Assembly (NCBI RefSeq): GCF_021295335.1
Contig: NZ_JAIWOT010000001.1
Coordinates: 2,327,001 to 2,391,000, forward strand
Reading direction: 5' to 3'
DNA from: Komagataeibacter sp. FNDCF1
GTDB lineage: Bacteria > Pseudomonadota > Alphaproteobacteria > Acetobacterales > Acetobacteraceae
DNA: 64,000 bases
Translations under genes and position numbers: made by a program
Notes under the pieces: model-generated
The model's input: only the letters and a program-made list of their open reading frames with translations
What the model was told of the DNA's origin: nothing
Database searches by the model: none
In this document: one piece after another, positions 1 through 64,000 of the stretch
Numbering within the stretch: position 1 is the stretch's first letter
Layout: every line of letters starts with the position of its first letter

Positions 1-1
1 G

Positions 2-1891
2 CTTGAGGGCATGCCGCTGAATGATATCGCCTATTACAACGGCTATCCCGGCCAGTTCGCCGATACCGAGAATTACCAGAGCGTCTCGCTCGCCCAGGGG
101 TCGGCCGACCTCGATGCCCCGGTGCTCAACGCGGCGGGGGGGCTGATGGACATGACCTTCCGCGACCCGTCGCTGCGCGCGGGGGGATATGCGGATGTCT
201 CTTACGGGTCATACAACACCAACCGGCAGTTCCTGCGGCTGGAAACCGGGCAGATCGGCAATACGGGCCTGCGTGGCTTCGTATCCTACTCCCACGGCTA
301 TACCGATAACTGGCGCGGTCCCGGCCATGACGAGCGCCAGCACATCGACTTCAAGTTCCTGCGCGAATGGGGCGATGGCAACCGGGTCTCGCTGATCGGC
401 ACATGGAACACGATGGTGGCCAGCTACTACCCCACGGTGGACAAGGCGGACTGGCAGGCGCAGGGGCCACATGGCGTGGCCAACAACCTGGCCGCCACCT
501 ACAACCCGAACAATGCCGCTGGCGGCACCGATTACTGGGAACTGTACCGCCAGCCCGAACGCATTGCCTACATGGCCGCCCCCGCGCGCTTCACGCTGGC
601 GCGCGGCCTGCACCTCAAGGTCACGCCCTACGCGCAGTGGAGCTATGGCAACGCCCCCAGCGGCACGACCATGGGGGATGCCGGGCTGTGTGAGGGTTCG
701 GGGGGCTGTGATGCGGATGCGGTCGTACGCGCCAACTGGACCCAGGCCAGCTACCGCTCTGGCTTCAACACCACGCTGGACTGGCAGCTGGGCAACCATG
801 ACCTGGTGTTCGGCTACTGGTACGACTATTCCGATGACAGCGAGCACCAGCCCTTCACCGCCGTGAACGCACAGGGCCATGCAGCGGACATATGGGTGGA
901 CCGGATCAGCCGCACCCTGCTTGAAGCCGATGGCCAGCAGGTGGATGCAGGCAGCTACCACATGATATCCCAGACCAATGCGCTCTATATCGGTGACCGG
1001 ATGCATTTCCTGCGCCGCAGGCTGATGGTTGACGTGGGCTTCAAGGAAGTGATGCTGGACCGCCACGGCACCACCACATCCGCTGGCGTACAGACGGGGG
1101 CGGGTAGCAACAGTGCGACCCCCCTGCCCCGCATCGCGATCCGCTACGCGATCACGCCGCACCACATGGTGTTCTTCAACACCACCACCAATTTCCGTAC
1201 ACCTGACGAGACCGCCCTGTTTGGCGGGGTCACGGCCAGCGGCATCGCGACCCAGCTGAAAAACGAGTATTCCGTGTCGGAAGAACTGGGCTACCGCTAT
1301 AACGGCAACCTGCTGGTCGGCAGCCTGACGCTGTTCAACTACGATTTCACCAACCGCGAGATCCAGACCCAGATCGGCCAGATCGAATCCACCATCAATG
1401 GCGGTGGCCAGACATCACGCGGTGTGGATGTGGAAATCGGGATGAAGCCGTGGCACCACTGGGCGCCCTACGTGTCGGGCGAGTACCTGCACGCCACCAT
1501 CGACAGCGACATCCCCGATGGAAGCGGCCTGCTGGCGACACGGGGCAGGACGGCGGTGGAAAGCCCACGGCTGCAGGCCTCCGCCGGGCTGAGCTATGAT
1601 GACGGGCACTTCTTCGGCATGGCGTCCATCCATTATACCGGACGGCAGTATTCCACCTTCATGAATGATGAACGCATGCCCGACCATACCACCGGCAATC
1701 TGGCCATCGGTTACCGGATGGATGACCATGCCTTTCTCTCGCATCCTGAATTCAGGATGAATTTCAACAATATCACCAACCAGCATTACCTGTCCGGCGT
1801 GGCCACCCCCACGCTTACGGCAGCCGACGGGCCGCAATATTACGTGGGCGGCGGACTGGCGGTGCTGTTCACGGCGGCCACCGGGTTCTGA
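2..1891 (+). CDS. TonB-dependent receptor, 3' part (5' truncated by window edge)
   Basis: Outer-membrane beta-barrel receptor for energised uptake of a ligand that cannot be told from sequence. The frame is open to the window edge, so the true start and the TonB box lie upstream; about 629 residues are visible. The first ~60 residues look like the end of a plug domain. The rest has alternating aromatic strand segments (GSYNTNR, YGNAPSG, FNTTTNFRTPDETALF, ELGYRYNG) and the typical terminal pattern FRMNFNNITNQHYL with later aromatic strands. An ATG at position 11 is internal and not a credible start. Its 3' end overlaps that of the opposite-strand MFS gene by 52 bases, so no separate terminator is possible there. 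Family call is firm; substrate unknown. Confidence 0.88.
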   Translation, partial: LEGMPLNDIAYYNGYPGQFADTENYQSVSLAQGSADLDAPVLNAAGGLMDMTFRDPSLRAGGYADVSYGSYNTNRQFLRLETGQIGNTGLRGFVSYSHGYTDNWRGPGHDERQHIDFKFLREWGDGNRVSLIGTWNTMVASYYPTVDKADWQAQGPHGVANNLAATYNPNNAAGGTDYWELYRQPERIAYMAAPARFTLARGLHLKVTPYAQWSYGNAPSGTTMGDAGLCEGSGGCDADAVVRANWTQASYRSGFNTTLDWQLGNHDLVFGYWYDYSDDSEHQPFTAVNAQGHAADIWVDRISRTLLEADGQQVDAGSYHMISQTNALYIGDRMHFLRRRLMVDVGFKEVMLDRHGTTTSAGVQTGAGSNSATPLPRIAIRYAITPHHMVFFNTTTNFRTPDETALFGGVTASGIATQLKNEYSVSEELGYRYNGNLLVGSLTLFNYDFTNREIQTQIGQIESTINGGGQTSRGVDVEIGMKPWHHWAPYVSGEYLHATIDSDIPDGSGLLATRGRTAVESPRLQASAGLSYDDGHFFGMASIHYTGRQYSTFMNDERMPDHTTGNLAIGYRMDDHAFLSHPEFRMNFNNITNQHYLSGVATPTLTAADGPQYYVGGGLAVLFTAATGF

Positions 1892-3219
1892 CTGGCGCAG
1901 TCGCGCAGCACGACCCCGCCCGCCAGCAGGTACAGAAGCGCGGGTACCAGCAGGAATCCCATATGGATGCCCGCCTGCGCCTGCGCGGACTGCACACCGC
2001 CCCCACTGACAAGGCCGAATGCCGCAAGCACCCCGGCCAGCAGGCTGCCCCCAATATCGAACGCCATCTTGGATGCGGTGGAATTGAGCGCCCAGGCCAG
2101 GCCGACCGTACGCACGTCCCCCTCCATGCCGTCGCGGTCGAGGCAATGGGCCAGCAGCGTGAAGCAGGCGGGATTGCATAGTCCCACACACACGCCAAAC
2201 AGCGCCAGCAGGCCGCCCGTCACCTCCAGCCGCACGGGCAGGCCATAGGCCACCAGCAGGACCACCCCCGCCGCCATGGTGCCCCCGCGCATGACACGCC
2301 CCGGCCCCAGCCGCATCGCCAGCGGCAGCGACAGGCAGCAGCCCGCCAGCACCATGAAACTGATCATGCCCAGCAGCCAGCCCGCCACATAATCCTTTTC
2401 ACCCAGCACATAGCGCACGTCATAGACCAGCGCGCCAAACAGGAAGGTGCTGCCCAGCATGGTCAGCAGCATGGCCCCGGTCAGCCGCCGCCAGTCGCGG
2501 TTGGCCAGAAGGACCGTGACAAGGGTGCGCACGGGCGCGCGGAGCCGGGCAGCGTCGTGACCGGTTGACACGCGTTCATGGCAGAAACGGGCGGGCAGCC
2601 ACAGAAGGCCACCCGTCACGCACGCCACCCCCACCATGAATACGGCGAAGCCCGCCCGCCGGTCGCCATGGCCCAGCCAGTCCACGGCGGGCAGGGTCAT
2701 GACACTGATGGCAAAGCCGCCCAGCGTGGCCCCGACCATGCGGCTGGTCGCCAGGCGCAGGCGCATGCCGGGTGCCGCGGTGATCAGGCTGGTCATGACA
2801 CCATAGGCGGTATTGACCACGCCATAGGCCACGCACAGCCCCATGTAGCCCACGCCGGCACACACGCCACGCGCCACCATGGACCACCCGCGCGGCAACG
2901 GCACGAAGGTCAGCACAACCAGCACCATGAACGGCACGATCCCCGCGCGCAGCAGCGGCAGCGCCTGCCGGCCCGCCGGCCTGCGGTCGATCCACAGGCC
3001 CACCGCCGGATCGGTCACCAGACTGGCCGCGCGCGCGGCCATGAGCATGAACCCCACCATCCGCGGGGGAAACAGGCAGATCTCGGTATAGAAATACGCA
3101 AGGTAGCTGAGCATCAGCCCCCAGATGATGTTGAACCCCATGTCACCCGCGCCAAATGCCACGATCTCCCGCATCCCGATCCGGGATGGGGCGGGCACCG
3201 GCGGGGGCGGGCGCATCAT
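1840..3219 (-). CDS. MFS transporter, GPH (glycoside-cation symporter) type
   Basis: Inner-membrane carrier of about 459 residues with roughly twelve hydrophobic segments. The N-terminal region ([20 protein letters not shown], then a loop with [10 protein letters not shown]) is the signature arrangement of the MFS_2/GPH group, which usually moves sugars or other small polar solutes with a cation. The chosen ATG at 3219 overlaps the panB stop in an ATGA arrangement, so translation is probably coupled to panB; a second ATG at 3174 (MREIVAFG) is an alternative. The 3' end runs 52 bases into the receptor gene on the other strand. A role in moving a panB-related metabolite is possible but is only inferred from coupling. 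Confidence 0.82.
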
Positions 3220-4046
3220 CCCGGCATGACCTGGCGGCGGGCGCCAAAGCATTCTTCGGGCCCCGGGAAGTCACGGTTGCGCACATCCCGCGCATAGCGG
3301 GCCACCGCATCATCAACCAGGCCGCCCATGTCGGCATAGCGGCGGACAAAGCGCGGGGTCGCGGTGCCGAACATGCCCAGCATGTCATCCACCACCAGCA
3401 CCTGCCCGTCACATGCGGGGGAAGCGCCAATGCCGATGACGGGCACCGGCACGCTGGTCGCGATCTCACGCGATACGGGTTCCACCGTGCCCTCCAGCAC
3501 CACGGCAAAGGCGCCCGCGGCGGCAATGGCGTGGGCATCCGTATGGACCTTGCGCGCCTGGTCGGCATCACGCCCCTGCGTGCGGAAGCCCCCGGCGGTG
3601 TTGACCGCCTGCGGCATGAGACCGACATGCCCGCAGACGGGAATGCCACGCTGGACAAGGAAGCGGACGGTTTCCGCCATTTCGACCCCGCCTTCCAGCT
3701 TGACCGCGCCGCAGCCGGTTTCCGCCATGATACGGGCGGCATTGCGGAACGCGCGGGCGGGCGATTCCTGATAGGAACCAAAGGGCATGTCCACCACCAC
3801 CAGCGCCTGACGCGACGCCCGGACCACTGCCGCGCCATGGGCGATCATCATGTCCATGCCGACACCCAGCGTATCGGGCATGCCATACACCACCATGCCC
3901 AGCGAATCCCCGACCAGCATCACGTCCACATGCGTGTCGAGCCTGCGGGCCATGGGGGCGGTATAGGCCGTCAGCCACACACCCGGCACCCCTGCCTTGC
4001 TGACATCGCGTATGGTCCGGCGACGGGGCTGTTCCACATTGCCCAT
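3216..4046 (-). CDS. panB: 3-methyl-2-oxobutanoate hydroxymethyltransferase
   Basis: Cytosolic enzyme that adds a hydroxymethyl group from methylene-tetrahydrofolate to 2-oxoisovalerate, giving ketopantoate, the first committed step of pantothenate (and CoA) synthesis. 276 residues, normal for the family. Visible motifs: [13 protein letters not shown] (metal-binding VGDS Asp), [25 protein letters not shown] and [17 protein letters not shown]. The frame stays open far upstream, but ATG 4046 has an AGGGGAA ribosome site about 8-10 bases before it and gives the usual N-terminus (TIRDV.KAG). An ATG at 4064 is less likely. Followed by an MFS gene with ATGA overlap. Divergent from the next gene, with 108 bases between. 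Confidence 0.95.
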
Positions 4047-4154
4047 GCTTGCTATTCCCCTGACATGTCCATCTGGTACAGATGATATCTGGCATATTGC
4101 AGCACATGCGTGTTTGCAAATCCGCCGCCGCAGGGATGATCGAGGACAGAACGC

Positions 4155-5078
4155 ATGGGACTGGGCCGGACCGACATATGGCAGACGGGCATCATAAACC
4201 GCCCGCTGCCCGATGTGCTGCGCGCCGGTGGGCTGAAGGGAATGCCGGTTACGTGGCTGCCCGACCCCGGCCCCTTCCGCTTCATTGCCGACCCGTTCGG
4301 CATCTGGCACGAGGACAGGCTGTACCTGTTTGCCGAGGCCTATGACTACCGGGTCAGGGTCGGGCGGATCGATGTATTCATCCTTGACCGCGCCCTGCGC
4401 CTGCTGGCGCATGCCCCCGTGCTGGTGGAACCGTGGCACCTGTCCTATCCCGTCATCCTGCGTGAACGCGACGGCTCGTTCCTCATGATGCCGGAATCGG
4501 GCGGTAGCGGCAGGCAGCGCCTGTACCGCGCAACGGATTTCCCCTATCAGTGGAAAGAAGTGGAAGGCTGTGCCTTTCCCGGCGCCATGATCGATGCCTC
4601 CCCCCTGTTCCATGATGGCCGGTGGTGGCTGTTCCATACCCCATGGCACGAATGCGAGCAGCCCCGCGTCGATACCCTGCATGTGGCCTGGGCCGACCGG
4701 CTGACCGGGCCATGGCACCCGCATCCCGCCAACCCCGTGCGCCGCGACATTCATGCCGCGCGCCCCGGCGGCACGCCGGTGGTGATGGAAGATGGCACCA
4801 TCATCCTGCCCACACAGGACTGCGCGCGGACCTATGGCGGCGCCATAACACCGCTGGCCATCACCACCCTGACCACGCGGGAATTCGCCGCCCACCCGCT
4901 GCCCGCACTGCACGCGCCCGCCACGTGGCGCCCCGCGACCGACGGACTGCATACCCTGTCCGCCGCGGGACCCGTGACGCTGGTGGACGCGAAGCATACC
5001 AGCCGTTCGGTCATACGCCGGGCGGGGGTGGATATTGGCCGGATCACACGTGAACTTATCCACGCCGTGACGCGTTAG
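4155..5078 (+). CDS. GINT1-N-like five-bladed beta-propeller protein (putative glycosyltransferase-associated)
   Basis: 307 residues, no signal peptide. The order [20 protein letters not shown]...YLFAEAYDY...G.I, then [39 protein letters not shown] and DC.RTYG.AI is the repeat pattern of the glucosamine inositolphosphorylceramide transferase N-terminal domain, which has a GH43/GH32-like propeller fold. In bacteria such proteins are usually stand-alone and often mis-annotated as formyl transferase. Acetic acid bacteria make sphingolipids, so a link to glycolipid or envelope polysaccharide modification is plausible but not shown by neighbours: it is divergent from panB and followed by an unknown gene. 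Start ATG 4155 has GAGGACAGAACGC upstream. Confidence 0.7.
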
Positions 5079-5379
5079 GACCAGGCGTCAGGACAGGCTT
5101 GAGTAAAGACGCATCCGGTGACGGGCGTAAAATTCTGTCGTGGATTTAATGTGATATTAATTAGCAATATCATATAACCTGCCTATGATATACATCAATA
5201 CGGCAGATATATACACCTTGCCCACTGCTCCATCCCGATAACCGGGTCCATGCCGTATCCCGTGTACCAAGGTCGCTGGAAAGCCATGGCACATGGGTCC
5301 GTCGCGTACGGGTGCCACCCGCACGTGCGAGCCTGCCACCCCAACTCCTTCCAGCCACAGATACTTCAAGGACTGCCTG
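5079..5379. other. Intergenic region with AT-rich inverted repeat
   Basis: No gene is supported here. An AT-rich patch around 5140-5215 contains the inverted repeat TGATATT (5152-5158) / AATATCA (5166-5172) with a seven-base spacer, plausible as an operator or promoter element for the following gene. The rest is ordinary GC-rich sequence. Confidence 0.4.
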
Positions 5380-6375
5380 ATGCGTGAACTCCGTACCGCC
5401 CCGGCTGCCTGGCATCTGCAGCATTCGCGCCCTGAAAGCCTGGTCAGCTATTTTGATCCGTGGCAGCCGGTCGCGCGCCAGCTTGACATGCTTGTCCACC
5501 GCTTCGGCATCGTCAAGGCGCTGTGCGACGCGCAGAAGGACAGCCCTGCCGTGGAAAGTGCCGAACTGGCACAACTCCGCGACTCACTTGCGTTCCATCT
5601 GCTCAAGGCATGTGTGTGGTGGCAGGTCGATTTCTCTCCCCATGCCGTGACCGGGATGCAGGCGACCAGTTTCATGCAGCATGTCCGCCGTCATACCGAC
5701 AGGATGATGGATGACGAGACGCTGCTTGATGTCATGACATGGCAGCATTACATGCACCGCGCCGATAGCGGCCATATCATGGTGACCGGCGCGGACCCGC
5801 TATGCCGGGGCAACACCACCATCATGTACGGCATCGATGGCCATCGGGGCTTCCGCTTCGCCATGCGGCGCGCGGGGCAGCCGCTGGCGTGGAATGACAT
5901 CACCCATACGGATTTCATCGCCGCCTGCCTGAACGCGCGTGCGCTGCACTGCCTGATCGAGACGGAATGCGCGGCCATCGGTGAATGGGATCTGGCGCGG
6001 GAGGAACATATCCAGGCTTCACGCCATCACACCCAGTATTTCCGTAATGCAAACCAGGCCAGTGCGGTGGAAGGCTACGCCACGGCGCTGGAGCAGCTGA
6101 GCCGCTGCCAGTCGCGCTTCGGCCGGTTCGAGTTCGAGAACATCGTGAACATGATGGCGTTCTCGGTAGTGCTGGCCGCCCGTGAACAGGATGCCAGCAT
6201 TGCCGACCTGCTGCGCCATGCCGCCACGCGTCCGGTCAGTTCCCGCGTGGCGGGCGGCCTGAAGAAACGGGCGCGGGCCCATGTGGCAACCGGCACCGAC
6301 CCCCTGCGCCGCGCGGAACTTGAAACCCTGCTGGACCAGGTTGAAACCGGCTTCGCCCTTTCGGGTAGGAACTGA
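5380..6375 (+). CDS. Hypothetical protein of unknown family
   Basis: 331 residues, soluble, largely alpha-helical in appearance, without signal peptide, membrane segment or motif that I recognise. It has several conserved-looking aromatic/His patches (CVWWQVDF, MTWQHYMHR, EEHIQASRHHTQYF) and a basic C-terminus (GGLKKRARAHVATG). Start ATG 5380 is preceded by CAAGGA at 5367-5372; an upstream in-frame start at 5293 is unlikely. It lies 90 bases before the tandem AAA+ gene on the same strand, so the two may be co-transcribed, but a functional link is only guilt by adjacency. Confidence 0.7.
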   Translation: MRELRTAPAAWHLQHSRPESLVSYFDPWQPVARQLDMLVHRFGIVKALCDAQKDSPAVESAELAQLRDSLAFHLLKACVWWQVDFSPHAVTGMQATSFMQHVRRHTDRMMDDETLLDVMTWQHYMHRADSGHIMVTGADPLCRGNTTIMYGIDGHRGFRFAMRRAGQPLAWNDITHTDFIAACLNARALHCLIETECAAIGEWDLAREEHIQASRHHTQYFRNANQASAVEGYATALEQLSRCQSRFGRFEFENIVNMMAFSVVLAAREQDASIADLLRHAATRPVSSRVAGGLKKRARAHVATGTDPLRRAELETLLDQVETGFALSGRN

Positions 6376-6465
6376 AGGCGGGGCGGGAAAACATATTCCT
6401 GCCCCCCACGCGACATCCGCGCCTGCAATCCCTATATTGCACAGGAGTAGCAGGAGACCCGATAC

Positions 6466-8556
6466 ATGGCGTTAGCCAAAAGCAGAAGACCGGCACCCCG
6501 CCGCAGGACGGCACCGCCCCGTTCCCCCCGCGTGCGGGGCGAGACGCGCCGCCTGCTGGAAATGCTGTGTACCCTGCATGGTTCGATCCACCGTGGATCG
6601 CGCGATGCGGGCGCGCTTGTGCGCTGTGTCGTGCAGGCGCAGCCCGATCTGGGACTGCCCGACAAGGATCTGCCCGCCAGCCCCCGCCATGATGGCGAGA
6701 ACCCGCCAACCGCCACGGAATGGAAGCGGCTGGGCCACGCGCTGGAGGAAGTGCGCCTGCAGCACGCGGGTGACCGGGGTTACGTGGATACATGGCTGGA
6801 GGAACTGACCCGGGCCACCGGGCTGGGTCGGGTAGCAAGCGAGATACTGGGGCTTGCCATGTGCTACCGGCTGAACGGGCATTTCGAACAACTTTGGGAT
6901 GACCTGTGCGAAAACCGTTCCCGCGGGCCGTTCCTGTGCGAGGACATTCCGCTGCTCCACCTGCTTTTGGCGCAGGAGGAGGATGCAATCGCCGCCGCAC
7001 TGGCCCCCGAGGGACAGCTGCGCATGAGCGGCCTCATGACCGTGGACGAGGACGGCGACATTACCCTGCTGCCCCGGCTCATGGCGCTCATGAACCGGCG
7101 CGCGAACGTGGTGGGGGATATCCGCTCCCTGCTGCTGGGCCAGCCGCGCACGGCAACACTGCCGTGGGATGCCTTTGCCCATCTGGGCCAGCAGGCCGAG
7201 ATCGCGGCAAAACTGGTCAAGGCCGCCATCGCCCAGCATACGACAGGCATCAATATCCTGCTTTACGGGCCGCCGGGCACCGGCAAGACCGAATTCGCGG
7301 CAACCCTGGCCGATCATATCGGTGCCACCCTCTACCCGGTGGGGGAGGCTGACAGCGCGGGTGATGAACCTTCGCGCCATGAACGCCTGGCCGACCTGCG
7401 GTGCAGCACCCGGCTGCTGCGCAATACCGATTCCATCCTGCTGTTCGATGAGGCGGAGGACCTGTTCACCGCCAGCCTGTTCGACCCGCCGCAGTCCTAC
7501 AGCCGCGTGTTCTTCCACCGCCTGCTGGAGCAGGGGGGCACGCCGGTCATCTGGACGGCAAACGACCTGGACACGCTCGGTCCCGCCATCGCGCGGCGCA
7601 TGGCGCTGTGCATCGAGGTCCGCCAGCCCGGCATCGGCGTGCGCACCCGCCTGTGGCAGGACATGGCACGCGAGGAGAAAGTGGCCCTGGCACCCGCTGA
7701 TGCGGCGGATCTTGCCCGCGCCATTCCCGCAGCCCCCGCCATCTTCCGCAACGCGCTGCGTTCCACCCGTCTGGCAGGCGGGGATTCGGCCATGGCCAGC
7801 ATGATCGCGACCGGCATTGCCCGTGCTGCCGCAGGCGGGCAGATGCCCATGCCATCGCAGCCCGACGTGACGGATTACGATGCGGCACTGATCAACGCGG
7901 ATTGTGACCTCAATGCCCTGACCGCACGCCTGGCCCGCCCCGGCGCGCCACGCGCGGTGTCGCTGCTGCTGTCCGGGCCGCCGGGTTCGGGCAAGAGTGC
8001 CTATGCCCGCCATCTGGCGGCAAGGATGGACATGCCGGTGCTGCAGAAGCGTGCCTCCGACCTGCTGGACAAGTATGTAGGCCAGAGCGAGCAGCAGATT
8101 GCCGCAGCCTTTGCCGAAGCGTGCGACAGTGGCGCCTTTCTGGTGATCGACGAGGCCGACAGCCTGCTGGGTGACCGCCGGGCGGCTGAACGGTCATGGG
8201 AGATCAGCCAGGTCAACGAAATGCTGACATGGATGGAACAGCACCCGCTGCCCTTTGCCTGCACCACCAATCTTGTGGAAAAGCTGGACCCCGCCAGCAT
8301 GCGGCGCTTCCTGTTCCGCGCCCGGTTCGGCTACCTGACCGAACAGCAGGCGGTACATGCGTTCCAAAGCTTCTTTGGCAAGGCGCCGCCGACCGCGCTG
8401 CGCCATGTGCGGACACTGGTGCCATCGGATTTCGCTCTGGTGCTGCGCCGCGCGCGCCTGCTGGATGAAGACCCCACGCCGGATGACCTGCTGGAACGCC
8501 TGCGGGCGGAAACGGCGGGACGGGATGGCAGCCGACGGATCGGCTTTCTGTCCTGA
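6466..8556 (+). CDS. Tandem AAA+ ATPase (SpoVK/Ycf46/Vps4-like)
   Basis: 696-residue cytosolic ATPase with a basic N-terminus, a helical region to about residue 240, then two AAA+ modules. Module 1: Walker A GPPGTGKT at residues 268-275, Walker B ILLFDEAEDLF. Module 2: Walker A GPPGSGKS at 504-511, then the pore-loop-like region SDLLDKYVGQSEQQI, Walker B FLVIDEADSLL, sensor CTTNL and RRFLFRARF. The family includes remodelling ATPases whose substrates are mostly unknown. A CAGGAG ribosome site sits just before the ATG. Ends in the first copy of the paired-hairpin element. Confidence 0.85.
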   Translation: MALAKSRRPAPRRRTAPPRSPRVRGETRRLLEMLCTLHGSIHRGSRDAGALVRCVVQAQPDLGLPDKDLPASPRHDGENPPTATEWKRLGHALEEVRLQHAGDRGYVDTWLEELTRATGLGRVASEILGLAMCYRLNGHFEQLWDDLCENRSRGPFLCEDIPLLHLLLAQEEDAIAAALAPEGQLRMSGLMTVDEDGDITLLPRLMALMNRRANVVGDIRSLLLGQPRTATLPWDAFAHLGQQAEIAAKLVKAAIAQHTTGINILLYGPPGTGKTEFAATLADHIGATLYPVGEADSAGDEPSRHERLADLRCSTRLLRNTDSILLFDEAEDLFTASLFDPPQSYSRVFFHRLLEQGGTPVIWTANDLDTLGPAIARRMALCIEVRQPGIGVRTRLWQDMAREEKVALAPADAADLARAIPAAPAIFRNALRSTRLAGGDSAMASMIATGIARAAAGGQMPMPSQPDVTDYDAALINADCDLNALTARLARPGAPRAVSLLLSGPPGSGKSAYARHLAARMDMPVLQKRASDLLDKYVGQSEQQIAAAFAEACDSGAFLVIDEADSLLGDRRAAERSWEISQVNEMLTWMEQHPLPFACTTNLVEKLDPASMRRFLFRARFGYLTEQQAVHAFQSFFGKAPPTALRHVRTLVPSDFALVLRRARLLDEDPTPDDLLERLRAETAGRDGSRRIGFLS

Positions 8557-8578
8557 TCCGTCAGGATGTGGAACGTAG

Positions 8579-8656
8579 AAAAGTTTTTGGTGAAGGTTTT
8601 TTCAAAAAGCTTCAGGGAACGTCGCTTTTTTGAAAAAAGGCGGCGCCCGAAAACTT
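8579..8656 (+). repeat. Paired-hairpin element, copy 1 (bidirectional terminator)
   Basis: About 76 bases with two inverted repeats, GGTTTTTTCAAAAAGC and GTCGCTTTTTTGAAAAAAGGCGGC, bounded by AAGTTTTTGG and CCCGAAAACTT. The same sequence recurs inverted at 20511-20594, 30989-31034 and 51161-51234. It lies between the convergent AAA+ and acid phosphatase genes, and T-runs inside the hairpins fit intrinsic termination on both strands. Confidence 0.85.
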
Positions 8657-8670
8657 CTATTATTGACGCA

Positions 8671-9510
8671 TTACTGCGGTGGATGGGCGGCGGCATCCGC
8701 CTCCACCGCGCATTCGGCGGCGGGGGGTGCCGCCATGGTGGTGCGCAGGGCCGTCACCTCGGCACGGGCTGCATCCATTTCCTGACGGAAGCCATCATCC
8801 TGCTCCATGGCGGAATACAGTACGCCACCATTGAGCCACCCTGCCGTGACATCACTCTGCCACTGCACGCCGCATACGACACGACTTTCACCAAACACAC
8901 GTGCGCGCTGCATGATCCATGCGGTGCGTTCAGGCAGGATATCGGACAGGATCAGCCCCGCCACCCAGCCCTGCGTGGCATGGAGCGAGGGGTAGGATGG
9001 ATCCTGCCGCAGGCTGGCACGCAGGGGAATGCATAGTGGCAGTTCGGCTTCGGTAAACGGGCGTGGGCGATTCCACAGCATCTTCTGCGCGTGCACGGCC
9101 GGGTCAAGACGGTGTTCGATGCGCGCGAACAGGCCCACCAGTTCCGGCAGGTGTTCGGGCGGCAGGGTAAAGCCCACCGCGCAGGAAAAAGCCGAGACCA
9201 TATGGGCAGGTGTGTCGCGGTTGTCAGCCTGCGCCAGCTTCCAGCGCGGCGTGTCCTCCAGCGCACGGGTCGCGGCATAGATGGAGGCATCGGCCGCGCG
9301 CTGCGCCGTATCCGGCCCCGGCGGCGGAGGCAGGAAAACCTGGCCATCAGGCAGCGGGGGGCCAGCCGGCTCCGCAGGGGTGGCCGCGCGCTGCACGGCC
9401 GCTTTCGTGCCATGATGATGGGGGTGCGCCCATGCGGGTGCGGCCAGCAGCAGGGCCGTCAGGGCACAGGCGGCAGGCATGCCGGTGGACGCACGACGGT
9501 CAGGGCGCAT
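8671..9510 (-). CDS. Class A acid phosphatase (PAP2) homologue lacking the nucleophilic histidine
   Basis: 279 residues, signal peptide with cleavage near AWA-HP, so periplasmic. The three PAP2/class A non-specific acid phosphatase motifs are in order: K143-x6-R150-P151 (KMLWNRPRP), PSLH at 174-177 (usual PSGH), and SRVVCGVQWQSD at 209-220. In the last motif the family has His (SRx5HxxxD) as the phosphorylated nucleophile; here codon CAG gives Gln216. Fold is probably intact but canonical phosphatase chemistry should be lost or altered. The C-terminal ~20 residues are low complexity. Convergent with the AAA+ gene. The family call is firm; activity is doubtful. Confidence 0.85.
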   Translation of the reverse strand: MRPDRRASTGMPAACALTALLLAAPAWAHPHHHGTKAAVQRAATPAEPAGPPLPDGQVFLPPPPGPDTAQRAADASIYAATRALEDTPRWKLAQADNRDTPAHMVSAFSCAVGFTLPPEHLPELVGLFARIEHRLDPAVHAQKMLWNRPRPFTEAELPLCIPLRASLRQDPSYPSLHATQGWVAGLILSDILPERTAWIMQRARVFGESRVVCGVQWQSDVTAGWLNGGVLYSAMEQDDGFRQEMDAARAEVTALRTTMAAPPAAECAVEADAAAHPPQ

Positions 9511-9667
9511 TCTTTTCCTGTCAGTTCACCGGTTGCCATGACCGCTACGGTCTGAAGCATGCGCATAGCATGCACAGCGGGCAGGGCAAGTCCTGACACG
9601 AAAGTCGTGGCTTCTGCCATGCCGGATTTTATGGCATGCTGCCCCGAAATTCCGGAGGCACGCCGCA

Positions 9668-9877
9668 ATGAACCGCAGAAACCCGATATGGCCCGTTACG
9701 GTCAGCCCCGTGCGCATCGGCCTGTGCGTGGTCGGGCTGACGCTGGTGGTGGTCCAGTTCATTTATGGGCTGAACATAACGCCCGACTACATGCCGGGAC
9801 AGGTCATGTTCCATATCGCCATGCTCGCCCTTGGGGCAATCGTGTTCGTGGCGGGCATGTGGGGGCCATCGCTCTAG
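9668..9877 (+). CDS. Small two-segment membrane protein
   Basis: 69 residues with two hydrophobic helices (VRIGLCVVGLTLVVVQFIYG and MFHIAMLALGAIVFVAGMWG) joined by a short loop with DYMPGQ. No known family recognised. ATG 9668 is preceded by CCGGAGG at 9650-9656, a rather long spacing. Divergent from the acid phosphatase gene and followed convergently by the small acidic-tailed protein on the other strand. Confidence 0.65.
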   Translation: MNRRNPIWPVTVSPVRIGLCVVGLTLVVVQFIYGLNITPDYMPGQVMFHIAMLALGAIVFVAGMWGPSL

Positions 9878-9894
9878 GGCCGGCCTGGTCCCGC

Positions 9895-10227
9895 CTATTC
9901 GGAATCCGCGCCGCTGCCCCCCTGCGTGATACCGGCGCGCGAAGGCGGGTCGGCTTCCGGTTCCACCGTGCGGCTCATGCGTGCAACGCCCGCATCATCC
10001 CCGAAGCCCTGCCCCGATACGCGGCGGCGGGGAACGGGATTGTCCCGTAGCACGGTTTCCAGCGCCTCGGGGTCGGTACGCCCGGCTTCGTCGAACAGTG
10101 CATCGGCACGGGCCTGATCGCCCGCGCGTTCGGCGCGCAGCCCGGCCTCCGCCAACTGGCGCGCACCGGCATGCTTGCCTTCGCCCCCATCATTGGGGCG
10201 ATTGTCCTGATTGGTGAAACGGGGCAT
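9895..10227 (-). CDS. Small hypothetical protein
   Basis: 110 residues, soluble, charged, with an Ala/Glu/Arg-rich central helix (ARQLAEAGLRAERAGDQARA) resembling one tetratricopeptide-like hairpin, and a disordered acidic tail. No family assigned. The frame is open further upstream, but ATG 10227 has AAGGGAA about six bases before it and is the most credible start. Divergent from the DUF1269 gene. Confidence 0.6.
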   Translation of the reverse strand: MPRFTNQDNRPNDGGEGKHAGARQLAEAGLRAERAGDQARADALFDEAGRTDPEALETVLRDNPVPRRRVSGQGFGDDAGVARMSRTVEPEADPPSRAGITQGGSGADSE

Positions 10228-10490
10228 GGGCTTCCCTTTCATGGCAGGTACGCGGGCCTGACCCGTGGCCCGCCAGCAGACAACACACAGCGCGTGCCAG
10301 GGTTCATCCCCATGCACCCCGATCATCGTCATGACAGGCCACCACCCCGTGCAGGGCACCGCCAGACCTGCACCCGGCCGGGGGCAACCATGTTCAAAAA
10401 CCACCACGGAATGCGGCGTCCATGCATGTAATATCAAGATGATCCTGTGCCGCCGCCGACAGGTGGTGGCCATCGCAAACGGAGTACCCC

Positions 10491-11027
10491 ATGTCCGATC
10501 TGATCGTTGTCGGTTTTGACAACCCGGCCGAAGCCACGGCCGCACTGACCGAATGCAAGAAACTGGAAAAGGAATACCTGCTGGACCTGGAGGACGCGGT
10601 TGTCGTGGTCCGGGGTGCGGATGGCAAGCTGCACCTGCAGCAGAGCGTGAACCTGGAAAAGCTGGGCGCGTCCTACGGCCTGTTTTCCGGCGGGTTCTGG
10701 GGGGCACTGGTGGGGCTTTTGTGCCTGAACCCGCTGGCCGGTTTCGTGGCGGGCAGCCTGGTCGGTGCGGGTGCGGGCGCCATTGCGGGCAAGATGTCCG
10801 ATTACGGAATTGATGACAACTTCATCAAGTCGCTCGGTTCCACCATTCCCGCCAATACCTCCGCCCTGTTCGTGCTGGTGCGCAAGTCGCAGCCTGACAA
10901 GGTGCTGGCCGATCTGGCCCAGTTCAAGGGCCATGCCCGCGTGCTGCAGACCTCGCTCTCCCCCGAGAACGAGAGCAAGCTGCGCGCGGCCCTGGGGCAG
11001 CTCGCGGCACCGACCGCCGCGGCCTGA
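10491..11027 (+). CDS. DUF1269 family membrane protein
   Basis: 178 residues. The N-terminal MSDLIVVGFDN...A...L..L..EYLLDLEDAVVVV and the central glycine-rich hydrophobic stretch (GLFSGGFWGALVGLLCL.P and GSLVGAGAGAIAGKMSDYGI) are typical of DUF1269, often found among stress or envelope genes. It probably has one long or two short membrane segments flanked by cytosolic alpha/beta parts. The function of the family is unknown. No obvious operon partner. Confidence 0.85.
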   Translation: MSDLIVVGFDNPAEATAALTECKKLEKEYLLDLEDAVVVVRGADGKLHLQQSVNLEKLGASYGLFSGGFWGALVGLLCLNPLAGFVAGSLVGAGAGAIAGKMSDYGIDDNFIKSLGSTIPANTSALFVLVRKSQPDKVLADLAQFKGHARVLQTSLSPENESKLRAALGQLAAPTAAA

Positions 11028-11122
11028 TCCGCTATCGCCCCGCATGGCCCGGATGCCAGTGCGGGGCCTGTCCACACGGACCCGTGATGCCGCATGGCCG
11101 CAACCGGTGATAGGGTGGGGCC

Positions 11123-12256
11123 ATGCCGATCACTCGCCCCCGCTGGCGCCTGTGCCGCGTCCTTCTTGCCGCCAGCAGCGTGCTGGCCTGCACCGTGCCC
11201 ATGCGTGCCGGCATGGCCCACCCCGATGAAAAACTGCATGCAGCCTGGACATCCGGGCGAATCCTCAACGCCGTGGCCGTGGCGGATGATGGACGCAGGT
11301 TTGTCTCCTTCCCCTACTGGGGCGGGGGCGGTAGCGGCGGCCCCACGGTGGCCGAAATCGACGCAGGCGGCCAGCCCCACGCCTTTCCTGATGCGCGCTG
11401 GAACCACCCTGACGGCACGAAAGGCATGCTGCAGCCCTTCGTACGGGTCAACGCCATCCGTATCGGCCCGGACGGGCTGTTATGGGTCGTGGATTCGGGT
11501 GATGCGAACGTGGGCGGACCACCCAACCCGGCGAATGGCGCACCGGCCCGCCTGCTGGCCTTTGACATCACGACCGGCCAGCCGGTCCATGCCATTTCGC
11601 TGCGCGCGGCCAGCACGCCGCACAGCTACATGGATGACATCCGCTTCCATGGCGATACGATTTTCGTAACCGATGCGGGGGACCCGGCGCTGGTGGTGGT
11701 CAACCTGTCCACCGGCGCCCAGCGCCGTGTACTGTCGCATGACCGCTCCACCACGGATGAACGACCCATGTATGCCGAAGGCAGGCTGCTGACGGTACAC
11801 GGCAAGCCCGCGCGCATCCATGCCGACCAGCTTGAAGTCTCGCCCGATGGACGGACACTCTATTTCCAGCCCAGTTCCGGCCCGATGTGGGCCGCCCCTA
11901 CGGCGGCGCTGGAAAATCCGGCCCTGCCTGCCGCCGATCTCGCGCGCACTGTCACCCTGTTCTACGATACGCCCAGCAGCGGGGGGACCGCCATTGATGG
12001 TGATGGCAACCTGTATGTATCGGATGTGAACCGGCTGCGTATCCTGCGGATCACGCCGCAGGGCAGGGCCAGCACGCTGGTCCATGACAGGCGGCTGGTC
12101 TGGGCGGACGCCATGTGGATCGACAGCCATGGCGTACTCTGGATACCCGCCGTGCAACTCAACCGCACCGCCACGTTCCAGCCCGACGGTGTATCACGCG
12201 TGCAACTCCCGGTTGCGATCTACACCATGGACCTGCACCTGCGGCCCGTGCGCTAG
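11123..12256 (+). CDS. Secreted Yellow/major royal jelly protein-like beta-propeller
   Basis: 377 residues with an N-terminal signal sequence (hydrophobic CRVLLAASSVLAC, cleavage around MRAGMA-HP). The order GRILNAVAVADDGRRFVSFP, RIGPDGLLWVVDSG, LLAFDI, SYMDDIRFHGDTIFVTDAG, LEVSPDGRTLYFQPSSG and GGTAIDGDGNLYVSDVN is that of the Yellow/MRJP family (L-dopachrome tautomerase-related), a six-bladed propeller. Bacterial members are secreted or periplasmic with mostly unknown substrates. Followed by two perfect palindromes and the convergent Rieske gene. Confidence 0.82.
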   Translation: MPITRPRWRLCRVLLAASSVLACTVPMRAGMAHPDEKLHAAWTSGRILNAVAVADDGRRFVSFPYWGGGGSGGPTVAEIDAGGQPHAFPDARWNHPDGTKGMLQPFVRVNAIRIGPDGLLWVVDSGDANVGGPPNPANGAPARLLAFDITTGQPVHAISLRAASTPHSYMDDIRFHGDTIFVTDAGDPALVVVNLSTGAQRRVLSHDRSTTDERPMYAEGRLLTVHGKPARIHADQLEVSPDGRTLYFQPSSGPMWAAPTAALENPALPAADLARTVTLFYDTPSSGGTAIDGDGNLYVSDVNRLRILRITPQGRASTLVHDRRLVWADAMWIDSHGVLWIPAVQLNRTATFQPDGVSRVQLPVAIYTMDLHLRPVR

Positions 12257-12357
12257 AGCAGATCCAGTTTGAATGGACACATTCAAACTGGTGAAAATGC
12301 TCGAAAACAATAAGTTAGGGCAATTCCACTGAGCCAGAATTCAGTGGAATTGCCCTA
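12256..12357. terminator. Two consecutive perfect hairpins between convergent genes
   Basis: Hairpin 1 pairs 12264-12275 with 12280-12291 (12 bp, loop GACA) inside an outer GAGCA (12256-12260) / TGCTC (12298-12302). Hairpin 2 pairs 12317-12332 with 12341-12356 (16 bp, eight-base loop). No clear T-run follows, so termination would be non-canonical or REP-like. Placed between the Yellow-like gene and the petA-like gene, which converge here. Confidence 0.6.
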
Positions 12358-12365
12358 GGTCCAGG

Positions 12366-13001
12366 TCATAGCTGGCGAATGGTCGAGAAATCGAATGACT
12401 GCCCCTGCGGGTTCTCCCCCAGACGGATAACGGTGGGAGACGGCATGCTGTAAGGCGGCACCGGCAGGTTGTAAGGCGCAGGCGCCCCTTTGAACACGCG
12501 CCCCGCCAGATCGAATCTGGAACCATGGCAGGGACAGGCATACCCCCCCGCCCCGCTGCCGTTTCCCTGTCCTTCGGGCAGGGGGCGATAGGCGGGCACG
12601 CAGCCCAGATGGGTGCAGATTCCCACCACCACGCCGTAGCGCGGTTCGATGGAGCGGTGCCAGTTCGCGGCATAGGGTGGCTGCTGCAGTTCCTGCGATG
12701 CGCCATCACGCAGGCGGCCAACCAGGGCAGCATCCTGCAGCGCGGCAAGGGCCGCAGGTGTGCGGTGGGTAATGAAAACCGGCCTGCCCTGCCATGTCAC
12801 GACAATCTGCTGCCCCGGCGGCAGGGCCGAGACATCCACATCAACCGGCAGATGGGCTGCGGCACTGTCACGCGGGGCCAGGCTCTGCAGGAACGGCCAC
12901 AGGCATGCACCCGCACCGGCAGTGGCCGTGGCGGCAGTGACAAGCCCAAGGAAATTCCGGCGTCCACCGGGTGCCGATTGTGTATCCGACGTGTCTTCCA
13001 T
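12366..13001 (-). CDS. petA: Rieske iron-sulfur subunit of a ubiquinol-cytochrome c reductase
   Basis: 211 residues. N-terminus has a twin-arginine-like signal anchor ([19 protein letters not shown]), then a periplasmic Rieske domain with cluster motifs CTHLGC and CPCHGS carrying the two Cys/His pairs for a [2Fe-2S] centre, as in bc1-type proteins. ATG 13001 follows AGGAAAG; longer starts upstream are not credible. Normally petA heads a petABC operon, but here neither cytochrome b nor c1 follows: the next gene is convergent. It could serve a bc1 complex encoded elsewhere or be a second copy. Confidence 0.85.
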
Positions 13002-13218
13002 CCCAGCTTTCCTATCGTGATCACCCGCCAAAAGAAAGGACATAGCTGCCCCTGCGCCATCATGCCGCCGGGCCATGGCCGTGCCCGGCCTGCCCATCCC
13101 GACCCGTTGCGGGGCAGGCGGGAAAAAAGATCCGGCTGCACCGCAGGCCAATCCACACTAGACTGGCCTGCCCCCGACCGGGCAACCATCTGGCCGGGTA
13201 ACCACAAGGAGGCCCGCC

Positions 13219-13407
13219 ATGCGGCTCATTCTCGCCCTGCTTCTGCCCTGGCTGCAGTTCTTTACCATTGGCCGCCCCATTTCGGGTATCATCTGTCTTG
13301 TGCTGCAGATTACCGTCATTGGCTGGATTCCGGCCACGATCTGGTCCGTCTATGCGCTGAGCCAGTACAGGACCGATCGCAAGATTGCAGCCCTGAAACG
13401 TTCCTGA
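13219..13407 (+). CDS. YqaE/Pmp3-like small membrane protein
   Basis: 62 residues with two hydrophobic helices (LILALLLPWLQFFTIG and ISGIICLVLQITVIGWIPATIWSVYAL) and a basic tail. Layout and the GW.PA..W..YAL segment match the Pmp3/YqaE group of stress-associated small membrane proteins. Perfect AAGGAGG upstream of the ATG. The next gene starts eight bases after its stop, so the two form an operon with glutaredoxin 2. Confidence 0.75.
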   Translation: MRLILALLLPWLQFFTIGRPISGIICLVLQITVIGWIPATIWSVYALSQYRTDRKIAALKRS

Positions 13408-13414
13408 GGCCTGA

Positions 13415-14059
13415 ATGAAGCTCTATACTTACGATCATTGCCCCTTCTGCGTGAAGGCGCGCATGATTTTCGGACTCAGGCACCTGCCGGTGACCGATAT
13501 CGTGCTGCTCAATGATGACGTGGAAACCCCGACCCGCATGATCGGGCGCAAGCTGTTGCCCATTCTGGAGCAGGACGGGCATTTCATGGGTGAAAGCATG
13601 GATATTGTCGCCCATGTCGATGCAATGGACGGCAGGCCCGTCCTGACCGGGCCAACACGCCCCGAAATCAGCCAGTGGATGCGCGATGGGCAGCAGGCGT
13701 GGGTTCATCTCGTGCTGCCACGTTTCGCGGCGGCGCCGCTGCCGGAATTCGCCACCACGGCCGCGCGGCTGTACTTCATCCGCAACAAGGAGGACATGAT
13801 CGGTCCCTTCAGCGACAGTCTTGCCGACAGCGCAGCCCTGCGCGCCAGCGCCAGTGCAGGGCTTGCCCGGCTGGCTGGCCTGATACAGCGGCCCGATGCG
13901 GTCAATGGCACCCTGTCCAGTGATGACATCCATCTGTTCGCATACCTGCGTAGCCTGACAATCGTGGCCGGGCTGGACTGGCCCGCACCGGTATGGGCTT
14001 ACTGCCGCCATATGGCGCGGACAACCGGCATTCCCCTGCTGGATCACATGTCAGCCTGA
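13415..14059 (+). CDS. grxB: Glutaredoxin 2
   Basis: 214 residues: an N-terminal thioredoxin fold with the redox motif CPFC (MKLYTYDHCPFCVKARMIFG) and cis-Pro region KLLPILE, then an all-helical GST-like C-terminal domain, as in Escherichia coli GrxB. Uses glutathione to reduce disulfides or deglutathionylate proteins in the cytosol. Eight-base gap after the YqaE-like gene. No regulatory site seen. Confidence 0.92.
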   Translation: MKLYTYDHCPFCVKARMIFGLRHLPVTDIVLLNDDVETPTRMIGRKLLPILEQDGHFMGESMDIVAHVDAMDGRPVLTGPTRPEISQWMRDGQQAWVHLVLPRFAAAPLPEFATTAARLYFIRNKEDMIGPFSDSLADSAALRASASAGLARLAGLIQRPDAVNGTLSSDDIHLFAYLRSLTIVAGLDWPAPVWAYCRHMARTTGIPLLDHMSA

Positions 14060-14159
14060 TACCAGACCCGCAGCCAATGCCGGAAGTGGGGTGGAAACTG
14101 TCGGGCCGCCCTGGCCGTTCCCTTGCCGACAGTTCATGCAGCAGGCAGGGAGGCAGCCC

Positions 14160-14366
14160 ATGTCACCATCACATGAAATCGCACGTTCTTCTGTGCACCG
14201 GCGCCCTTTTTCGCCGTTCGAGTCATGGGTACGGACCTCCCTGCATGACCGCTTCGAGATGGTGAGCAATGAAAACCTGCCGCCAGAAATCCTGCTCCAG
14301 TTTGACGGAACACATGACGTACCCGGCACCACCGTACCTGCCGCCGCCTGCACGAACAGGCGATAA
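14160..14366 (+). CDS. nepR: NepR-like anti-sigma factor
   Basis: 68 residues, cytosolic. The helix region WVRTSLHDRFEMVSNENLPP followed by EILLQF matches the NepR pattern L..(Y/F)(Y/F)(D/E).V.NE..P....L, which binds the EcfG sigma factor and is titrated by phosphorylated PhyR in the alphaproteobacterial general stress response. N- and C-terminal tails are disordered, as usual. ATG 14160 has a strong AGGGAGG six bases upstream. Unlike the usual layout, no phyR or ecfG gene lies next to it in this window. Assignment rests on my reading of a short motif. Confidence 0.62.
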   Translation: MSPSHEIARSSVHRRPFSPFESWVRTSLHDRFEMVSNENLPPEILLQFDGTHDVPGTTVPAAACTNRR

Positions 14367-14413
14367 GGCCCGGGCCGGAACGGAAAAATGACCCGGGCGC
14401 CCGGATGTGGATT

Positions 14414-14440
14414 TTTTTGCTGGACTCAACCCGAGTCCAG
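14414..14440 (+). other. Inverted repeat downstream of nepR-like gene
   Basis: CTGGACTC (14420-14427) and GAGTCCAG (14433-14440) form an 8-bp stem with loop AACCC, directly after a T-run at 14412-14418. The T-run is on the wrong side for termination of this stem; the palindrome CCGGGCGCCCGG just before it could supply a terminator stem instead. Confidence 0.35.
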
Positions 14441-14654
14441 TCGATAACAGCACAGGCCGAAACATGCAGGGGGCAAAAAGAATCTTCCTGATGGCGGAAA
14501 ATAGCCATTTATTGTCTCTTTGCCGCAACACGGAGCCAGAGTCGCAAGGCTGAATCTTATCCATACACCTGTGGATAACTCTGTTGGCTTTTTGGCAGTC
14601 GGGCTCTGTGCTTACAGAGTCCCCCGTTTTTCAGGGCATGTCCGTGACGTGCAT

Positions 14655-15290
14655 TCAGCCTGACAGGCTGAGCGTTACGGTCTCGCATTCATCCGCCTGC
14701 CATTCCCGTCGCAGGACAGGTTTGTGCACGCCGGGGGGCTGGACCATCTTGCTGATATGCCACGGGTTGCCATCCATCCTGATCGCAACCCAGCCATGGG
14801 GCAGTTCATATTCGGGTACCAGGCCCACCAGGGTGATGTCCGTCATGGGGTCGTACTGGGCAAACTGTAGCGCGCACCCCTGAAAGACAAGCTGAACGGG
14901 AGCATGGCCCTGCCGGGCGCGGACCAGATTGACCAGCAGGATGCCGGTCGTATTCTCCGCCGCACCGAAGATCAGGCTGCCGCCATGATCATGCACGTCA
15001 ATCGGCAGCATGGTGACCGTGTCCACAGGAGACGGATGGATGACGAGCGTACCGCCATCAAGACTGAAAAGCCCCTGATTCCACGCATGTAGTTCATGCA
15101 GGCGCAGGCTCAGCCACGCCCCGGCGCGCACCAGCAGGGGCTGCAGATGGGGGGGATGGTACAGGAAACCGGACCTGCGGTACCGGGTAATGGCCTGTTT
15201 GACCATGGCCACGTCAAAATGACCGGTGGTCAGGGATAATCGTCCTTCCTCGTATGAAATAGCGGATGCATAATCCTCTTGCCTGTCCAT
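14655..15290 (-). CDS. Hypothetical protein
   Basis: 211 residues, soluble, rich in beta-strand-like segments (GTLVIHPSPVDTVTMLPIDV, TGILLVNLVRA), no signal peptide or known motif. It ends ECETVTLSLSG. Start ATG 15290 has GGAGGG nine bases upstream. Its own promoter region (15291-15570) is strikingly AT-rich compared with the rest of the window, a pattern seen with silenced or acquired genes. No function is proposed. Confidence 0.65.
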   Translation of the reverse strand: MDRQEDYASAISYEEGRLSLTTGHFDVAMVKQAITRYRRSGFLYHPPHLQPLLVRAGAWLSLRLHELHAWNQGLFSLDGGTLVIHPSPVDTVTMLPIDVHDHGGSLIFGAAENTTGILLVNLVRARQGHAPVQLVFQGCALQFAQYDPMTDITLVGLVPEYELPHGWVAIRMDGNPWHISKMVQPPGVHKPVLRREWQADECETVTLSLSG

Positions 15291-15349
15291 GGAATATTGC
15301 CCTCCGGTTCAATGTGCGCGTCACCGATGCCGGAAGGCAGGGCAAAAAC

Positions 15350-15565
15350 CACACGACTTCTGAAAATAAAAAATAAAATTTACGCTTTTATATGGAGACC
15401 AAATAAAAATGTCAAAATTTTGGTAATATTTTACTTTTATATTTTATCAATGTGAAACAATTCGGCCTTCTCTTTTCTAAATTGTAATAAATTCCATTTT
15501 TACATTTGGAAACAATTTTATACTTACCATTTAAGTCAGAGCGGTCCATATTTAGAATTAAAATT
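15350..15565. other. AT-rich intergenic segment upstream of the hypothetical gene
   Basis: About 215 bases dominated by A and T in a GC-rich chromosome, with repeated TTTAC.CTTTTATA-like words (15379-15393, 15430-15443) and a small AGAAT/ATTCT hairpin at 15554-15567. Likely the promoter and silencer region of the 14655-15290 gene; no coding frame is credible. Confidence 0.5.
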
Positions 15566-15570
15566 CTGAT

Positions 15571-16986
15571 TTATGCTTTCACAGCGTTTTTCCACGCATC
15601 CAGCGCACGCGCACGCCCCCCTGCCAGATCCACGATACAGGGCGGATAACCACGGGGGGCACCTGTCGCCATCTTCCATGGTGCATGGATGGTCTTGCCA
15701 TCAAGATGGGCGATTTCAGGCACCCATCGACGTACATAATCGCCCGCGGGATCGAATTTCTCGCCCTGCAGGACCGGATTGAAAATACGGAAATAGGGGG
15801 CGGCATCCAGCCCGCACCCCGCGACCCACTGCCAGTTGAAGGCATTGCTGGCCGCATCGGCATCCACCAGCGTATCGGCAAACCACCGTTCTCCCGCACG
15901 CCAGTCCAGCAGCAGGTGCTTGGTCAGGAAGGAGGCAACAATCATCCGCACGCGGTTATGCATCCATCCCGTATGCCACAGTTCACGCATGCCCGCGTCA
16001 ACAATGGGGTATCCTGTGCGCCCCTGCTGCCACGCCCGCAGCCCGACAGGGTCGGTACGCCAGGGCATGGCGTCATATTCAGGCCGCAGGCTGCGCGTTG
16101 CCATGTCGGGACAGTCAAACAGGGTGGCATGCGCGAAGTCCCGCCAGCCCACTTCGCCAAGAAAACAGGTTCCATCCGCATCCGGTGCCCCCCGTGCCAT
16201 GACCGCATGCCAGATCTGGCGGGGGGAGACATGACCAAAACGCAGGTGGGGCGAGAGGCCGGATGTCGCGGGCTGGCCCGGCAGGTCACGCAGCCGGGCA
16301 TACCCCGCCAGCCGTTCCGACAGGAAATGATCAAGCCGTTCATGGGCTGCCCGTTCCCCTGGCTGCCATGTCTCGCGCAGTCCCTGTGCCCAGTCCGGGC
16401 GGGCAGGCAGCAGGTCCAGGCCGGCCGGGGTTTCCAGCCGTTCCGCAATGTGGGGGGCAATGGGGGCAAACGCCAGCGTAGCGGGCACGGGCACGGGCGG
16501 AGGCGGCGGCCCCATGGCCTGAACGGCCCGCCACCATGGCGTATAGACCCGAAAGGAGGTACCCTGCCTGGTCCGCACCTGCCATGGCTCATGCAGCATG
16601 TTGCCGGGATGGCTGCGGGCCTGCAGGCCCATTGTCCTGAGCGCGGTCTTGATATCCGCATCAACCTGCCGCGCGGGGCCGCCGTAACGGCGGTTCCATA
16701 CAACCGCTCCGGCCCCGACCTGCTGTGCCAGCCACAATACACAGGGCTGTGTCGGACCCGCCATGATGCACAACCGCCCACCACGTGCCTGCAGGTCCTG
16801 GTCCAGCGCCGCCAGCGCGCCATGCAGCCACCACCGTTCGGCCCCGCCAGACGGAAAGGCCGGATCATGGACATACAGGCATATGACCGGCCCGGTGGCC
16901 GCCGCATCCGACAGGGCCGGATTATCCGCCAGACGCAGGTCATCACGAAACCACATGATGGTCGGGGCATTCTTGGTCATCGGCAT
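15571..16986 (-). CDS. phrB: Deoxyribodipyrimidine photolyase (cryptochrome/photolyase family)
   Basis: Repairs UV-induced cyclobutane pyrimidine dimers using blue light and FAD. 471 residues: N-terminal Rossmann-like antenna domain (IMWFRDDLRLADNPAL) and C-terminal FAD-binding helical domain (LSPHLRFGHVSPRQIWH, YPIVDAGMRELWHTGWMHNR, DWRAGERWF, ASNAFNWQWVAGCGLDAAPY). The Asn in NWQW..G.G.D and the WMHNR Trp/Asn residues are intact. ATG 16986 (MPMTKN) has CGGAAAAAG upstream; a frame extension to 17034 is unlikely. Class I CPD photolyase type. Confidence 0.93.
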   Translation of the reverse strand: MPMTKNAPTIMWFRDDLRLADNPALSDAAATGPVICLYVHDPAFPSGGAERWWLHGALAALDQDLQARGGRLCIMAGPTQPCVLWLAQQVGAGAVVWNRRYGGPARQVDADIKTALRTMGLQARSHPGNMLHEPWQVRTRQGTSFRVYTPWWRAVQAMGPPPPPVPVPATLAFAPIAPHIAERLETPAGLDLLPARPDWAQGLRETWQPGERAAHERLDHFLSERLAGYARLRDLPGQPATSGLSPHLRFGHVSPRQIWHAVMARGAPDADGTCFLGEVGWRDFAHATLFDCPDMATRSLRPEYDAMPWRTDPVGLRAWQQGRTGYPIVDAGMRELWHTGWMHNRVRMIVASFLTKHLLLDWRAGERWFADTLVDADAASNAFNWQWVAGCGLDAAPYFRIFNPVLQGEKFDPAGDYVRRWVPEIAHLDGKTIHAPWKMATGAPRGYPPCIVDLAGGRARALDAWKNAVKA

Positions 16987-17063
16987 CTTTTTCCGGTTCA
17001 GCTGGCGTGCAGTCCTGTGTGGGGTACACAGCATCAGCCGTCAAATGCCGTATGACCTATCCC

Positions 17064-17384
17064 TCAGTGCATGGTGGCGGGCGGCGGCCGGTCGGGTGCC
17101 ACATGGGCCTGCGCGGGCGGCGCACTGGCTGGCGTATCGTCCTCGAACATGGCGCGGCATCCGGGGGAAAGCCGGTCCCGCTTGCTTTCCAGGCATTCCG
17201 TCATCAGCTTTTCATTGGGAATGTCGAGAAAGCACAGCCGGAAGACATCTTCCCGGCATGCGCGGGTCTGGTCCTCACGCTCCCCCGCGCGTGCGGGCAG
17301 GGCCAGGATCAGGGCAATGATGAAAGGGGTGGTCCAGGTCAGGCCATGCGCTCCATAACGCCGGGCGGCTGGCATGCTGTGCAT
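17064..17384 (-). CDS. Small secreted cysteine-rich repeat protein
   Basis: 106 residues with a signal sequence (TTPFIIALILALPARA-G). The mature part has one unit CREDVFRLCFLDIPNEKL...CLESKRDRLSPGCRAMF, spaced like the Golgi apparatus protein 1 (Cys-rich GLG1) repeat found in small periplasmic alphaproteobacterial proteins; the four cysteines probably form two disulfides. The tail is Pro/Ala-rich. GGAGAG before ATG 17384. Function unknown. Confidence 0.65.
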   Translation of the reverse strand: MHSMPAARRYGAHGLTWTTPFIIALILALPARAGEREDQTRACREDVFRLCFLDIPNEKLMTECLESKRDRLSPGCRAMFEDDTPASAPPAQAHVAPDRPPPATMH

Positions 17385-17636
17385 CCTGCTCTCCTTCGCT
17401 CAAAGTCAGGGCGGTTTTGTTATATCACGCCAGCGCATTGCAGTTTGCCCCTCAAGTCAAGTCACATCCCCGCAGCGCAGCCATCGGACAGCCAGCAGGC
17501 GGTCCGCAACGCGCAAGTGCATGAAAAGTTTCCGAAATAATGTGGAACAGCCTTCATAAATCCGTGATGGCACGAATGCCGTCTTCCTTACGTTGCTTCG
17601 GCATGAACCCAATACGGAACTGAAGGAGTACGTATC

Positions 17637-17993
17637 ATGGCCACGACCACCACAAAGAAGATCGGTACCGTCGCCAACCAGGTTGCCGATACACTGACCG
17701 GCGCCCGCACCGATACGTCCGGTCTCATGAGCGCCGTCATCGCCTATATGGGCGATGCGAACGGCCCGGGCCGCCGCGAGGTGCATGAACGCGCCCGCCA
17801 CGCCGGCCTGGAAGCCCGGCTGAGCCAGTGGGAAAAGGAACCCGGCAACGAACCGGCAGGGGAAGATACGGTCAGGACACTCTTTCCCGACTCCGTCATC
17901 ACCCGCTTTTCGGAGGAGACCGGCCACTCCCGCAATGCCACGGTCAAGGGCCTGGCGGACCTGCTGCCCCACCTGTCGCGACTGGATGGCTGA
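17637..17993 (+). CDS. YidB-like (DUF937) protein
   Basis: 118 residues, cytosolic. An N-terminal helix with A..LTGARTD..GLMSAVIAYM, then the DUF937 core GLEARLSQWEKEPGNEPAG....LFPDSVITRFSEETG...N....GLADLLPHL. Length is short for the family, which suits YidB-like proteins. Function of the family is unknown. AAGGAG ribosome site seven bases before ATG 17637. It has its own upstream region and is divergent from the Cys-rich gene. Confidence 0.82.
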   Translation: MATTTTKKIGTVANQVADTLTGARTDTSGLMSAVIAYMGDANGPGRREVHERARHAGLEARLSQWEKEPGNEPAGEDTVRTLFPDSVITRFSEETGHSRNATVKGLADLLPHLSRLDG

Positions 17994-18091
17994 CACATTT
18001 CCGGCACCTGCAGGCGGCCATGTTTGCCGTTTGCAGGCAGGCGGTTCTATGATCGGCCCATGCGGTACGACACAGCAGGCAGGACAGCCCC

Positions 18092-18856
18092 ATGAACAGC
18101 GTCACCCCCTCCCCCACGGCACCATCACCCGGCGTCGTGATCGTGACGGGCGGCAGCAGGGGCATCGGCCACGCCATCAGCGCCCTGCTTGCGCAACACG
18201 GCCATGCCGTTGTCATCAACTACGCCAGCAACGCCACCCCGGCGGAAGAACTGGCCCACAGCATTACCGTGCGGGGCGGGCGCGCACTGGCCATCCGGGC
18301 CGATATTTCGCAGCCGGATGAAATCCGCACCCTGTTCGATCGCGCGGCGGCCCTTGGCCCGCTTGCGGGACTGGTCAACAACGCGGGCATTACCGGCACC
18401 AAGGTACGGATTGACGAGCAGACGGCCGAAACGCTCGACACCCTGTTCAACATCAATGTGCGTGCCGCCATCCTGGCGGCGGGGGAAGCCGTGCGCCGCA
18501 TGTCCACCCGCCATGGCGGCCAGGGTGGCGTGATCGTGAACCTGTCCTCCGTCGCGGCACGGCTGGGCGGGTTGCCGGGGCTTGTGCCCTATGCCGCAAC
18601 CAAGGCGGCGGTCGAGACCTTTACCCGTGGCCTTGCCAACGAGGTCGCGCGTGAGGGCATACGCGTCAATGCCGTGGCCCCCGGCCTGACCGCAACCGAC
18701 ATGGTCCCGCCCGAGACCGCGAAACTGGCCGAAACCGTGGTGCCCATGGGCCGCGTGGGCCACGTGGACGAAATTGCGCAGGCGGTGGCGTTTCTCCTTT
18801 CACCCGCATCATCCTATATGACAGGAAGCGTGATGACGGTATCCGGCGGGCGCTAG
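18092..18856 (+). CDS. Short-chain dehydrogenase/reductase
   Basis: 254-residue classical SDR: cofactor motif TGGSRGIG near residues 16-23, NNAGI, catalytic Ser in NLSSVAA, YAATK (Tyr-x3-Lys), and the C-terminal SSYMTGSVMTVSGGR typical of 3-oxoacyl-ACP reductase or glucose 1-dehydrogenase-like members. NADP preference is suggested by the SR after the glycine motif. Substrate unknown. AGGACAG before ATG. The ABM-domain gene follows after 28 bases in the same operon. Confidence 0.88.
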   Translation: MNSVTPSPTAPSPGVVIVTGGSRGIGHAISALLAQHGHAVVINYASNATPAEELAHSITVRGGRALAIRADISQPDEIRTLFDRAAALGPLAGLVNNAGITGTKVRIDEQTAETLDTLFNINVRAAILAAGEAVRRMSTRHGGQGGVIVNLSSVAARLGGLPGLVPYAATKAAVETFTRGLANEVAREGIRVNAVAPGLTATDMVPPETAKLAETVVPMGRVGHVDEIAQAVAFLLSPASSYMTGSVMTVSGGR

Positions 18857-18884
18857 CCCGGATACCCCAGCAGGAGAATCGAGC

Positions 18885-19199
18885 ATGTACATCGCCATGA
18901 ATCGCTTCCGTATCCCGCCCGGGAACGAGCAGGAATTCCGTGAACGCTGGCTGGGCCGCGAAGTGCATCTACGCACCGTGCCCGGCTTTGTCAGTTTCCA
19001 GTTCCTCAAGGGACCGCAGCACGAGGACTACATCCTCTATGCCTCCCATACCGTGTGGGAATCCTACGAAGCCTTTCTGGGCTGGACCCAGTCCGAGCAG
19101 TTCCGCGCGGCACACGCCCATGCGGGCAACCGCAAGCCGCTGATGGCGGGACCGCCGGTGTTTGAAGGATTCGAGGTACTGCAGAACATCGAGAACTGA
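18885..19199 (+). CDS. Antibiotic biosynthesis monooxygenase (ABM) domain protein
   Basis: 104 residues, one ferredoxin-like ABM domain: MNRFRIPPGNEQEFRERW, a central VPGFVSFQFLKG, then DYILYASHTVWESYEAFLGW and EQFRAAH. This fold includes quinol monooxygenases and IsdG-type haem oxygenases; the FR/W/H pattern leans to the IsdG/HmoB-like group but is not decisive. AGGAG just upstream. Second gene of an operon with the SDR; a terminator follows. Confidence 0.82.
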   Translation: MYIAMNRFRIPPGNEQEFRERWLGREVHLRTVPGFVSFQFLKGPQHEDYILYASHTVWESYEAFLGWTQSEQFRAAHAHAGNRKPLMAGPPVFEGFEVLQNIEN

Positions 19200-19210
19200 C
19201 CGCTCCGCCC

Positions 19211-19236
19211 GGCCCCGGCATGTTACGGGGCCTTTC
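19211..19236 (+). terminator. Intrinsic terminator after SDR-ABM operon
   Basis: GGCCCCG (19211-19217) pairs with CGGGGCC (19226-19232), eight-base loop, followed by TTTCAT. It separates the operon from the gluconolactonase-like gene. Confidence 0.7.
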
Positions 19237-19269
19237 ATGTTTCCTGACCCGCGCCGGAGAAAAAGATCC

Positions 19270-20481
19270 ATGCCGCCAGCTATCCGTCCGTCCCCTGTTT
19301 CCCGCCGTATCATGCTTGCAGGCGGGATGGCGGCGGGCGGGTTATGGGCCGGCGGGGTCGTAGCCCGTGCGGCGGCGGCGGATGGTCTGGCACAGCCCGC
19401 GACGGTCATTTCCAGCCCGCCACGGCAATGGGGGCCGGATGCCCCGGTCAGCCCGTTGCCGGACCCGGATATTCTGGTGCTTGACCCCGGCTTCGGCAAT
19501 CTGGCCTATGCCAATGCCAATATCAAACTGGCATGGCGCGGCGGTGGCTGGCTGGAGGGGCCGGCGTGGAACAGCGAAGGCCGCTTCCTGCTGCTGAGTG
19601 ACACGATCCGCGCCGTGCAGTACCGCTACCTGTGGGAAAATGGCGCGATCTCGATCTTTCGCAGCTATTCTTACAACAGCAACGGCAACATATTTGACAA
19701 TGAAGGCCGTCTGGTCAGCTGCGAGCACGGCATGCGCCGCGTGGTGCGCTGGGAGCATGACGGTTCCTGCCGCGTGCTGGCGGACAGTTACGGCGGCGCA
19801 CCACTGAACTCCCCCAATGACGTGGTGGCCCACCCCGATGGCAGCATCTGGTTCACCGATCCCGGTTATGGCGACACGATTGTCGAAGGCCACCCCGATG
19901 CCCCCGGCAATCCCGCCAACCGCAACGGTGTGGAACGGTGGACACTGGATGGCGAGATCGTAGCCCAGTTTGGCGGTCACAGGCGGCAGGAGGATCATGT
20001 CTTCCGCGTTGATCCCACCACGGGCGAGGTGCGTGCCGTACTGACCCAGAAGCAGCTGGCGGACCCGAACGGGATCGCCTTCTCGCCGGACGGGAAGACC
20101 GTCTATGTCATTTCCGCGGGACCGGGACCGGGGCAGGATGGCCATGGCGGCGACCTGCACATCCATGCGGGCGATGTAGTGGGAGGGGAGGTACATAACC
20201 TGCGCCCCTTTGCCGACATGATGCTGGAGGGCCACCAACTGATTGCCGATGGCATGCGCGTGGATGTGTTCGGCAACCTGTGGTGCGGTGCGGGCGGCCC
20301 GCTGGGGCTGTGCGGGGTGGTGGTCTATAACCCGCAGGGCCGCATGATCGGGCGCCTGCGCCTGCCGCGCGGCGTATCGAACCTGACCTTCGGCGGCCCC
20401 AAGCGGGATATGCTGTTCATGTGCGCGGGCGATGCACTGTTTACCCTGCAGGTGAACACGCAGGGGGCAGCACCTTCCTGA
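19270..20481 (+). CDS. SMP-30/gluconolactonase-family protein, secreted
   Basis: 403 residues with a twin-arginine signal (SRRIMLAGGMAAGGLWAGG) and cleavage near ARA-AA. The mature six-bladed propeller shows the family metal-site pattern: WLEGPAWNSEGRFLLLSD (Glu), N in NSPNDVVAHPDGSIWFTDPGYG, and DPNGIAFSPDGKTVYV. Members hydrolyse sugar lactones; in acetic acid bacteria periplasmic gluconolactonase completes glucose oxidation to gluconate. ATG 19270 has GGAG upstream. Convergent with fumC through the second hairpin element. Confidence 0.85.
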   Translation: MPPAIRPSPVSRRIMLAGGMAAGGLWAGGVVARAAAADGLAQPATVISSPPRQWGPDAPVSPLPDPDILVLDPGFGNLAYANANIKLAWRGGGWLEGPAWNSEGRFLLLSDTIRAVQYRYLWENGAISIFRSYSYNSNGNIFDNEGRLVSCEHGMRRVVRWEHDGSCRVLADSYGGAPLNSPNDVVAHPDGSIWFTDPGYGDTIVEGHPDAPGNPANRNGVERWTLDGEIVAQFGGHRRQEDHVFRVDPTTGEVRAVLTQKQLADPNGIAFSPDGKTVYVISAGPGPGQDGHGGDLHIHAGDVVGGEVHNLRPFADMMLEGHQLIADGMRVDVFGNLWCGAGGPLGLCGVVVYNPQGRMIGRLRLPRGVSNLTFGGPKRDMLFMCAGDALFTLQVNTQGAAPS

Positions 20482-20510
20482 AGATATGTTTTTAAAGGAA
20501 TGGAAAATTC

Positions 20511-20594
20511 CGGGTGCCGCCTTTTTTCAAAAAGGCGGCGTTCCCTGACGCTTTTTGCCCTGACGCTTTTTGAAAAAAGCTGCACCAAAAACTT
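20511..20594 (-). repeat. Paired-hairpin element, copy 2, with internal 15-bp duplication
   Basis: Inverted copy of the element at 8579-8656. The GC hairpin is at 20517-20540 and the second hairpin at 20563-20582. The word CCCTGACGCTTTTTG is exactly duplicated at 20543-20557 and 20558-20572. Lies between convergent gluconolactonase-like and fumC genes. Confidence 0.85.
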
Positions 20595-20610
20595 TCAGCT
20601 GTTTCCCTGT

Positions 20611-22065
20611 TCAGGCGCCAGCCACGCCCCTCCCCACCATGTCCAGCGGGCGGACAAGGCGGTCGAAGGTCGCGCCATCCACAAAGCCCGAAGCAAGGGC
20701 GGCTTCACGCAGGCTGATGTCGTGCTCCATGGCCTGGTGGGCAATGGCGGAAGCCCGGTCATAGCCGATTTCGGGGCTGAGTGCGGTGACCAGCATGACC
20801 GATCCCGCCACATAAGCATCGATGCGCTTGCGGTTGAGCGTGGTCCCTTCCACCGAAAACACACGGAAGTTGTGGCAGCCATCAGCCAGGATGCGGATGG
20901 CATGCAGCACATTGGCCACAATGACCGGGCGCATCACGTTCAGATCAAGCTGGCCCTGACTGCCCGCAAACGCCACCGTCGTGTCATTGCCCAGCACCTG
21001 TGTGCAGATCATCACCATGGCCTCGCACTGGGTCGGGTTGACCTTGCCGGGCATGATGGAGGAGCCGGGTTCGTTTTCCGGCAGGTGCAGTTCACCCAGA
21101 CCACAGCGCGGGCCGGAGCCAAGCAGGCGCATGTCATTGGCGATCTTGAGTAGGCTGACCGCCACCCCCCGCAGCCCGGCGGATGCCCGGACCATGGCAT
21201 CCAGCCCGCCCAGCGCCGCGAATTTGTTGGGTGCCGTCACGAATGGCCTGTCGGTCAGTGCGGCAATGCGCCCTGCAATGGCGCGACTGAAGCCCGGCGG
21301 GGCGTTCAGCCCGGTGCCCACCGCCGTGCCACCGGCAGCCAGTTGCAGCAGGCCGGGACGGGCGGCCTCCACTGCCTCCAGCGCATCTTCAAGCTGCTGC
21401 GCCCAGCCCGACCATTCCTGCCCCACGGTCAGCGGTACCGCATCCTGCAGATGCGTGCGGCCGATCTTGACCACCTGCATCCATTCCTCCGCCTTGCTGC
21501 GCAGGCTTTCGATCAGTTCGCGCACGCGGGGCAGCAGGCGGCTGTCAATTTCCAGCAGGGTGGCGACATGCATGGCGGTGGGAAACGAGTCATTGCTCGA
21601 CTGGCCCATGTTCACGTCATCATTGGGATGGATCGGGCTTTTGGACCCGACCACACCGCCCAGAAGCTGGATGGCGCGGTTGGCGATCACCTCGTTCACG
21701 TTCATGTTCGTCTGGGTGCCGGACCCGGTCTGCCAGACAAAAAGCGGGAATTCGGAATCCAGCCTGCCCGCGATCACCTCATCCGCCACGTGACATATGG
21801 CGTCGGCCTTCCATTGCGGCATGCGGCCATCCGCCGCGTTGACCTGCGCTGCCGCCTTTTTCACGATGCCGTAGGCGTGGCAGACCTCGATGGGCATGTG
21901 GTCACGCCCGATCGAGAAATGCACAAGGCTGCGCTGGGTCTGCGCGCCCCAGTAATGGCTGGCGGGGACATCGATTTCCCCCATCGAATCCTTCTCGCGC
22001 CGGGTGCCGGTGGCATCAAGGCCGATGGGGCAGTCTTTGAATGTCGGGATCGTGGGTTCGGTCAT
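20611..22065 (-). CDS. fumC: Fumarate hydratase, class II
   Basis: 484-residue cytosolic, iron-independent fumarase of the TCA cycle. Motifs: YWGAQTQRSLVHFSIG, GSGTQTNMNVNEV, the THLQDAVPLTVGQE region and the superfamily signature GSSIMPGKVNPTQCEAM with the catalytic Ser loop. Full length for FumC. ATG 22065 follows GGAAGGAA; the longer frame to 22140 is not credible. Lies 93 bases downstream of the TonB receptor gene on the same strand; co-transcription is possible but not implied. Confidence 0.95.
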   Translation of the reverse strand: MTEPTIPTFKDCPIGLDATGTRREKDSMGEIDVPASHYWGAQTQRSLVHFSIGRDHMPIEVCHAYGIVKKAAAQVNAADGRMPQWKADAICHVADEVIAGRLDSEFPLFVWQTGSGTQTNMNVNEVIANRAIQLLGGVVGSKSPIHPNDDVNMGQSSNDSFPTAMHVATLLEIDSRLLPRVRELIESLRSKAEEWMQVVKIGRTHLQDAVPLTVGQEWSGWAQQLEDALEAVEAARPGLLQLAAGGTAVGTGLNAPPGFSRAIAGRIAALTDRPFVTAPNKFAALGGLDAMVRASAGLRGVAVSLLKIANDMRLLGSGPRCGLGELHLPENEPGSSIMPGKVNPTQCEAMVMICTQVLGNDTTVAFAGSQGQLDLNVMRPVIVANVLHAIRILADGCHNFRVFSVEGTTLNRKRIDAYVAGSVMLVTALSPEIGYDRASAIAHQAMEHDISLREAALASGFVDGATFDRLVRPLDMVGRGVAGA

Positions 22066-22158
22066 GGTGGCGTTCCTTCCCTTATGGTTTAAGGGAATAT
22101 GGGAACACCACCCGCCTTTCGCGCCCCCGCCCGGGATCACAAGCGGGTGCGCTGATAA

Positions 22159-24510
22159 TCAGAAGTCGGCTTCAAGCGTGAAGTGGAACGCACGCGGCAG
22201 GCCGGCATAGGCGGCACTCGTGCCCGTGCTGGTGGCCGACGAACTTGCATAGGTGCCGTTATAGACCGACGACCAGTACCGTTCGTTTGCCACATTGGTC
22301 ACGCCAAAACGCGCCATCCATGGATGTCTGGCCGCACGGAACGGGTAGCGTACCCCCATATCCAGCGTGACATAGGACCCGGCATAGGTGGTGTTATATA
22401 CATCCGCCGCACGGCGCCCCGTGTAGTGGACGTTGGCGTTGACCGCGAGACCGTTGAGCGCAAAGCCGGTCGCGAACGGAATGCGATAGTCCAGCAGTAC
22501 GTTGGCCTGGAGTGGCGCGGCCCCCACGGCTTCCTTGTTGGATGTTTTGGCATTGCCCGTATTCAGCACTTCCGCATCGATCCACGTCATGCCGCCGATA
22601 ACGGACAGGCGGGGTGTTATGTGGCCCATGGCCTGGAATTCGACCCCGTAGTTCCGCTGGGTGCCGTAATTGCCATAGATCAGGGTGGTGGGATCAATAT
22701 AGGCGTAGCTGCGCGTGGCGCGGAAACCCGCAATATTGAACTGCATCTGGCGGAACATGTATTTGTAACCGACCTCGAATTCCTCGCTCCGTACGGGGCT
22801 GGTATACTGGTTGTCGTTTACCGCACCGGTGGAGATGGACGTGCCCGCCTGCAATGAACGGCCATACGTGAAATACGCCGTCTGGTTATCGGCAGGCTTG
22901 TAGACAAGGCTGGCCATGGGGCTGAAGGCGGCGTCAACCGGTGGCGCATGCGTGGTCTTGCCCTTGGTCAGATGCGTGGTGGTGACTACAAAGCCGTCAA
23001 CGGTCTGCTTTGTGGGGGCTTCCGCCGTTACGGTGCTGGTGCTGTCCTGGTCCAGCCAGCTCCATGCCAGCGTGCCCATGGCCGACCAGTGGCGGTTGAA
23101 ATGCACCGTGTCGCCCAGGATCATGGACTGGTAGCGCACGTACTGGGATTCGTATTTGCCCTTGTAATAGGTCTGCGGGCCATTGACGGCAACGGGATTG
23201 TCGAGCGACCCGGACGGCACGGACACATAGCTCTGCCCGCTCAGCGGGTTGTAGCCGCCTTCCATGTAGCCATTCGTGCCGATGACCAGGTCATGCCTGA
23301 TGAAACCGGTGCGGACATGGCCATTGATGTAGGCCATGTTACTGCCGACCTTGAAGTCATTGACCGTGGTGGCGGCGGCCATGGACTGCTTGTAGCCACC
23401 GTTGTTGTTGATCAGCGTATCGGCCGATTCAAAGACCTGACGGCCCGAATCCTGATACAGCCCCCCGATCACGAAGCTCCAGTCATCATTGATGCGATGC
23501 CTCAGCTTGGCCAGGAACACGTTGTTTTCCGAATTGAAGCCCGCATTCGACTGCCCCATGTGCGGCTTGCTCAGGTCCGGGGCCTCGGGCAGGCGGTAAG
23601 CGTCAGAGCCGCCACCGGGATTGCCAAGGTTTATCCCCGCGGGCATGCCACGTTCATCATACGTGTAATGACTGGCATCAAGTTCAAGCACGGTATCGCG
23701 GTCGAAATGGATATCGAAATCCGCGCTGACCATGTTGCGCCGCACCCAACTGTCCTGCACATAGGTCGTGCCATCACCATGCAGCAGGTTGATGCGGTAG
23801 CCAAACCAGCCATGCTTGCCAAGACGGCCCGACGAATCCACGTTTTCCATCAGCGTGCCGATGGAATCGACCCCCACCACCAGGCGGTTGATACGCTCGT
23901 CCGTCGGGCGCTTGAGGCCGTATTCAAACGTGCCCGCCGGGTTCTGGGGGCCATACAGCGCACCCGACAGGCCGTTGAGCACCTGTATGTTGTCGAACTG
24001 CTCGGCGGCGTAGGGGGTAACGGTAAAGGCGTTCAGCCCGTCGATACGGCTGTTGGAGATCACGTCCGCCTCGAACCCGCGCGACTGCGGGCGGCTGGTA
24101 CCGGGGTCGGCACGTGTTTCCAGCTGGACCGAGGGGATGTACTGCATCAGGTCGTTGACGTTACGCGCCTGCTGGTTGACGATCACGTCATGCGGCACGG
24201 TCATGATCGACATGGGCGTATCAAGCGTGCGGCGCGTACCCAGCGGGCCGAGATTGGCAGTCTTCTTGTTATAATTGGCCGCAGCGCCCGCCACCATGTT
24301 GTGGTGACCGATGACCGTCATTTCCTCTGCATTGGCAGAAGCAACGACATCGTCAGCGGCCTTCTTGTGCGCCTGGTCCGCCGGGGGGACGGTGGTGGTG
24401 TTCGGGGTGGCGGTATCCGTCGCCCTGTCCTGCGCATGCGCTGCGGGGGCCAGTAGCGCACCAAGACTGCCCGAAAGCATCAACACCATACCTGCGGTCA
24501 TTCTGGCCAT
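22159..24510 (-). CDS. TonB-dependent siderophore receptor
   Basis: 783 residues. Signal peptide (MTAGMVLMLSGSLGALLAPAAHAQ), an N-terminal linker, plug domain (TLDTPMSIMTVPHDVIVNQQ, DLMQYIPSVQLETRADPGTS, GFEADVISNSRIDGLN, then FDNIQVLNGLSGALYGPQNP), and a 22-strand-type barrel ending FHFTLEADF with terminal Phe. The plug order is that of ferrisiderophore receptors (FpvA/FhuE-like). ATG 24510 has AGGAA six bases upstream and directly starts the signal peptide; longer starts exist at 24543 and 24660. Paired palindromes upstream probably control it. Confidence 0.88.
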   Translation of the reverse strand: MARMTAGMVLMLSGSLGALLAPAAHAQDRATDTATPNTTTVPPADQAHKKAADDVVASANAEEMTVIGHHNMVAGAAANYNKKTANLGPLGTRRTLDTPMSIMTVPHDVIVNQQARNVNDLMQYIPSVQLETRADPGTSRPQSRGFEADVISNSRIDGLNAFTVTPYAAEQFDNIQVLNGLSGALYGPQNPAGTFEYGLKRPTDERINRLVVGVDSIGTLMENVDSSGRLGKHGWFGYRINLLHGDGTTYVQDSWVRRNMVSADFDIHFDRDTVLELDASHYTYDERGMPAGINLGNPGGGSDAYRLPEAPDLSKPHMGQSNAGFNSENNVFLAKLRHRINDDWSFVIGGLYQDSGRQVFESADTLINNNGGYKQSMAAATTVNDFKVGSNMAYINGHVRTGFIRHDLVIGTNGYMEGGYNPLSGQSYVSVPSGSLDNPVAVNGPQTYYKGKYESQYVRYQSMILGDTVHFNRHWSAMGTLAWSWLDQDSTSTVTAEAPTKQTVDGFVVTTTHLTKGKTTHAPPVDAAFSPMASLVYKPADNQTAYFTYGRSLQAGTSISTGAVNDNQYTSPVRSEEFEVGYKYMFRQMQFNIAGFRATRSYAYIDPTTLIYGNYGTQRNYGVEFQAMGHITPRLSVIGGMTWIDAEVLNTGNAKTSNKEAVGAAPLQANVLLDYRIPFATGFALNGLAVNANVHYTGRRAADVYNTTYAGSYVTLDMGVRYPFRAARHPWMARFGVTNVANERYWSSVYNGTYASSSATSTGTSAAYAGLPRAFHFTLEADF

Positions 24511-24579
24511 GCCGGTTCCTGTCCCATTAGCCGTTCTGTTCATATCGGGCCGTATATATTTGCAGGGTGGCCAGTGTCT

Positions 24580-24595
24580 ATATTCGTGTAAATAT
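24580..24595. promoter_or_regulatory. Operator-like palindrome, site 1 of the TonB receptor gene
   Basis: ATATTCGTGTAAATAT lies 70 bases upstream of the start and matches the perfect palindrome at 24653-24668 in 13 of 16 positions. The two sites are about 73 bases apart (seven helical turns). The controlling protein cannot be named; an iron-responsive or AraC-type regulator is conceivable. Confidence 0.45.
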
Positions 24596-24652
24596 CTTGT
24601 GTGTTCATGCGCCGGATAAGCACACACTGTGTCTTTATGGATACAGTTGTCC

Positions 24653-24668
24653 ATATTCATATGAATAT
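24653..24668. promoter_or_regulatory. Operator-like perfect palindrome, site 2 of the TonB receptor gene
   Basis: ATATTCATATGAATAT is a perfect 16-bp palindrome in the 276-base region upstream of the receptor gene. See site 1 at 24580-24595. No gene is supported between 24511 and 24786; an AT-rich tract at 24717-24770 ends the region. Confidence 0.5.
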
Positions 24669-24786
24669 AGACGGAGGCACTTTACCTTGTGCCGGCCGCA
24701 TCGCCCAGATCTCTTCACGTTATTCTCTTATGGAATAATTTTATTATTTATATCAATGACATGCATTGAAATAACACCTGCAGCCA

Positions 24787-25419
24787 CTATACATGCGCCG
24801 CCAGCAGCATGGCACCGAACCCCATGAAGACCGCCCCCGTTACCAGTGCGAATACTTTCTGCACCCGCCGCGTCCGCAGCCATGCGGACAGAAGCCGCCC
24901 GCCCGTGGCGTAAACCCCGTACCAGAACGCCTCCACCCCCGCGAATGTCACGACAAGCAGGATATATTGCGGCAGGCGCGCCGCCGCGGGATTGACGAAC
25001 TGCGGGACGAAGGCGGCGGCGAACAGCAGCAGCTTGGGGTTGCTGATCCCGGTCAGGAAGCCATCACGGAACAGATCGCGCGTGGCGGCGACCGGCCGGG
25101 CCGGGAGATCATCATCGGCATCATCATGCGCCACATTGCGCGCCATCCATGCCCGCACGCCCAGAAACACCAGATACCCCGCCCCGATCACGCGCAGTAC
25201 GGCAAACAGACGGGGGGATGCGGCCAGCACGCCCGCCATGCCACCCAGGGATGCACTGACCACCAGCACGATGGCCAGCATGCATCCGGCCATGACCGCG
25301 ATACTCCGCCCCACCCCATGGCGCACGCTGACCGACAGGACATGCATCATGTTCGGTCCCGGCATGGCCGACAGCACACATGCCGTCGCCGCGAATAAAA
25401 GCCATGTATGGACCGTCAC
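24787..25419 (-). CDS. LysE/RhtB-family amino acid exporter
   Basis: 210-residue inner-membrane protein with about six hydrophobic helices. The hallmark SAMPGPNMMHVLSVSVRHG in the first third and the ISNPKLLLFAAAFVPQFV segment identify the LysE/RhtB translocator family, which exports amino acids or derivatives. The start is GTG at 25419 with AGGGAG some 13 bases upstream. Divergent from the zinc operon; the Zur box at 25522 lies about 100 bases from its start and could also reach this promoter. Confidence 0.88.
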   Translation of the reverse strand: MTVHTWLLFAATACVLSAMPGPNMMHVLSVSVRHGVGRSIAVMAGCMLAIVLVVSASLGGMAGVLAASPRLFAVLRVIGAGYLVFLGVRAWMARNVAHDDADDDLPARPVAATRDLFRDGFLTGISNPKLLLFAAAFVPQFVNPAAARLPQYILLVVTFAGVEAFWYGVYATGGRLLSAWLRTRRVQKVFALVTGAVFMGFGAMLLAAHV

Positions 25420-25521
25420 CTGCTTCGCGTGCTCCCTGCGTTGTGTTGCCAGCGTCGTGGCCCCGTGGGCCTGACCATGCCGCCTTCACTTGACGGCGGG
25501 CAAGCCCCTGGTATAGACGGA

Positions 25522-25536
25522 TGTTATATTATAACA
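25522..25536. promoter_or_regulatory. Zur box
   Basis: TGTTATATTATAACA is a perfect palindrome (TGTTATA-T-TATAACA) of the alphaproteobacterial Zur operator type. It sits 13 bases before the first gene of the zinc-uptake operon, so zinc-loaded Zur would block transcription. Confidence 0.85.
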
Positions 25537-25549
25537 CTCCGAGTACTTC

Positions 25550-25741
25550 ATGCCTTCACCCGCCCACGCCCCGGCCAACGAACAGGACACAGGGACAGCC
25601 ATGCCCGTTCCGGCTTCCCGCACCGTGCACGCCCTGCCGCTGACATGGATGGCGCGCGCGTGGTGGCAGCGGGTGGCATGCGTCGCCCTGCCCTGCGCCC
25701 TGATGTGGGGGCTGATTGCCTGGGCCGTGGTGCAGCCATGA
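25550..25741 (+). CDS. Small single-span membrane protein, first gene of the Zur-regulated operon
   Basis: 63 residues: a disordered N-terminus, then WMARAWWQRVACVALPCALM and GLIAWAVVQP as one transmembrane helix. No recognised family. Its ATG lies immediately after the Zur box; no strong ribosome site is visible, so it may be translated from a very short leader. It ends 10 bases before the ZnuC start. A role in zinc import or in stabilising the transporter is inferred only from position. Confidence 0.6.
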   Translation: MPSPAHAPANEQDTGTAMPVPASRTVHALPLTWMARAWWQRVACVALPCALMWGLIAWAVVQP

Positions 25742-25751
25742 CCGCCCGTTC

Positions 25752-26480
25752 GTGACACAGGGTACCATCAGGCTGGACAATGCCGGCGTGGTGCTGAACG
25801 GCACACCGGTCTGGCAGCACGTGACCGGCAGTTTTGCCGCAGGCAGCATGACCGCCATAGCGGGCGCCAACGGGGCTGGCAAGTCCACGTTGCTGCGCGC
25901 CATACTGGGTGAGGTGCCGCTGGCTGCGGGCACGATCACGCTGGGTGGCCTGCGCGCGCGGGATTTTGGCTATCTGCCGCAGGCGCGCAAGATCGACCGC
26001 GCCTTCCCCATCAGTGTCACGGACATGGTGCTGGGGGGGGCGTGGCACCTTACGGGCGCCTTTGGCCAGGCGGGGCGCGTGATCCGCCAGCGTGCGGCCG
26101 ATGCGCTGGCGCGTGTCAATCTGTCCGGGCAGGCGGGGCGCATGATCGACGCCCTCTCCGCAGGCCAGTTCCAGCGCCTGCTCTTTGCCCGCCTGCTCAT
26201 GACCGATGCCCGTGTCATCATGCTGGATGAACCCTTTACCGCGCTGGATGCGCCAACCACGCGGGACCTGCTGGAACTGGTGTGCGAATGGCACGCACAG
26301 GGCCGCACCATCATTGCCGTGCTGCATGACATGCACCAGATCCGCAGCTGTTTCCCGCATGTCGTCCTGCTGTGTGGCGGGCAGGCGACATGGGGAGAGA
26401 CCGCCCGCATCCTGACCCCCGCCACCCTGCGCCGCGCCTATGGCGGGACGGACGCCGGCTGGCCGGATGCGCAGGCATGA
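25752..26480 (+). CDS. znuC: Zinc ABC transporter ATP-binding protein
   Basis: 242 residues from GTG 25752 (VTQGTIRLDNAG); the frame is also open to TTG 25716, which overlaps the small upstream gene. Walker A GANGAGKST, Q-loop LPQARKID, signature LSAGQFQR (Ala in place of the usual second Gly), Walker B VIMLDEPF and switch His in VLHDM. Powers uptake of zinc across the inner membrane with ZnuB and periplasmic ZnuA. The stop overlaps the ZnuB start (ATGA). Confidence 0.88.
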   Translation: MTQGTIRLDNAGVVLNGTPVWQHVTGSFAAGSMTAIAGANGAGKSTLLRAILGEVPLAAGTITLGGLRARDFGYLPQARKIDRAFPISVTDMVLGGAWHLTGAFGQAGRVIRQRAADALARVNLSGQAGRMIDALSAGQFQRLLFARLLMTDARVIMLDEPFTALDAPTTRDLLELVCEWHAQGRTIIAVLHDMHQIRSCFPHVVLLCGGQATWGETARILTPATLRRAYGGTDAGWPDAQA

Positions 26481-27337
26481 GCCTGCTTTCCATCCTGTGG
26501 GACCCGTTTGCGGATTTCGGGTTCATGCGCCGCGCCCTTGTGGCGTGCGTGACACTGGGCATGGGGGCGGGGCCGGTTGGCGTGATGCTGCAGCTGCGCC
26601 GCATGAGCCTGATCGGCGATGCGATGAGCCATGCCATCCTGCCCGGTGCCGCGATCGGTTTCCTGCTGGCGGGCGGGCTGTCGCTGACCGCCATGGGGCT
26701 GGGTGGCATCGGGGCGGGGCTGGGGGTGGCGCTGCTGGCGGGACTGGTCAGCAGGCGGACCCATCTGGCGGAAGATGCCAGCTTCGCCAGTTTCTACCTG
26801 ACATCGCTGGCGCTGGGGGTACTGATCGTTTCCGCGCGCGGGTCGAACATCGACCTTCTGCATGTGCTGTTCGGCACCATCCTCGCCATTGACGGCCCGG
26901 CGCTGTACCTGATGGGCGGCATCACCACGCTCAGCCTGGCCCTGCTGGCCGTGATCTGGCGGCCACTTGTCATGGAATGTGTCGATCCCGGCTTCATGCG
27001 CATGAGCGGGGCGCAGGGCGGGCTTTATCACATGGCGTTCCTGTTCCTGGTGGTCATCAACCTGGTGGCGGGGTTCGAGGCGCTGGGCACGCTCATGTCG
27101 GTTGGCATGATGATGGTGCCCGCCGCCACCGCGCGGCTGTGGACACGCCGCCTGCTGCCCATGATGGCGCTGTCCGCCACGGTGGGCATGGTGGCGGGGC
27201 TGGTGGGGCTGCTGGTGTCCTACCATTTCCAGCTGGCGGCGGGGCCGTCCATCATCCTGACATGCAGCGTGCTGTATGTCCTCTCCCTGCTCGCGTCCCC
27301 CACCGGCATCCGGGCGGGACGGAGTTCACCCCTGTAG
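26477..27337 (+). CDS. znuB: Zinc ABC transporter permease
   Basis: 286-residue ABC-3 family inner-membrane permease with about eight helices. Motifs: RRMSLIGDAMSHAILPGAAI near the N-terminus and GFEALGTLMSVGMMMVPAATA, both typical for metal (Zn/Mn) permeases. ATG 26477 overlaps the znuC stop in an ATGA arrangement. The znuA start lies 13 bases after its stop. Confidence 0.9.
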   Translation: MSLLSILWDPFADFGFMRRALVACVTLGMGAGPVGVMLQLRRMSLIGDAMSHAILPGAAIGFLLAGGLSLTAMGLGGIGAGLGVALLAGLVSRRTHLAEDASFASFYLTSLALGVLIVSARGSNIDLLHVLFGTILAIDGPALYLMGGITTLSLALLAVIWRPLVMECVDPGFMRMSGAQGGLYHMAFLFLVVINLVAGFEALGTLMSVGMMMVPAATARLWTRRLLPMMALSATVGMVAGLVGLLVSYHFQLAAGPSIILTCSVLYVLSLLASPTGIRAGRSSPL

Positions 27338-27350
27338 GAAAGTCCTGATC

Positions 27351-28247
27351 ATGCGCCGCCTGTCCTGCCTGCTGGGCCTTTGCGGGGTCCTGTCCATCAT
27401 GCCTGCCCATGGCGCACCCGCGCCCCGCACCGTGCATGCGGTGGCCAGTTTTACCGTGCTGGCCGATGTGGTGGCGCATGTGGGGGGCACGCATGTCACC
27501 GTTACCTCGCTGGTGCCGCCCGATGGCGACCCGCACGAATTCGAACCCGCCCCGAATGACGCGCGCGTGCTGCGGCAGGCCGATATCGTGTTCATGAGCG
27601 GCGAGGGGCTGGAAAGCTGGTTTGGCCGCCTGGCACATGCGGCAGGCTATCACGGCACGCCCGTCATCGTGTCCCGCGGGATCAGCCTCCATATTCCGCC
27701 GGGTGGCGGACAGGCGGAAGCGGACCCGCATGTGTGGAACGACGTGGCCAACGTGATCATATGGGCCAACAACATCCGTGACGCGCTGATTGCCATCGAC
27801 CCGGCTGATGCGGACAGTTTCCGCGCATCGGCGGCTACCTATGTCAGCCAGCTTGAAACGCTGGACCATGACATCCGCACCCGCATCGACACCATACCGG
27901 CCGAGCGGCGGCGCATCCTGACCAGCCATGACGCTTTTGGCTATTTTGGCCGTGCCTATGGGGTCACGTTCCTTGCCCCGCAGGGTTTTTCTACCGAGAC
28001 GGAAGCATCGGCCGGTGACGTGGCCCGTCTGATCACCCAGATCCGGGCCAATAATGTAGCCACCTATTTCATGGAAAACGCCACCGACCCGCGCCTGGTC
28101 CAGCAGGTGGCCCATGCCACCGGGGCCGCGCCGGGGGGCGAACTGTATGCCGAGGCCCTGTCCCCCCCCACCGGCCCCGCACCGGACTACATCACCATGA
28201 TGCGCCACAACACCGATCTCATGCTTGCGGCGATGCGTCCGCACTGA
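27351..28247 (+). CDS. znuA: Zinc ABC transporter substrate-binding protein
   Basis: 298 residues, signal peptide (LSCLLGLCGVLSIMPAHGAP). Cluster A-I metal-binding fold with probable ligands in GDPHEFEP (His), ADPHVWND (His), LTSHDAFGYFG (His) and a C-terminal acidic residue. It lacks the His-rich loop many ZnuA proteins carry, so zinc specificity rests mainly on the Zur box. AGGAAAG before the ATG. The last 29 bases overlap the 3' end of the opposite ABC exporter gene, so the two transcripts run into each other. Confidence 0.88.
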   Translation: MRRLSCLLGLCGVLSIMPAHGAPAPRTVHAVASFTVLADVVAHVGGTHVTVTSLVPPDGDPHEFEPAPNDARVLRQADIVFMSGEGLESWFGRLAHAAGYHGTPVIVSRGISLHIPPGGGQAEADPHVWNDVANVIIWANNIRDALIAIDPADADSFRASAATYVSQLETLDHDIRTRIDTIPAERRRILTSHDAFGYFGRAYGVTFLAPQGFSTETEASAGDVARLITQIRANNVATYFMENATDPRLVQQVAHATGAAPGGELYAEALSPPTGPAPDYITMMRHNTDLMLAAMRPH

Positions 28248-29988
28248 CCCCTGACGCCCCCGCCACGGCGAAGGGGGTGATGTCGATACGGCTGGCATGC
28301 ATGTCCACCACCGACTGCCGGTGCGTGATCGAGACGACCGTCATGTCCGGGCAGGCATGCCGGAGCAGGGCGTAAAGGGCCGTTTCCGACGCCGCATCGA
28401 GGTTGGAGGTCGATTCATCAAGGAAGACCCATTGCGGCCGCGCCAGCACGATCCGGGCGAAGGCCAGGCGCTGGAGTTCACCCGGTGAGAGGATCTGCCC
28501 CCATGGTTCCTCGCTGTCCATGCGGGGTACCAGTGCTTCCAGCCCGACATCGCGCAGCGCCTGCGCCACGTCCTGCACCGGATAGGCATCGACCCCGGCG
28601 GGATAGGTCACGACACGGCGCAGCGTGCCGGTGGGCACGTAGGGGCGCTGGGGCACGAACATCATGGACGCATCGGGCCGGGTGACGCTGCCCGTGGCAA
28701 ACGGCCAGATCCCCGCCAGCACGCGGAACAGGGTGGACTTGCCGGTACCTGATGGTCCGGTCACCACCGTCATCCGCCCGTGCGGCAGGGTAAAGTTCAC
28801 GTTGCGCAGGAGCGGCGCGCCATCGGGACGGAAGACATCCATGCCGCTGACACGCAGGTCCGCGCCAGCGGGGGCGGGCAGCATCGTGACTTCATCACGC
28901 ATGGCGCGCGCGCGGTCCATTACGCGCTGGAAGGTAGCCAGACGCGCCACCTCCGCATGCCATGTGGTCAGCGATGCGTAGGAGGTGGACAGCCAGCTCA
29001 GCGCGCCCTGCACGCGTGAGAACGCCATGACAAGCTGCATGAGCGTGCCGAAACTCATCTTGCCGGCAAAATAGCGGATGGAACCGATCAGCAGGGCAAA
29101 ATTGCCCGACACCACTTCCAGCCCCGTGGTCAGCAGTCCCAGCCACTTGGTCCGCCGCATGATGGACAGGAAATTGCGATAGACGGCGGCAAAGGAGCGA
29201 TCCAGCCCCGCCTGTTCCTCCCCCTCGCCACGATACAGTGCTATTCCTTCCGCGTTGTTGCGGACATGGACAAGGCTGTAGCGGAAATCGGCCTCGGCGC
29301 GCTGCTGGAAGAACTGCAGCCCCGCCAGCCTGCGCCCGGCCAGATGCGTGACCCAGGTCGCCCCCACGGAATAGAACAGCGCCGCCCAGAAGAAATAGCC
29401 CGGTATGGAAATTCCCAGCACCTCCAGCGGGCCGGACAGCGCCCACAGCAGCCCGATATAGCTGAACAGGGTCACGACATTGGTCACAAGGTTGATGAAC
29501 TGCGTCAGCGTATCGGTCACGAAGCTGTTCAGGTCTTCCTGTATGCGCTGGTCGGGGTTGTCGGCCCCGGTTTCCAGGCCGGATGTGGTGATGGCGATGC
29601 GGAAGAAGGTCTGGTCCTCCATCCACTGCCGGGTCATGCGCGCGGTCAGCCACCGCCGCCAGCGCAGGCCCAGCATCTGCTGCAGGTAGGTCGCGTAGAT
29701 GCTGCACAGGATCGCCGGAATGGTGATGATGAAAAAGCCGAGAACGAAGCCTTCGTCATTATGCACGTACCAGAACAGCCCGCGCAGGAACGTCGTGGCA
29801 TCACGCTGCTGGAGCGCGGTATAATATACATTGCGGGAAAAGGACTGGAGCAGGTCCAGCCCCACCATGGAAAAGGTCAGGACCAGTACCGCGGCCAGCA
29901 GCCCCCACGCCCACTTCCTGTCCTCCGAGACAAAATAGGGGCGGGTAAGGTACCAGACGTCTTTCAGGAGAAGGCGCAGATGCTGCAT
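28219..29988 (-). CDS. ABC transporter, fused permease/ATPase (YddA/ABCD-like)
   Basis: 589-residue half-transporter: an N-terminal ABC_membrane_2 domain (about residues 10-330; RKWAWGLLAAVLVLTFSMVG, MLGLRWRRWLTARMTRQWM, DNPDQRIQEDL) and C-terminal ATPase (Walker A GPSGTGKST, LSPGELQR signature, WVFLDES Walker B, ITHR switch). The EAA-like W..WLT..M...W segment and DNPDQRI are the hallmark of the SbmA/YddA/peroxisomal ABCD group, linked to vitamin B12, peptide or fatty-acid handling. ATG 29988 is chosen; a TTG at 30054 would extend it through the structured leader. Confidence 0.85.
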   Translation of the reverse strand: MQHLRLLLKDVWYLTRPYFVSEDRKWAWGLLAAVLVLTFSMVGLDLLQSFSRNVYYTALQQRDATTFLRGLFWYVHNDEGFVLGFFIITIPAILCSIYATYLQQMLGLRWRRWLTARMTRQWMEDQTFFRIAITTSGLETGADNPDQRIQEDLNSFVTDTLTQFINLVTNVVTLFSYIGLLWALSGPLEVLGISIPGYFFWAALFYSVGATWVTHLAGRRLAGLQFFQQRAEADFRYSLVHVRNNAEGIALYRGEGEEQAGLDRSFAAVYRNFLSIMRRTKWLGLLTTGLEVVSGNFALLIGSIRYFAGKMSFGTLMQLVMAFSRVQGALSWLSTSYASLTTWHAEVARLATFQRVMDRARAMRDEVTMLPAPAGADLRVSGMDVFRPDGAPLLRNVNFTLPHGRMTVVTGPSGTGKSTLFRVLAGIWPFATGSVTRPDASMMFVPQRPYVPTGTLRRVVTYPAGVDAYPVQDVAQALRDVGLEALVPRMDSEEPWGQILSPGELQRLAFARIVLARPQWVFLDESTSNLDAASETALYALLRHACPDMTVVSITHRQSVVDMHASRIDITPFAVAGASGVSADASPQA

Positions 29989-30371
29989 GTCGATCCCGTG
30001 CAGTGGGTTGGGGCGTGAAGCCCCAGCATTCCCACGAAGTGGGGACGGACTCAATCTTCATTGCGGGCAGACGGCAGCCCCGGCACCGCGCGGAAGGCGA
30101 TTTAAGGCTTCTCACGACTTCTTGACGACCCGGGCCGCATCTGTCCGCCCTGCCGCCCATCCTGCCCGAAACCGCCATTACCGGCTGATAACAGGGATTT
30201 ATGATGAATCACCCCATAGGAAAAAGAGTGTGATATATCCAAAAGATGAATGCCTGTCATATCAGAGACAGGGGTACGGAGCCGGATCATCGTGACTATG
30301 TTTGACACATAGATTCACAAAAGGGGGAGGCTGCGCCCTGCCCCGGATGAACAATGCAAGGAAGAATGAAT
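29989..30371. other. Divergent intergenic region with structured leader
   Basis: On the minus strand, before the ABC exporter start, lie hairpins at 30031-30043 (CCCAC/GTGGG) and 30010-30024 (GGGGC/GCCCC). The GTGGG arm could instead pair with a second CCCAC at 30003-30007, so two folds exclude each other, as in an attenuator. Towards the DUF2501 gene there is an inverted repeat CCTGTC (30253-30258) / GACAGG (30267-30272). No coding sequence supported. Confidence 0.4.
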
Positions 30372-30821
30372 ATGGTGTCGTTCAGTCGCGTCCTGTCCGC
30401 CGGTGCCGTTGCAACCCTGCTGGCAACAGCACCGCTTGCGGCCCATGCCGCAGAAGTCTCTCCCCCCACGGGCGCGGGCGTTGCAAACCAGGTCGAGCAG
30501 GTCGCACCGGGTTCCCTGTCGGCCGATACGGTCTATTCGGCCGTTGCCTCGGCCAAGCCGGCTGATCTGGGCGGGATCATGAACTACTGCATCCAGTCCA
30601 ACTACCTGACCGCATCCGAAGCGTGGCCCGTGCTGTCCGCCTTCAACAAGAAGACGAATGATGTGCCGTCCAACCAGAAGGGCAACATGTCCTATGCCGA
30701 TGGCTCCACCGGCCTGCTGAAGGTGGGCGGCAAGGAACCCATTTCGCTGGAAGACGCATCGACCGACATCCGCAAGCAGGCCTGTGCGAAGGTTGAGGCA
30801 CGCGCGAAGTCCATGCTCTGA
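30372..30821 (+). CDS. DUF2501 (YjjA-like) secreted protein
   Basis: 149 residues, signal peptide (SFSRVLSAGAVATLLATAPL, cleavage near AHA-AE), then a helical periplasmic domain with GGIMNYCIQSNYLTASEAWPV, the core pattern of DUF2501 proteins such as YjjA, and a later CAKVEARAKSML; the two cysteines may form a disulfide. ATG 30372 sits seven bases after AAGGAAG; in-frame ATGs at 30354 and 30366 are less well placed. Function unknown. Confidence 0.78.
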   Translation: MVSFSRVLSAGAVATLLATAPLAAHAAEVSPPTGAGVANQVEQVAPGSLSADTVYSAVASAKPADLGGIMNYCIQSNYLTASEAWPVLSAFNKKTNDVPSNQKGNMSYADGSTGLLKVGGKEPISLEDASTDIRKQACAKVEARAKSML

Positions 30822-30853
30822 TCCGCTTGCGCGGTCCTGTCTGCCTCATGATG

Positions 30854-30880
30854 CCCCGCCGGTCTTTCCGGCGGGGTTAT
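30854..30880 (+). terminator. Intrinsic terminator after DUF2501 gene
   Basis: CCCCGCCGG (30854-30862) pairs with CCGGCGGGG (30868-30876), loop TCTTT, followed by TTATT. Confidence 0.82.
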
Positions 30881-30988
30881 TCATGAAGCACGCCCGTCCT
30901 GTGGCGGAATGATACGCGGCCCCTGCTCTCTTCGTTTTTTCATGAAGGACAGGACCGAACGGTTCCGGGGCCACTTTATTTTCAGACG

Positions 30989-31034
30989 AACGCTGTTTCC
31001 CGAAGCTTTTTGAAAAAAGCTTCACCAGAAACTT
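30989..31034 (-). repeat. Paired-hairpin element, copy 3 (partial)
   Basis: Only the second hairpin (GAAGCTTTTT / AAAAAAGCTTC) and the flank CACCAGAAACTT are well kept; the GC-rich first hairpin is degenerate or deleted. Same orientation as copies 2 and 4. Lies at the end of the solute-binding-protein gene, between convergent genes. Confidence 0.75.
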
Positions 31035-31052
31035 CCTGATGATCTACGTCGC

Positions 31053-32729
31053 CTACCGTACCCACACGCGTGAGAACGCCATGTGGTACAAGCGGGTGGA
31101 AAAGTAATGGCCCAGCCGGGGCGAGACCAGATCTACGTAACTGATGCTTATCATGGGGGCCGCGGGGGCAAGGCGGGTAATACGGTCATCCACCTGCTGC
31201 CACAGGGTCCGTGCCGCCTGCGGGTCGGATGCCTGCCGGATGCGCGCCACCAGTGACTGCACCGTAGGGTCGCACAGCCCCGATATGTTGATGGAACTGT
31301 CCGAACCGGGATGGAAATTCTCGCAGCCGAATATGGTATCAAGGAAATTGGAGGGGGACGCGTAATCCGCGTACCATCCGATCAGGCTGATCTGGACGTG
31401 ATTGGCCGTGTTCTGCGCATAGGACAGTTCCATGGCGGGTGAGAGCGGATGCAGCCGCGCGTGGTAGCCGATGGCCTGCAGCATGTCACGCAGATAGGTG
31501 CCCATGCTGGTGTCCATGGCCGTGGCCTCCACGATCAGGGTCACGTCCTGCCCCTCCGTCCCGCTTTCATGCACTAGCTGGCGGGCGCGGGGCAGATCGG
31601 GATGGGTCCATGCAGGGGCCGGATGGTCTGGGTCGGCATCACGGGTCCAGGCACAGGCGCCATCACCGGGCAGCAGGCCCGGCGGCACCATGCGGCAGAG
31701 CGGGGCGGCAATGCCCGACCCGCCATACAGGATGGTCATGGCGCGGCGATCCAGCGCGTAATTGACCGCCTGCCGCGCCTTGAGGGTGTTGAAAGGCGGG
31801 ATGTTGACGTTCATCGGCAGGAACATAAGGCCATAGAGCGGGTAGACATGCACCTGCGCGGTGTACTGCCCCCCGATCTCCCCCAACCGGTCCAGCGGCT
31901 TCAGCCCCGCCATCCAGTCATACTGCCCGCGTTCCACGGCGGTCAGCGCGTCTTCCTCCGACAGGCCGAAATCATAGTCGATGGCATCGACATAGCCATC
32001 GGGCTGTGCCGCCTCGCTCCATTCCTGAAAATGGGGATTGCGCGCCAGCCGCATACCCTGTTCTGGATCAGATGAGACGATACGGTACGGCCCGGTGCCG
32101 GGTGCGATGTCGTTGCCCAGGTCATGGGTCGGGGTGCTGGCGGGCAGGATGACCGCATGGCCGAAGGCGAGCTTGTAGGGAAATTCGGAATCCGGTGCGT
32201 TCAGGTGAATGGTGATGCACCGGGTGGCTTCATCCGTTTCCACCCCGCCATGCAGCGTGCAGGCTGCTGGTGCACGCAGGCAGGCATCCGCGCCGATGAT
32301 GTCGCCATAAAACGACCCCGCCGTGGGCGAGCCCACCATGAAGATCCGCCGCAGTGATGCCGCCACATCCGCCACCGTAACCGGCGCACCGTTGGAAAAA
32401 CGGATGCCCTCGCGCAGCGTGAAGACCCATGTCCGCCCCCCGTCCCGCCGTTCGGGCATGGCCTGCGCCAGATCGGGCACGACCTGCGCGCCTGCAGGCC
32501 CTTCCAGCTTGGGGTAGGTCAGCAGCCCGTCATAGACAACGCTTTCGAGCTGCATGTACTGGCTGGTGTAGTTGATCTGCGGGTCCAGCGTGCCAGCAGA
32601 ACTTGCGGCGGTCAGCCGCAGGGTGCCGCCGCGATGGGGGCTGGCCTGCGTATCCGCCCGCGCGGGCAGGGCCAGCAGGGCAAGCCCGCCCGCAAGGCTC
32701 AGGCCCGCATGCCGCCACGCGGGCTTCAT
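31053..32729 (-). CDS. Oligopeptide/dipeptide-type ABC substrate-binding protein (SBP_bac_5), orphan
   Basis: 558 residues, signal peptide (AGLSLAGGLALLALPARA-D). Typical OppA/DppA fold: GGTLRLTAASSAGTLDPQIN, YDGLLTYPKL, the long VRDG-like FTLREGIRFSNGAPVTVADV, ALDRRAM and GWYADYASPSNFLD. Periplasmic capture of a peptide or similar ligand. It is the last gene of the zf-CHCC/polA/Sco run, 14 bases after the Sco-like gene, and no permease or ATPase genes accompany it, so its transporter partner must be encoded elsewhere. Confidence 0.88.
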   Translation of the reverse strand: MKPAWRHAGLSLAGGLALLALPARADTQASPHRGGTLRLTAASSAGTLDPQINYTSQYMQLESVVYDGLLTYPKLEGPAGAQVVPDLAQAMPERRDGGRTWVFTLREGIRFSNGAPVTVADVAASLRRIFMVGSPTAGSFYGDIIGADACLRAPAACTLHGGVETDEATRCITIHLNAPDSEFPYKLAFGHAVILPASTPTHDLGNDIAPGTGPYRIVSSDPEQGMRLARNPHFQEWSEAAQPDGYVDAIDYDFGLSEEDALTAVERGQYDWMAGLKPLDRLGEIGGQYTAQVHVYPLYGLMFLPMNVNIPPFNTLKARQAVNYALDRRAMTILYGGSGIAAPLCRMVPPGLLPGDGACAWTRDADPDHPAPAWTHPDLPRARQLVHESGTEGQDVTLIVEATAMDTSMGTYLRDMLQAIGYHARLHPLSPAMELSYAQNTANHVQISLIGWYADYASPSNFLDTIFGCENFHPGSDSSINISGLCDPTVQSLVARIRQASDPQAARTLWQQVDDRITRLAPAAPMISISYVDLVSPRLGHYFSTRLYHMAFSRVWVR

Positions 32730-32743
32730 GCGCGGACCGTGCT

Positions 32744-33373
32744 TCAGTGCCCGCCCTGCGCGTTCATGAGTTCGGTCATCCGCGCCGTGATCTCTGCCGC
32801 CGTGGCAGTGGCGGGCAGGCTGCCCTCATACCGCCCGGTGGGGGACATGATCACGATCTGGGTGGCGGGTTCCATGGTGTAGTCACCATTCTCCCCTTCA
32901 TGGCGCACGTAGGGGGCGTGGTATTCCTTCGCCACCGCCTCGACCATCTTGGGGGACGCGGTCATGACCGTGACATGCGAGCCGTAGCGCAGCGCATAGG
33001 TACGCAGCACGTCCGACGTGTCACGCATGGGGTCGAGTGTGATGAAGATGGGCACCGCCAGCCGCGCACGGTCATGGCCCAGCGCCTCCACCCCTTCCGC
33101 CATGGCCTTGACCGTGGCGCCACAGACCGTGTCGGGGCAGTGGGTGGAGCCGAAATAGACCAGCATCCACCGGCCCCGGAAATCGGTGTCCAGCACCGAG
33201 CCGTCCGCCCCGTTGACCATCCGGAACGACCCGCCCACCGGGTTGCCATAGCTGGTCAGCGGCACCGGCGCGCTGTCCGACCAGCGATAGCCCAGATAGC
33301 CAAAGATTGAAGAGACCACCACGATGGCCAGCCCGACCAGCATAAAAAACCGGTCCCGTTCGTTTCGCATCAT
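32744..33373 (-). CDS. Sco1/SenC-like protein with altered copper site
   Basis: 209 residues: N-terminal membrane anchor (FFMLVGLAIVVVSSIFGYLG) and periplasmic thioredoxin-like domain (FRGRWMLVYFGSTHCPDTVC). Sco copper chaperones for cytochrome oxidase use CxxxC plus a distal His in a DHS/T motif. Here the cysteines are Cys79 and Cys84 (CPDTVC, four residues between), and the distal motif reads YTMEPATQIVIM, with Pro169 where His is expected. Copper binding is therefore probably lost or changed. Its ATG overlaps the polA stop (TGATG), so translation is coupled. Confidence 0.82.
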   Translation of the reverse strand: MMRNERDRFFMLVGLAIVVVSSIFGYLGYRWSDSAPVPLTSYGNPVGGSFRMVNGADGSVLDTDFRGRWMLVYFGSTHCPDTVCGATVKAMAEGVEALGHDRARLAVPIFITLDPMRDTSDVLRTYALRYGSHVTVMTASPKMVEAVAKEYHAPYVRHEGENGDYTMEPATQIVIMSPTGRYEGSLPATATAAEITARMTELMNAQGGH

Positions 33374-36147
33374 CAGTGTGCATCCGCCCAGTTCGTTCCG
33401 GTCCCGGTTTCCACGACCAGGGGCACAGAAAGGGCCGCTGCGGATTCCATGACCTGCCTGACGAGGGCGGCCAGACGATCGGCATCATCCTTGCGCACCT
33501 CGAACACAAGTTCGTCATGGACCTGAAGGAGCATGCGTCCGTCAAGCCCCGTATTGGACAGGGCCGCAGGAATTCGCACCATGGCGCGCTTTATGATGTC
33601 GGCAGCCCCGCCCTGCAGCGGGGCGTTGATGGCCTGTCGTTCGGCATAGTTGCGGCGCACGGCGCTCTTGTCGGCAATGCCCGGCACCCAGCAGCGGCGG
33701 CCAAAGGGGGTGGTGACATATCCCTTCGCCCGTGCTTCCGCCTTCACCCGCTCCATGTAATCGCGGATGCCGGGATAGCGGGCGAAATAGGCGTCGATGT
33801 AGCCCCGTGCCTCACCGGGTGGAATGCCGAGCTGGCGGCCAAGGCCAAAGGCGCTGATGCCGTAGATGATGCCGAAATTGATGGCCTTGGCGCGCCTGCG
33901 CGTCAGCGGGTCCATGCCTTCAAGCGGTATGCCGAACACTTCGGACGCAGTGCGGGCATGGATGTCCTGCCCCAGTTCGAATGCCTCACGCAATGCGGGA
34001 ATGTTCGCCACATCTGCCAGAAGCCGCAGTTCGATCTGGGAATAGTCCGCCGAGACCAGGACATGCCTGGGGGCCGCGACAAAGGCCCGGCGGATCCGCC
34101 CGCCTTCTTCCGTGCGGATGGGAATGTTCTGCAGGTTGGGATCATTCGATGACAGGCGGCCCGTGGTCGTCACCGCCATCTGGAACGATGTGTGCACGCG
34201 CCCCGTCGCCGGATTGATCTGGTTGAGCAGCGCATCGGCATAGGTGCTTTTCAGCTTGGCCAGCTGCCGCCATGCCAGTATGCGCGCCGGCAGGTCGTGC
34301 CCCTGATCCGCCAGGTCCTGCAGCACCGATGAATCCGTGCCCCATGCCCCCGCCTTGGTGCGCTTGCCGCCGGGCAGGCCCATTTCATCGAACAGGATTT
34401 CCCCAAGCTGCTTGGGGGAGCCGACATTGAAGTCACGCCCGGCCAGCTTGTGGATCTCGGCCTCGATCACGCCCATGCGCTGCGCGAATTCGGTGGACAT
34501 GGCGCGCAGGTCATCGGCATCGACCGCTATACCCGCGCGTTCCATGTCCGCCAGGATCGGCACCAGCGGGCGCTCCATTTCCTCATACAGCGCCAGCGCG
34601 TGGCTGGTGCGCAATTGCGGCTTCAGCACCTGCCACAGCCGCAGGGTCACGTCAGCGTCCTCCGCCGCATAAGGCGTGGCGCGGGCAATATCCACCTGCG
34701 AGAACACCACCCGGTTGCGGCCGGTGCCCGTGACCTCATCATAGGGGATGGGCGTATGGTCCAGCGTCAGGCGCGAAAGCTCATCCATGCCCTGCCCGTG
34801 CTTTCCCGCCGACTGGGCATAGGAAATCAGCATGGTGTCATCAATCGGCGCGGGCTGGACGCTGCCGGCCTGTGTCAGCACCAGCAGGTCGAATTTGGCG
34901 TTCTGGAACACCTTGAGCACCGACGGGTCGGCAAACAGCGGTTCAAGGATTTCCAGCGCGATTGCCACCGGCATCTGCGGGGTGCCAAGGCTGTCCATCA
35001 GGCCCACCTGATGCCTGAGCGGAATATAGCATGCCCTGCCACATTGCGGGGCAAGGGAGATACCGACCAGCGGGGCGGTAAGCGGGTCAAGCCCGTCGGT
35101 TTCCGTATCCACCGCGCAGACCCCGCTGGTGCGGGCCTGCTCCACCCATTTGCGCAGCACTTCGGGGTCGGTTACCGTTTCGTACCCGCCATAGGGTTCG
35201 GGCGGGATGGGGGGCAGTTCACCCGCAGGCTGGCTGAGTCCCTCTGGCGTGACATGGGCGGAAATGCGCGGGCGTGGCTTTGCCTTGAGCCCCATGCGCT
35301 GCAGCAGCGAGGAGAACCCCATATCCGACAGCCACGCGCCCAGACGCTCCATGTCCACATCACAGCAGGCCAGGTCGGACAGGGGTTCGGGGCACGGCGC
35401 GTCTTCACGCAGCGTGACCAGTTGCAGCGACAGGCGCGCCATGTCGGCATGGGCCAGCAGGTTGTCACGCCGCTTGGACGCCTTCATGCTTTCCGCGCCG
35501 GCCAGTATGCCGTCCAGCGACCCGTATTCCGCCATCAGCGCCGATGCGGTCTTGGGGCCGATGCCCGGCACGCCGGGCACGTTGTCCACCGGGTCGCCAA
35601 TCAGGGCCTGTACCTGCGCCACGCGATCGGGGGCCACGCCAAATTTGGCCTCGACCTCCTTGGGTCCGATCGGCCGGTTCTTGATCGGGTCCATCATCAT
35701 CACGCCGGGGCGGATGAGCTGCATCAGGTCCTTGTCGGATGAATAGATGGTGCACTGCCCGCCCGCATCGGTCACCTTGCGGGCATAGGCTGCGATCAGG
35801 TCATCGGCTTCCCATCCCGCTTCCTCCAGCGCCGGCACGCCGAAGGCGGCGGTCGCATCGCGCACAAGGCTGAACTGCGGGCGCAGTTCCTCTGGCGGTT
35901 CGGGGCGATGGGCCTTGTATTCACCATACAGGTCGTTGCGGAACGTATGCCGCCCTGCATCAAAGATGACCGCAAGATGCGTGCCGGCATGCTCGCGCAG
36001 CAGGCGGGAGAGCATGTTGGAAAAGCCATAGACCGCGTTGACGGGCGTACCGTCGGGGCTGGTCATGGGCGGCAGTGCGTGGAAGGCGCGGAAAATGAAG
36101 CCCGAACCATCCACCAGGATCAGGTGAACCTGCTTGTCGCTGGACAT
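33373..36147 (-). CDS. polA: DNA polymerase I
   Basis: 924 residues with all three domains. N-terminal 5'-3' exonuclease (LILVDGSGFIFRAFHALPPM, YSSDKDLMQLI, IGDPVDNVPGVPGIGPKTA), 3'-5' proofreading exonuclease with intact acidic pair (AVDTETDGLDP), and the family A polymerase with motif A SADYSQIELRLLADV, O-helix RRRAKAINFGIIYGISAFGL and motif C LLQVHDELVFEV. Does gap filling in repair and Okazaki processing. The zf-CHCC gene precedes it by 14 bases and the Sco-like gene overlaps its stop. Confidence 0.97.
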   Translation of the reverse strand: MSSDKQVHLILVDGSGFIFRAFHALPPMTSPDGTPVNAVYGFSNMLSRLLREHAGTHLAVIFDAGRHTFRNDLYGEYKAHRPEPPEELRPQFSLVRDATAAFGVPALEEAGWEADDLIAAYARKVTDAGGQCTIYSSDKDLMQLIRPGVMMMDPIKNRPIGPKEVEAKFGVAPDRVAQVQALIGDPVDNVPGVPGIGPKTASALMAEYGSLDGILAGAESMKASKRRDNLLAHADMARLSLQLVTLREDAPCPEPLSDLACCDVDMERLGAWLSDMGFSSLLQRMGLKAKPRPRISAHVTPEGLSQPAGELPPIPPEPYGGYETVTDPEVLRKWVEQARTSGVCAVDTETDGLDPLTAPLVGISLAPQCGRACYIPLRHQVGLMDSLGTPQMPVAIALEILEPLFADPSVLKVFQNAKFDLLVLTQAGSVQPAPIDDTMLISYAQSAGKHGQGMDELSRLTLDHTPIPYDEVTGTGRNRVVFSQVDIARATPYAAEDADVTLRLWQVLKPQLRTSHALALYEEMERPLVPILADMERAGIAVDADDLRAMSTEFAQRMGVIEAEIHKLAGRDFNVGSPKQLGEILFDEMGLPGGKRTKAGAWGTDSSVLQDLADQGHDLPARILAWRQLAKLKSTYADALLNQINPATGRVHTSFQMAVTTTGRLSSNDPNLQNIPIRTEEGGRIRRAFVAAPRHVLVSADYSQIELRLLADVANIPALREAFELGQDIHARTASEVFGIPLEGMDPLTRRRAKAINFGIIYGISAFGLGRQLGIPPGEARGYIDAYFARYPGIRDYMERVKAEARAKGYVTTPFGRRCWVPGIADKSAVRRNYAERQAINAPLQGGAADIIKRAMVRIPAALSNTGLDGRMLLQVHDELVFEVRKDDADRLAALVRQVMESAAALSVPLVVETGTGTNWADAH

Positions 36148-36161
36148 GTATCAGTATGCGA

Positions 36162-36377
36162 TCAGTGCTCGCTGCCCGCTGGCGCATCGGGGTTCAGCAC
36201 GAACAGCCGCGAGCAGTAGGGACAGAATGTCTGGTGATGGCCGATGCGCAGGAAAACGCGCGGATGCCCCAGCGCGCCAAGTCCGCCATCACAGGACAGG
36301 GTACGCGAATCGACGACAATGGTTTCAATCGTACCCAGGCGCGGGTGCGGAACGGGATCGGGGGACAGGGCTTGCAT
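36162..36377 (-). CDS. zf-CHCC zinc-finger protein (NDUFS6-like)
   Basis: 71 residues. ETIVVDSRTLSCDGGLGALGHPRVFL....G..FCPYCSRLFVL carries the Cys, His, Cys-x2-Cys set of the zf-CHCC family; such proteins are widespread in alphaproteobacteria and homologous to the zinc-binding NDUFS6 subunit of complex I. First gene of the polA run. Role here unproven. Confidence 0.85.
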   Translation of the reverse strand: MQALSPDPVPHPRLGTIETIVVDSRTLSCDGGLGALGHPRVFLRIGHHQTFCPYCSRLFVLNPDAPAGSEH

Positions 36378-36439
36378 GGTATACGGGCCTCGGGCTGTTG
36401 TCCGGCTTGGGTTTGCATTGATCCCGCCGGTAAGGGATC

Positions 36440-37543
36440 ATGCGCTGGGTCATGATGATACGCAGGATTGCCGTGCTTTCAAACATTCGCCTGTCACGCC
36501 TGCTTTATCCAGCGCTTTTTATGCTGCTGGCGGCGTGCGCCACGCGGGAAGTCCCCACCCCCGCCGCCCCGGCACGCCACCCGGAACTGGCCCGCCTGGT
36601 TCCGCCCGACCGCATGGTCGATGTGGCGGGCATGGGGGCCGTGCCGCTACGGGTCTGGTCCGCGCAGGGACCTGAGCGGGCTGTGATCGTGGCGCTGCAT
36701 GGCTTCAACGACAGCCGCGATGCGTGGGAACGCCCGGCACCCGCACTGAACGCCGCGGGGCTGACCGTTATCGCCCCCGACCTGCCCGGCTTCGGCCAGA
36801 CCGCGCAGCGCGGTGGCTGGGTGGGAACGGATGCCCTGCTGCGGACCGTTACCAGCCTGCTCACCACCATCGGGCGCGAACATCCCGGCGTGCCGCTGTA
36901 TGTGATGGGCGAGAGCATGGGCGGCGCGCTGGCCACGCTTATGGCAGCACGATCCGATGGCCCCGCCCCCCCGGTGGCGGGCTACATCCTGCTTGCCCCG
37001 GCGTTATGGGATCTGGATGGCGGCACGCGCCTCACCACGCATCTCATGGCCGCCATGGCGCCACGCGGGCGGCTGAGCGGGCATGAACTGCCCGTGCATG
37101 TCACCGCCGCCGATGACATGCTGGCCCTGGCGCGCCTGTATTATGACCCGCTGACCCTGCGTGATACCGGCACTACGGCGCTGGCGGGACTGACAGAGCT
37201 CATGCACCGGGCGGCCGGGGCCTGCGCGCATGTACATGGTCGTGTACTGGTGGTTTATGGCGGCCATGACGAGATCATTCCCGCCACGGCCATGGCACGG
37301 GCATGGCGGCGGCTGCCCGCCACGACACGGCATGATTACAGCCCCGGCGGCTACCACCTGCTCCTGCGCAGCCGCGAAGGGGGCCGGATAACGGCGGACA
37401 TCGCAGGCTGGATCGAACATCCCGACCGTTTCCTGCCATCAGGCGGCGATGCAGCGGCGGCAGCATGGATGGCGGAGCAGAAAGGACGCAGCGCCCCGCT
37501 TCCCATCGCACCGGGCTGGATGGACTGGATCGCACCACAATGA
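36440..37543 (+). CDS. Alpha/beta hydrolase lipoprotein (lysophospholipase-like)
   Basis: 367 residues. Lipoprotein signal with lipobox LLAAC, so membrane-anchored. Hydrolase fold: oxyanion region ALHGFNDSRDAWERPAPALN, nucleophile elbow GESMGGAL (Ser), then VVYGGHDEIIPATAM (Asp) and PGGYHLLLR (His). The closest well-known pattern is monoacylglycerol lipase/lysophospholipase. ATG 36440 follows TAAGGGATC. Divergent from the polA run; tRNA-Arg follows. Confidence 0.85.
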   Translation: MRWVMMIRRIAVLSNIRLSRLLYPALFMLLAACATREVPTPAAPARHPELARLVPPDRMVDVAGMGAVPLRVWSAQGPERAVIVALHGFNDSRDAWERPAPALNAAGLTVIAPDLPGFGQTAQRGGWVGTDALLRTVTSLLTTIGREHPGVPLYVMGESMGGALATLMAARSDGPAPPVAGYILLAPALWDLDGGTRLTTHLMAAMAPRGRLSGHELPVHVTAADDMLALARLYYDPLTLRDTGTTALAGLTELMHRAAGACAHVHGRVLVVYGGHDEIIPATAMARAWRRLPATTRHDYSPGGYHLLLRSREGGRITADIAGWIEHPDRFLPSGGDAAAAAWMAEQKGRSAPLPIAPGWMDWIAPQ

Positions 37544-37600
37544 TTTTTCGTGATTTGAGGGGTGGCATTCAGCCCGGTCCCGATGTATGCAGGCGGGAGT

Positions 37601-37677
37601 GGACTCGTAGCTCAGCTGGATAGAGCGTCGCCCTCCGAAGGCGAAGGTCGAAGGTTCGAATCCTTTCGAGTCCGCCA
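37601..37677 (+). tRNA. tRNA-Arg (anticodon CCG)
   Basis: 77 nt including an encoded CCA end. Acceptor stem GGACTCG/CGAGTCC, D arm TAGCTCAGCTGGATAGAG, anticodon stem TCGCC/GGCGA with seven-base loop CTCCGAA (anticodon CCG, reads CGG), T arm GGTTCGAATCC. tRNA genes are common integration targets, and accessory DNA follows, but no second copy of the 3' end was found nearby. Confidence 0.96.
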
Positions 37678-37822
37678 TTCATTTTTTAGAAAATAACCTC
37701 AAGCGCCACCCTGGCACAAAGCTGGTTCATACCAGACAGTCCCGGGCCTGGATGCCGGTTCCCAAAAATCCGTGACCTTTGGCGGGATCAGGGGCACGGC
37801 CCCTGATGGACCAACTCCAGCG

Positions 37823-38848
37823 TCAGAAACCAAGCAGGACATGCAACCGGTTCGGTATCCCCATAAGGGGTCTGGAATCTTCAGGATAGACCTGCCCGTG
37901 ATAGGCGACGCACGTATCCATCGGGTATCCGAAGACATGGACATTCTCCCCCCCTTCCGACGGTGCAATGACGGGTTGCAGGTTCAGGGTCTCCAGCACG
38001 CCCGGACCGGATAACGGCATGAAATAGGCGTTGGCTCCATGGTAGAAGGAAACGGACCGGACGGTCTCTTCTTCCCTTTGATGGGGTTTAAGAAACCGCA
38101 GGATGTCATGGACCGTTATCTGCGCGTGAAACGTAGGGGGATATCGGTTGCCTGTCGCCGCCGCCTGCGCAACCCCGATAATCCGGTTATGGTCATTAAG
38201 GAGCGCCGCACCGGATATTCCCGGCATCAGGGCAGCGGGATCGGAAAACCACCCTGTCAGGATACCCCGGTACACCGGCGCGATCTCCAACCCGCTGATC
38301 GTGTCATACCAATCCCTGACATCCACCATGTCGAGCAGCACAGCACCGTCCCCATTCATGCCGGCCACCGCAGATTCCACCTCCTGTGCAAGGCGGCTTT
38401 TGGACAGGATGGTGGCCGGGTCCTGCCTGGCTTCTCCCAGGTATTTGCCATACCGGTTGATGACACGGATCTTGCCATGCGTCTCCAGCGCATGCTGTAC
38501 CACATGCCGCACCGTCAGGATGCGATCATGTCCCTCGGCCGTGCGGCTGTTGCGGATGATGGTCCCCGTACCGCTTCTGTCGGCCCTGCCATCGGGACCT
38601 TCCACATACAGGAACACGACGGCATCCAGCGCCGCGCGCTCGGCCTCGGGCACGCGCTGCCCGTCAAAACACGATTCATCCGCCACGATGTCCGGCCCGA
38701 CCTGATGGGCCATATCCCTGTGGGCAATCACAAAAGGACCGAACCAGCGCCCCGTGATCACGACCGCCGCATACGCCCCCACCACCATCAGGCACACCAG
38801 GAACGGCTGTTGCCGCAGGTGGTGGAAGATCGCGCCGGGGGGCAGCAT
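37823..38848 (-). CDS. Membrane-anchored trypsin-like serine protease
   Basis: 341 residues: N-terminal membrane anchor (PFLVCLMVVGAYAAVVITG) and an extracytoplasmic chymotrypsin-fold domain. Catalytic triad candidates: His115 in RILTVRHVV, Asp168 in GDGAVLL, and Ser212 in PGISGAALLN, spaced as in the family. No PDZ domain is visible, so it is not DegP-like. ATG 38848 (or 38851) has AGGGGG just upstream. It begins the accessory stretch after tRNA-Arg and stands alone; the substrate is unknown. Confidence 0.72.
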   Translation of the reverse strand: MLPPGAIFHHLRQQPFLVCLMVVGAYAAVVITGRWFGPFVIAHRDMAHQVGPDIVADESCFDGQRVPEAERAALDAVVFLYVEGPDGRADRSGTGTIIRNSRTAEGHDRILTVRHVVQHALETHGKIRVINRYGKYLGEARQDPATILSKSRLAQEVESAVAGMNGDGAVLLDMVDVRDWYDTISGLEIAPVYRGILTGWFSDPAALMPGISGAALLNDHNRIIGVAQAAATGNRYPPTFHAQITVHDILRFLKPHQREEETVRSVSFYHGANAYFMPLSGPGVLETLNLQPVIAPSEGGENVHVFGYPMDTCVAYHGQVYPEDSRPLMGIPNRLHVLLGF

Positions 38849-38996
38849 CATGCCCCCTGCATCATGGAGCAGGGCAGGGAGGAAGGATACAGGCAGGCAG
38901 GCAACATGTGATCCACATATCACATGGACGTGATACCGCCTACATGACCGCCCAGTTTGGCACGGCCTGTTGGCCAGGGCCCCGGGGGGCAGTCCG

Positions 38997-39475
38997 GAAT
39001 TTCAGCCGGAGCCTCCCACGGATGCCACTATCGGCAAAGCGTTCGCCATACTGCCCGATACAGGACACACCGATATCAATCCGGTTGCGCGTTACGGCTT
39101 TCAGCCCTGCATCCGGCACCGCACAGGCTCCACTGGCACCCTGCGTCGCGCTGAGAACCCGATAGGCGCCCATGATGTTCGGGAACATCACGAGTTGCGC
39201 CCTACCCCATCCACGACTGGTGCATGGCCCATCACCGCCACCTGGCCGCCATTGGCCAGCAGGGTCGATCCCGCCTTCTGCCGCAGGCTGCCATTTACCG
39301 GCAGCGTGCCAGTGCCGCCACGCCTGCCCTGCGGGGCCGCGCCCTGATCGACGACAATACTGCCGCCTACCGTATCCCGGTCTTCCAGCATGGCGCCGGA
39401 CTTCACCGTAACTGGGGCGACGAACAGGCTGCCATCAACCGCCAGCGTTCCGGCCCCACCACTGGTCTGGACATT
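38997..39475 (-). pseudogene. Autotransporter relic (passenger fragment and barrel C-terminus)
   Basis: Read on the minus strand, 39475-39188 encodes passenger-like repeats (GGAGTLAVDGSLFV, VKSGAMLEDRDTVGG, GGTGTLPVNGSL, GSTLLANGGQVAV); a frame change near 39190 then gives MGAYRVLSATQGASG, a typical autotransporter junction, and VSCIGQYGERFADSGIRGR followed by LRLKF, matching the last barrel strands with terminal Phe. Most of the barrel is missing and the frame is broken, so this is a decayed, internally deleted gene. Confidence 0.6.
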
Positions 39476-39602
39476 AGCCGGCCCCCTCTGTCTGTGTGCG
39501 GCAGGCCGGCACCTTCCGTATTGACTGGACTGGCCCATCCAGCACAATCGTCATGAAAGCCATCGGCACTGCGCCACAGCGGTGGCTGACCAGACAGGAC
39601 AG

Positions 39603-40166
39603 ATGGAATCATCCGCCATGCTCCCCACCCGCCTGCATGCCCTGATCGGTGCCACGGCCTGCGTTCTCGCTCTTGGCACCCTGCGCCCCGCCGCCGCCCA
39701 GCAGGCTGACGAGCAGGCGCCCCGGCACGGCCCCACGCCAGAGCAGAAGGCCGAGATGGAACGCGCGGTGCATGAAGCGGTCCAGCAGGACATACGCGCC
39801 GTGGCGCAGTACAAACTCCCGAAGGATTTCTTTGCCCGCATGCTGCCCCTGACACGGCAGATCAGGATGGCCCACATCATTCCCCCCACCCAGACCAGGA
39901 ACATGACGCTGGTCGCCACCATCCGGCGCACGGAAGCCATGCCGCAGCTCCAGCCCCTGCTGCTGCAGTACGGCCTGTCGGCGCGGGACTTCGTGATGGG
40001 CATCACCGCTTTCCAGATGACGGTCGAAAGGCTGGATGATACCGGGGCACGGGGCAAGGATATCCCCCGCCTGAACCCTGACAACGTCACCCTGATCCGC
40101 ACCCATCAGGGACTGACACAGGCCCTGCTGAACAACATGGATGACGGGAGCGAACACCTGCAATAG
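39603..40166 (+). CDS. Secreted hypothetical protein
   Basis: 187 residues, signal peptide (LHALIGATACVLALGTLRPAAAQ). Mature part is helical and charged (EQKAEMERAVHEAVQQDIRA, then LTRQIRMAHIIPPTQTRN and DFVMGITAFQMTVERLDD). No family recognised. ATG 39603 follows AGGACAG; ATG 39618 is an alternative. Stands between the autotransporter relic and the SulP gene. Confidence 0.65.
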   Translation: MESSAMLPTRLHALIGATACVLALGTLRPAAAQQADEQAPRHGPTPEQKAEMERAVHEAVQQDIRAVAQYKLPKDFFARMLPLTRQIRMAHIIPPTQTRNMTLVATIRRTEAMPQLQPLLLQYGLSARDFVMGITAFQMTVERLDDTGARGKDIPRLNPDNVTLIRTHQGLTQALLNNMDDGSEHLQ

Positions 40167-40318
40167 CTCCCGGCCGGCCGGGTACACGGCGGCAGGACAT
40201 GGCCGGTGCCCTGCGCGCACTCTTGTCATGGCCCGCACCTTTGCGGATATGTCCGGCGTTACGGACCAGATGCCTGATGGCCCGCTGGCATGGAACATGA
40301 AGGGTGGTACCAGGCGCG

Positions 40319-42055
40319 ATGCAGACAGGGGCGGACGATACCGGATCCGGCACACCGGGCGGGCAGACCCGGCCGGGCAGGATGCGCGCATGGCTGCGCG
40401 ATATCGTGGCGGGTCTCTCGCTGGCTTCCATGAACATTCCACAGGTGCTGGGCTATACCCGCATCGCCGCCATGCCCACCGTGACGGGTCTGTATACCGT
40501 GCTGCTGCCGCTGCTGGCGTTTGCGGGGTTCGGGGCGTCGCGGCATCTGGTGGTGGCGGCGGATTCCGCCACGGCCGCCATCTTTTCCAGCGCGCTGGAA
40601 AAGATGGCCGTGCCGGGCAGCGCCTATTACATGGCGCTGGTCAGCATGGTGGCCCTGCTCAGCGCCGCCTTCCTGCTGGTGGCGCGCCTGTTCCGCCTCG
40701 GCTTCCTGGCGGATTTCCTCTCCCGCACGGTTCTGGTCGGCTTTCTGGCCGGGGTTGGGGTGCAGGTGGCGCTGGCCATGCTGCGTGACATGCTGGGCGT
40801 ATCGGCCTCCGCGCATAACACCGTGGTGCAACTGGTACAGACACTTGCCCACCTGCCGCAGGCCAGTCTGCCCACCATGCTGCTGTCCGCCATCGTGGTG
40901 GGCACGATCATGGCGGGAGAACGGCTGGCGCCCCGCGCGCCCCTGCCGCTTGTAATGGTGATGGGCACCATGGCCGCAAGTGCCGCCCTGGGCCTGTCAC
41001 GCTACGGAGTCGAGACCATCGGCCCGATCGCAAGCGGCCTGCCGCGCCTGCACCTGCCTTATGTGGCGTGGAACGACATGCTGGCACTGCTGCCGGTCGC
41101 GACGTCGTGCGTATTCGTGATCATTGCGCAGAGCGCGGCCACGTCACGCGCCTTTGCCGTGCGCTTTCATGACCCCGTAAATGACAACGCCGACATACTG
41201 GGCCTGTGCGCCGCCAATGCCATGGCAGGGCTGAGTGGCACCTTTACCGTCAACGGCAGCCCGACCCAGACCGCCATGGCGGTGCGCGCGGGCGCGCGCA
41301 GCCAGCTTGCGCAGGTGACCTTTGCGGCCGTCACGATGCTTGTGCTGCTGTTCCTGACGGGGCCGCTGCAGTACCTGCCGCGCTGCGTGCTGGCCTCCAT
41401 CGTCTTTACGGTGGCGCTGGGCATGATCGACCTGCGGGCACTGGGCGCCATATGGCGCGAAAGCCCCGGCGAATACGGTCTGGCGCTGGTCACGGCGGCG
41501 GCCGTGGTGGGGATCGGGGTAGAACAGGGCATTTTCCTTGCCATTGCGCTTTCGCTGTTCCGGCACGTGCGCCACAGCTATGAGCCCCACACCATGATCC
41601 TGCGCCATGACCCGCATTCCGGCCTGCTGGAACCCTTTGACGTGACAGCCGGGCAGGAGACGGCACCGGGGCTGATTGTCTACCGCTTCTGTGCCGACCT
41701 GTTCTACGCCAATTCCGCACGCTTCGGGCGCGACGTACGGCTGCTGGTCGACCATGCCCCCACCCCGGTAACCTGTCTGGTCATTGATGCCAGCGCCATT
41801 ACCGATATCGACTTTTCCGCCGCAAGCGACCTGCGCGACCTGTTCACCACGCTGCGGCAGGCGGGGACCCATGTCATTTTCGGACGAGTCAGTCCCTATC
41901 TGCGGGCCGACATGGACCGCCATCGCATCACGCCGGTGGTGGGGGCAGACAACATCCATGCACAGCTCCATACCGCCATCGCCACCGCGCGTGCGGTGAT
42001 GGACGAAGGGCCGGATGCCCCCGCGGCGATACTCCATGCCGCGCCCACGGCATAG
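40319..42055 (+). CDS. SulP-family anion transporter with STAS domain
   Basis: 578-residue inner-membrane carrier. The N-terminal region DIVAGLSLASMNIPQVLGYTRIAAMP is the SulP signature; about 11-12 helices follow (VNGSPTQTAMAVRAGARSQ is the conserved loop in helix 8-9), then a cytosolic STAS domain from about residue 440 (YRFCADLFYANSARFGRDV, CLVIDASAITDIDFSAASDL). Moves sulfate, bicarbonate or dicarboxylates. ATG 40319 preferred over GTG 40304. Confidence 0.9.
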   Translation: MQTGADDTGSGTPGGQTRPGRMRAWLRDIVAGLSLASMNIPQVLGYTRIAAMPTVTGLYTVLLPLLAFAGFGASRHLVVAADSATAAIFSSALEKMAVPGSAYYMALVSMVALLSAAFLLVARLFRLGFLADFLSRTVLVGFLAGVGVQVALAMLRDMLGVSASAHNTVVQLVQTLAHLPQASLPTMLLSAIVVGTIMAGERLAPRAPLPLVMVMGTMAASAALGLSRYGVETIGPIASGLPRLHLPYVAWNDMLALLPVATSCVFVIIAQSAATSRAFAVRFHDPVNDNADILGLCAANAMAGLSGTFTVNGSPTQTAMAVRAGARSQLAQVTFAAVTMLVLLFLTGPLQYLPRCVLASIVFTVALGMIDLRALGAIWRESPGEYGLALVTAAAVVGIGVEQGIFLAIALSLFRHVRHSYEPHTMILRHDPHSGLLEPFDVTAGQETAPGLIVYRFCADLFYANSARFGRDVRLLVDHAPTPVTCLVIDASAITDIDFSAASDLRDLFTTLRQAGTHVIFGRVSPYLRADMDRHRITPVVGADNIHAQLHTAIATARAVMDEGPDAPAAILHAAPTA

Positions 42056-42149
42056 CTTGCCCGCATGGGCACAGGCTGGCGGTTGTCGCCCCTGCCCCAA
42101 GGCGATACGCTGCCGCCTTCTCAGGTAATCAGGGCACGGGATCTGGCGC

Positions 42150-43595
42150 ATGCAATGGGGTTGGGTGGGCGCGACCGCCACCATCAGTTTTCAGGTCCTG
42201 TTCATCATCCGCGTCCTGCTCAGGCCACACCGGCAGCCTGCCTCCCGCGTGGCATGGGTCGCCATTATCGGCTCGCTGCCCATCGTGGGCATGCTGGCCT
42301 ACCTGCTGCTGGGGGAGACCCATCTCAACCGGCACATCATGGTGCGCATACGCCGCGCGATCCGCCAGCTGCCCATTCCCGGCAAGACCGGTGAGGCCCT
42401 GATCGATGCCGAGCGGGATTTTGGCCTGCATCCACGCCTGGCCCCGCTGTTCCGGGTCGGGCAGTCCATCAGCGGCTACCCGCCCATGGGCGGCAACACG
42501 GCCAGCCTGATGGCGGATTCGGACGCGGCGATTGACGCGATCGTGGCCGATATCGATGCGGCGCGGGCGCATGTACATATCAGCTTCTATATCTGGCTGG
42601 CCGACAATAACGGCATGAAGGTTGTCGCGGCGCTGAAGCGCGCGGCCGCCCGTGGCGTAACCTGCCGGGTCATGGCCGATGACCTTGGATCCCGCCGCCT
42701 GGTCCATAGCCACCACTGGTCCGACATGGCGGCCGCCGGGGTGCGGCTGGTGCGCGCGCTGCCCATTGGCAACCCGCTGCAACGCCCCTTTCGCGGGCGG
42801 TTCGACATGCGCAACCACCGCAAGATCGTGGTGATTGACAGCAGGATTACCTATTGCGGCAGCCAGAACTGTGCCGACGCCGCCTTCCGCGTAAAGGCCC
42901 GTTTCGCGCCATGGGTTGATCTGGTCGCCCGGTTCGAAGGCCCGGTGGTCCTGCAGAACCAGCATCTTTTCGCAACCGACTGGACCGCCCATACCGATGA
43001 GGACCTGACCCCCCTGCTTGCCCACGCCACCGTGCCGGAGGGCGAGGGATTTGTCGCACAGGTCATTGGTACCAGCGCTGCCGTACGATACGCCGCGATG
43101 CCGGAGGTATTTGTCTCGCTCATGAACGCGGCGGCGCGGGAACTGACCATCACCACCCCCTATTACGTGCCCGACGAACCGATCCAGGCCGCCCTGTGCG
43201 CCGCGGCCCGCCGGGGCGTGAAGACAACCCTGACCGTGCCCCGACGCAATGATTCATGGATCGTGGCGGGCGCAAGCCGCAGCTATTACCGCGAACTGCT
43301 GGAAGCCGGGGTCATCCTGTACGAATACCCGCACGGGCTGCTGCATACCAAGGCGCTGACGGTGGACGGACACATGACCATGATCGGCTCGGCCAATCTG
43401 GACAGGCGCAGCTTCGACCTGAACTTCGAGAACAATATCCTGCTGGTCGACAAGACGTTCACCACCACCATCCACGCCCGCCAGCAAGGCTACACGGACG
43501 CATCCCGGCCGGTCACGCTGGAGGATGTCATGCACTGGCCCGCCTACCGCGTGTTATGGAACAACGTGCTGGCAATGGTCGGCCCCGTTTTATAG
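42150..43595 (+). CDS. cls: Cardiolipin synthase (phospholipase D family)
   Basis: 481 residues: two N-terminal membrane helices (ATISFQVLFIIRVLLR and AIIGSLPIVGMLAYLLLGE), then two PLD domains with HKD motifs HRKIVVIDSRITYCGSQN and HTKALTVDGHMTMIGSANLD. Condenses phosphatidylglycerol to cardiolipin at the inner membrane. Full length for Cls. ATG 42150, weak ribosome site. 94 bases after the SulP gene; co-transcription possible. Confidence 0.92.
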   Translation: MQWGWVGATATISFQVLFIIRVLLRPHRQPASRVAWVAIIGSLPIVGMLAYLLLGETHLNRHIMVRIRRAIRQLPIPGKTGEALIDAERDFGLHPRLAPLFRVGQSISGYPPMGGNTASLMADSDAAIDAIVADIDAARAHVHISFYIWLADNNGMKVVAALKRAAARGVTCRVMADDLGSRRLVHSHHWSDMAAAGVRLVRALPIGNPLQRPFRGRFDMRNHRKIVVIDSRITYCGSQNCADAAFRVKARFAPWVDLVARFEGPVVLQNQHLFATDWTAHTDEDLTPLLAHATVPEGEGFVAQVIGTSAAVRYAAMPEVFVSLMNAAARELTITTPYYVPDEPIQAALCAAARRGVKTTLTVPRRNDSWIVAGASRSYYRELLEAGVILYEYPHGLLHTKALTVDGHMTMIGSANLDRRSFDLNFENNILLVDKTFTTTIHARQQGYTDASRPVTLEDVMHWPAYRVLWNNVLAMVGPVL

Positions 43596-43708
43596 GGAAA
43601 CCGGTTTTATTCCATCCCTTGAAAACGATCGGGTCGGTACCGACTTTAAAGACAGGATGCCCGCCCCCGTGGCGGGCCGGGATGAAACAGAACAGGACGA
43701 ACGCCATC

Positions 43709-43960
43709 ATGAGCGCAGCTGAAAACCTCCGCAAACTGAGCCCTGAAGACATTCAGGATATCGCCAAAAGCGTGGAAAAATCCCTGCATACGCACAAGGC
43801 CGACCTGCACAAGCAGATTGCGGAACACCTGGCTGGGCTGAAGGGTGAAGTCCGCCTGCATGAAAACCGGATCCCGACCTACTGCAAGGTATTCGGTTTC
43901 CTCATCCTCGCCGCGTTCTCGGTCGGCAGCTACATGTTCGGTCGCAAATCGGCGGAATAA
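43709..43960 (+). CDS. Small coiled-coil membrane-anchored protein
   Basis: 83 residues: a charged helical part (NLRKLSPEDIQDIAKSVEKS, then HKADLHKQIAEHLAGLKGEV) likely to form a coiled coil, and a C-terminal transmembrane helix (VFGFLILAAFSVGSYMFG). C-tail-anchored layout. No family recognised. ATG 43709; an in-frame ATG at 43682 is possible. Confidence 0.65.
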   Translation: MSAAENLRKLSPEDIQDIAKSVEKSLHTHKADLHKQIAEHLAGLKGEVRLHENRIPTYCKVFGFLILAAFSVGSYMFGRKSAE

Positions 43961-43967
43961 CAGGCCA

Positions 43968-44005
43968 GTCCCCGTTCCTGCCCGTCCATGCCGAATAACG
44001 GGGAC
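43968..44005. terminator. Possible bidirectional terminator
   Basis: GTCCCCGTT (43968-43976) pairs with AACGGGGAC (43997-44005), a 9-bp stem with a 20-base loop, between convergent genes. No T-run, so uncertain. Confidence 0.4.
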
Positions 44006-44078
44006 GCCAGGGCAAGCGGCGTGGGTGGGCAGATCATCCTGCCCCTGCCCATCTCTGCCCGGGGACAGGCCGGGTCAG

Positions 44079-44687
44079 CTACCTGCCCGCAGGGGCGGAA
44101 GCTGGCGTGGCTGGGTTCACAGCGGTCGTGACCGTGGCGGGAACAGGCGAGACGGGGGTCGAGACAACGGCCGGCCCGGTCTCCGGCCTGATCCTGGGGG
44201 AATAGAAGCCGGAGACCGGTCCGAACGGACCTTTCCTGACATGCTTCATGGTGGGAAGCGGCTGGCGCACGCACCCCCGCACGACAGTGGAACAGACACC
44301 GTCCGTACCGATGATTTCATCATCATCACCACTGTAATGTATCTGCGTCACCCTGTCATTTTCAAAGCGGATATCCACCACACAGGTCTTGCCTGCGCCA
44401 CCCAGGGCGGTTTCGGTCAGATTTACCACCGTCTGTAGCGGAACAAGGGTGGAATCGTTGGTGGACGGAATATTAATGCTACGGGTGTACTCAAATATCT
44501 GAACGTTATCGTTTATCTTCTTTATCTTGTCCGGAATGCCAACACAGGTCTGCACGTCTTCGCTGCTGATTCCGAGCATGCTCAGCTGGGCGCGGTGCGC
44601 CGCGCGTGAATCCGTGTAGCCACACCCCGACAGGCCCATCAGTGGCAGCAGCGCCACCAGCATCCATTCCGCTCCCCGCCGGGGCAT
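44079..44687 (-). CDS. Putative lipoprotein with BamE-like segment
   Basis: 202 residues. Signal peptide ending in lipobox LSGC. The mature start LSMLGISSEDVQTCVGIPDK followed by a beta strand (VQIFEYTRS) resembles the small BamE/SmpA fold (L.G....V...G.P), here with extra strands (TCVVDIRFENDRVTQIHY). Four later cysteines; Pro/Thr/Ala-rich tail. ATG 44687 gives a standard lipoprotein leader; the frame also runs to ATG 44738. Function unknown. Confidence 0.65.
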   Translation of the reverse strand: MPRRGAEWMLVALLPLMGLSGCGYTDSRAAHRAQLSMLGISSEDVQTCVGIPDKIKKINDNVQIFEYTRSINIPSTNDSTLVPLQTVVNLTETALGGAGKTCVVDIRFENDRVTQIHYSGDDDEIIGTDGVCSTVVRGCVRQPLPTMKHVRKGPFGPVSGFYSPRIRPETGPAVVSTPVSPVPATVTTAVNPATPASAPAGR

Positions 44688-45016
44688 GCCAGCCATTGAA
44701 GAAAAAATTCGTTCCGCACCGAACTGATCAATGGTCATGTCTGTCTTGCTACTCCGCAGTCGGGGCGTTCAGTCCGTTTCCGGATCAATGACGATACCCA
44801 TCATGATACATGATCCGGCATACCATTCATGCACCTTTTACAAATGGTAACCGTGCGGCGCCGTGTTCCGGACCGGCATTCTCTCTCCCGCTCCGTCATA
44901 AACGTACATGCGGGAAAAACGTTGCGAACGACGGCAGCACCGCGCCATGCAGACCGCAGAAGAAAACAGGCACCGGAGCGTGCGGCCGGGACTGCGGAAA
45001 GGTGACCCGGCCTGCG
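44688..45016. other. Intergenic region, no supported gene
   Basis: About 330 bases between the lipoprotein start and the stop of the 56-residue membrane protein, both on the minus strand. I see no convincing coding frame or RNA. Confidence 0.4.
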
Positions 45017-45187
45017 CTAACGAAAGATTACAAAGGCCACGAGTGCCCAGAACGGCATGCTGAGCGCGAGACCGAACGCGATTCCCCTGACCGGACTGCG
45101 GACGGGAGAGATAGGGGAACTGGCCGGACGGCCATTATGCGGATGGAGCGTATCTGAATTGGGTAGAACGATACTGTCAAATGACAT
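45017..45187 (-). CDS. Very small membrane protein (56 aa)
   Basis: 56 residues: a hydrophilic, Pro/Ser-rich N-terminal half (PNSDTLHPHNGRPASSPISP) and a C-terminal transmembrane helix (GIAFGLALSMPFWALVAFVI) ending FR. ATG 45187 has AAAGG eight bases upstream in an AT-rich leader. Reads cleanly as a gene: sharp hydrophobicity boundary and basic residues before the helix. No known family; located in the gene-poor stretch. Confidence 0.55.
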   Translation of the reverse strand: MSFDSIVLPNSDTLHPHNGRPASSPISPVRSPVRGIAFGLALSMPFWALVAFVIFR

Positions 45188-46116
45188 GACCTGAGCCTTT
45201 AATTAAATATTAAGGGGTTTTCTATTTGAAAAAATGAACGCCACAAAATCTGCCATAAAAAAAACACGATCTGATGTCAATGATCATGTACAGTGGGTTT
45301 TTGTTTTGCCCGTTTTCAGCAGCCCTGCACTGGTCTCATGCGGCGTATATCTGCCGAATATGAGCCATGGGGACTAAAAAATCCCCTCCCGGTATTCCGC
45401 CATTATCTGCCCCGCATGGCGTGCGCAGGCCTGTCTGCATGCGTGGCAGGCGTGCTGCATTCTTACCTTAACCGTAACAATATTTAATAAACTGACCCTT
45501 CGGGCATGTGGACCGTCGTCGTACGGATGCCATTTTCTTTGCTGCCTGCATGCTGGATAGGTATATTTCACCTGAAAGCGGGAAGAAAATATTATTTTAC
45601 CATGATTTTTTGGAAAACATGATGATAATTCCGTTATTTAATATAAATGTGTAATATTGATAACCTTACGGCTACGGATTCATGCGTTCCATTACCATTC
45701 TGTCAGGATATGTATCATGACTGTACCAGCGGTACAGCACTCTGCCTACCTTTGTCGGCCATGACTACAGCCATCGTGACACTGAACGGCCAGGCAACAG
45801 CAGGCTGCTGGACAGGAATGCCGACCTGAACCGGCGTGCTGCTGCCGTTTCCACCGGGTGCATTCATGGTGATGACAGCGCCATCCGGTTCGATGGATTC
45901 AGAACCGGAACAGGGATGTTCCAGGCTGACGGGCCGCATTGCAGGAATGTATCCCGAAACCCACAGCCCGACCCACGCCCGGCGGCCTGATACCGCCTTT
46001 CATGCCATGGTGGTCACCCACCTGTGGCCACGTCCCCACCCCGCCCCGATGGGGCGCATGATCCACCTCCGTCCAGCCCGCCCCGGCTCCGGAGCATTGC
46101 GGATACCTGAGGAACA
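45188..46116. other. Gene-poor, partly AT-rich region
   Basis: About 930 bases with AT-rich tracts (45190-45290, 45470-45720). Several short open frames exist on both strands, but none has a convincing ribosome site plus protein-like composition. The 45764-45930 stretch has broken plus-strand frames (MTTAIVTLNGQATAGCW, then LLPFPPGAFMVMTAP) that might be a decayed gene. Confidence 0.4.
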
Positions 46117-46917
46117 ATGACCCTGCGTAAACTCGGCTGCCGCCCCGCACGCATCCGTGCGGGCCAGCCATGCCTTTCAGCCATGCGGGCCTTCATGGTC
46201 CGCAGGGCGCCCGCCCGGCTGGTCCGCAACCAGGCCGATCCCGCCCCCCTCATGCTGGGAAACGACACGGTGGGCGACTGTACGGCCGCCGGTATCGGCA
46301 ACCATATCCGCGCCACCGCAGCGCTGGGGGGCTATCAGGTGGCCATTACCACAGCCGATGCATTGCGGTTCTACGCCCGCTCAACCGGCTACACCCCCGG
46401 CAATCCCGCAACCGATCATGGCGGGGTGGAAGTGGATGTGCTGACCACGGCCCTGCAGGTCGGCTACGCACTGGCGGATCAGACGCTGTTCCCGCTCTGG
46501 GGCAGTGCCGAGGCGGCCGACCTGAACGGCATCCGCAACATTACCGCGGGCCTTTGCGCCGCCTATCTTGGCGTGCAGCTTGCCGTGGCGGATATGTGGA
46601 CGGATGCAAACGGCGCCCTTGCCCCGATATGGGACACCGCGACCCCCGCATGGCGGGGGGATCCCGCCCCCGGCAGCGCGGGCGGCCACTGCCTGCTGCT
46701 GTGGGATTATACCGGCACGGCGGACACCGATACCGTCACCCTGCTGACATGGGGCACACGACAGAAAGCGACATGGCGCTGGGTCCGCTCACGCATCATG
46801 GAAGCGCATGGGCTGGCATGGCGGCAACTGCTGCCCGCTGGCGCGCTCACCCCCACGGGCCAGGACTGGGATGCCCTGATCGACGCCAATGCCACCTACC
46901 TGACAGGACTGGCCTAA
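46117..46917 (+). CDS. Uncharacterised protein with papain-like Cys/His motifs
   Basis: 266 residues, no signal peptide. Two conserved-looking blocks recall a group of uncharacterised bacterial and phage-associated proteins: GNDTVGDCTAAGIGNHIRAT (Cys55) and SAGGHCLLLWDY (His191) followed by TWGTRQKATW. The Cys-then-His order, with GDC at a helix N-terminus, suggests a papain/transglutaminase-like fold, but no activity is shown. GAGGAA directly before ATG. Next to a lipoprotein gene in a gene-poor, possibly acquired stretch. Confidence 0.6.
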   Translation: MTLRKLGCRPARIRAGQPCLSAMRAFMVRRAPARLVRNQADPAPLMLGNDTVGDCTAAGIGNHIRATAALGGYQVAITTADALRFYARSTGYTPGNPATDHGGVEVDVLTTALQVGYALADQTLFPLWGSAEAADLNGIRNITAGLCAAYLGVQLAVADMWTDANGALAPIWDTATPAWRGDPAPGSAGGHCLLLWDYTGTADTDTVTLLTWGTRQKATWRWVRSRIMEAHGLAWRQLLPAGALTPTGQDWDALIDANATYLTGLA

Positions 46918-47051
46918 CGGCATGCAGGCCCGGGACGCGCGGATGTGGCGGGCGAGCCCCGTCCCCTTTCCGGCATCCCGTCCCCCTGCACGGGCAATGC
47001 CGGGGCATTCAGGTACTGACACGGGTTTCCCCTGAACTGGACAGCTGGAAC

Positions 47052-47687
47052 ATGAAATATACACTTTCCCTCATGCTGGCATCCGTCACATGCCTGGGTG
47101 CCTGTTCGCATGCAGGGCGCGTGCAGACCACGATCCCGGCGGCCATGACAACCCTCCAGTCCACGCTGGCGCAGGCGGGTGTGATATCGGTCTCCCACGC
47201 GGGGGACTGGACGGCGGGACAGGCCGCACGCTTTGCCCGTGGCATACGCGCGGCCCAATGTGGCCAGCAGGCGGCCGACCCCGTCGTGGGTACCATAACG
47301 GGCGATGTCACGCTGCAGTTATCGGGCACCTTTACCCAAGGGGGCCAGTTTACGGTTGGCGCCCTGACAACCGCGCCCGTTTTCGAGCTGGGCGCCGATG
47401 CCAGCCGCACAGCCAGCCAGCAGGTCAGCCTGCCGGTTTCCTACGCACCCCTGTCATCCATGCCCGATGTCGAAATGGCACGACAGATGGGATACGAGAC
47501 CGCCCTGTTCAGCCAGAACGACACCATACGCCACAGCGAGGCCAGCCGGCTGATACAGGAACGCGAGAGCCTGCGGCAGGTCACGACCGGGCTGATCCGG
47601 TCCTGGCGGGAATCGACCTGCACACGGCCCATGCCGGTCCGGCCATTCGTGGGGGGACGGGGCACGACAGGGCATGCACCTCCCTGA
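47052..47687 (+). CDS. Putative lipoprotein, unknown function
   Basis: 211 residues, lipoprotein leader with lipobox LGAC. The mature protein has a helical region (PAAMTTLQSTLAQAGVI), a strand-rich part (GTITGDVTLQLSGTFTQGGQ, then VGALTTAPVFELG) and a charged C-terminus (HSEASRLIQERESLRQV). No family recognised. 134 bases after the 46117-46917 gene on the same strand. Confidence 0.6.
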   Translation: MKYTLSLMLASVTCLGACSHAGRVQTTIPAAMTTLQSTLAQAGVISVSHAGDWTAGQAARFARGIRAAQCGQQAADPVVGTITGDVTLQLSGTFTQGGQFTVGALTTAPVFELGADASRTASQQVSLPVSYAPLSSMPDVEMARQMGYETALFSQNDTIRHSEASRLIQERESLRQVTTGLIRSWRESTCTRPMPVRPFVGGRGTTGHAPP

Positions 47688-47815
47688 TCCTGCCCGCGCT
47701 GGACCAGCTTCATGCCTGAACCGGATTCACGGCCCCGGTCACGGTCCTGAATGCGGCGTGCTGTCCCGATATTGATTTTCACCCGCAACAGCCCCGTCTC
47801 CCGCCGTTTCTGCCC

Positions 47816-47869
47816 GGTGCTGTCGGTGCTGTCGGTGCTGTCGGTGCTGTCGGTGCTGTCGGTGCTGTC
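47816..47869 (+). repeat. Minisatellite: six perfect copies of a 9-bp unit
   Basis: GGTGCTGTC is repeated six times without a mismatch, ending six bases before the stop codon of the LysR gene (its 3' side). A multiple of three, but no supported gene reads through it. Copy number is likely variable between strains. Confidence 0.95.
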
Positions 47870-47875
47870 GCAATG

Positions 47876-48799
47876 TCAGGGCTGACGGGCACTGTCCACC
47901 AGCCAGTCCCGAAAGGTCAGGGCGGCTTTTCTTCGGTTGGGGGGGCTTGCTGTCACGGCATAGAAATGCCGGCCGGTTTTCACCACACTGTCGAATGCGA
48001 TGACCAGCCGGTTCTCCGCCAGTGCACGGTCTGCGACCGGACGCCAGCCCAGGGCAATGCCATCCCCGTTTTCAGCGGCCTTCATCGCCACCAGTGAGTC
48101 GTTCACCTGCAGGAAGGCAGGCACTGTCCGGGGCACTTCCACGCCTGCGGCCCGGAGCCACTCCGCCCAGCCGATCCTGAAACGATAGGGATCGATATAA
48201 TGGATAAGCTGGTGGCCCAGTATGTCAGCAATGGCCGTGAGTGGCTGCCTGCCCGCAAGGTAGGCGGGACTGCAGACCGGAAATATCTCTTCGGGCCATA
48301 ACCGGCAGGTTTCGCAGTCAGGCCAGTTCCCGTCACCAAGGCGCAGGTGGACATCAATGTTGTTCGCCGTAAGGTCAGGATCACGGTCAAGGCTGCGCAG
48401 GTCGATCATCAGTTCGGGAAAAGCCTGCCGGAACGCCGACAGGCGCGGCATGAGCCATTCGGTCGCCATGACCGTGGAGGTGCTGACAACAAGCGTATCA
48501 CGCCGGGATGCGCCGGCAATGTCGTCCAGTGTCTCGGCAATCGCGGAAAACCCGCCGGAAACAGCCGCAAACAGGCGTTGCCCCTGCGTGGTAAGGGTCA
48601 GTGAGCGCCGTTCCCTTACAAACAGGGCATGACCCAGCGATGCCTCAAGCTGCCTGACCCCATGGCTCACTGCCGGTTGGGTAATGGAGAGTTCGGTAGC
48701 GGCCTTTGAAAAATTGAGGTACCGGGCCACGGCCTCGAACAGGACGAGACTGTGAAGGGAGGGAATTGCCCTGCGGAGTAACAGGCTGTCCTGTCTCAT
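47876..48799 (-). CDS. LysR-family transcriptional regulator (GcvA-like)
   Basis: 307 residues: N-terminal winged helix-turn-helix (SLVLFEAVARYLNFSKAATE, ITQPAVSHGVRQLEASLG) and a C-terminal effector-binding domain (TLVVSTSTVMATEWLMPRLS). It resembles the GcvA/AmpR subgroup. Divergent from the demethylase gene 49066-51114, with 266 bases between, so it is the likely regulator of that gene. A 5-bp palindrome CATGC/GCATG at 48834-48847 is a possible site. Confidence 0.88.
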   Translation of the reverse strand: MRQDSLLLRRAIPSLHSLVLFEAVARYLNFSKAATELSITQPAVSHGVRQLEASLGHALFVRERRSLTLTTQGQRLFAAVSGGFSAIAETLDDIAGASRRDTLVVSTSTVMATEWLMPRLSAFRQAFPELMIDLRSLDRDPDLTANNIDVHLRLGDGNWPDCETCRLWPEEIFPVCSPAYLAGRQPLTAIADILGHQLIHYIDPYRFRIGWAEWLRAAGVEVPRTVPAFLQVNDSLVAMKAAENGDGIALGWRPVADRALAENRLVIAFDSVVKTGRHFYAVTASPPNRRKAALTFRDWLVDSARQP

Positions 48800-49065
48800 T
48801 GGTCACAACTTTTTACTCTACCGCCATTGCGGCCATGCTGCTGCATGTTCCCATCGATATGCCATGGAAGTCAAACCGATGGATATTGATCCGGCGCTCG
48901 CAGCAGGCGCGTTCACCCCTCATCCACCGTCATGGGCATGGATCAGTTCATGCCACCATGAATCTGTTTGGGCTTTACCAGGGCGCATCCCGGCCGGACA
49001 GTACCGGGCAGCACGATCGGCAGGATCGCCAGATGCGCAGGATCGGCAGACACCTCCCAGGGGAA

Positions 49066-51114
49066 ATGAACGACATGACGAACGATCCGCTCCTCCAGCC
49101 TTTTCAGCTCAGGCATCTCACGCTGCGCAACCGGATCATGTCGACAGCACACGAACCCGGCTACACCGAGGATGGACTGCCAAAGGAGCGGTACCGCCTG
49201 TACCACGCGGAAAAAGCCCGGGGCGGCATGGCCATGACAATGATTGGCGGATCATCGGTGGTGGATATCGACAGCCCCCAGGCCTTCGGGAATATCCAGC
49301 TTTACAAGGATGAATGCGTGAAATGGCTCAGGGAACTGGCCGACGACGTTCATGACCATGGCGCGGCGGTCATGATCCAGATGACCCACATGGGCAGCCG
49401 GACGAACTGGAACAAAGGCGACTGGCTGCCCATGATTGACGCATCCCATGTGCAGGAGCCCGCCCATCTGGCCTATCCCAAGGCGATGGAGGACTGGGAC
49501 TTCGACCGCGTGATAGCCGCCTATGCCGACTGTGCGGAGCGCGTGAAGGAAGCGGGGCTCGACGGACTGGAACTGGAATGCGCGTCCCATCTCATCGCGC
49601 ATTTCTGGTCCCCCGCAACCAACAGGCGTGACGATGACTATGGCGGTTCGCTTGAGAACCGCATGCGTCTGGTCATGGATATCCTGACGGCAATCCGCGG
49701 GCGTATCGGCAATGACCCTATCGTCGGCGTGCGCATGGTGTGCGACGAGGACTGGAACAGGGGCCTGTCCCGCAACGAAGGCGTTGAGATCGCCCGGCGC
49801 CTGACCGCAAGCGGAATGATTGATTTCGTCAATGTCATTCGTGGCCATGTCGCGACGGATGAGGCCCTGAGCCATGTCATCCCCAATATGGGCACCCGGG
49901 CCGCACCGCATCTGGACTTTGCCGGGGAAGTCCGCCAGCAGGTCCGCATACCCACATTCCATGCGGCGCGGATACAGGATGTCGCCACCGCGCGCCATGC
50001 CATTGCCAGCGGAAAGCTGGATATGGTTGCAATGACGCGCGCGCACATTGCCGACCCCCACATCACCCGCAAGATCATGACCGGCCGCGAGGACCAGATC
50101 CGGCCCTGCGTGGGCATGGGGTTCTGTATCGACTCCATCTATCCGGCGGGTTCGGCCGCCTGCGTTCACAACGCATCGACGGGACGCGAAGGGTTTCTGC
50201 CGCAGGTGGTATCCGCAACCGAGGGCCCGGTCCGGAAAGTTGTAATCGTGGGCGCCGGCCCCGGCGGGCTGGAAGCCGCGCGGGTGGCGGCGGAGCGCGG
50301 CCATCATGTCACCGTGTTCGAGGCCGGACCGAAAGCCGGCGGCCAGATCCTGCTCGCCTCCGCACTCAGGCGGCGGCGCGAGATTCTCGGCATCGTGGAC
50401 TGGCGGGTGGCGGAGTGCGCGCGCCTTGGCGTTGACATCCATTACAACCGCTACGCGGAGGAAAGCGATGTGCTGGCTGAAAATCCCGATATCGTGGTCA
50501 TTGCAACGGGCGGCCTGCCGAACATCGCCAGTCTTGAAAGCGGCGCGGAACTGGCAACGACAGGCTGGGACATTCTGGGCGGAAGTGTAAAGCCCGCAAA
50601 ATCGGTTCTGGTGTACGACGATAACGGTTCGCACCCTGCAATGACGGTTGCCGAATTCCTGGCTGATGCCGGGTCGGAGATCGAGGTCGTCACCCCCGGC
50701 AGGATGCTGGCGCCGGACATTGGCGCAACGAGTTATCCCGCCTATTTCCGTGCCCTTGGTAAGGCAGGGGCGAAAATCACGCTCAATCTTCGCCTTGAAC
50801 GGCTGGAGCGACGGGGCAACAGGCTGGCAGCGATCTTTCTTGATGAATACACCAGGGAACGGGCCGAAAAGGAAGTCGATCAGGTCATCATCGAGAGTGG
50901 CGCCCAGCCCATGGATGAACTGTATTTTGCCCTGAAGCCGCTTTCAGTCAACGAAGGCGCAGTGGACTACAGGTCTTTTGCCGCCATCAGGCCACAGACC
51001 ATCATGAAAAATGCCACGGGAAAATTCCAGCTGTTCCGGATCGGGGATGCCGTGGCGAGCAGGAATATCCATGCCGCGATCTATGACGCGCATCGCTTCA
51101 TGGCCGTGGCCTGA
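49066..51114 (+). CDS. TMADH/OYE-like flavin demethylase (HpbA/N-methylproline demethylase type)
   Basis: 682 residues with an FMN TIM barrel (residues ~1-350; PFQLRHLTLRNRIMSTAHEP, ASHLIAHFWSPATNRRDDDY), an iron-sulfur region (RPCVGMGFCIDSIYPAGSAA then CVHN), and FAD/NAD domains (VVIVGAGPGGLEAARVAAER). The layout is that of trimethylamine dehydrogenase and 2,4-dienoyl-CoA reductase; close relatives N-demethylate cyclic amines such as N-methylproline. The cluster motif shows three of the usual four Cys (C-x5-C-x11-C). Start ATG 49066 or 49075 behind AGGGGAA. Substrate inferred from cluster context. Confidence 0.78.
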   Translation: MNDMTNDPLLQPFQLRHLTLRNRIMSTAHEPGYTEDGLPKERYRLYHAEKARGGMAMTMIGGSSVVDIDSPQAFGNIQLYKDECVKWLRELADDVHDHGAAVMIQMTHMGSRTNWNKGDWLPMIDASHVQEPAHLAYPKAMEDWDFDRVIAAYADCAERVKEAGLDGLELECASHLIAHFWSPATNRRDDDYGGSLENRMRLVMDILTAIRGRIGNDPIVGVRMVCDEDWNRGLSRNEGVEIARRLTASGMIDFVNVIRGHVATDEALSHVIPNMGTRAAPHLDFAGEVRQQVRIPTFHAARIQDVATARHAIASGKLDMVAMTRAHIADPHITRKIMTGREDQIRPCVGMGFCIDSIYPAGSAACVHNASTGREGFLPQVVSATEGPVRKVVIVGAGPGGLEAARVAAERGHHVTVFEAGPKAGGQILLASALRRRREILGIVDWRVAECARLGVDIHYNRYAEESDVLAENPDIVVIATGGLPNIASLESGAELATTGWDILGGSVKPAKSVLVYDDNGSHPAMTVAEFLADAGSEIEVVTPGRMLAPDIGATSYPAYFRALGKAGAKITLNLRLERLERRGNRLAAIFLDEYTRERAEKEVDQVIIESGAQPMDELYFALKPLSVNEGAVDYRSFAAIRPQTIMKNATGKFQLFRIGDAVASRNIHAAIYDAHRFMAVA

Positions 51115-51160
51115 TCTGCCACGGGATGAATTTCCAATAACAGACTGGCAGATAATACAG

Positions 51161-51234
51161 GTTTTCGGGCGCCGCCTTTTTTCACGAAGGCGGCGTTCTC
51201 TGAAGCTTCTTGAACAAAGCTTCACCAAAAACTT
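51161..51234 (-). repeat. Paired-hairpin element, copy 4
   Basis: Complete inverted copy: GCCGCC...GGCGGC hairpin, then GAAGCTTCTTGAACAAAGCTTC and CACCAAAAACTT. Lies between the convergent demethylase and FAD monooxygenase genes. Confidence 0.85.
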
Positions 51235-51236
51235 CT

Positions 51237-52460
51237 TTATGCGGCAGATGCCGTGGCGGCAGGTACGGCGGTCGCATCATATTCATAAACCCAGTTGGCC
51301 TTGATGCCCCCCTTGTGCGGATTGATGAAATTGCGAACCTTGTAGCTGACATCCCGCATGATCTGCTCCAGTGGCGATGCGAGATGATAGGTACGTCCCC
51401 GCTCACGCGATTCAAGCTGGACCTGCCGGGTACGCGGCCTGCGCGATGCTTCGTAAACCTGCAGCGCATCGCTGACGGGCACGGGTGCGGCCAGTGCGCG
51501 TGCCAGTTCATAACCATCCTCGATCGCCATGGCCGCCCCCTGTGACAGGAAGGGCAGCATGGGATGCGCGGCATCGCCCAGCAACGTCACGTTGCCCACG
51601 GACCACCTGTCCATCGGGTCCCGGTCGAACAGTCCCCATTTGAACGTGGTGTCCACCCGCTGGAAAAGCTTCTGGATGTTTGGATGCCAGCCATGGAACG
51701 CGGCCAGAAGTTCATCACGTGAACTGGGCAGGTTCCATGATTCCTCCACCCAGTCACGGCTTTCCAGCACGGCCACGATATTGACCGCCTTTCCGCCCTT
51801 TACGTAATAGGTGACCACGTGCCCCTTCGGTCCCATCCAGAAAGAGGAATCCGGCGATACGAAATCCGGCATCACATCAAAAGGCACGACGGCACGCCAG
51901 CACATATGTCCTGTAAACCGTGCCTGCTGCGCACCAAACAGGCTGTTGCGGACAGCGGAATGAATGCCATCCGCACCCACGACCAGGTCGGCCCGGAAGC
52001 TGTCGCCATCGGTAAAGTGGATGACACCGCCATCCGCCCGCTGCTCGACACTCTGGCAGGCCTTGCCCAGCGTAATGCGTTCTTGCTGCACACCTGACAG
52101 CAGCAGTTCATGCAGGTCGGCGCGGTGAACATGGAAGAAACTGGCGCCATACAGTTGTTCACACGCATTACGCAGCGGTGTGCGGAACAGGGTCTTGCCC
52201 GATCTCCAGTTCCTGCCAATCAGTGAATCCGGCAGGAACCCGACCTGTTTCAGCCCGTCAAGCAGGCCCAGCGCGCGAATGACCTTTACGGCGTTGGGGG
52301 TCATCTGCACGCCTGCGCCAATTTCCCCCAGTCGGGCCGAGCGTTCGAACAGGCGGTACCCGATGCCGCGCTGTTCCAGTGCGCAGGCAAGGGCAAGGCC
52401 GCCAATCCCCCCGCCGACAATGGCCACGCGACAATCAGATGACGGGCGGGCAGATGACAT
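51237..52460 (-). CDS. FAD-dependent aromatic monooxygenase (NicC/salicylate hydroxylase-like)
   Basis: 407-residue class A flavoprotein monooxygenase: GxGxxG motif VAIVGGGIGGLALACALEQ, LGEIGAGVQMTPNAVKVIRA, HVHRADLHELL, the DG motif VVGADGIHSAVR and GD motif VTLLGDAAHPMLPFLSQGA. Such enzymes hydroxylate aromatic or pyridine acids, often with decarboxylation, using NAD(P)H. GAGGAG six bases before ATG 52460. Divergent from the Rieske gene at 52815 across a region with two GntR-type operators, so both belong to one regulated unit. Confidence 0.85.
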   Translation of the reverse strand: MSSARPSSDCRVAIVGGGIGGLALACALEQRGIGYRLFERSARLGEIGAGVQMTPNAVKVIRALGLLDGLKQVGFLPDSLIGRNWRSGKTLFRTPLRNACEQLYGASFFHVHRADLHELLLSGVQQERITLGKACQSVEQRADGGVIHFTDGDSFRADLVVGADGIHSAVRNSLFGAQQARFTGHMCWRAVVPFDVMPDFVSPDSSFWMGPKGHVVTYYVKGGKAVNIVAVLESRDWVEESWNLPSSRDELLAAFHGWHPNIQKLFQRVDTTFKWGLFDRDPMDRWSVGNVTLLGDAAHPMLPFLSQGAAMAIEDGYELARALAAPVPVSDALQVYEASRRPRTRQVQLESRERGRTYHLASPLEQIMRDVSYKVRNFINPHKGGIKANWVYEYDATAVPAATASAA

Positions 52461-52516
52461 GGGATGCTCCTCGTTTCCATATCGCGGTGATATGCGTGGC
52501 AGGTTTATCTTACCTC

Positions 52517-52545
52517 TCGTATCGTATACAATTAACCACGATACG
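52517..52545. promoter_or_regulatory. GntR/VanR-type operator A
   Basis: Minus-strand core AATTGTATACGATACG (52533-52518) resembles operator B and the TTGTATACAA-like sites of FCD-type GntR regulators. It is also half of an inverted repeat CGTATCG (52518-52524) / CGATACG (52539-52545). Lies 57 bases before the FAD monooxygenase start. Confidence 0.6.
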
Positions 52546-52766
52546 CAAGAACGACCTTTCAGGGGATCAGGTTCCCCGCGTATCCGGACCCAAAGCCATT
52601 CTCCGCCCCTCCGGGAAACGTCTTCTGAGAAGATGGTTAAATAGACCCCTATTTCCATTATTTATTTGTATTTTTACAGAATAAACAAAGCATGTTGTCT
52701 GGCATAAAAACCCGCTTCCGGCTTCATCCAATCATGGGCCCAAAGGAATTCATTGCGCATCCGCCC

Positions 52767-52785
52767 ATATTGTATACCATATCGT
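52767..52785. promoter_or_regulatory. GntR/VanR-type operator B
   Basis: Core ATTGTATACCATATCG (52769-52784) shares ATTGTATAC.ATA.CG with operator A. It lies 30 bases before the Rieske oxygenase start, where bound repressor would block RNA polymerase. Confidence 0.6.
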
Positions 52786-52814
52786 AATCCTCATTATCAT
52801 TCCCGGAGTCACTG

Positions 52815-53855
52815 ATGTCTGCGCTTCCCGAAACGCTGCCCACCGTGTGTGAAGACGCCGTCCTGCTGAACGACTGGTTTCCGGTTGGCTATGCATCGGA
52901 TTTTGAAAAAGGGCAGATCACACCGGTCCGCCTGCTGGACCGCGACCTGATTGCCTGGCGCGACGACGGGGGCGCCGTGCATGTATGGGAGGATCTGTGC
53001 ATCCATCGTGGCGCACGCCTGTCAAAAGGCTGCATCCGCGATAACCAGGTTGTCTGCCCCTACCATGGCTGGCGCTATAACAGCCGGGGGGAATGCACGC
53101 TGATCCCGGCTGCCCCGCGTGAGACGCCAATGCGCAAGGCCCATGCCTTTACCCATCATGTAAAGGAACAGTACGGGTTCATATGGGTCTGCCTGGGCAC
53201 TGAGCCGGGCGAGATCGCGCCGTTTCCGGAATGGGACGACCCGCGATTCCAGAAAGTGCATTGCGGCCCCTATGCCTATGCTGCCAACGGATTCCGAGCC
53301 ATAGAAAATTTTGTCGATGCCACGCATTTCCCCTTCGTGCATGCCGGGCTGAATGGCGTCATGGAAAACCCGGACGAGATCGCACCCTATGATGTCGAGA
53401 TCGGGGAAGAAGGTGTGGTGTCATCCGAAGTGCGGGTCTTCCAGCCATGGGGCGACGCACGCGGCATACCCGTTGTCGGCTTCTATACCTATAAATGCCT
53501 GCGGCCGTTCCTGGCGCATTTTTCAAAACGGATACTGAAGGCGGATGAAAACGGCACGCCGGTTGACGATGATAGTGAATATTTCGCAACGCTGTTTACC
53601 GTCCAGCCACTGAGCGCCACGGAATGCATCGTGCGCATCTGCTCGGCAACCGACATAACGCCCACACCCACCCCAGACGCGGTGCGCGAGCGTGCGGATG
53701 TCGTCTTCAACCAGGACCGGGAGATCGTTGAAACCCAGCGCCCCGAACGCATACCCACCCAGTTGCGCCATGAACTGCATCACCGGACCGACCTTATGGG
53801 TCAGAAATACCGGACATGGCTGCGCACGCTGGGTATCCGCTACGGAACGCTGTAG
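52815..53855 (+). CDS. Rieske non-haem iron oxygenase, NdmA/VanA-like (O/N-demethylase group)
   Basis: 346 residues. Rieske domain with Cys62, His64, Cys81, His84 (LCIHRGARL...VVCPYHGW) and a catalytic domain with the mononuclear iron motif NFVDATHFPFVHAG. The subgroup includes vanillate O-demethylase and methylxanthine N-demethylases. The C-terminus TDLMGQKYRTWLRTLGI is typical. No reductase gene is adjacent; the one at 59549-60625 is the nearest candidate partner. CCGGAG ribosome site. Followed by the GntR regulator after 119 bases. Confidence 0.85.
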   Translation: MSALPETLPTVCEDAVLLNDWFPVGYASDFEKGQITPVRLLDRDLIAWRDDGGAVHVWEDLCIHRGARLSKGCIRDNQVVCPYHGWRYNSRGECTLIPAAPRETPMRKAHAFTHHVKEQYGFIWVCLGTEPGEIAPFPEWDDPRFQKVHCGPYAYAANGFRAIENFVDATHFPFVHAGLNGVMENPDEIAPYDVEIGEEGVVSSEVRVFQPWGDARGIPVVGFYTYKCLRPFLAHFSKRILKADENGTPVDDDSEYFATLFTVQPLSATECIVRICSATDITPTPTPDAVRERADVVFNQDREIVETQRPERIPTQLRHELHHRTDLMGQKYRTWLRTLGIRYGTL

Positions 53856-53974
53856 GAAGGCGATACGACACGCCGTACCAGCCCGGCATGTGATGGGACA
53901 TGCTGCCCGGAACCGGCGCGGCCGGCAGCAATATCCTGTGTGCACATGCAAAAACGGGGTATGGAAACACCATC

Positions 53975-54661
53975 ATGAACATATTGACAGACGACAAGAA
54001 AACCCGCGAAGGCGCCCCGAACCGCGAAGTGCTGATGAAGGGGCTGCTGCGGCAGCTCAGGACGGAAATCATCAACGGGATGTGGGGGCCGGGGCAGCGC
54101 CTGCCGGAACAGGAACTGTGCCATGAATACAGCGTGTCCCGCACGCCATTGCGCGATGCGCTGAAGGAACTGGAACGCGAAGGGCTGGTCACGATCACCC
54201 CCTTCTCCGGCGCGACGGTCACACCGGTCCGCAGTGCCGACCTGGCCGACCGTTTTCAGGTCCTGCGCAGTATCGAACAGTTTGCCGCGGAACTGCTGGC
54301 ACAGGACGGTTCCACGACAGCCGTGGAGAAACTGTCCGCCCTGCAGGACAGGATGGACCAGTGCATACAGGAACATGACGTGGCGCAATATTACCGCCTT
54401 AACGACGATTTCCACGTAACCCTGGTCACGGAATGCGGCAACGCTGCGCTGGCCGACATGCATGCCGTCGCCATGTCCCATATCGCACGCGCACGAAAAA
54501 TCGTTAATGAATATGAGGGCGTGACCCACACAAGGGCATGCGAGCACCGGGGCATCATTCAGATGATCGAAATGAAGAGCCCCATCCTGGCGGTGGAATA
54601 CGTCCGGGCCCACCTGCTGAATATGTCGGAACATGTACTGGACAAGATCATGACCCTGTAA
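53975..54661 (+). CDS. GntR-family regulator (FCD type)
   Basis: 228 residues: N-terminal winged helix (LRTEIINGMWGPGQRLPEQE, YSVSRTPLRDALKELEREGL) and a C-terminal all-helical FCD ligand domain with metal-site residues (YYRLNDDFHVTLV, HRGIIQMIE). Probably represses the monooxygenase/Rieske pair through the two TTGTATAC-type sites in their shared promoter region. ATG 53975; upstream start in the same frame unlikely. Confidence 0.88.
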   Translation: MNILTDDKKTREGAPNREVLMKGLLRQLRTEIINGMWGPGQRLPEQELCHEYSVSRTPLRDALKELEREGLVTITPFSGATVTPVRSADLADRFQVLRSIEQFAAELLAQDGSTTAVEKLSALQDRMDQCIQEHDVAQYYRLNDDFHVTLVTECGNAALADMHAVAMSHIARARKIVNEYEGVTHTRACEHRGIIQMIEMKSPILAVEYVRAHLLNMSEHVLDKIMTL

Positions 54662-54694
54662 CCGTTCCGACAGGTACTTCCGGTTTACCGGATA

Positions 54695-56020
54695 TCAGAA
54701 CCCGCCGATGACACGCAACTTCGTGCCATCCGTAAAACGCCGCAGGCGGAAGGGGGCAGGGTCGACCACCGGGGTCTTCCCCGTGGCCAGATCGGCGGTC
54801 AGTTGCCCAGCCCCCGGCCCGATGCCAAAGCCATGGCCGGAAAAGCCGGTCGAGATTGTCAGGCCCGGTATTTCGGGCACCGTATCGATGACCGGCACGA
54901 CATCGGGCATCACGTCAATCAGGCCGCCCCAGTGCTGCAGGATATGGATGGGGCCGACAGCGGGGAACATCTTCTCCAGCCGGGCGACCATGCCGCGCGT
55001 CAGCCTGACATTTGGCCGCGGGTCCAGCACCCGCGTCTTTTCGAACACGGTCGGCATGTCGAGCGCCCATTTACGTGGCGTCATCAGTTCCGTCAGGAAC
55101 CTGTTGTCCAGACGCGGGCGAATGGCCTTGTATTCCGCAAGGAATGCGGGAACATACTGCCACGCCAGCCTGAACGTGTCGGGCACGATGGGTGCGCTCA
55201 GCCCCACGGTCGCGGCAATGTTGTATCCGCCATCGTCACGCCTGCGATAGGCGACCGGCCCAAGATAGGCCGACGTTTCTGGCAGGCCCGGAACCGGCGC
55301 GGTACGGCATACGGATGCCAGCACCTTCAGCTGTGGCAGGTCCACGCCCAGATTGCCGCAGAACAGCCGCGACCACGCCCCGCCAGCCACGACAACCTGG
55401 CCTGTTTTTATGTAGCCCAGTTCACTGACCACGCCACAGACACGTCCGCCTTCGCGTTCGATACCCCGGACCGCGCAGTTCTGCACGATCTCGGCACCCA
55501 TCTCGCGCGCGGCCAGGGCTATGGCGGGGGCGGCACGCTGCGGCTCGGCACGGGCATCCGTGGGGTTGTACAGCGCCGTGCGCGCCGTGCCCTCATAACC
55601 GGGCAGGATCTGGCGTATCTCGCTGCCTGTGACAATCCGGCTGCCGATCTGGAACGGCCGCGCCGCCTCGACAAACTGCTCATGGCGGGCGCGATCGGCA
55701 TCGCTTCCGGCAATGGAGAGGATACCGCAGACATCGAAACCCGTGTCCAGCCCGCGCGTGGCGAATTCGTGCCATACGCGAAAACTTTCCATCATCAGGG
55801 GCAGTTCACGCGGATCCCGCCCGTTACGACGCACCCAGCCCCAGTTCCGGCTGGACTGCTCGCCCGCAATGTATCCCTTTTCGCACAGGATGACGGAAAC
55901 ACCCCGACGGGCCAGGGCATATGCCGTGCTGACACCGATGATGCCGCCACCGATAATGACAACATCCGCCCTGTCCGATGGCCGTTCATCGGTCTGGATA
56001 CGTCTGACTTCAGGCCCCAT
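54695..56020 (-). CDS. FAD-dependent D-amino-acid oxidase/dehydrogenase-type oxidoreductase
   Basis: 441 residues of the DAO superfamily: dinucleotide motif VVIIGGGIIGVSTAYALARR, SSRNWGWVRRNGRDPRELPL, a QIL.G.EG.. substrate region and the C-terminal FSGHGFGIGPGAGQLTADLA. Members oxidise glycine, sarcosine, D-proline or hydroxyproline at the alpha carbon. In this cluster it would suit oxidation of a D-proline-type product of the epimerase (HypO-like role) or a demethylation step. AGGAAG before ATG. Convergent with the GntR gene. Confidence 0.8.
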   Translation of the reverse strand: MGPEVRRIQTDERPSDRADVVIIGGGIIGVSTAYALARRGVSVILCEKGYIAGEQSSRNWGWVRRNGRDPRELPLMMESFRVWHEFATRGLDTGFDVCGILSIAGSDADRARHEQFVEAARPFQIGSRIVTGSEIRQILPGYEGTARTALYNPTDARAEPQRAAPAIALAAREMGAEIVQNCAVRGIEREGGRVCGVVSELGYIKTGQVVVAGGAWSRLFCGNLGVDLPQLKVLASVCRTAPVPGLPETSAYLGPVAYRRRDDGGYNIAATVGLSAPIVPDTFRLAWQYVPAFLAEYKAIRPRLDNRFLTELMTPRKWALDMPTVFEKTRVLDPRPNVRLTRGMVARLEKMFPAVGPIHILQHWGGLIDVMPDVVPVIDTVPEIPGLTISTGFSGHGFGIGPGAGQLTADLATGKTPVVDPAPFRLRRFTDGTKLRVIGGF

Positions 56021-56491
56021 GTATCACCGCTTCCTGTGCTTGCGAAACTGCTCCCGACGTGGCGCGGCCCACGGGTCCTGCACAGGAATGCACAGGACAG
56101 GACCGGTGCCGACTGCCCGGAGCATCCGTCATCATCTGCCGTTCACGGATATCCTGCATCGCATGCACGCAATTTTCAATCCGGTCTGATAACGGAATAT
56201 GCAGGTATGTTCGCGCAACATATGTCCCGCTACCTGTCCGCCCCATGCGGGCCTTCAATGGTCATCTGGGGCTTCCGGGCCGCCACGTCGCGGATATGGA
56301 ACATGATACTGAAAGCCGCCCGCCATCATCGCCAGTCCGCAGGGCCCGTGATCGCCTGATTTTATAGATTTTCCTTTTTGTTCCAATTCAGATTATTGCA
56401 TTGCCTGCCATGAATGGCCTGCTCAGGATGACAGGTGGTATCCAGATTCATTTGATACCCGGATAGAAATCCTATTGTTCAGAAAACAGGC
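56021..56491. other. Intergenic region with repeated operator-like sequences
   Basis: 470 bases, no convincing gene. Near the oxidoreductase promoter are an inverted repeat GGTCCTG (56074-56080) / CAGGACC (56098-56104) and within it the direct repeat TGCACAGGA (56079-56087, 56089-56097). Plausible regulator site for the minus-strand gene. The remainder shows nothing I can support. Confidence 0.35.
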
Positions 56492-56983
56492 ATGACCCAG
56501 GAAAAAGAAGCCCTCCAGAAGATTTATAAAAATGTAGTAGAAGAAGAACTGGGCTCCGTTGCAAAGATAGATGATGATGGTGATGTCTTTTTCACTGTCC
56601 CTGATGCCGGACGGTTTTTCATATTCCTGTATGAAAATGATCCGTCCTATTTCCGGATGGGTATTTTCAATTTCATCTCGCGGAAAGATTACGGTCTGCC
56701 GGCAACGGAACTCCTTGAGGCCGTCAATTCCTTCAATGTACAGAACAAATGCTGCAAATTCTGGCTGAAGGAAAGCAGGGACAGCGGGGACCATTTCATC
56801 AGCATCACGATAGAAGCCTTTCTGGGCGGACTGGGTGAACTGCCGGATGAAAAGATCCTGCGGGCGACAATCGGACGGTATTTTGGCATCCTGAACAGCG
56901 GAGCGCATGAAATCGCGGACCATCTACGCAAACGCATCAAGGCGCAGGAGGCACTGTCCGGCACGGAATCTTCCGAAGCCTGA
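56492..56983 (+). CDS. YbjN-like protein
   Basis: 163 residues, acidic. FF.VPDAGRFFIFLYENDPSYFRM, ATELLEAVNSFNVQNKCCKFWL and a C-terminal helical part resemble the YbjN/type III chaperone-like fold of small regulatory or chaperone proteins. No strong ribosome site before ATG. It lies between two minus-strand genes of the catabolic island without obvious link to it. Lower GC than its neighbours. Confidence 0.65.
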   Translation: MTQEKEALQKIYKNVVEEELGSVAKIDDDGDVFFTVPDAGRFFIFLYENDPSYFRMGIFNFISRKDYGLPATELLEAVNSFNVQNKCCKFWLKESRDSGDHFISITIEAFLGGLGELPDEKILRATIGRYFGILNSGAHEIADHLRKRIKAQEALSGTESSEA

Positions 56984-57233
56984 TTTTCAACGCCCGCATG
57001 ACGGGGCTGCCGCCAGTCCACGCGTTCCGGCCCATGAATGCCGGAAACGGGGGCAGAACCGGGCGATCATCCCTGTCACCGTAGGCCCTGCCCTACGGCG
57101 GACAGGCTCCGGGCCTGCGGAACGGTTTCCCTGCCGGTCAGAAACCGCGTACGGAACCTGCCCGCCAGCACCCGGGCGTTATGTGGGCGCCCTCCCCGAA
57201 AAGGCGCGCCCTGTGCTTGTGGAGCATGTATCC

Positions 57234-58130
57234 CTAAAGGTTTTCGACAATCCAGCTGGCCACGCGCTCGCTCAGGCCGCTGCGTTTGTCCCGCAGGGGA
57301 ATGATGACACTATAACACCCGTCGGGTGTCACGGCCCTGTCCCCCAGAACGACAAGCGATCCAGCCCGCAGGTAGCGTTGCACGAGGACATCCCAGCCAA
57401 GCACGATACCCTGCCCGGCCTTGGCCGCCTCCAGTGCATCGGCATAATGGTTGAAGCGCATGTTGGCCGCGGGAATTTTCACGCCAGGGCAGGCATGCGC
57501 GAACCACTGCTTCCAGGAATTCCATTCCCGGTTTGACGTATCGTGTTCGATCAGGCCGGATGGCGCGCGGAAAAACTGCTCCGCGGTCCCGAAACGGGCC
57601 GCAACGGCCGGGGAACAGACGGGAAAGATCGAATCGTGTCTTGATCCAAGCATTTTTCCATTTTCGGCAGACGGGGTTCCGAACCATACGGCCACGTCCA
57701 CCTCGGCCATGTTCAGATCCCGCCGGGAATCCTGGGAAACCAGACGGATCTGGATGGAGGGAAAGCACTGGTGCAGTTCGGTCAGCCGGGGGATCAGCCA
57801 TAGCGTGGCAAAGGCCGTGCTTGTCCCGATCGTCACGACCTCGTCACGGGTGACGGTACGGATCGAATCCACGCTGTGCATGATTTCGGAAAAGCTTTTT
57901 GACAGTGTGGCCACCAGTATCAGGCAGCTTGGCGTGGGTTCAACCGAACGGTGTCCACGCACGAAAAGCTGGGTGCCCAGATCCTGCTCCAGTGCGCCGA
58001 TCTGCCGGCTGACCGCCGCCTGCGTCACGCCCAGTTCCTGCGCGGCCCGGGTGAAGCTCTGGTGCCGTGCCGCCGCTTCCAGCGCCACCATGGCCGTAAG
58101 GGAGGGAACGCTTTTTTTGAAATTCCTCAC
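57234..58130 (-). CDS. LysR-family transcriptional regulator (GcvA-like)
   Basis: 298 residues: helix-turn-helix domain (ALEAAARHQSFTRAAQELGV, TQAAVSRQIGALEQDLG) and substrate-binding-like effector domain (VVTIGTSTAFATLWLIPRLT). The start is GTG 58130; no better ATG nearby. Divergent from the Rieske/reductase/epimerase operon, with a CATAA-N7-TTATG palindrome between them, so it is the probable activator of that operon. Confidence 0.88.
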   Translation of the reverse strand: MRNFKKSVPSLTAMVALEAAARHQSFTRAAQELGVTQAAVSRQIGALEQDLGTQLFVRGHRSVEPTPSCLILVATLSKSFSEIMHSVDSIRTVTRDEVVTIGTSTAFATLWLIPRLTELHQCFPSIQIRLVSQDSRRDLNMAEVDVAVWFGTPSAENGKMLGSRHDSIFPVCSPAVAARFGTAEQFFRAPSGLIEHDTSNREWNSWKQWFAHACPGVKIPAANMRFNHYADALEAAKAGQGIVLGWDVLVQRYLRAGSLVVLGDRAVTPDGCYSVIIPLRDKRSGLSERVASWIVENL

Positions 58131-58177
58131 TGCCTGCCCGTTCCCCTGAATTCCGGCCGCTGGCCCATCTTCTTTCC

Positions 58178-58194
58178 CATAACATTTTCTTATG
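58178..58194. promoter_or_regulatory. LysR-type operator candidate
   Basis: CATAA-CATTTTC-TTATG inverted repeat contains a T-N11-A core, between the LysR gene and the Rieske operon it faces. Lies 102 bases before the Rieske start. Confidence 0.5.
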
Positions 58195-58295
58195 TGAGGA
58201 GGGAATTTTTCTATGGTTGAATGATGGGGGTGGAATCTGGATCATTGCATTCCCACAATGACACAGTTCCTACTCAACAGGATTGGAGAGAGTCC

Positions 58296-59546
58296 ATGGC
58301 AGGTTCCCTTCCGACAATCTCCGGGTTGCTGAACGCGCGCCGTCCCGGCCATTCGCTTCCCGCAGGTCTCTATACGCGCGATGATGTCTTTGAAGCGGAC
58401 ATGGACGTGTTCTTCCGGCGACAGTGGATCAATATCGGCCTGGAAGCCGACGTGCCGGAGCCGGGCGATGCCTATGTCGTAGATATCGGTGACAACAGCC
58501 TGATCCTGCTGCGCAACGACGATAACGAGATCGGGGTGTTCCACAATGTCTGCCGCCATCGCGGCGCGCGCATCCTGGATGCCGGCCCGAACATGATCGG
58601 CAAGCTGGTCTGCCCGTATCACCAGTGGACCTACGAACTATCGGGCGAACTTGTTTACGCACCCCACATGGGCCAGGATTTCGACAAGTCATGCCGCAGC
58701 CTCAAACCGGTGAATTTCGTCTCGGTTGGCGGCCTGGTGTATGTCTGTCTCGATGATAACCCGCCCATGGACATCGCCCCGCTGGTGGAGACGATGGAAG
58801 CCCGCCTGGCCCCCTACGACATCCGCAATACCAAGGTCGCGCACCAGATGGATATCGTGGAGGACGGGAACTGGAAGCTCACGATGGAAAACAATCGTGA
58901 ATGCTATCACTGCGCGGGCACCCATCCCGAACTGTGCGTCTCCTTCATCGATCTTGACTTCGGGTTTGATCCCGCCTCCCTGACCGATGAGGACCGCAAG
59001 ATTGCCGACGCGCACCAGGCGCTGTATGACCAGCGCACGCGCGAATGGGAAGACGCGGGCTACCCCTCCGCCCTTGTCGCACAGCTTGCGGACTGCAACA
59101 CCAATTTCCGCACCCAGCGCCTGATCATGGCGGGTGCCGGCGAATCCCAGACACCCGACGCCACCGCGGCCAGCCGCAGGCTGCTGGGCACCATGACGCG
59201 CAAGGATCTGGGGGACATCCATCTGTGGGGGCATAACTGCTGGAACCACTTCATGGGCGACCATGCGGTTACGGCAACCGTCATCCCGCTTTCATCGGGA
59301 AAGACCCTGGTGCGCACCAAGTGGCTTGTCCACAAGGACGCGGTCGAAGGGGTGGATTACGACCTGGAAAAACTGACCAGTGTCTGGACCGCCACGACAC
59401 GGCAGGATGCGGATCTCGTCGCCCGCTCCCATGCCGGCATCAAGGACCCCGCCTATACACCGGGTCCATATTCGAAATTCACCGAGCAGGAACTGGACCG
59501 GTTCGCCACCTGGTATGTCGATGTGATGCGGGCGAACGGTTACTGA
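58296..59546 (+). CDS. Rieske oxygenase, quaternary-amine (betaine) demethylase type
   Basis: 416 residues. Rieske domain Cys86, His88, Cys106, His109 (VCRHRGARI...LVCPYHQW) and catalytic motif NNRECYHCAGTHPEL, the arrangement of glycine betaine monooxygenase GbcA and stachydrine demethylase Stc2. Removes one N-methyl group from a quaternary ammonium compound as formaldehyde, with O2 and electrons from the reductase encoded two bases downstream. GGAGAG before ATG 58296. Substrate preference (proline betaine, hydroxyproline betaine, glycine betaine or carnitine) is not settled by sequence; neighbours favour a proline betaine. Confidence 0.88.
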   Translation: MAGSLPTISGLLNARRPGHSLPAGLYTRDDVFEADMDVFFRRQWINIGLEADVPEPGDAYVVDIGDNSLILLRNDDNEIGVFHNVCRHRGARILDAGPNMIGKLVCPYHQWTYELSGELVYAPHMGQDFDKSCRSLKPVNFVSVGGLVYVCLDDNPPMDIAPLVETMEARLAPYDIRNTKVAHQMDIVEDGNWKLTMENNRECYHCAGTHPELCVSFIDLDFGFDPASLTDEDRKIADAHQALYDQRTREWEDAGYPSALVAQLADCNTNFRTQRLIMAGAGESQTPDATAASRRLLGTMTRKDLGDIHLWGHNCWNHFMGDHAVTATVIPLSSGKTLVRTKWLVHKDAVEGVDYDLEKLTSVWTATTRQDADLVARSHAGIKDPAYTPGPYSKFTEQELDRFATWYVDVMRANGY

Positions 59547-59548
59547 TC

Positions 59549-60625
59549 GTGCAGGCAGCGCTTTCATGTCATACGGACGGGGTCTACTGGGACCGGGAAC
59601 GGGATTCGGAACTCGTCTGCCTGGATGTACGCGACGAGACGCATGACATCAGGACATTCACGTTCAGGGCAAAGGACAACCGGTATTTCAGCTTCGGGGC
59701 GGGACAGTATTTCGCTTTTGAAATACCCGGTGACAATACGGTCGAGCAGAGATGCTACACCATAGCGTCCTCTCCCCTGCGGCCCCGAACGATCGCGATT
59801 ACGGTCAAGCGGGTCACAGGGGGCCTGGTCTCGAACTGGCTTCATGACAACATGCGCCCCGGCATGACCCTGGCCGCACAGGGGCCCGCCGGGGCCTTCA
59901 CGCTCCCGGCGGGCAAAACCGGGAAATATCTTTTCCTTTCGGGTGGGGTCGGCATCACGCCACTCATGTCCATAAGCCGTGCTCTGGCGGATGCCGCCAT
60001 TCCGTCCGACATCGTTTTCCTTCACGCCGCACGCACGCCCGAAGACCTGGTCTTCCATCGGGAACTTGCGCTTCTGGCCAGTCAGTCACCACAGTTCCGA
60101 CTGTTCATGCTGCCCGAAAACAGGGGCAGGAATGGCGGCTTTTCCGGCGTCACGGGCCGTATCTCGCAGGAACTTCTTGCCCTGGCGGTGCCGGATATCC
60201 ATGAACGTGTGGTGATGTGCTGCGGCCCGGCACCATTCATGGAATCCGCCCGGACCATCTGCTCCGCGCTCGGCGTTCCCGCGCATCATTATCTTGAAGA
60301 AAGCTTTAACGCGGCCGTCCTTATGGAAAGCGAGATTGACACTCCGGTCAGTCCGGATGTCACGACTTTCAATATCACATTTTCCAGGCAGGACCGGACC
60401 ATACAGGCATTACCGGAACAATCCGTTCTGGCAGCCGCCAGGAAGAACGGTATCCGCCTGCCTTCTTCCTGCGCCAACGGGGTCTGCGGTACCTGCAAGT
60501 CGAAACTGGTCAGTGGCAGCGTGGACATGAAACATGGCGGCGGGATCCGGCAGCGTGAAGTTGATGCGGGCATGTTTCTGCCATGCTGCTCCCGGCCGCT
60601 CAGTGATCTCGTGATCGAGCGCTGA
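59549..60625 (+). CDS. Ferredoxin-type reductase of the Rieske system (GbcB-like)
   Basis: 358 residues: FAD-binding beta barrel (RCYTIASSP, LVSNWLHDNMRPG), NAD-binding domain (YLFLSGGVGITPLMSIS, VMCCGPAPFM) and C-terminal plant-type [2Fe-2S] domain (SCANGVCGTCKSKL ... FLPCC). Passes electrons from NAD(P)H to the Rieske oxygenase. The start is GTG 59549, two bases after the oxygenase stop; no in-frame ATG nearby. It may also serve the second Rieske oxygenase at 52815, which lacks its own reductase. Confidence 0.88.
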   Translation: MQAALSCHTDGVYWDRERDSELVCLDVRDETHDIRTFTFRAKDNRYFSFGAGQYFAFEIPGDNTVEQRCYTIASSPLRPRTIAITVKRVTGGLVSNWLHDNMRPGMTLAAQGPAGAFTLPAGKTGKYLFLSGGVGITPLMSISRALADAAIPSDIVFLHAARTPEDLVFHRELALLASQSPQFRLFMLPENRGRNGGFSGVTGRISQELLALAVPDIHERVVMCCGPAPFMESARTICSALGVPAHHYLEESFNAAVLMESEIDTPVSPDVTTFNITFSRQDRTIQALPEQSVLAAARKNGIRLPSSCANGVCGTCKSKLVSGSVDMKHGGGIRQREVDAGMFLPCCSRPLSDLVIER

Positions 60626-60781
60626 TTTCGTACCACAACCGACAGGGGAGAAGATTTTCCGGCATCGTGCAAGGCGTACGGGCGACCGGCCGGTCGCCCG
60701 GATCATCGTGTGGACCTTTTTCATTGATGGCCCTCTCGCGCATCGAGGGGAATTTTCAATATCGACAGGAAAAAACAGGCA

Positions 60782-61885
60782 ATGCGACTGAGTGAAATCC
60801 ACATCTACAAGCATGATCTTCCGGTCAGGAACGGCCCCTACACCATGTCCCTTTCCCAGGTCTGGTCACTGGATACGACCCTGGTCCGGCTGGTGGCGGA
60901 AGACGGGACGGAAGGCTGGGGCGAAACCTGCCCCATCGGCCCCACCTATGCCGAATCCCATACGGCGGGTGCCAGGGCGGCCCTCATGACCATGGCACCG
61001 GGACTGATCGGGACCGAACTCTGGCCGCTTACGCTGCAACGCAGGATGGACGCCCTTCTCAACGGGCATAACTATGCAAAGGCGGCGATCGATATCGCGG
61101 CCCATGATCTGGTCGGCAAACATCTGGGCGTCAGCGTTTCCGATCTTCTTGGTGGCGCCGCCACGGACCGTGTGCCCAGCTATTATTCGACCATTGTCGG
61201 TGATCCGGATGAAACCGCCCGCGTCGCCGCCCGCGTCCGTGATGAGGGTTATCCGCGCATCCAGGTCAAGCTGGGTGGGCGCCCCATAGAAATTGACATC
61301 GAAACGATCCGCAAGGTATGGGAGGTGCTGCGTGGAAGCGGCATGCGCATCGCCGTGGATGCCAACCGTGGGTGGAACACCCGCGATGCCTTGCGTGTAA
61401 GCCGGGAATGCCCCGATATTCCCTTTGTCCTGGAGCAGCCTTGCAACACCGTCGAAGAACTCAGGACAATCCGGCCACAGATTTCCCATGGCATCTACAT
61501 GGATGAAAACAGCGTCAACCTGAACACCGTCATTACGGCTGCCGGGACGGGGCTGGTCGATGGATTTGGCATGAAGATCACGCGCATCGGCGGATTGCAG
61601 AACATGCGCACCTTCCGCGATCTGTGTGAGGCGCGCAATCTCCCGCATACCTGTGACGATGCCTGGGGCGGGGACGTGATTGCCGCCGCCTGCACCCATG
61701 TTGCCGCCACGATGCGGCCCGACCTGTGTGAAGGGGCCTGGGTTGCCGCATCCTACATTGACGGGAATTTCGACCCCGAAAATGGAATCCGGATCGAGGG
61801 GGGGCATATCAGGCGTCCAACCGGTCCGGGGCTGGGTGTCATTCCTGATGCAACGCTTCTCGGCCCGCCACTCGCCAGCTTCTGA
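60782..61885 (+). CDS. Enolase-superfamily epimerase, betaine 2-epimerase (HpbD)-like
   Basis: 367 residues of the MLE/mandelate racemase type. Two candidate catalytic lysines, Lys163 (QVKLGG) and Lys265 ([11 protein letters not shown]), sit on opposite sides of the metal site Asp193 (VDANRGW), Glu218 (VLEQP), Asp241 (MDEN), the set-up for 1,1-proton transfer. The N-terminus ([15 protein letters not shown]) and CDDAWGGD resemble the proline/hydroxyproline-betaine epimerase HpbD. It would interconvert L and D forms of a proline betaine. Same operon as the Rieske pair; 156 bases after the reductase. Confidence 0.8.
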
Positions 61886-62083
61886 CAAGGCGGCCGGGCC
61901 ACCCCGACGGGCCGTATCGTGCGCCAGCCCCGGTGACAAAACGGGCTGCAGGCGCATGGGGTGCAGTACCAGCCTAACGAAAGGATCGAATTTCATGATG
62001 AACGGACAGGATCGGGAGAGAATGATGATGGATGCGGTACACCTTCTTTCCCACCCTTCATCCTGACGTTAGGCAAATCCCAT

Positions 62084-63427
62084 ATGGACGAGGTATCTTG
62101 CGACAGGGTGAGCGGGGCTGCATGTGAACTCGCCGACCTGCCGACGACAGGCCGCCTGCATTATCTTGCCGCCATAAGTGTTTTTGGCGGGGTCATCAGT
62201 GATGGCTATGCTTTTGGCAGCATCGGCGCGGTCCTTCCGACGGCAGCGTCCTCCCTTGGCAGCAGCCTGTGGGATGTCGGGGCGATAGGCAGCGGCACCC
62301 TGTTCGGCCTGTTTTCGGGCAGTCTTGTGGTCGGTACCGCTGCGGACCGCTTCGGGCGCAAGCCGTTGCTATGCCTCGGCATGGCCCTGACCGCGATCCT
62401 GTCGCTTCTGCAGGGTGTCGTGACGTCTGATTTCCAGCTGGTCGTCCTGCGTTTCCTCATGGGCGTGACGCTTGCTTCGGATTATGTTGCAGGGCCCTGT
62501 TACCAGTCCGAACTGGCCCGGAATTCCCAGCGGGGTTATCTGCTGGGCACCATGATGCTGTTCTGGGGCATCGGCTTTGCCTTTGCCTATCAGGCGGGCT
62601 TTTTCCTGTGTAATGGCCACCCCAATGGCTGGCGATGGTGCCTCATGCTGGGGGCGCTCCCCTCTTCATTGACATGCGCGCTGCGTCTGTGGCTGCCCGA
62701 ATCTCCCGTCTGGTTACACAGCCGTTCACGCACGGAAGAAGCCATACGTGTTACAAAACGGCATTTTCCCCAGCATGATGTAATATTTCCAGCCATCGAG
62801 CGCAGGGAAGAAGAAGTCCATTCATGGCGCGCCCTGCTTTCACGGAATATTTCTGGAAAAATCCTTATCGCGATTACAATCATTCTGGGGCAGATCGTAC
62901 CTTACTTCATGGTCGGCATATTCCTGCTGAGGATATTATCTGAAATTGGGATAAAAAGCCCGTATCTGGGCGGCGTGATCTATACCCTGTTCGTTATCCT
63001 CGGGTCGGCACTTGGTGCCGTGCTCATGGAACGTATGCCGCGTCGCACGTTCATTATCTTTACGTTCTTTCTCTGCGGTATTGACCTGTTCCTCATGGGA
63101 TCGGGGCAGATTACCGCGCCCGTCATGCTTCTTGCCCTGTTCAGCATCTTTGCAACCGGCATTTCCGCCGCAAGCTGTGTGCAGTATGTCTATCTGCCCG
63201 AACTGTTCCCGGTTTTCATCCGGGCGTCCGCGCTGGGAACGGCACAGTCAACCAGCCGTATCTTCGCGTCCCTGATCACGTTCTCCATTCCCTATTTGAC
63301 CCAGACCATTGGCATCGACCGGGTGCTGTACCTGACTGCGGCATGGCTCGCCATCGGCGGCATCATATGCTGGCGCTATGCGCCGGAAACACGCATGGGC
63401 ATGCTCCGGGGCAAGCAGGCAGGATGA
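62084..63427 (+). CDS. MFS transporter (AAHS/sugar-porter type)
   Basis: 447-residue inner-membrane carrier, 12 helices. Conserved MFS loops: DGYAFGSIGAVLP in helix 1, DRFGRKPLLCLGMA after helix 2, LPESPVWL between halves and ERMPRRTFI after helix 8. Closest in style to the aromatic acid/metabolite:H+ symporters. Probable importer of the substrate degraded by this cluster. Start ATG 62084, weak ribosome site; frame open to 61961. Confidence 0.85.
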   Translation: MDEVSCDRVSGAACELADLPTTGRLHYLAAISVFGGVISDGYAFGSIGAVLPTAASSLGSSLWDVGAIGSGTLFGLFSGSLVVGTAADRFGRKPLLCLGMALTAILSLLQGVVTSDFQLVVLRFLMGVTLASDYVAGPCYQSELARNSQRGYLLGTMMLFWGIGFAFAYQAGFFLCNGHPNGWRWCLMLGALPSSLTCALRLWLPESPVWLHSRSRTEEAIRVTKRHFPQHDVIFPAIERREEEVHSWRALLSRNISGKILIAITIILGQIVPYFMVGIFLLRILSEIGIKSPYLGGVIYTLFVILGSALGAVLMERMPRRTFIIFTFFLCGIDLFLMGSGQITAPVMLLALFSIFATGISAASCVQYVYLPELFPVFIRASALGTAQSTSRIFASLITFSIPYLTQTIGIDRVLYLTAAWLAIGGIICWRYAPETRMGMLRGKQAG

Positions 63428-63492
63428 CAGGCATCCCGCCCCGGAAACATCGGGAATTTTCTCTCACCCGGCACGACGATAAAGGAAATACC

Positions 63493-64000
63493 ATGGTGAA
63501 TAATGCGGTGAACGGACAGCCCACCATCGGCATAATCGGTGGGGCCGGGTGGCTTGGGCAGGCCTTTGCCGGGGCAATCGTTGATGCTGGCATCAGCACC
63601 GTGGACACGCTCACGCTGTCCTATAGGAGCAGCAGGCCGGAATTCCTGCCGCAGGCCCGATGGACGCGCGATAACCAGCAGTTGGCCGACTGTTCCGACA
63701 TCATCATCGTTTCCGTTCGGCCGGAGGATTTTCCGACCATCACGATCAGCACGACGGGCAAACTTGTCATTTCCGTCATGGCAGGGGTTACACTGGACAG
63801 GCTGGCGGCCCGGTTCCAAACGGACCGGGTCGTTCGCGCGCTGCCCAATGGCGCGGCGGAAGTGCGCAAATCCTATACGCCGTGGATTGCGACACAGGGC
63901 ACGAGTACTGCGGACCGCGCCGTGGTGCAGGCCCTGCTCGCTGCCTGCGGCAGCGCCGATGAAGTTTCGAACGAGGCCGATATCGACTATTTCACCGGAC
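63493..64000 (+). CDS. Pyrroline-5-carboxylate reductase (ProC)-like, 3' truncated by window edge
   Basis: First 169 residues visible. Rossmann motif IGIIGGAGWLGQAFAGAI, SVRPEDF, VISVMAGVTLDRL, VVRALPNGAAEV (usual VRAMPNTPA) and the start of the signature DYFTG. ProC enzymes reduce pyrroline-5-carboxylate to proline; in this cluster a relative could act on pyrroline-2-carboxylate or a hydroxylated form. The divergent PNGAA in place of PNTPA suggests a specialised paralogue rather than the housekeeping enzyme. AAAGGAAA before ATG 63493. Confidence 0.8.
   Translation, partial: MVNNAVNGQPTIGIIGGAGWLGQAFAGAIVDAGISTVDTLTLSYRSSRPEFLPQARWTRDNQQLADCSDIIIVSVRPEDFPTITISTTGKLVISVMAGVTLDRLAARFQTDRVVRALPNGAAEVRKSYTPWIATQGTSTADRAVVQALLAACGSADEVSNEADIDYFTG

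Follow-up and report, generated by a model that had tools for sequence, protein, structure and literature searches.

A predicted divergent accessory NepR conserved across Komagataeibacter, with a putative ECF/EcfG-type promoter of its own

Described Accessory NepR Proteins

Accessory NepR proteins are already known, and two of them have been studied. META2p0735 of Methylobacterium extorquens is a negative regulator that is driven by an EcfG-dependent promoter and binds PhyR; no binding to EcfG was detected (PMC4814048). NepR2 of Sphingomonas melonis is an EcfG-dependent, PhyR-binding negative regulator as well (PMC6599016), and a role as a PhyR sink has been proposed for both proteins (PMC4814048, PMC6599016). 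In S. melonis, residues L32/Y36 of NepR and L31/F35 of NepR2 are needed for activity (PMC6599016).

What we add is a genus-wide member of this group, NepR2 of Komagataeibacter, that public profiles miss. In open-access full texts, we found no work on the Komagataeibacter PhyR-NepR-EcfG pathway or on NepR in Acetobacteraceae; a single paper, on a honey-bee symbiont, mentions EcfG, Acetobacteraceae, and the general stress response (GSR) once each.

As in S. melonis Fr1, the protein is a second NepR in which the L and F positions are conserved, and the EcfG control seen there has its counterpart here in an ECF-type promoter. The S. melonis Fr1 gene, however, has a number adjoining that of ecfG (#1448 and #1447), whereas Komagataeibacter nepR2 stands behind grxB, roughly 1 Mb away from the core locus. 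Of this pair, PhyR binding has been shown for S. melonis NepR2 only. MexAM1_META2p0735 is likewise a NepR paralogue with an EcfG-type promoter (ECF-type here), but it belongs to a different family and sits on the META2 replicon, and it is likened to Komagataeibacter NepR2 by description, not by sequence.

The nepR2 Gene and Its Surroundings

The window, that is, the whole stretch of 64,000 nucleotides analyzed from Komagataeibacter sp. FNDCF1 (host genome 3.74 Mb), contains the following features:

13219-13407, plus strand: pmp3, Pmp3/YqaE-like membrane proteolipid (PF01679)
13415-14059, plus strand: grxB, glutaredoxin 2 (NF007702, 260.8 bits), directly upstream of nepR2 throughout the genus
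14093-14119, plus strand: predicted ECF/EcfG-type promoter, with -35 GGAAAC (14093-14098), N17, and -10 CGTT (14116-14119); the form G[A/C]AAC-N17-CGTT is in 19 of 19 orthologues
14147-14153, plus strand: Shine-Dalgarno sequence AGGGAGG of nepR2, with a purine-rich stretch in the same place in orthologues
14160-14366, plus strand: nepR2, predicted accessory NepR-like anti-sigma protein of 68 aa, in 19 of 19 genus genomes, under purifying selection and matching the core-NepR profile
14214-14267, plus strand: predicted helix alpha-1, NepR2 residues 19-36, PFESWVRTSLHDRFEMVS (AlphaFold2)
14283-14315, plus strand: predicted helix alpha-2, NepR2 residues 42-52 (AlphaFold2, block mean pLDDT 82 and 69)

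The nepR2 reading frame starts with an ATG at 14160, ends with a stop codon at 14364-14366, and encodes a product of 68 aa, MSPSHEIARSSVHRRPFSPFESWVRTSLHDRFEMVSNENLPPEILLQFDGTHDVPGTTVPAAACTNRR. An orthologue is present in all 19 Komagataeibacter genomes searched, in a constant gene order consisting of a Rieske protein (minus), pmp3 (plus), grxB (plus), nepR2 (plus), a 211-aa protein (minus), and a photolyase (minus), where some of the fetched stretches end before the 211-aa gene or the photolyase. For a 33-codon core, each pairwise comparison gave a pN well under pS (e.g., 0.04 versus 0.20 and 0.12 versus 0.63). From orthology, gene order, and codon substitution together, it follows that nepR2 is a real gene under selection. 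The 211-aa protein (14655-15290, minus strand) is convergent with nepR2 and has no Pfam match, and its position is kept in those Komagataeibacter loci that extend far enough. In K. nataicola, pmp3 is unmatched.

The first-pass annotation had named glutaredoxin 2 and a YqaE-like protein as neighbors, and both identities hold (NF007702 and PF01679), with both genes upstream of nepR2, but its use of their stress-type character as a hint to function does not. The linkage is positional only, since nepR2 has a promoter of its own, the region upstream of pmp3 holds no conserved promoter across the genus loci, and other genera carry grxB without nepR2 (in nearby genera, no NepR-like ORF was found within the 1.5 kb fetched around grxB). 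The stress character of grxB and pmp3 should thus not count as functional evidence for nepR2. A single EcfG-driven unit of pmp3, grxB, and nepR2 was also considered and was dropped on the latter two observations.

Homology and Predicted Fold

Neither the Pfam model PF18557 nor the NCBIfam NepR model NF051865 matches NepR2 at E<=10. The core NepR of the same genome itself scores only 25.5 bits with PF18557 (cut-off 25.7) and 25.2 bits with NF051865 (cut-off 100), so that the failure of these public models to find NepR2 says little; reaching their threshold is a matter of detection, not of biochemistry. We built a lineage-specific profile solely from core NepRs of Acetobacteraceae genera other than Komagataeibacter (35 sequences) and searched it against 12,456 six-frame ORFs from the loci covered. 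This profile detects NepR2 in 19 of 19 genomes, with E values from 1.7e-8 (best) to 2.6e-4 (8.5e-5 for the member in the window). It also brings up the core NepRs, NepR-like proteins from plasmids, and a third NepR-like protein encoded on the chromosome; ORFs of any other kind are not listed at E<=1 among the 12,456.

Further comparisons agree. A profile-profile alignment (hhalign) of NepR2 with core NepR gives a probability of 97.7% over 40 columns, and in the reciprocal search the NepR2 profile finds the core NepR of the same genome (30.6 bits, E=1e-6), to which NepR2 is 42% identical over 26 aa (E=4e-7). In a PDB sequence search, the best match of the NepR2 profile alone is Caulobacter NepR 3t0y at E=0.68, a value that becomes 2.4e-4 once core NepRs are added to the profile. 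Given that a profile made from core proteins only recovers all 19 members, and given the profile-profile probability, NepR2 is, as judged by homology, a divergent accessory NepR. The ORF with a NepR helix pattern described in the first-pass annotation is hence borne out under a NepR-profile search, albeit below the standard profile thresholds and with a significant score only for the lineage-specific profile.

In the AlphaFold2 model, NepR2 is a small protein of two helices joined by an NENLP linker and flanked by disordered ends, as in NepR anti-sigma factors. The model is most reliable in helix alpha-1 (mean pLDDT of 94 over residues 21-30 and of 82 over residues 31-40), and residues 53-68 fall below 50.

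Conserved and Diverged Positions

NepR2 has a two-helix pattern in common with the core NepR of Komagataeibacter (C1:3367198-3367380) and PF18557, namely F-x-x-W...L-H-x-x-F-x-x-V-x-x-E-x-x-P-x-E-hydrophobic-L. Residues L28 and F32 show no variation across the 19 genomes and match the L32/Y36 and L31/F35 positions of the two S. melonis proteins. Differences from core NepR are found, within a 30-column block, at the residue before F32 (R in 19 of 19 NepR2 versus L, M, or I in core NepRs), at the P of the E-P motif (N, K, S, or D in NepR2), and at an L of alpha-2 (Q, H, or E in NepR2), and the tail of NepR2 is longer and non-conserved. The R before F also occurs in NepR3 (the third chromosomal NepR-like protein) and in the plasmid NepR-like protein of the same genome. 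As these changes affect positions that are nearly constant in core NepR, the partner preference of NepR2 may be altered. In a tree of a 38-column block, NepR2 forms one clade (95/96), whose relation to other accessory NepRs is unsure because of long branches.

The Promoter Upstream of nepR2

The first-pass annotation made no mention of a conserved promoter at this gene. Directly upstream of nepR2, G[A/C]AAC-N17-CGTT is present in 19 of 19 genomes with a spacing of exactly 17, and the chance of such a motif per 150-bp region is 0.0023 (mononucleotide shuffle). It lies 40 nt before the ATG in the window and 36-68 nt before it across the 19 genomes. Save for the A/C position, GG[A/C]AACTGT...CCGTT is invariant (19 of 19), whereas much of the spacer and the flanks is variable.

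In the GSR regulon of Sphingopyxis, the commonest -35 elements are GGAAC and GCAAC, and the consensus -10 is CGTT (PMC7083833). The -35 element of nepR2 reads GAAAC in 13 genomes (including that of the window), GCAAC in 6, and GGAAC in none. The putative promoter is thus near the EcfG consensus GGAAC/GCAAC-N16-17-CGTT but not an exact match to it.

GGAAC-N16-17-CGTT has 45 sites in this genome versus 29 for the reversed pattern, and some of the 30 sites examined precede KGG-repeat, CsbD, and DJ-1/PfpI genes, which makes it likely that the canonical motif is used here. The strict extended motif of nepR2, on the other hand, is not enriched (3 sites versus 5 in the reversed control) and was dropped as a regulon marker; an ECF sigma factor other than EcfG could, for that reason, serve the nepR2 promoter. 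The GGAAC form was not seen in the aligned core-locus regions.

The Core Locus and Other NepR-Like Genes

The core GSR locus (C1:3365000-3369000) comprises phyR, two ECF sigma genes, the core nepR, and a HisKA_2/HWE kinase gene. PhyR is recognized by NF006623 (281 bits, cut-off 240), and the best NCBIfam model of the kinase is PhyK, under the model cut-off. The two sigma genes (164 and 196 aa; L032:5892-7055) lie in tandem beside a single nepR, and both products have their best models in the same PRK125xx set, below cut-offs. From the locus context, the 196-aa sigma factor is presumed to be EcfG. That phyR and ecfG are missing from the surroundings of nepR2, as the first-pass annotation had stated, is correct, and both turn up at this distant locus, so that their absence from the genome cannot be held against a NepR assignment. 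Its term "orphan" stands in the positional sense only, as the core locus is present elsewhere; as a sole copy it fails, nepR2 being one of four NepR-like genes in the genome.

In the gap between ecfG and nepR (L032:7056-7204), two stretches are conserved in the genus, AATTCCCACTTT close to the stop codon of ecfG and AAGTGGGAATTT immediately ahead of nepR, and the predicted fold pairs them with each other. These paired elements might control translation of nepR; the folding z-score of the whole region is only -1.18.

Of the 19 genomes, only that of the window (G000) has NepR3 (about 55 aa, MSDDPDFQEGRDMFGRWLKRGLHDRF...; L033:7074-7238, minus strand; G000:C1 about 723100), whose gene lies downstream of a 110-aa ORF that has no Pfam match. 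The plasmid NepR-like protein (L142:8297-8629, i.e., G000:C2:26296-26628; L143; L167:6001-6225, NZ_CP023038.1) scores 43 bits with the core-NepR profile, and its gene, annotated as hypothetical or not at all, lies between a MobF/TrwC relaxase gene and a MucR-type regulator in this genome and in K. saccharivorans. PLSDB has matches to it in 8 Komagataeibacter records and 1 Novacetimonas record, plus a short partial match in Gluconacetobacter diazotrophicus; 9 of these 10 records are typed conjugative, and the protein might dampen the stress response of the recipient. NepR2 itself was not found on plasmids. A further NepR-like ORF, DPFGTWVKTSLSQQFADVTAEPIPDELL (L021:1405-1866, minus strand; G014:C41), adjoins a serine-resolvase-like gene in another Komagataeibacter genome.

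Proposed Role and Alternatives

We infer from sequence that NepR2 would tune the general stress response, and this inference is strengthened by the conserved ECF/EcfG-type promoter directly upstream. Our favored reading, held with moderate confidence, is that NepR2 serves as a stress-induced negative-feedback brake binding PhyR and/or EcfG, since it has a conserved, putatively stress-type promoter of its own, like the brake known in other alphaproteobacteria. Freed EcfG (the most likely ECF sigma factor, to judge by the promoter) would transcribe nepR2; the two-helix core of NepR2, given its homology and the invariant L28/F32, would bind PhyR at its sigma-like domain, and perhaps EcfG as well; and an active GSR would, following precedent, yield more NepR-type inhibitor, by which the response is damped or switched off. 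The core partners (PhyR, two ECF sigma factors, NepR, and the HisKA_2/HWE kinase) are available in the same genome, and META2p0735 and S. melonis NepR2 offer precedents of EcfG-dependent, PhyR-binding negative regulators. Against the feedback brake speak the -35 element (GAAAC in 13 genomes or GCAAC in 6, not GGAAC), the unenriched strict motif with no GGAAC form in the aligned core-locus regions, and the changes in the EP motif and before F32, through which the predicted binding may be altered or lost. The partner of NepR2 may be PhyR, EcfG, or the second sigma factor.

As a sub-case of the feedback brake, NepR2 could have lost sigma binding and act as a PhyR sink only (an anti-anti-anti-sigma factor), which we regard as a tentative possibility. 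The alpha-2 and EP-motif changes where core NepR is constant fit such a sink, as does the finding that both studied accessory NepRs bind PhyR with no EcfG binding found; that published non-binding is itself tentative, however, and a sequence by itself does not reveal which partners a protein binds.

It is improbable, in our view, that the 164-aa ECF sigma factor has NepR2 as its dedicated anti-sigma factor, in two parallel sigma/anti-sigma pairs: two tandem sigma genes next to a single nepR, and the divergence of NepR2 at conserved positions, would suit that arrangement, but nepR2 is unlinked to the 164-aa sigma gene. We find it just as hard to credit that nepR2 is under a non-GSR ECF sigma factor and its product no longer touches the GSR. 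This would account for the non-canonical -35 box and for an extended AACTGT conservation not seen at canonical GGAAC sites, yet L28 and F32 are invariant, the CGTT element and the spacing agree with the EcfG consensus, and those NepR proteins whose partner is known act in the GSR. That nepR2 is a chance ORF or a decaying pseudogene, for which its shortness and the lack of a Pfam or NCBIfam match could be cited, is scarcely credible in view of in-frame conservation and synteny in 19 of 19 genomes, a core pN much below pS, and a conserved promoter and ribosome-binding site.

Perspective

A wider and rather doubtful idea is that the Komagataeibacter NepR family is split by role, with core NepR in charge of the EcfG switch, and with NepR2 and the other accessory copies (among them the one on conjugative plasmids) bearing changed contact residues and gating a second sigma factor or PhyR only. 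If true, this would be an expanded partner switch that conjugative plasmids also feed into.

Industry uses Komagataeibacter to make cellulose and vinegar, and the genus withstands acid and ethanol. For this genus, the outcome is a defined core GSR locus, an overlooked second NepR, and a promoter suited to a simple test of the feedback loop. For the family, the finding suggests that counts of NepR paralogues made with public models are too low.
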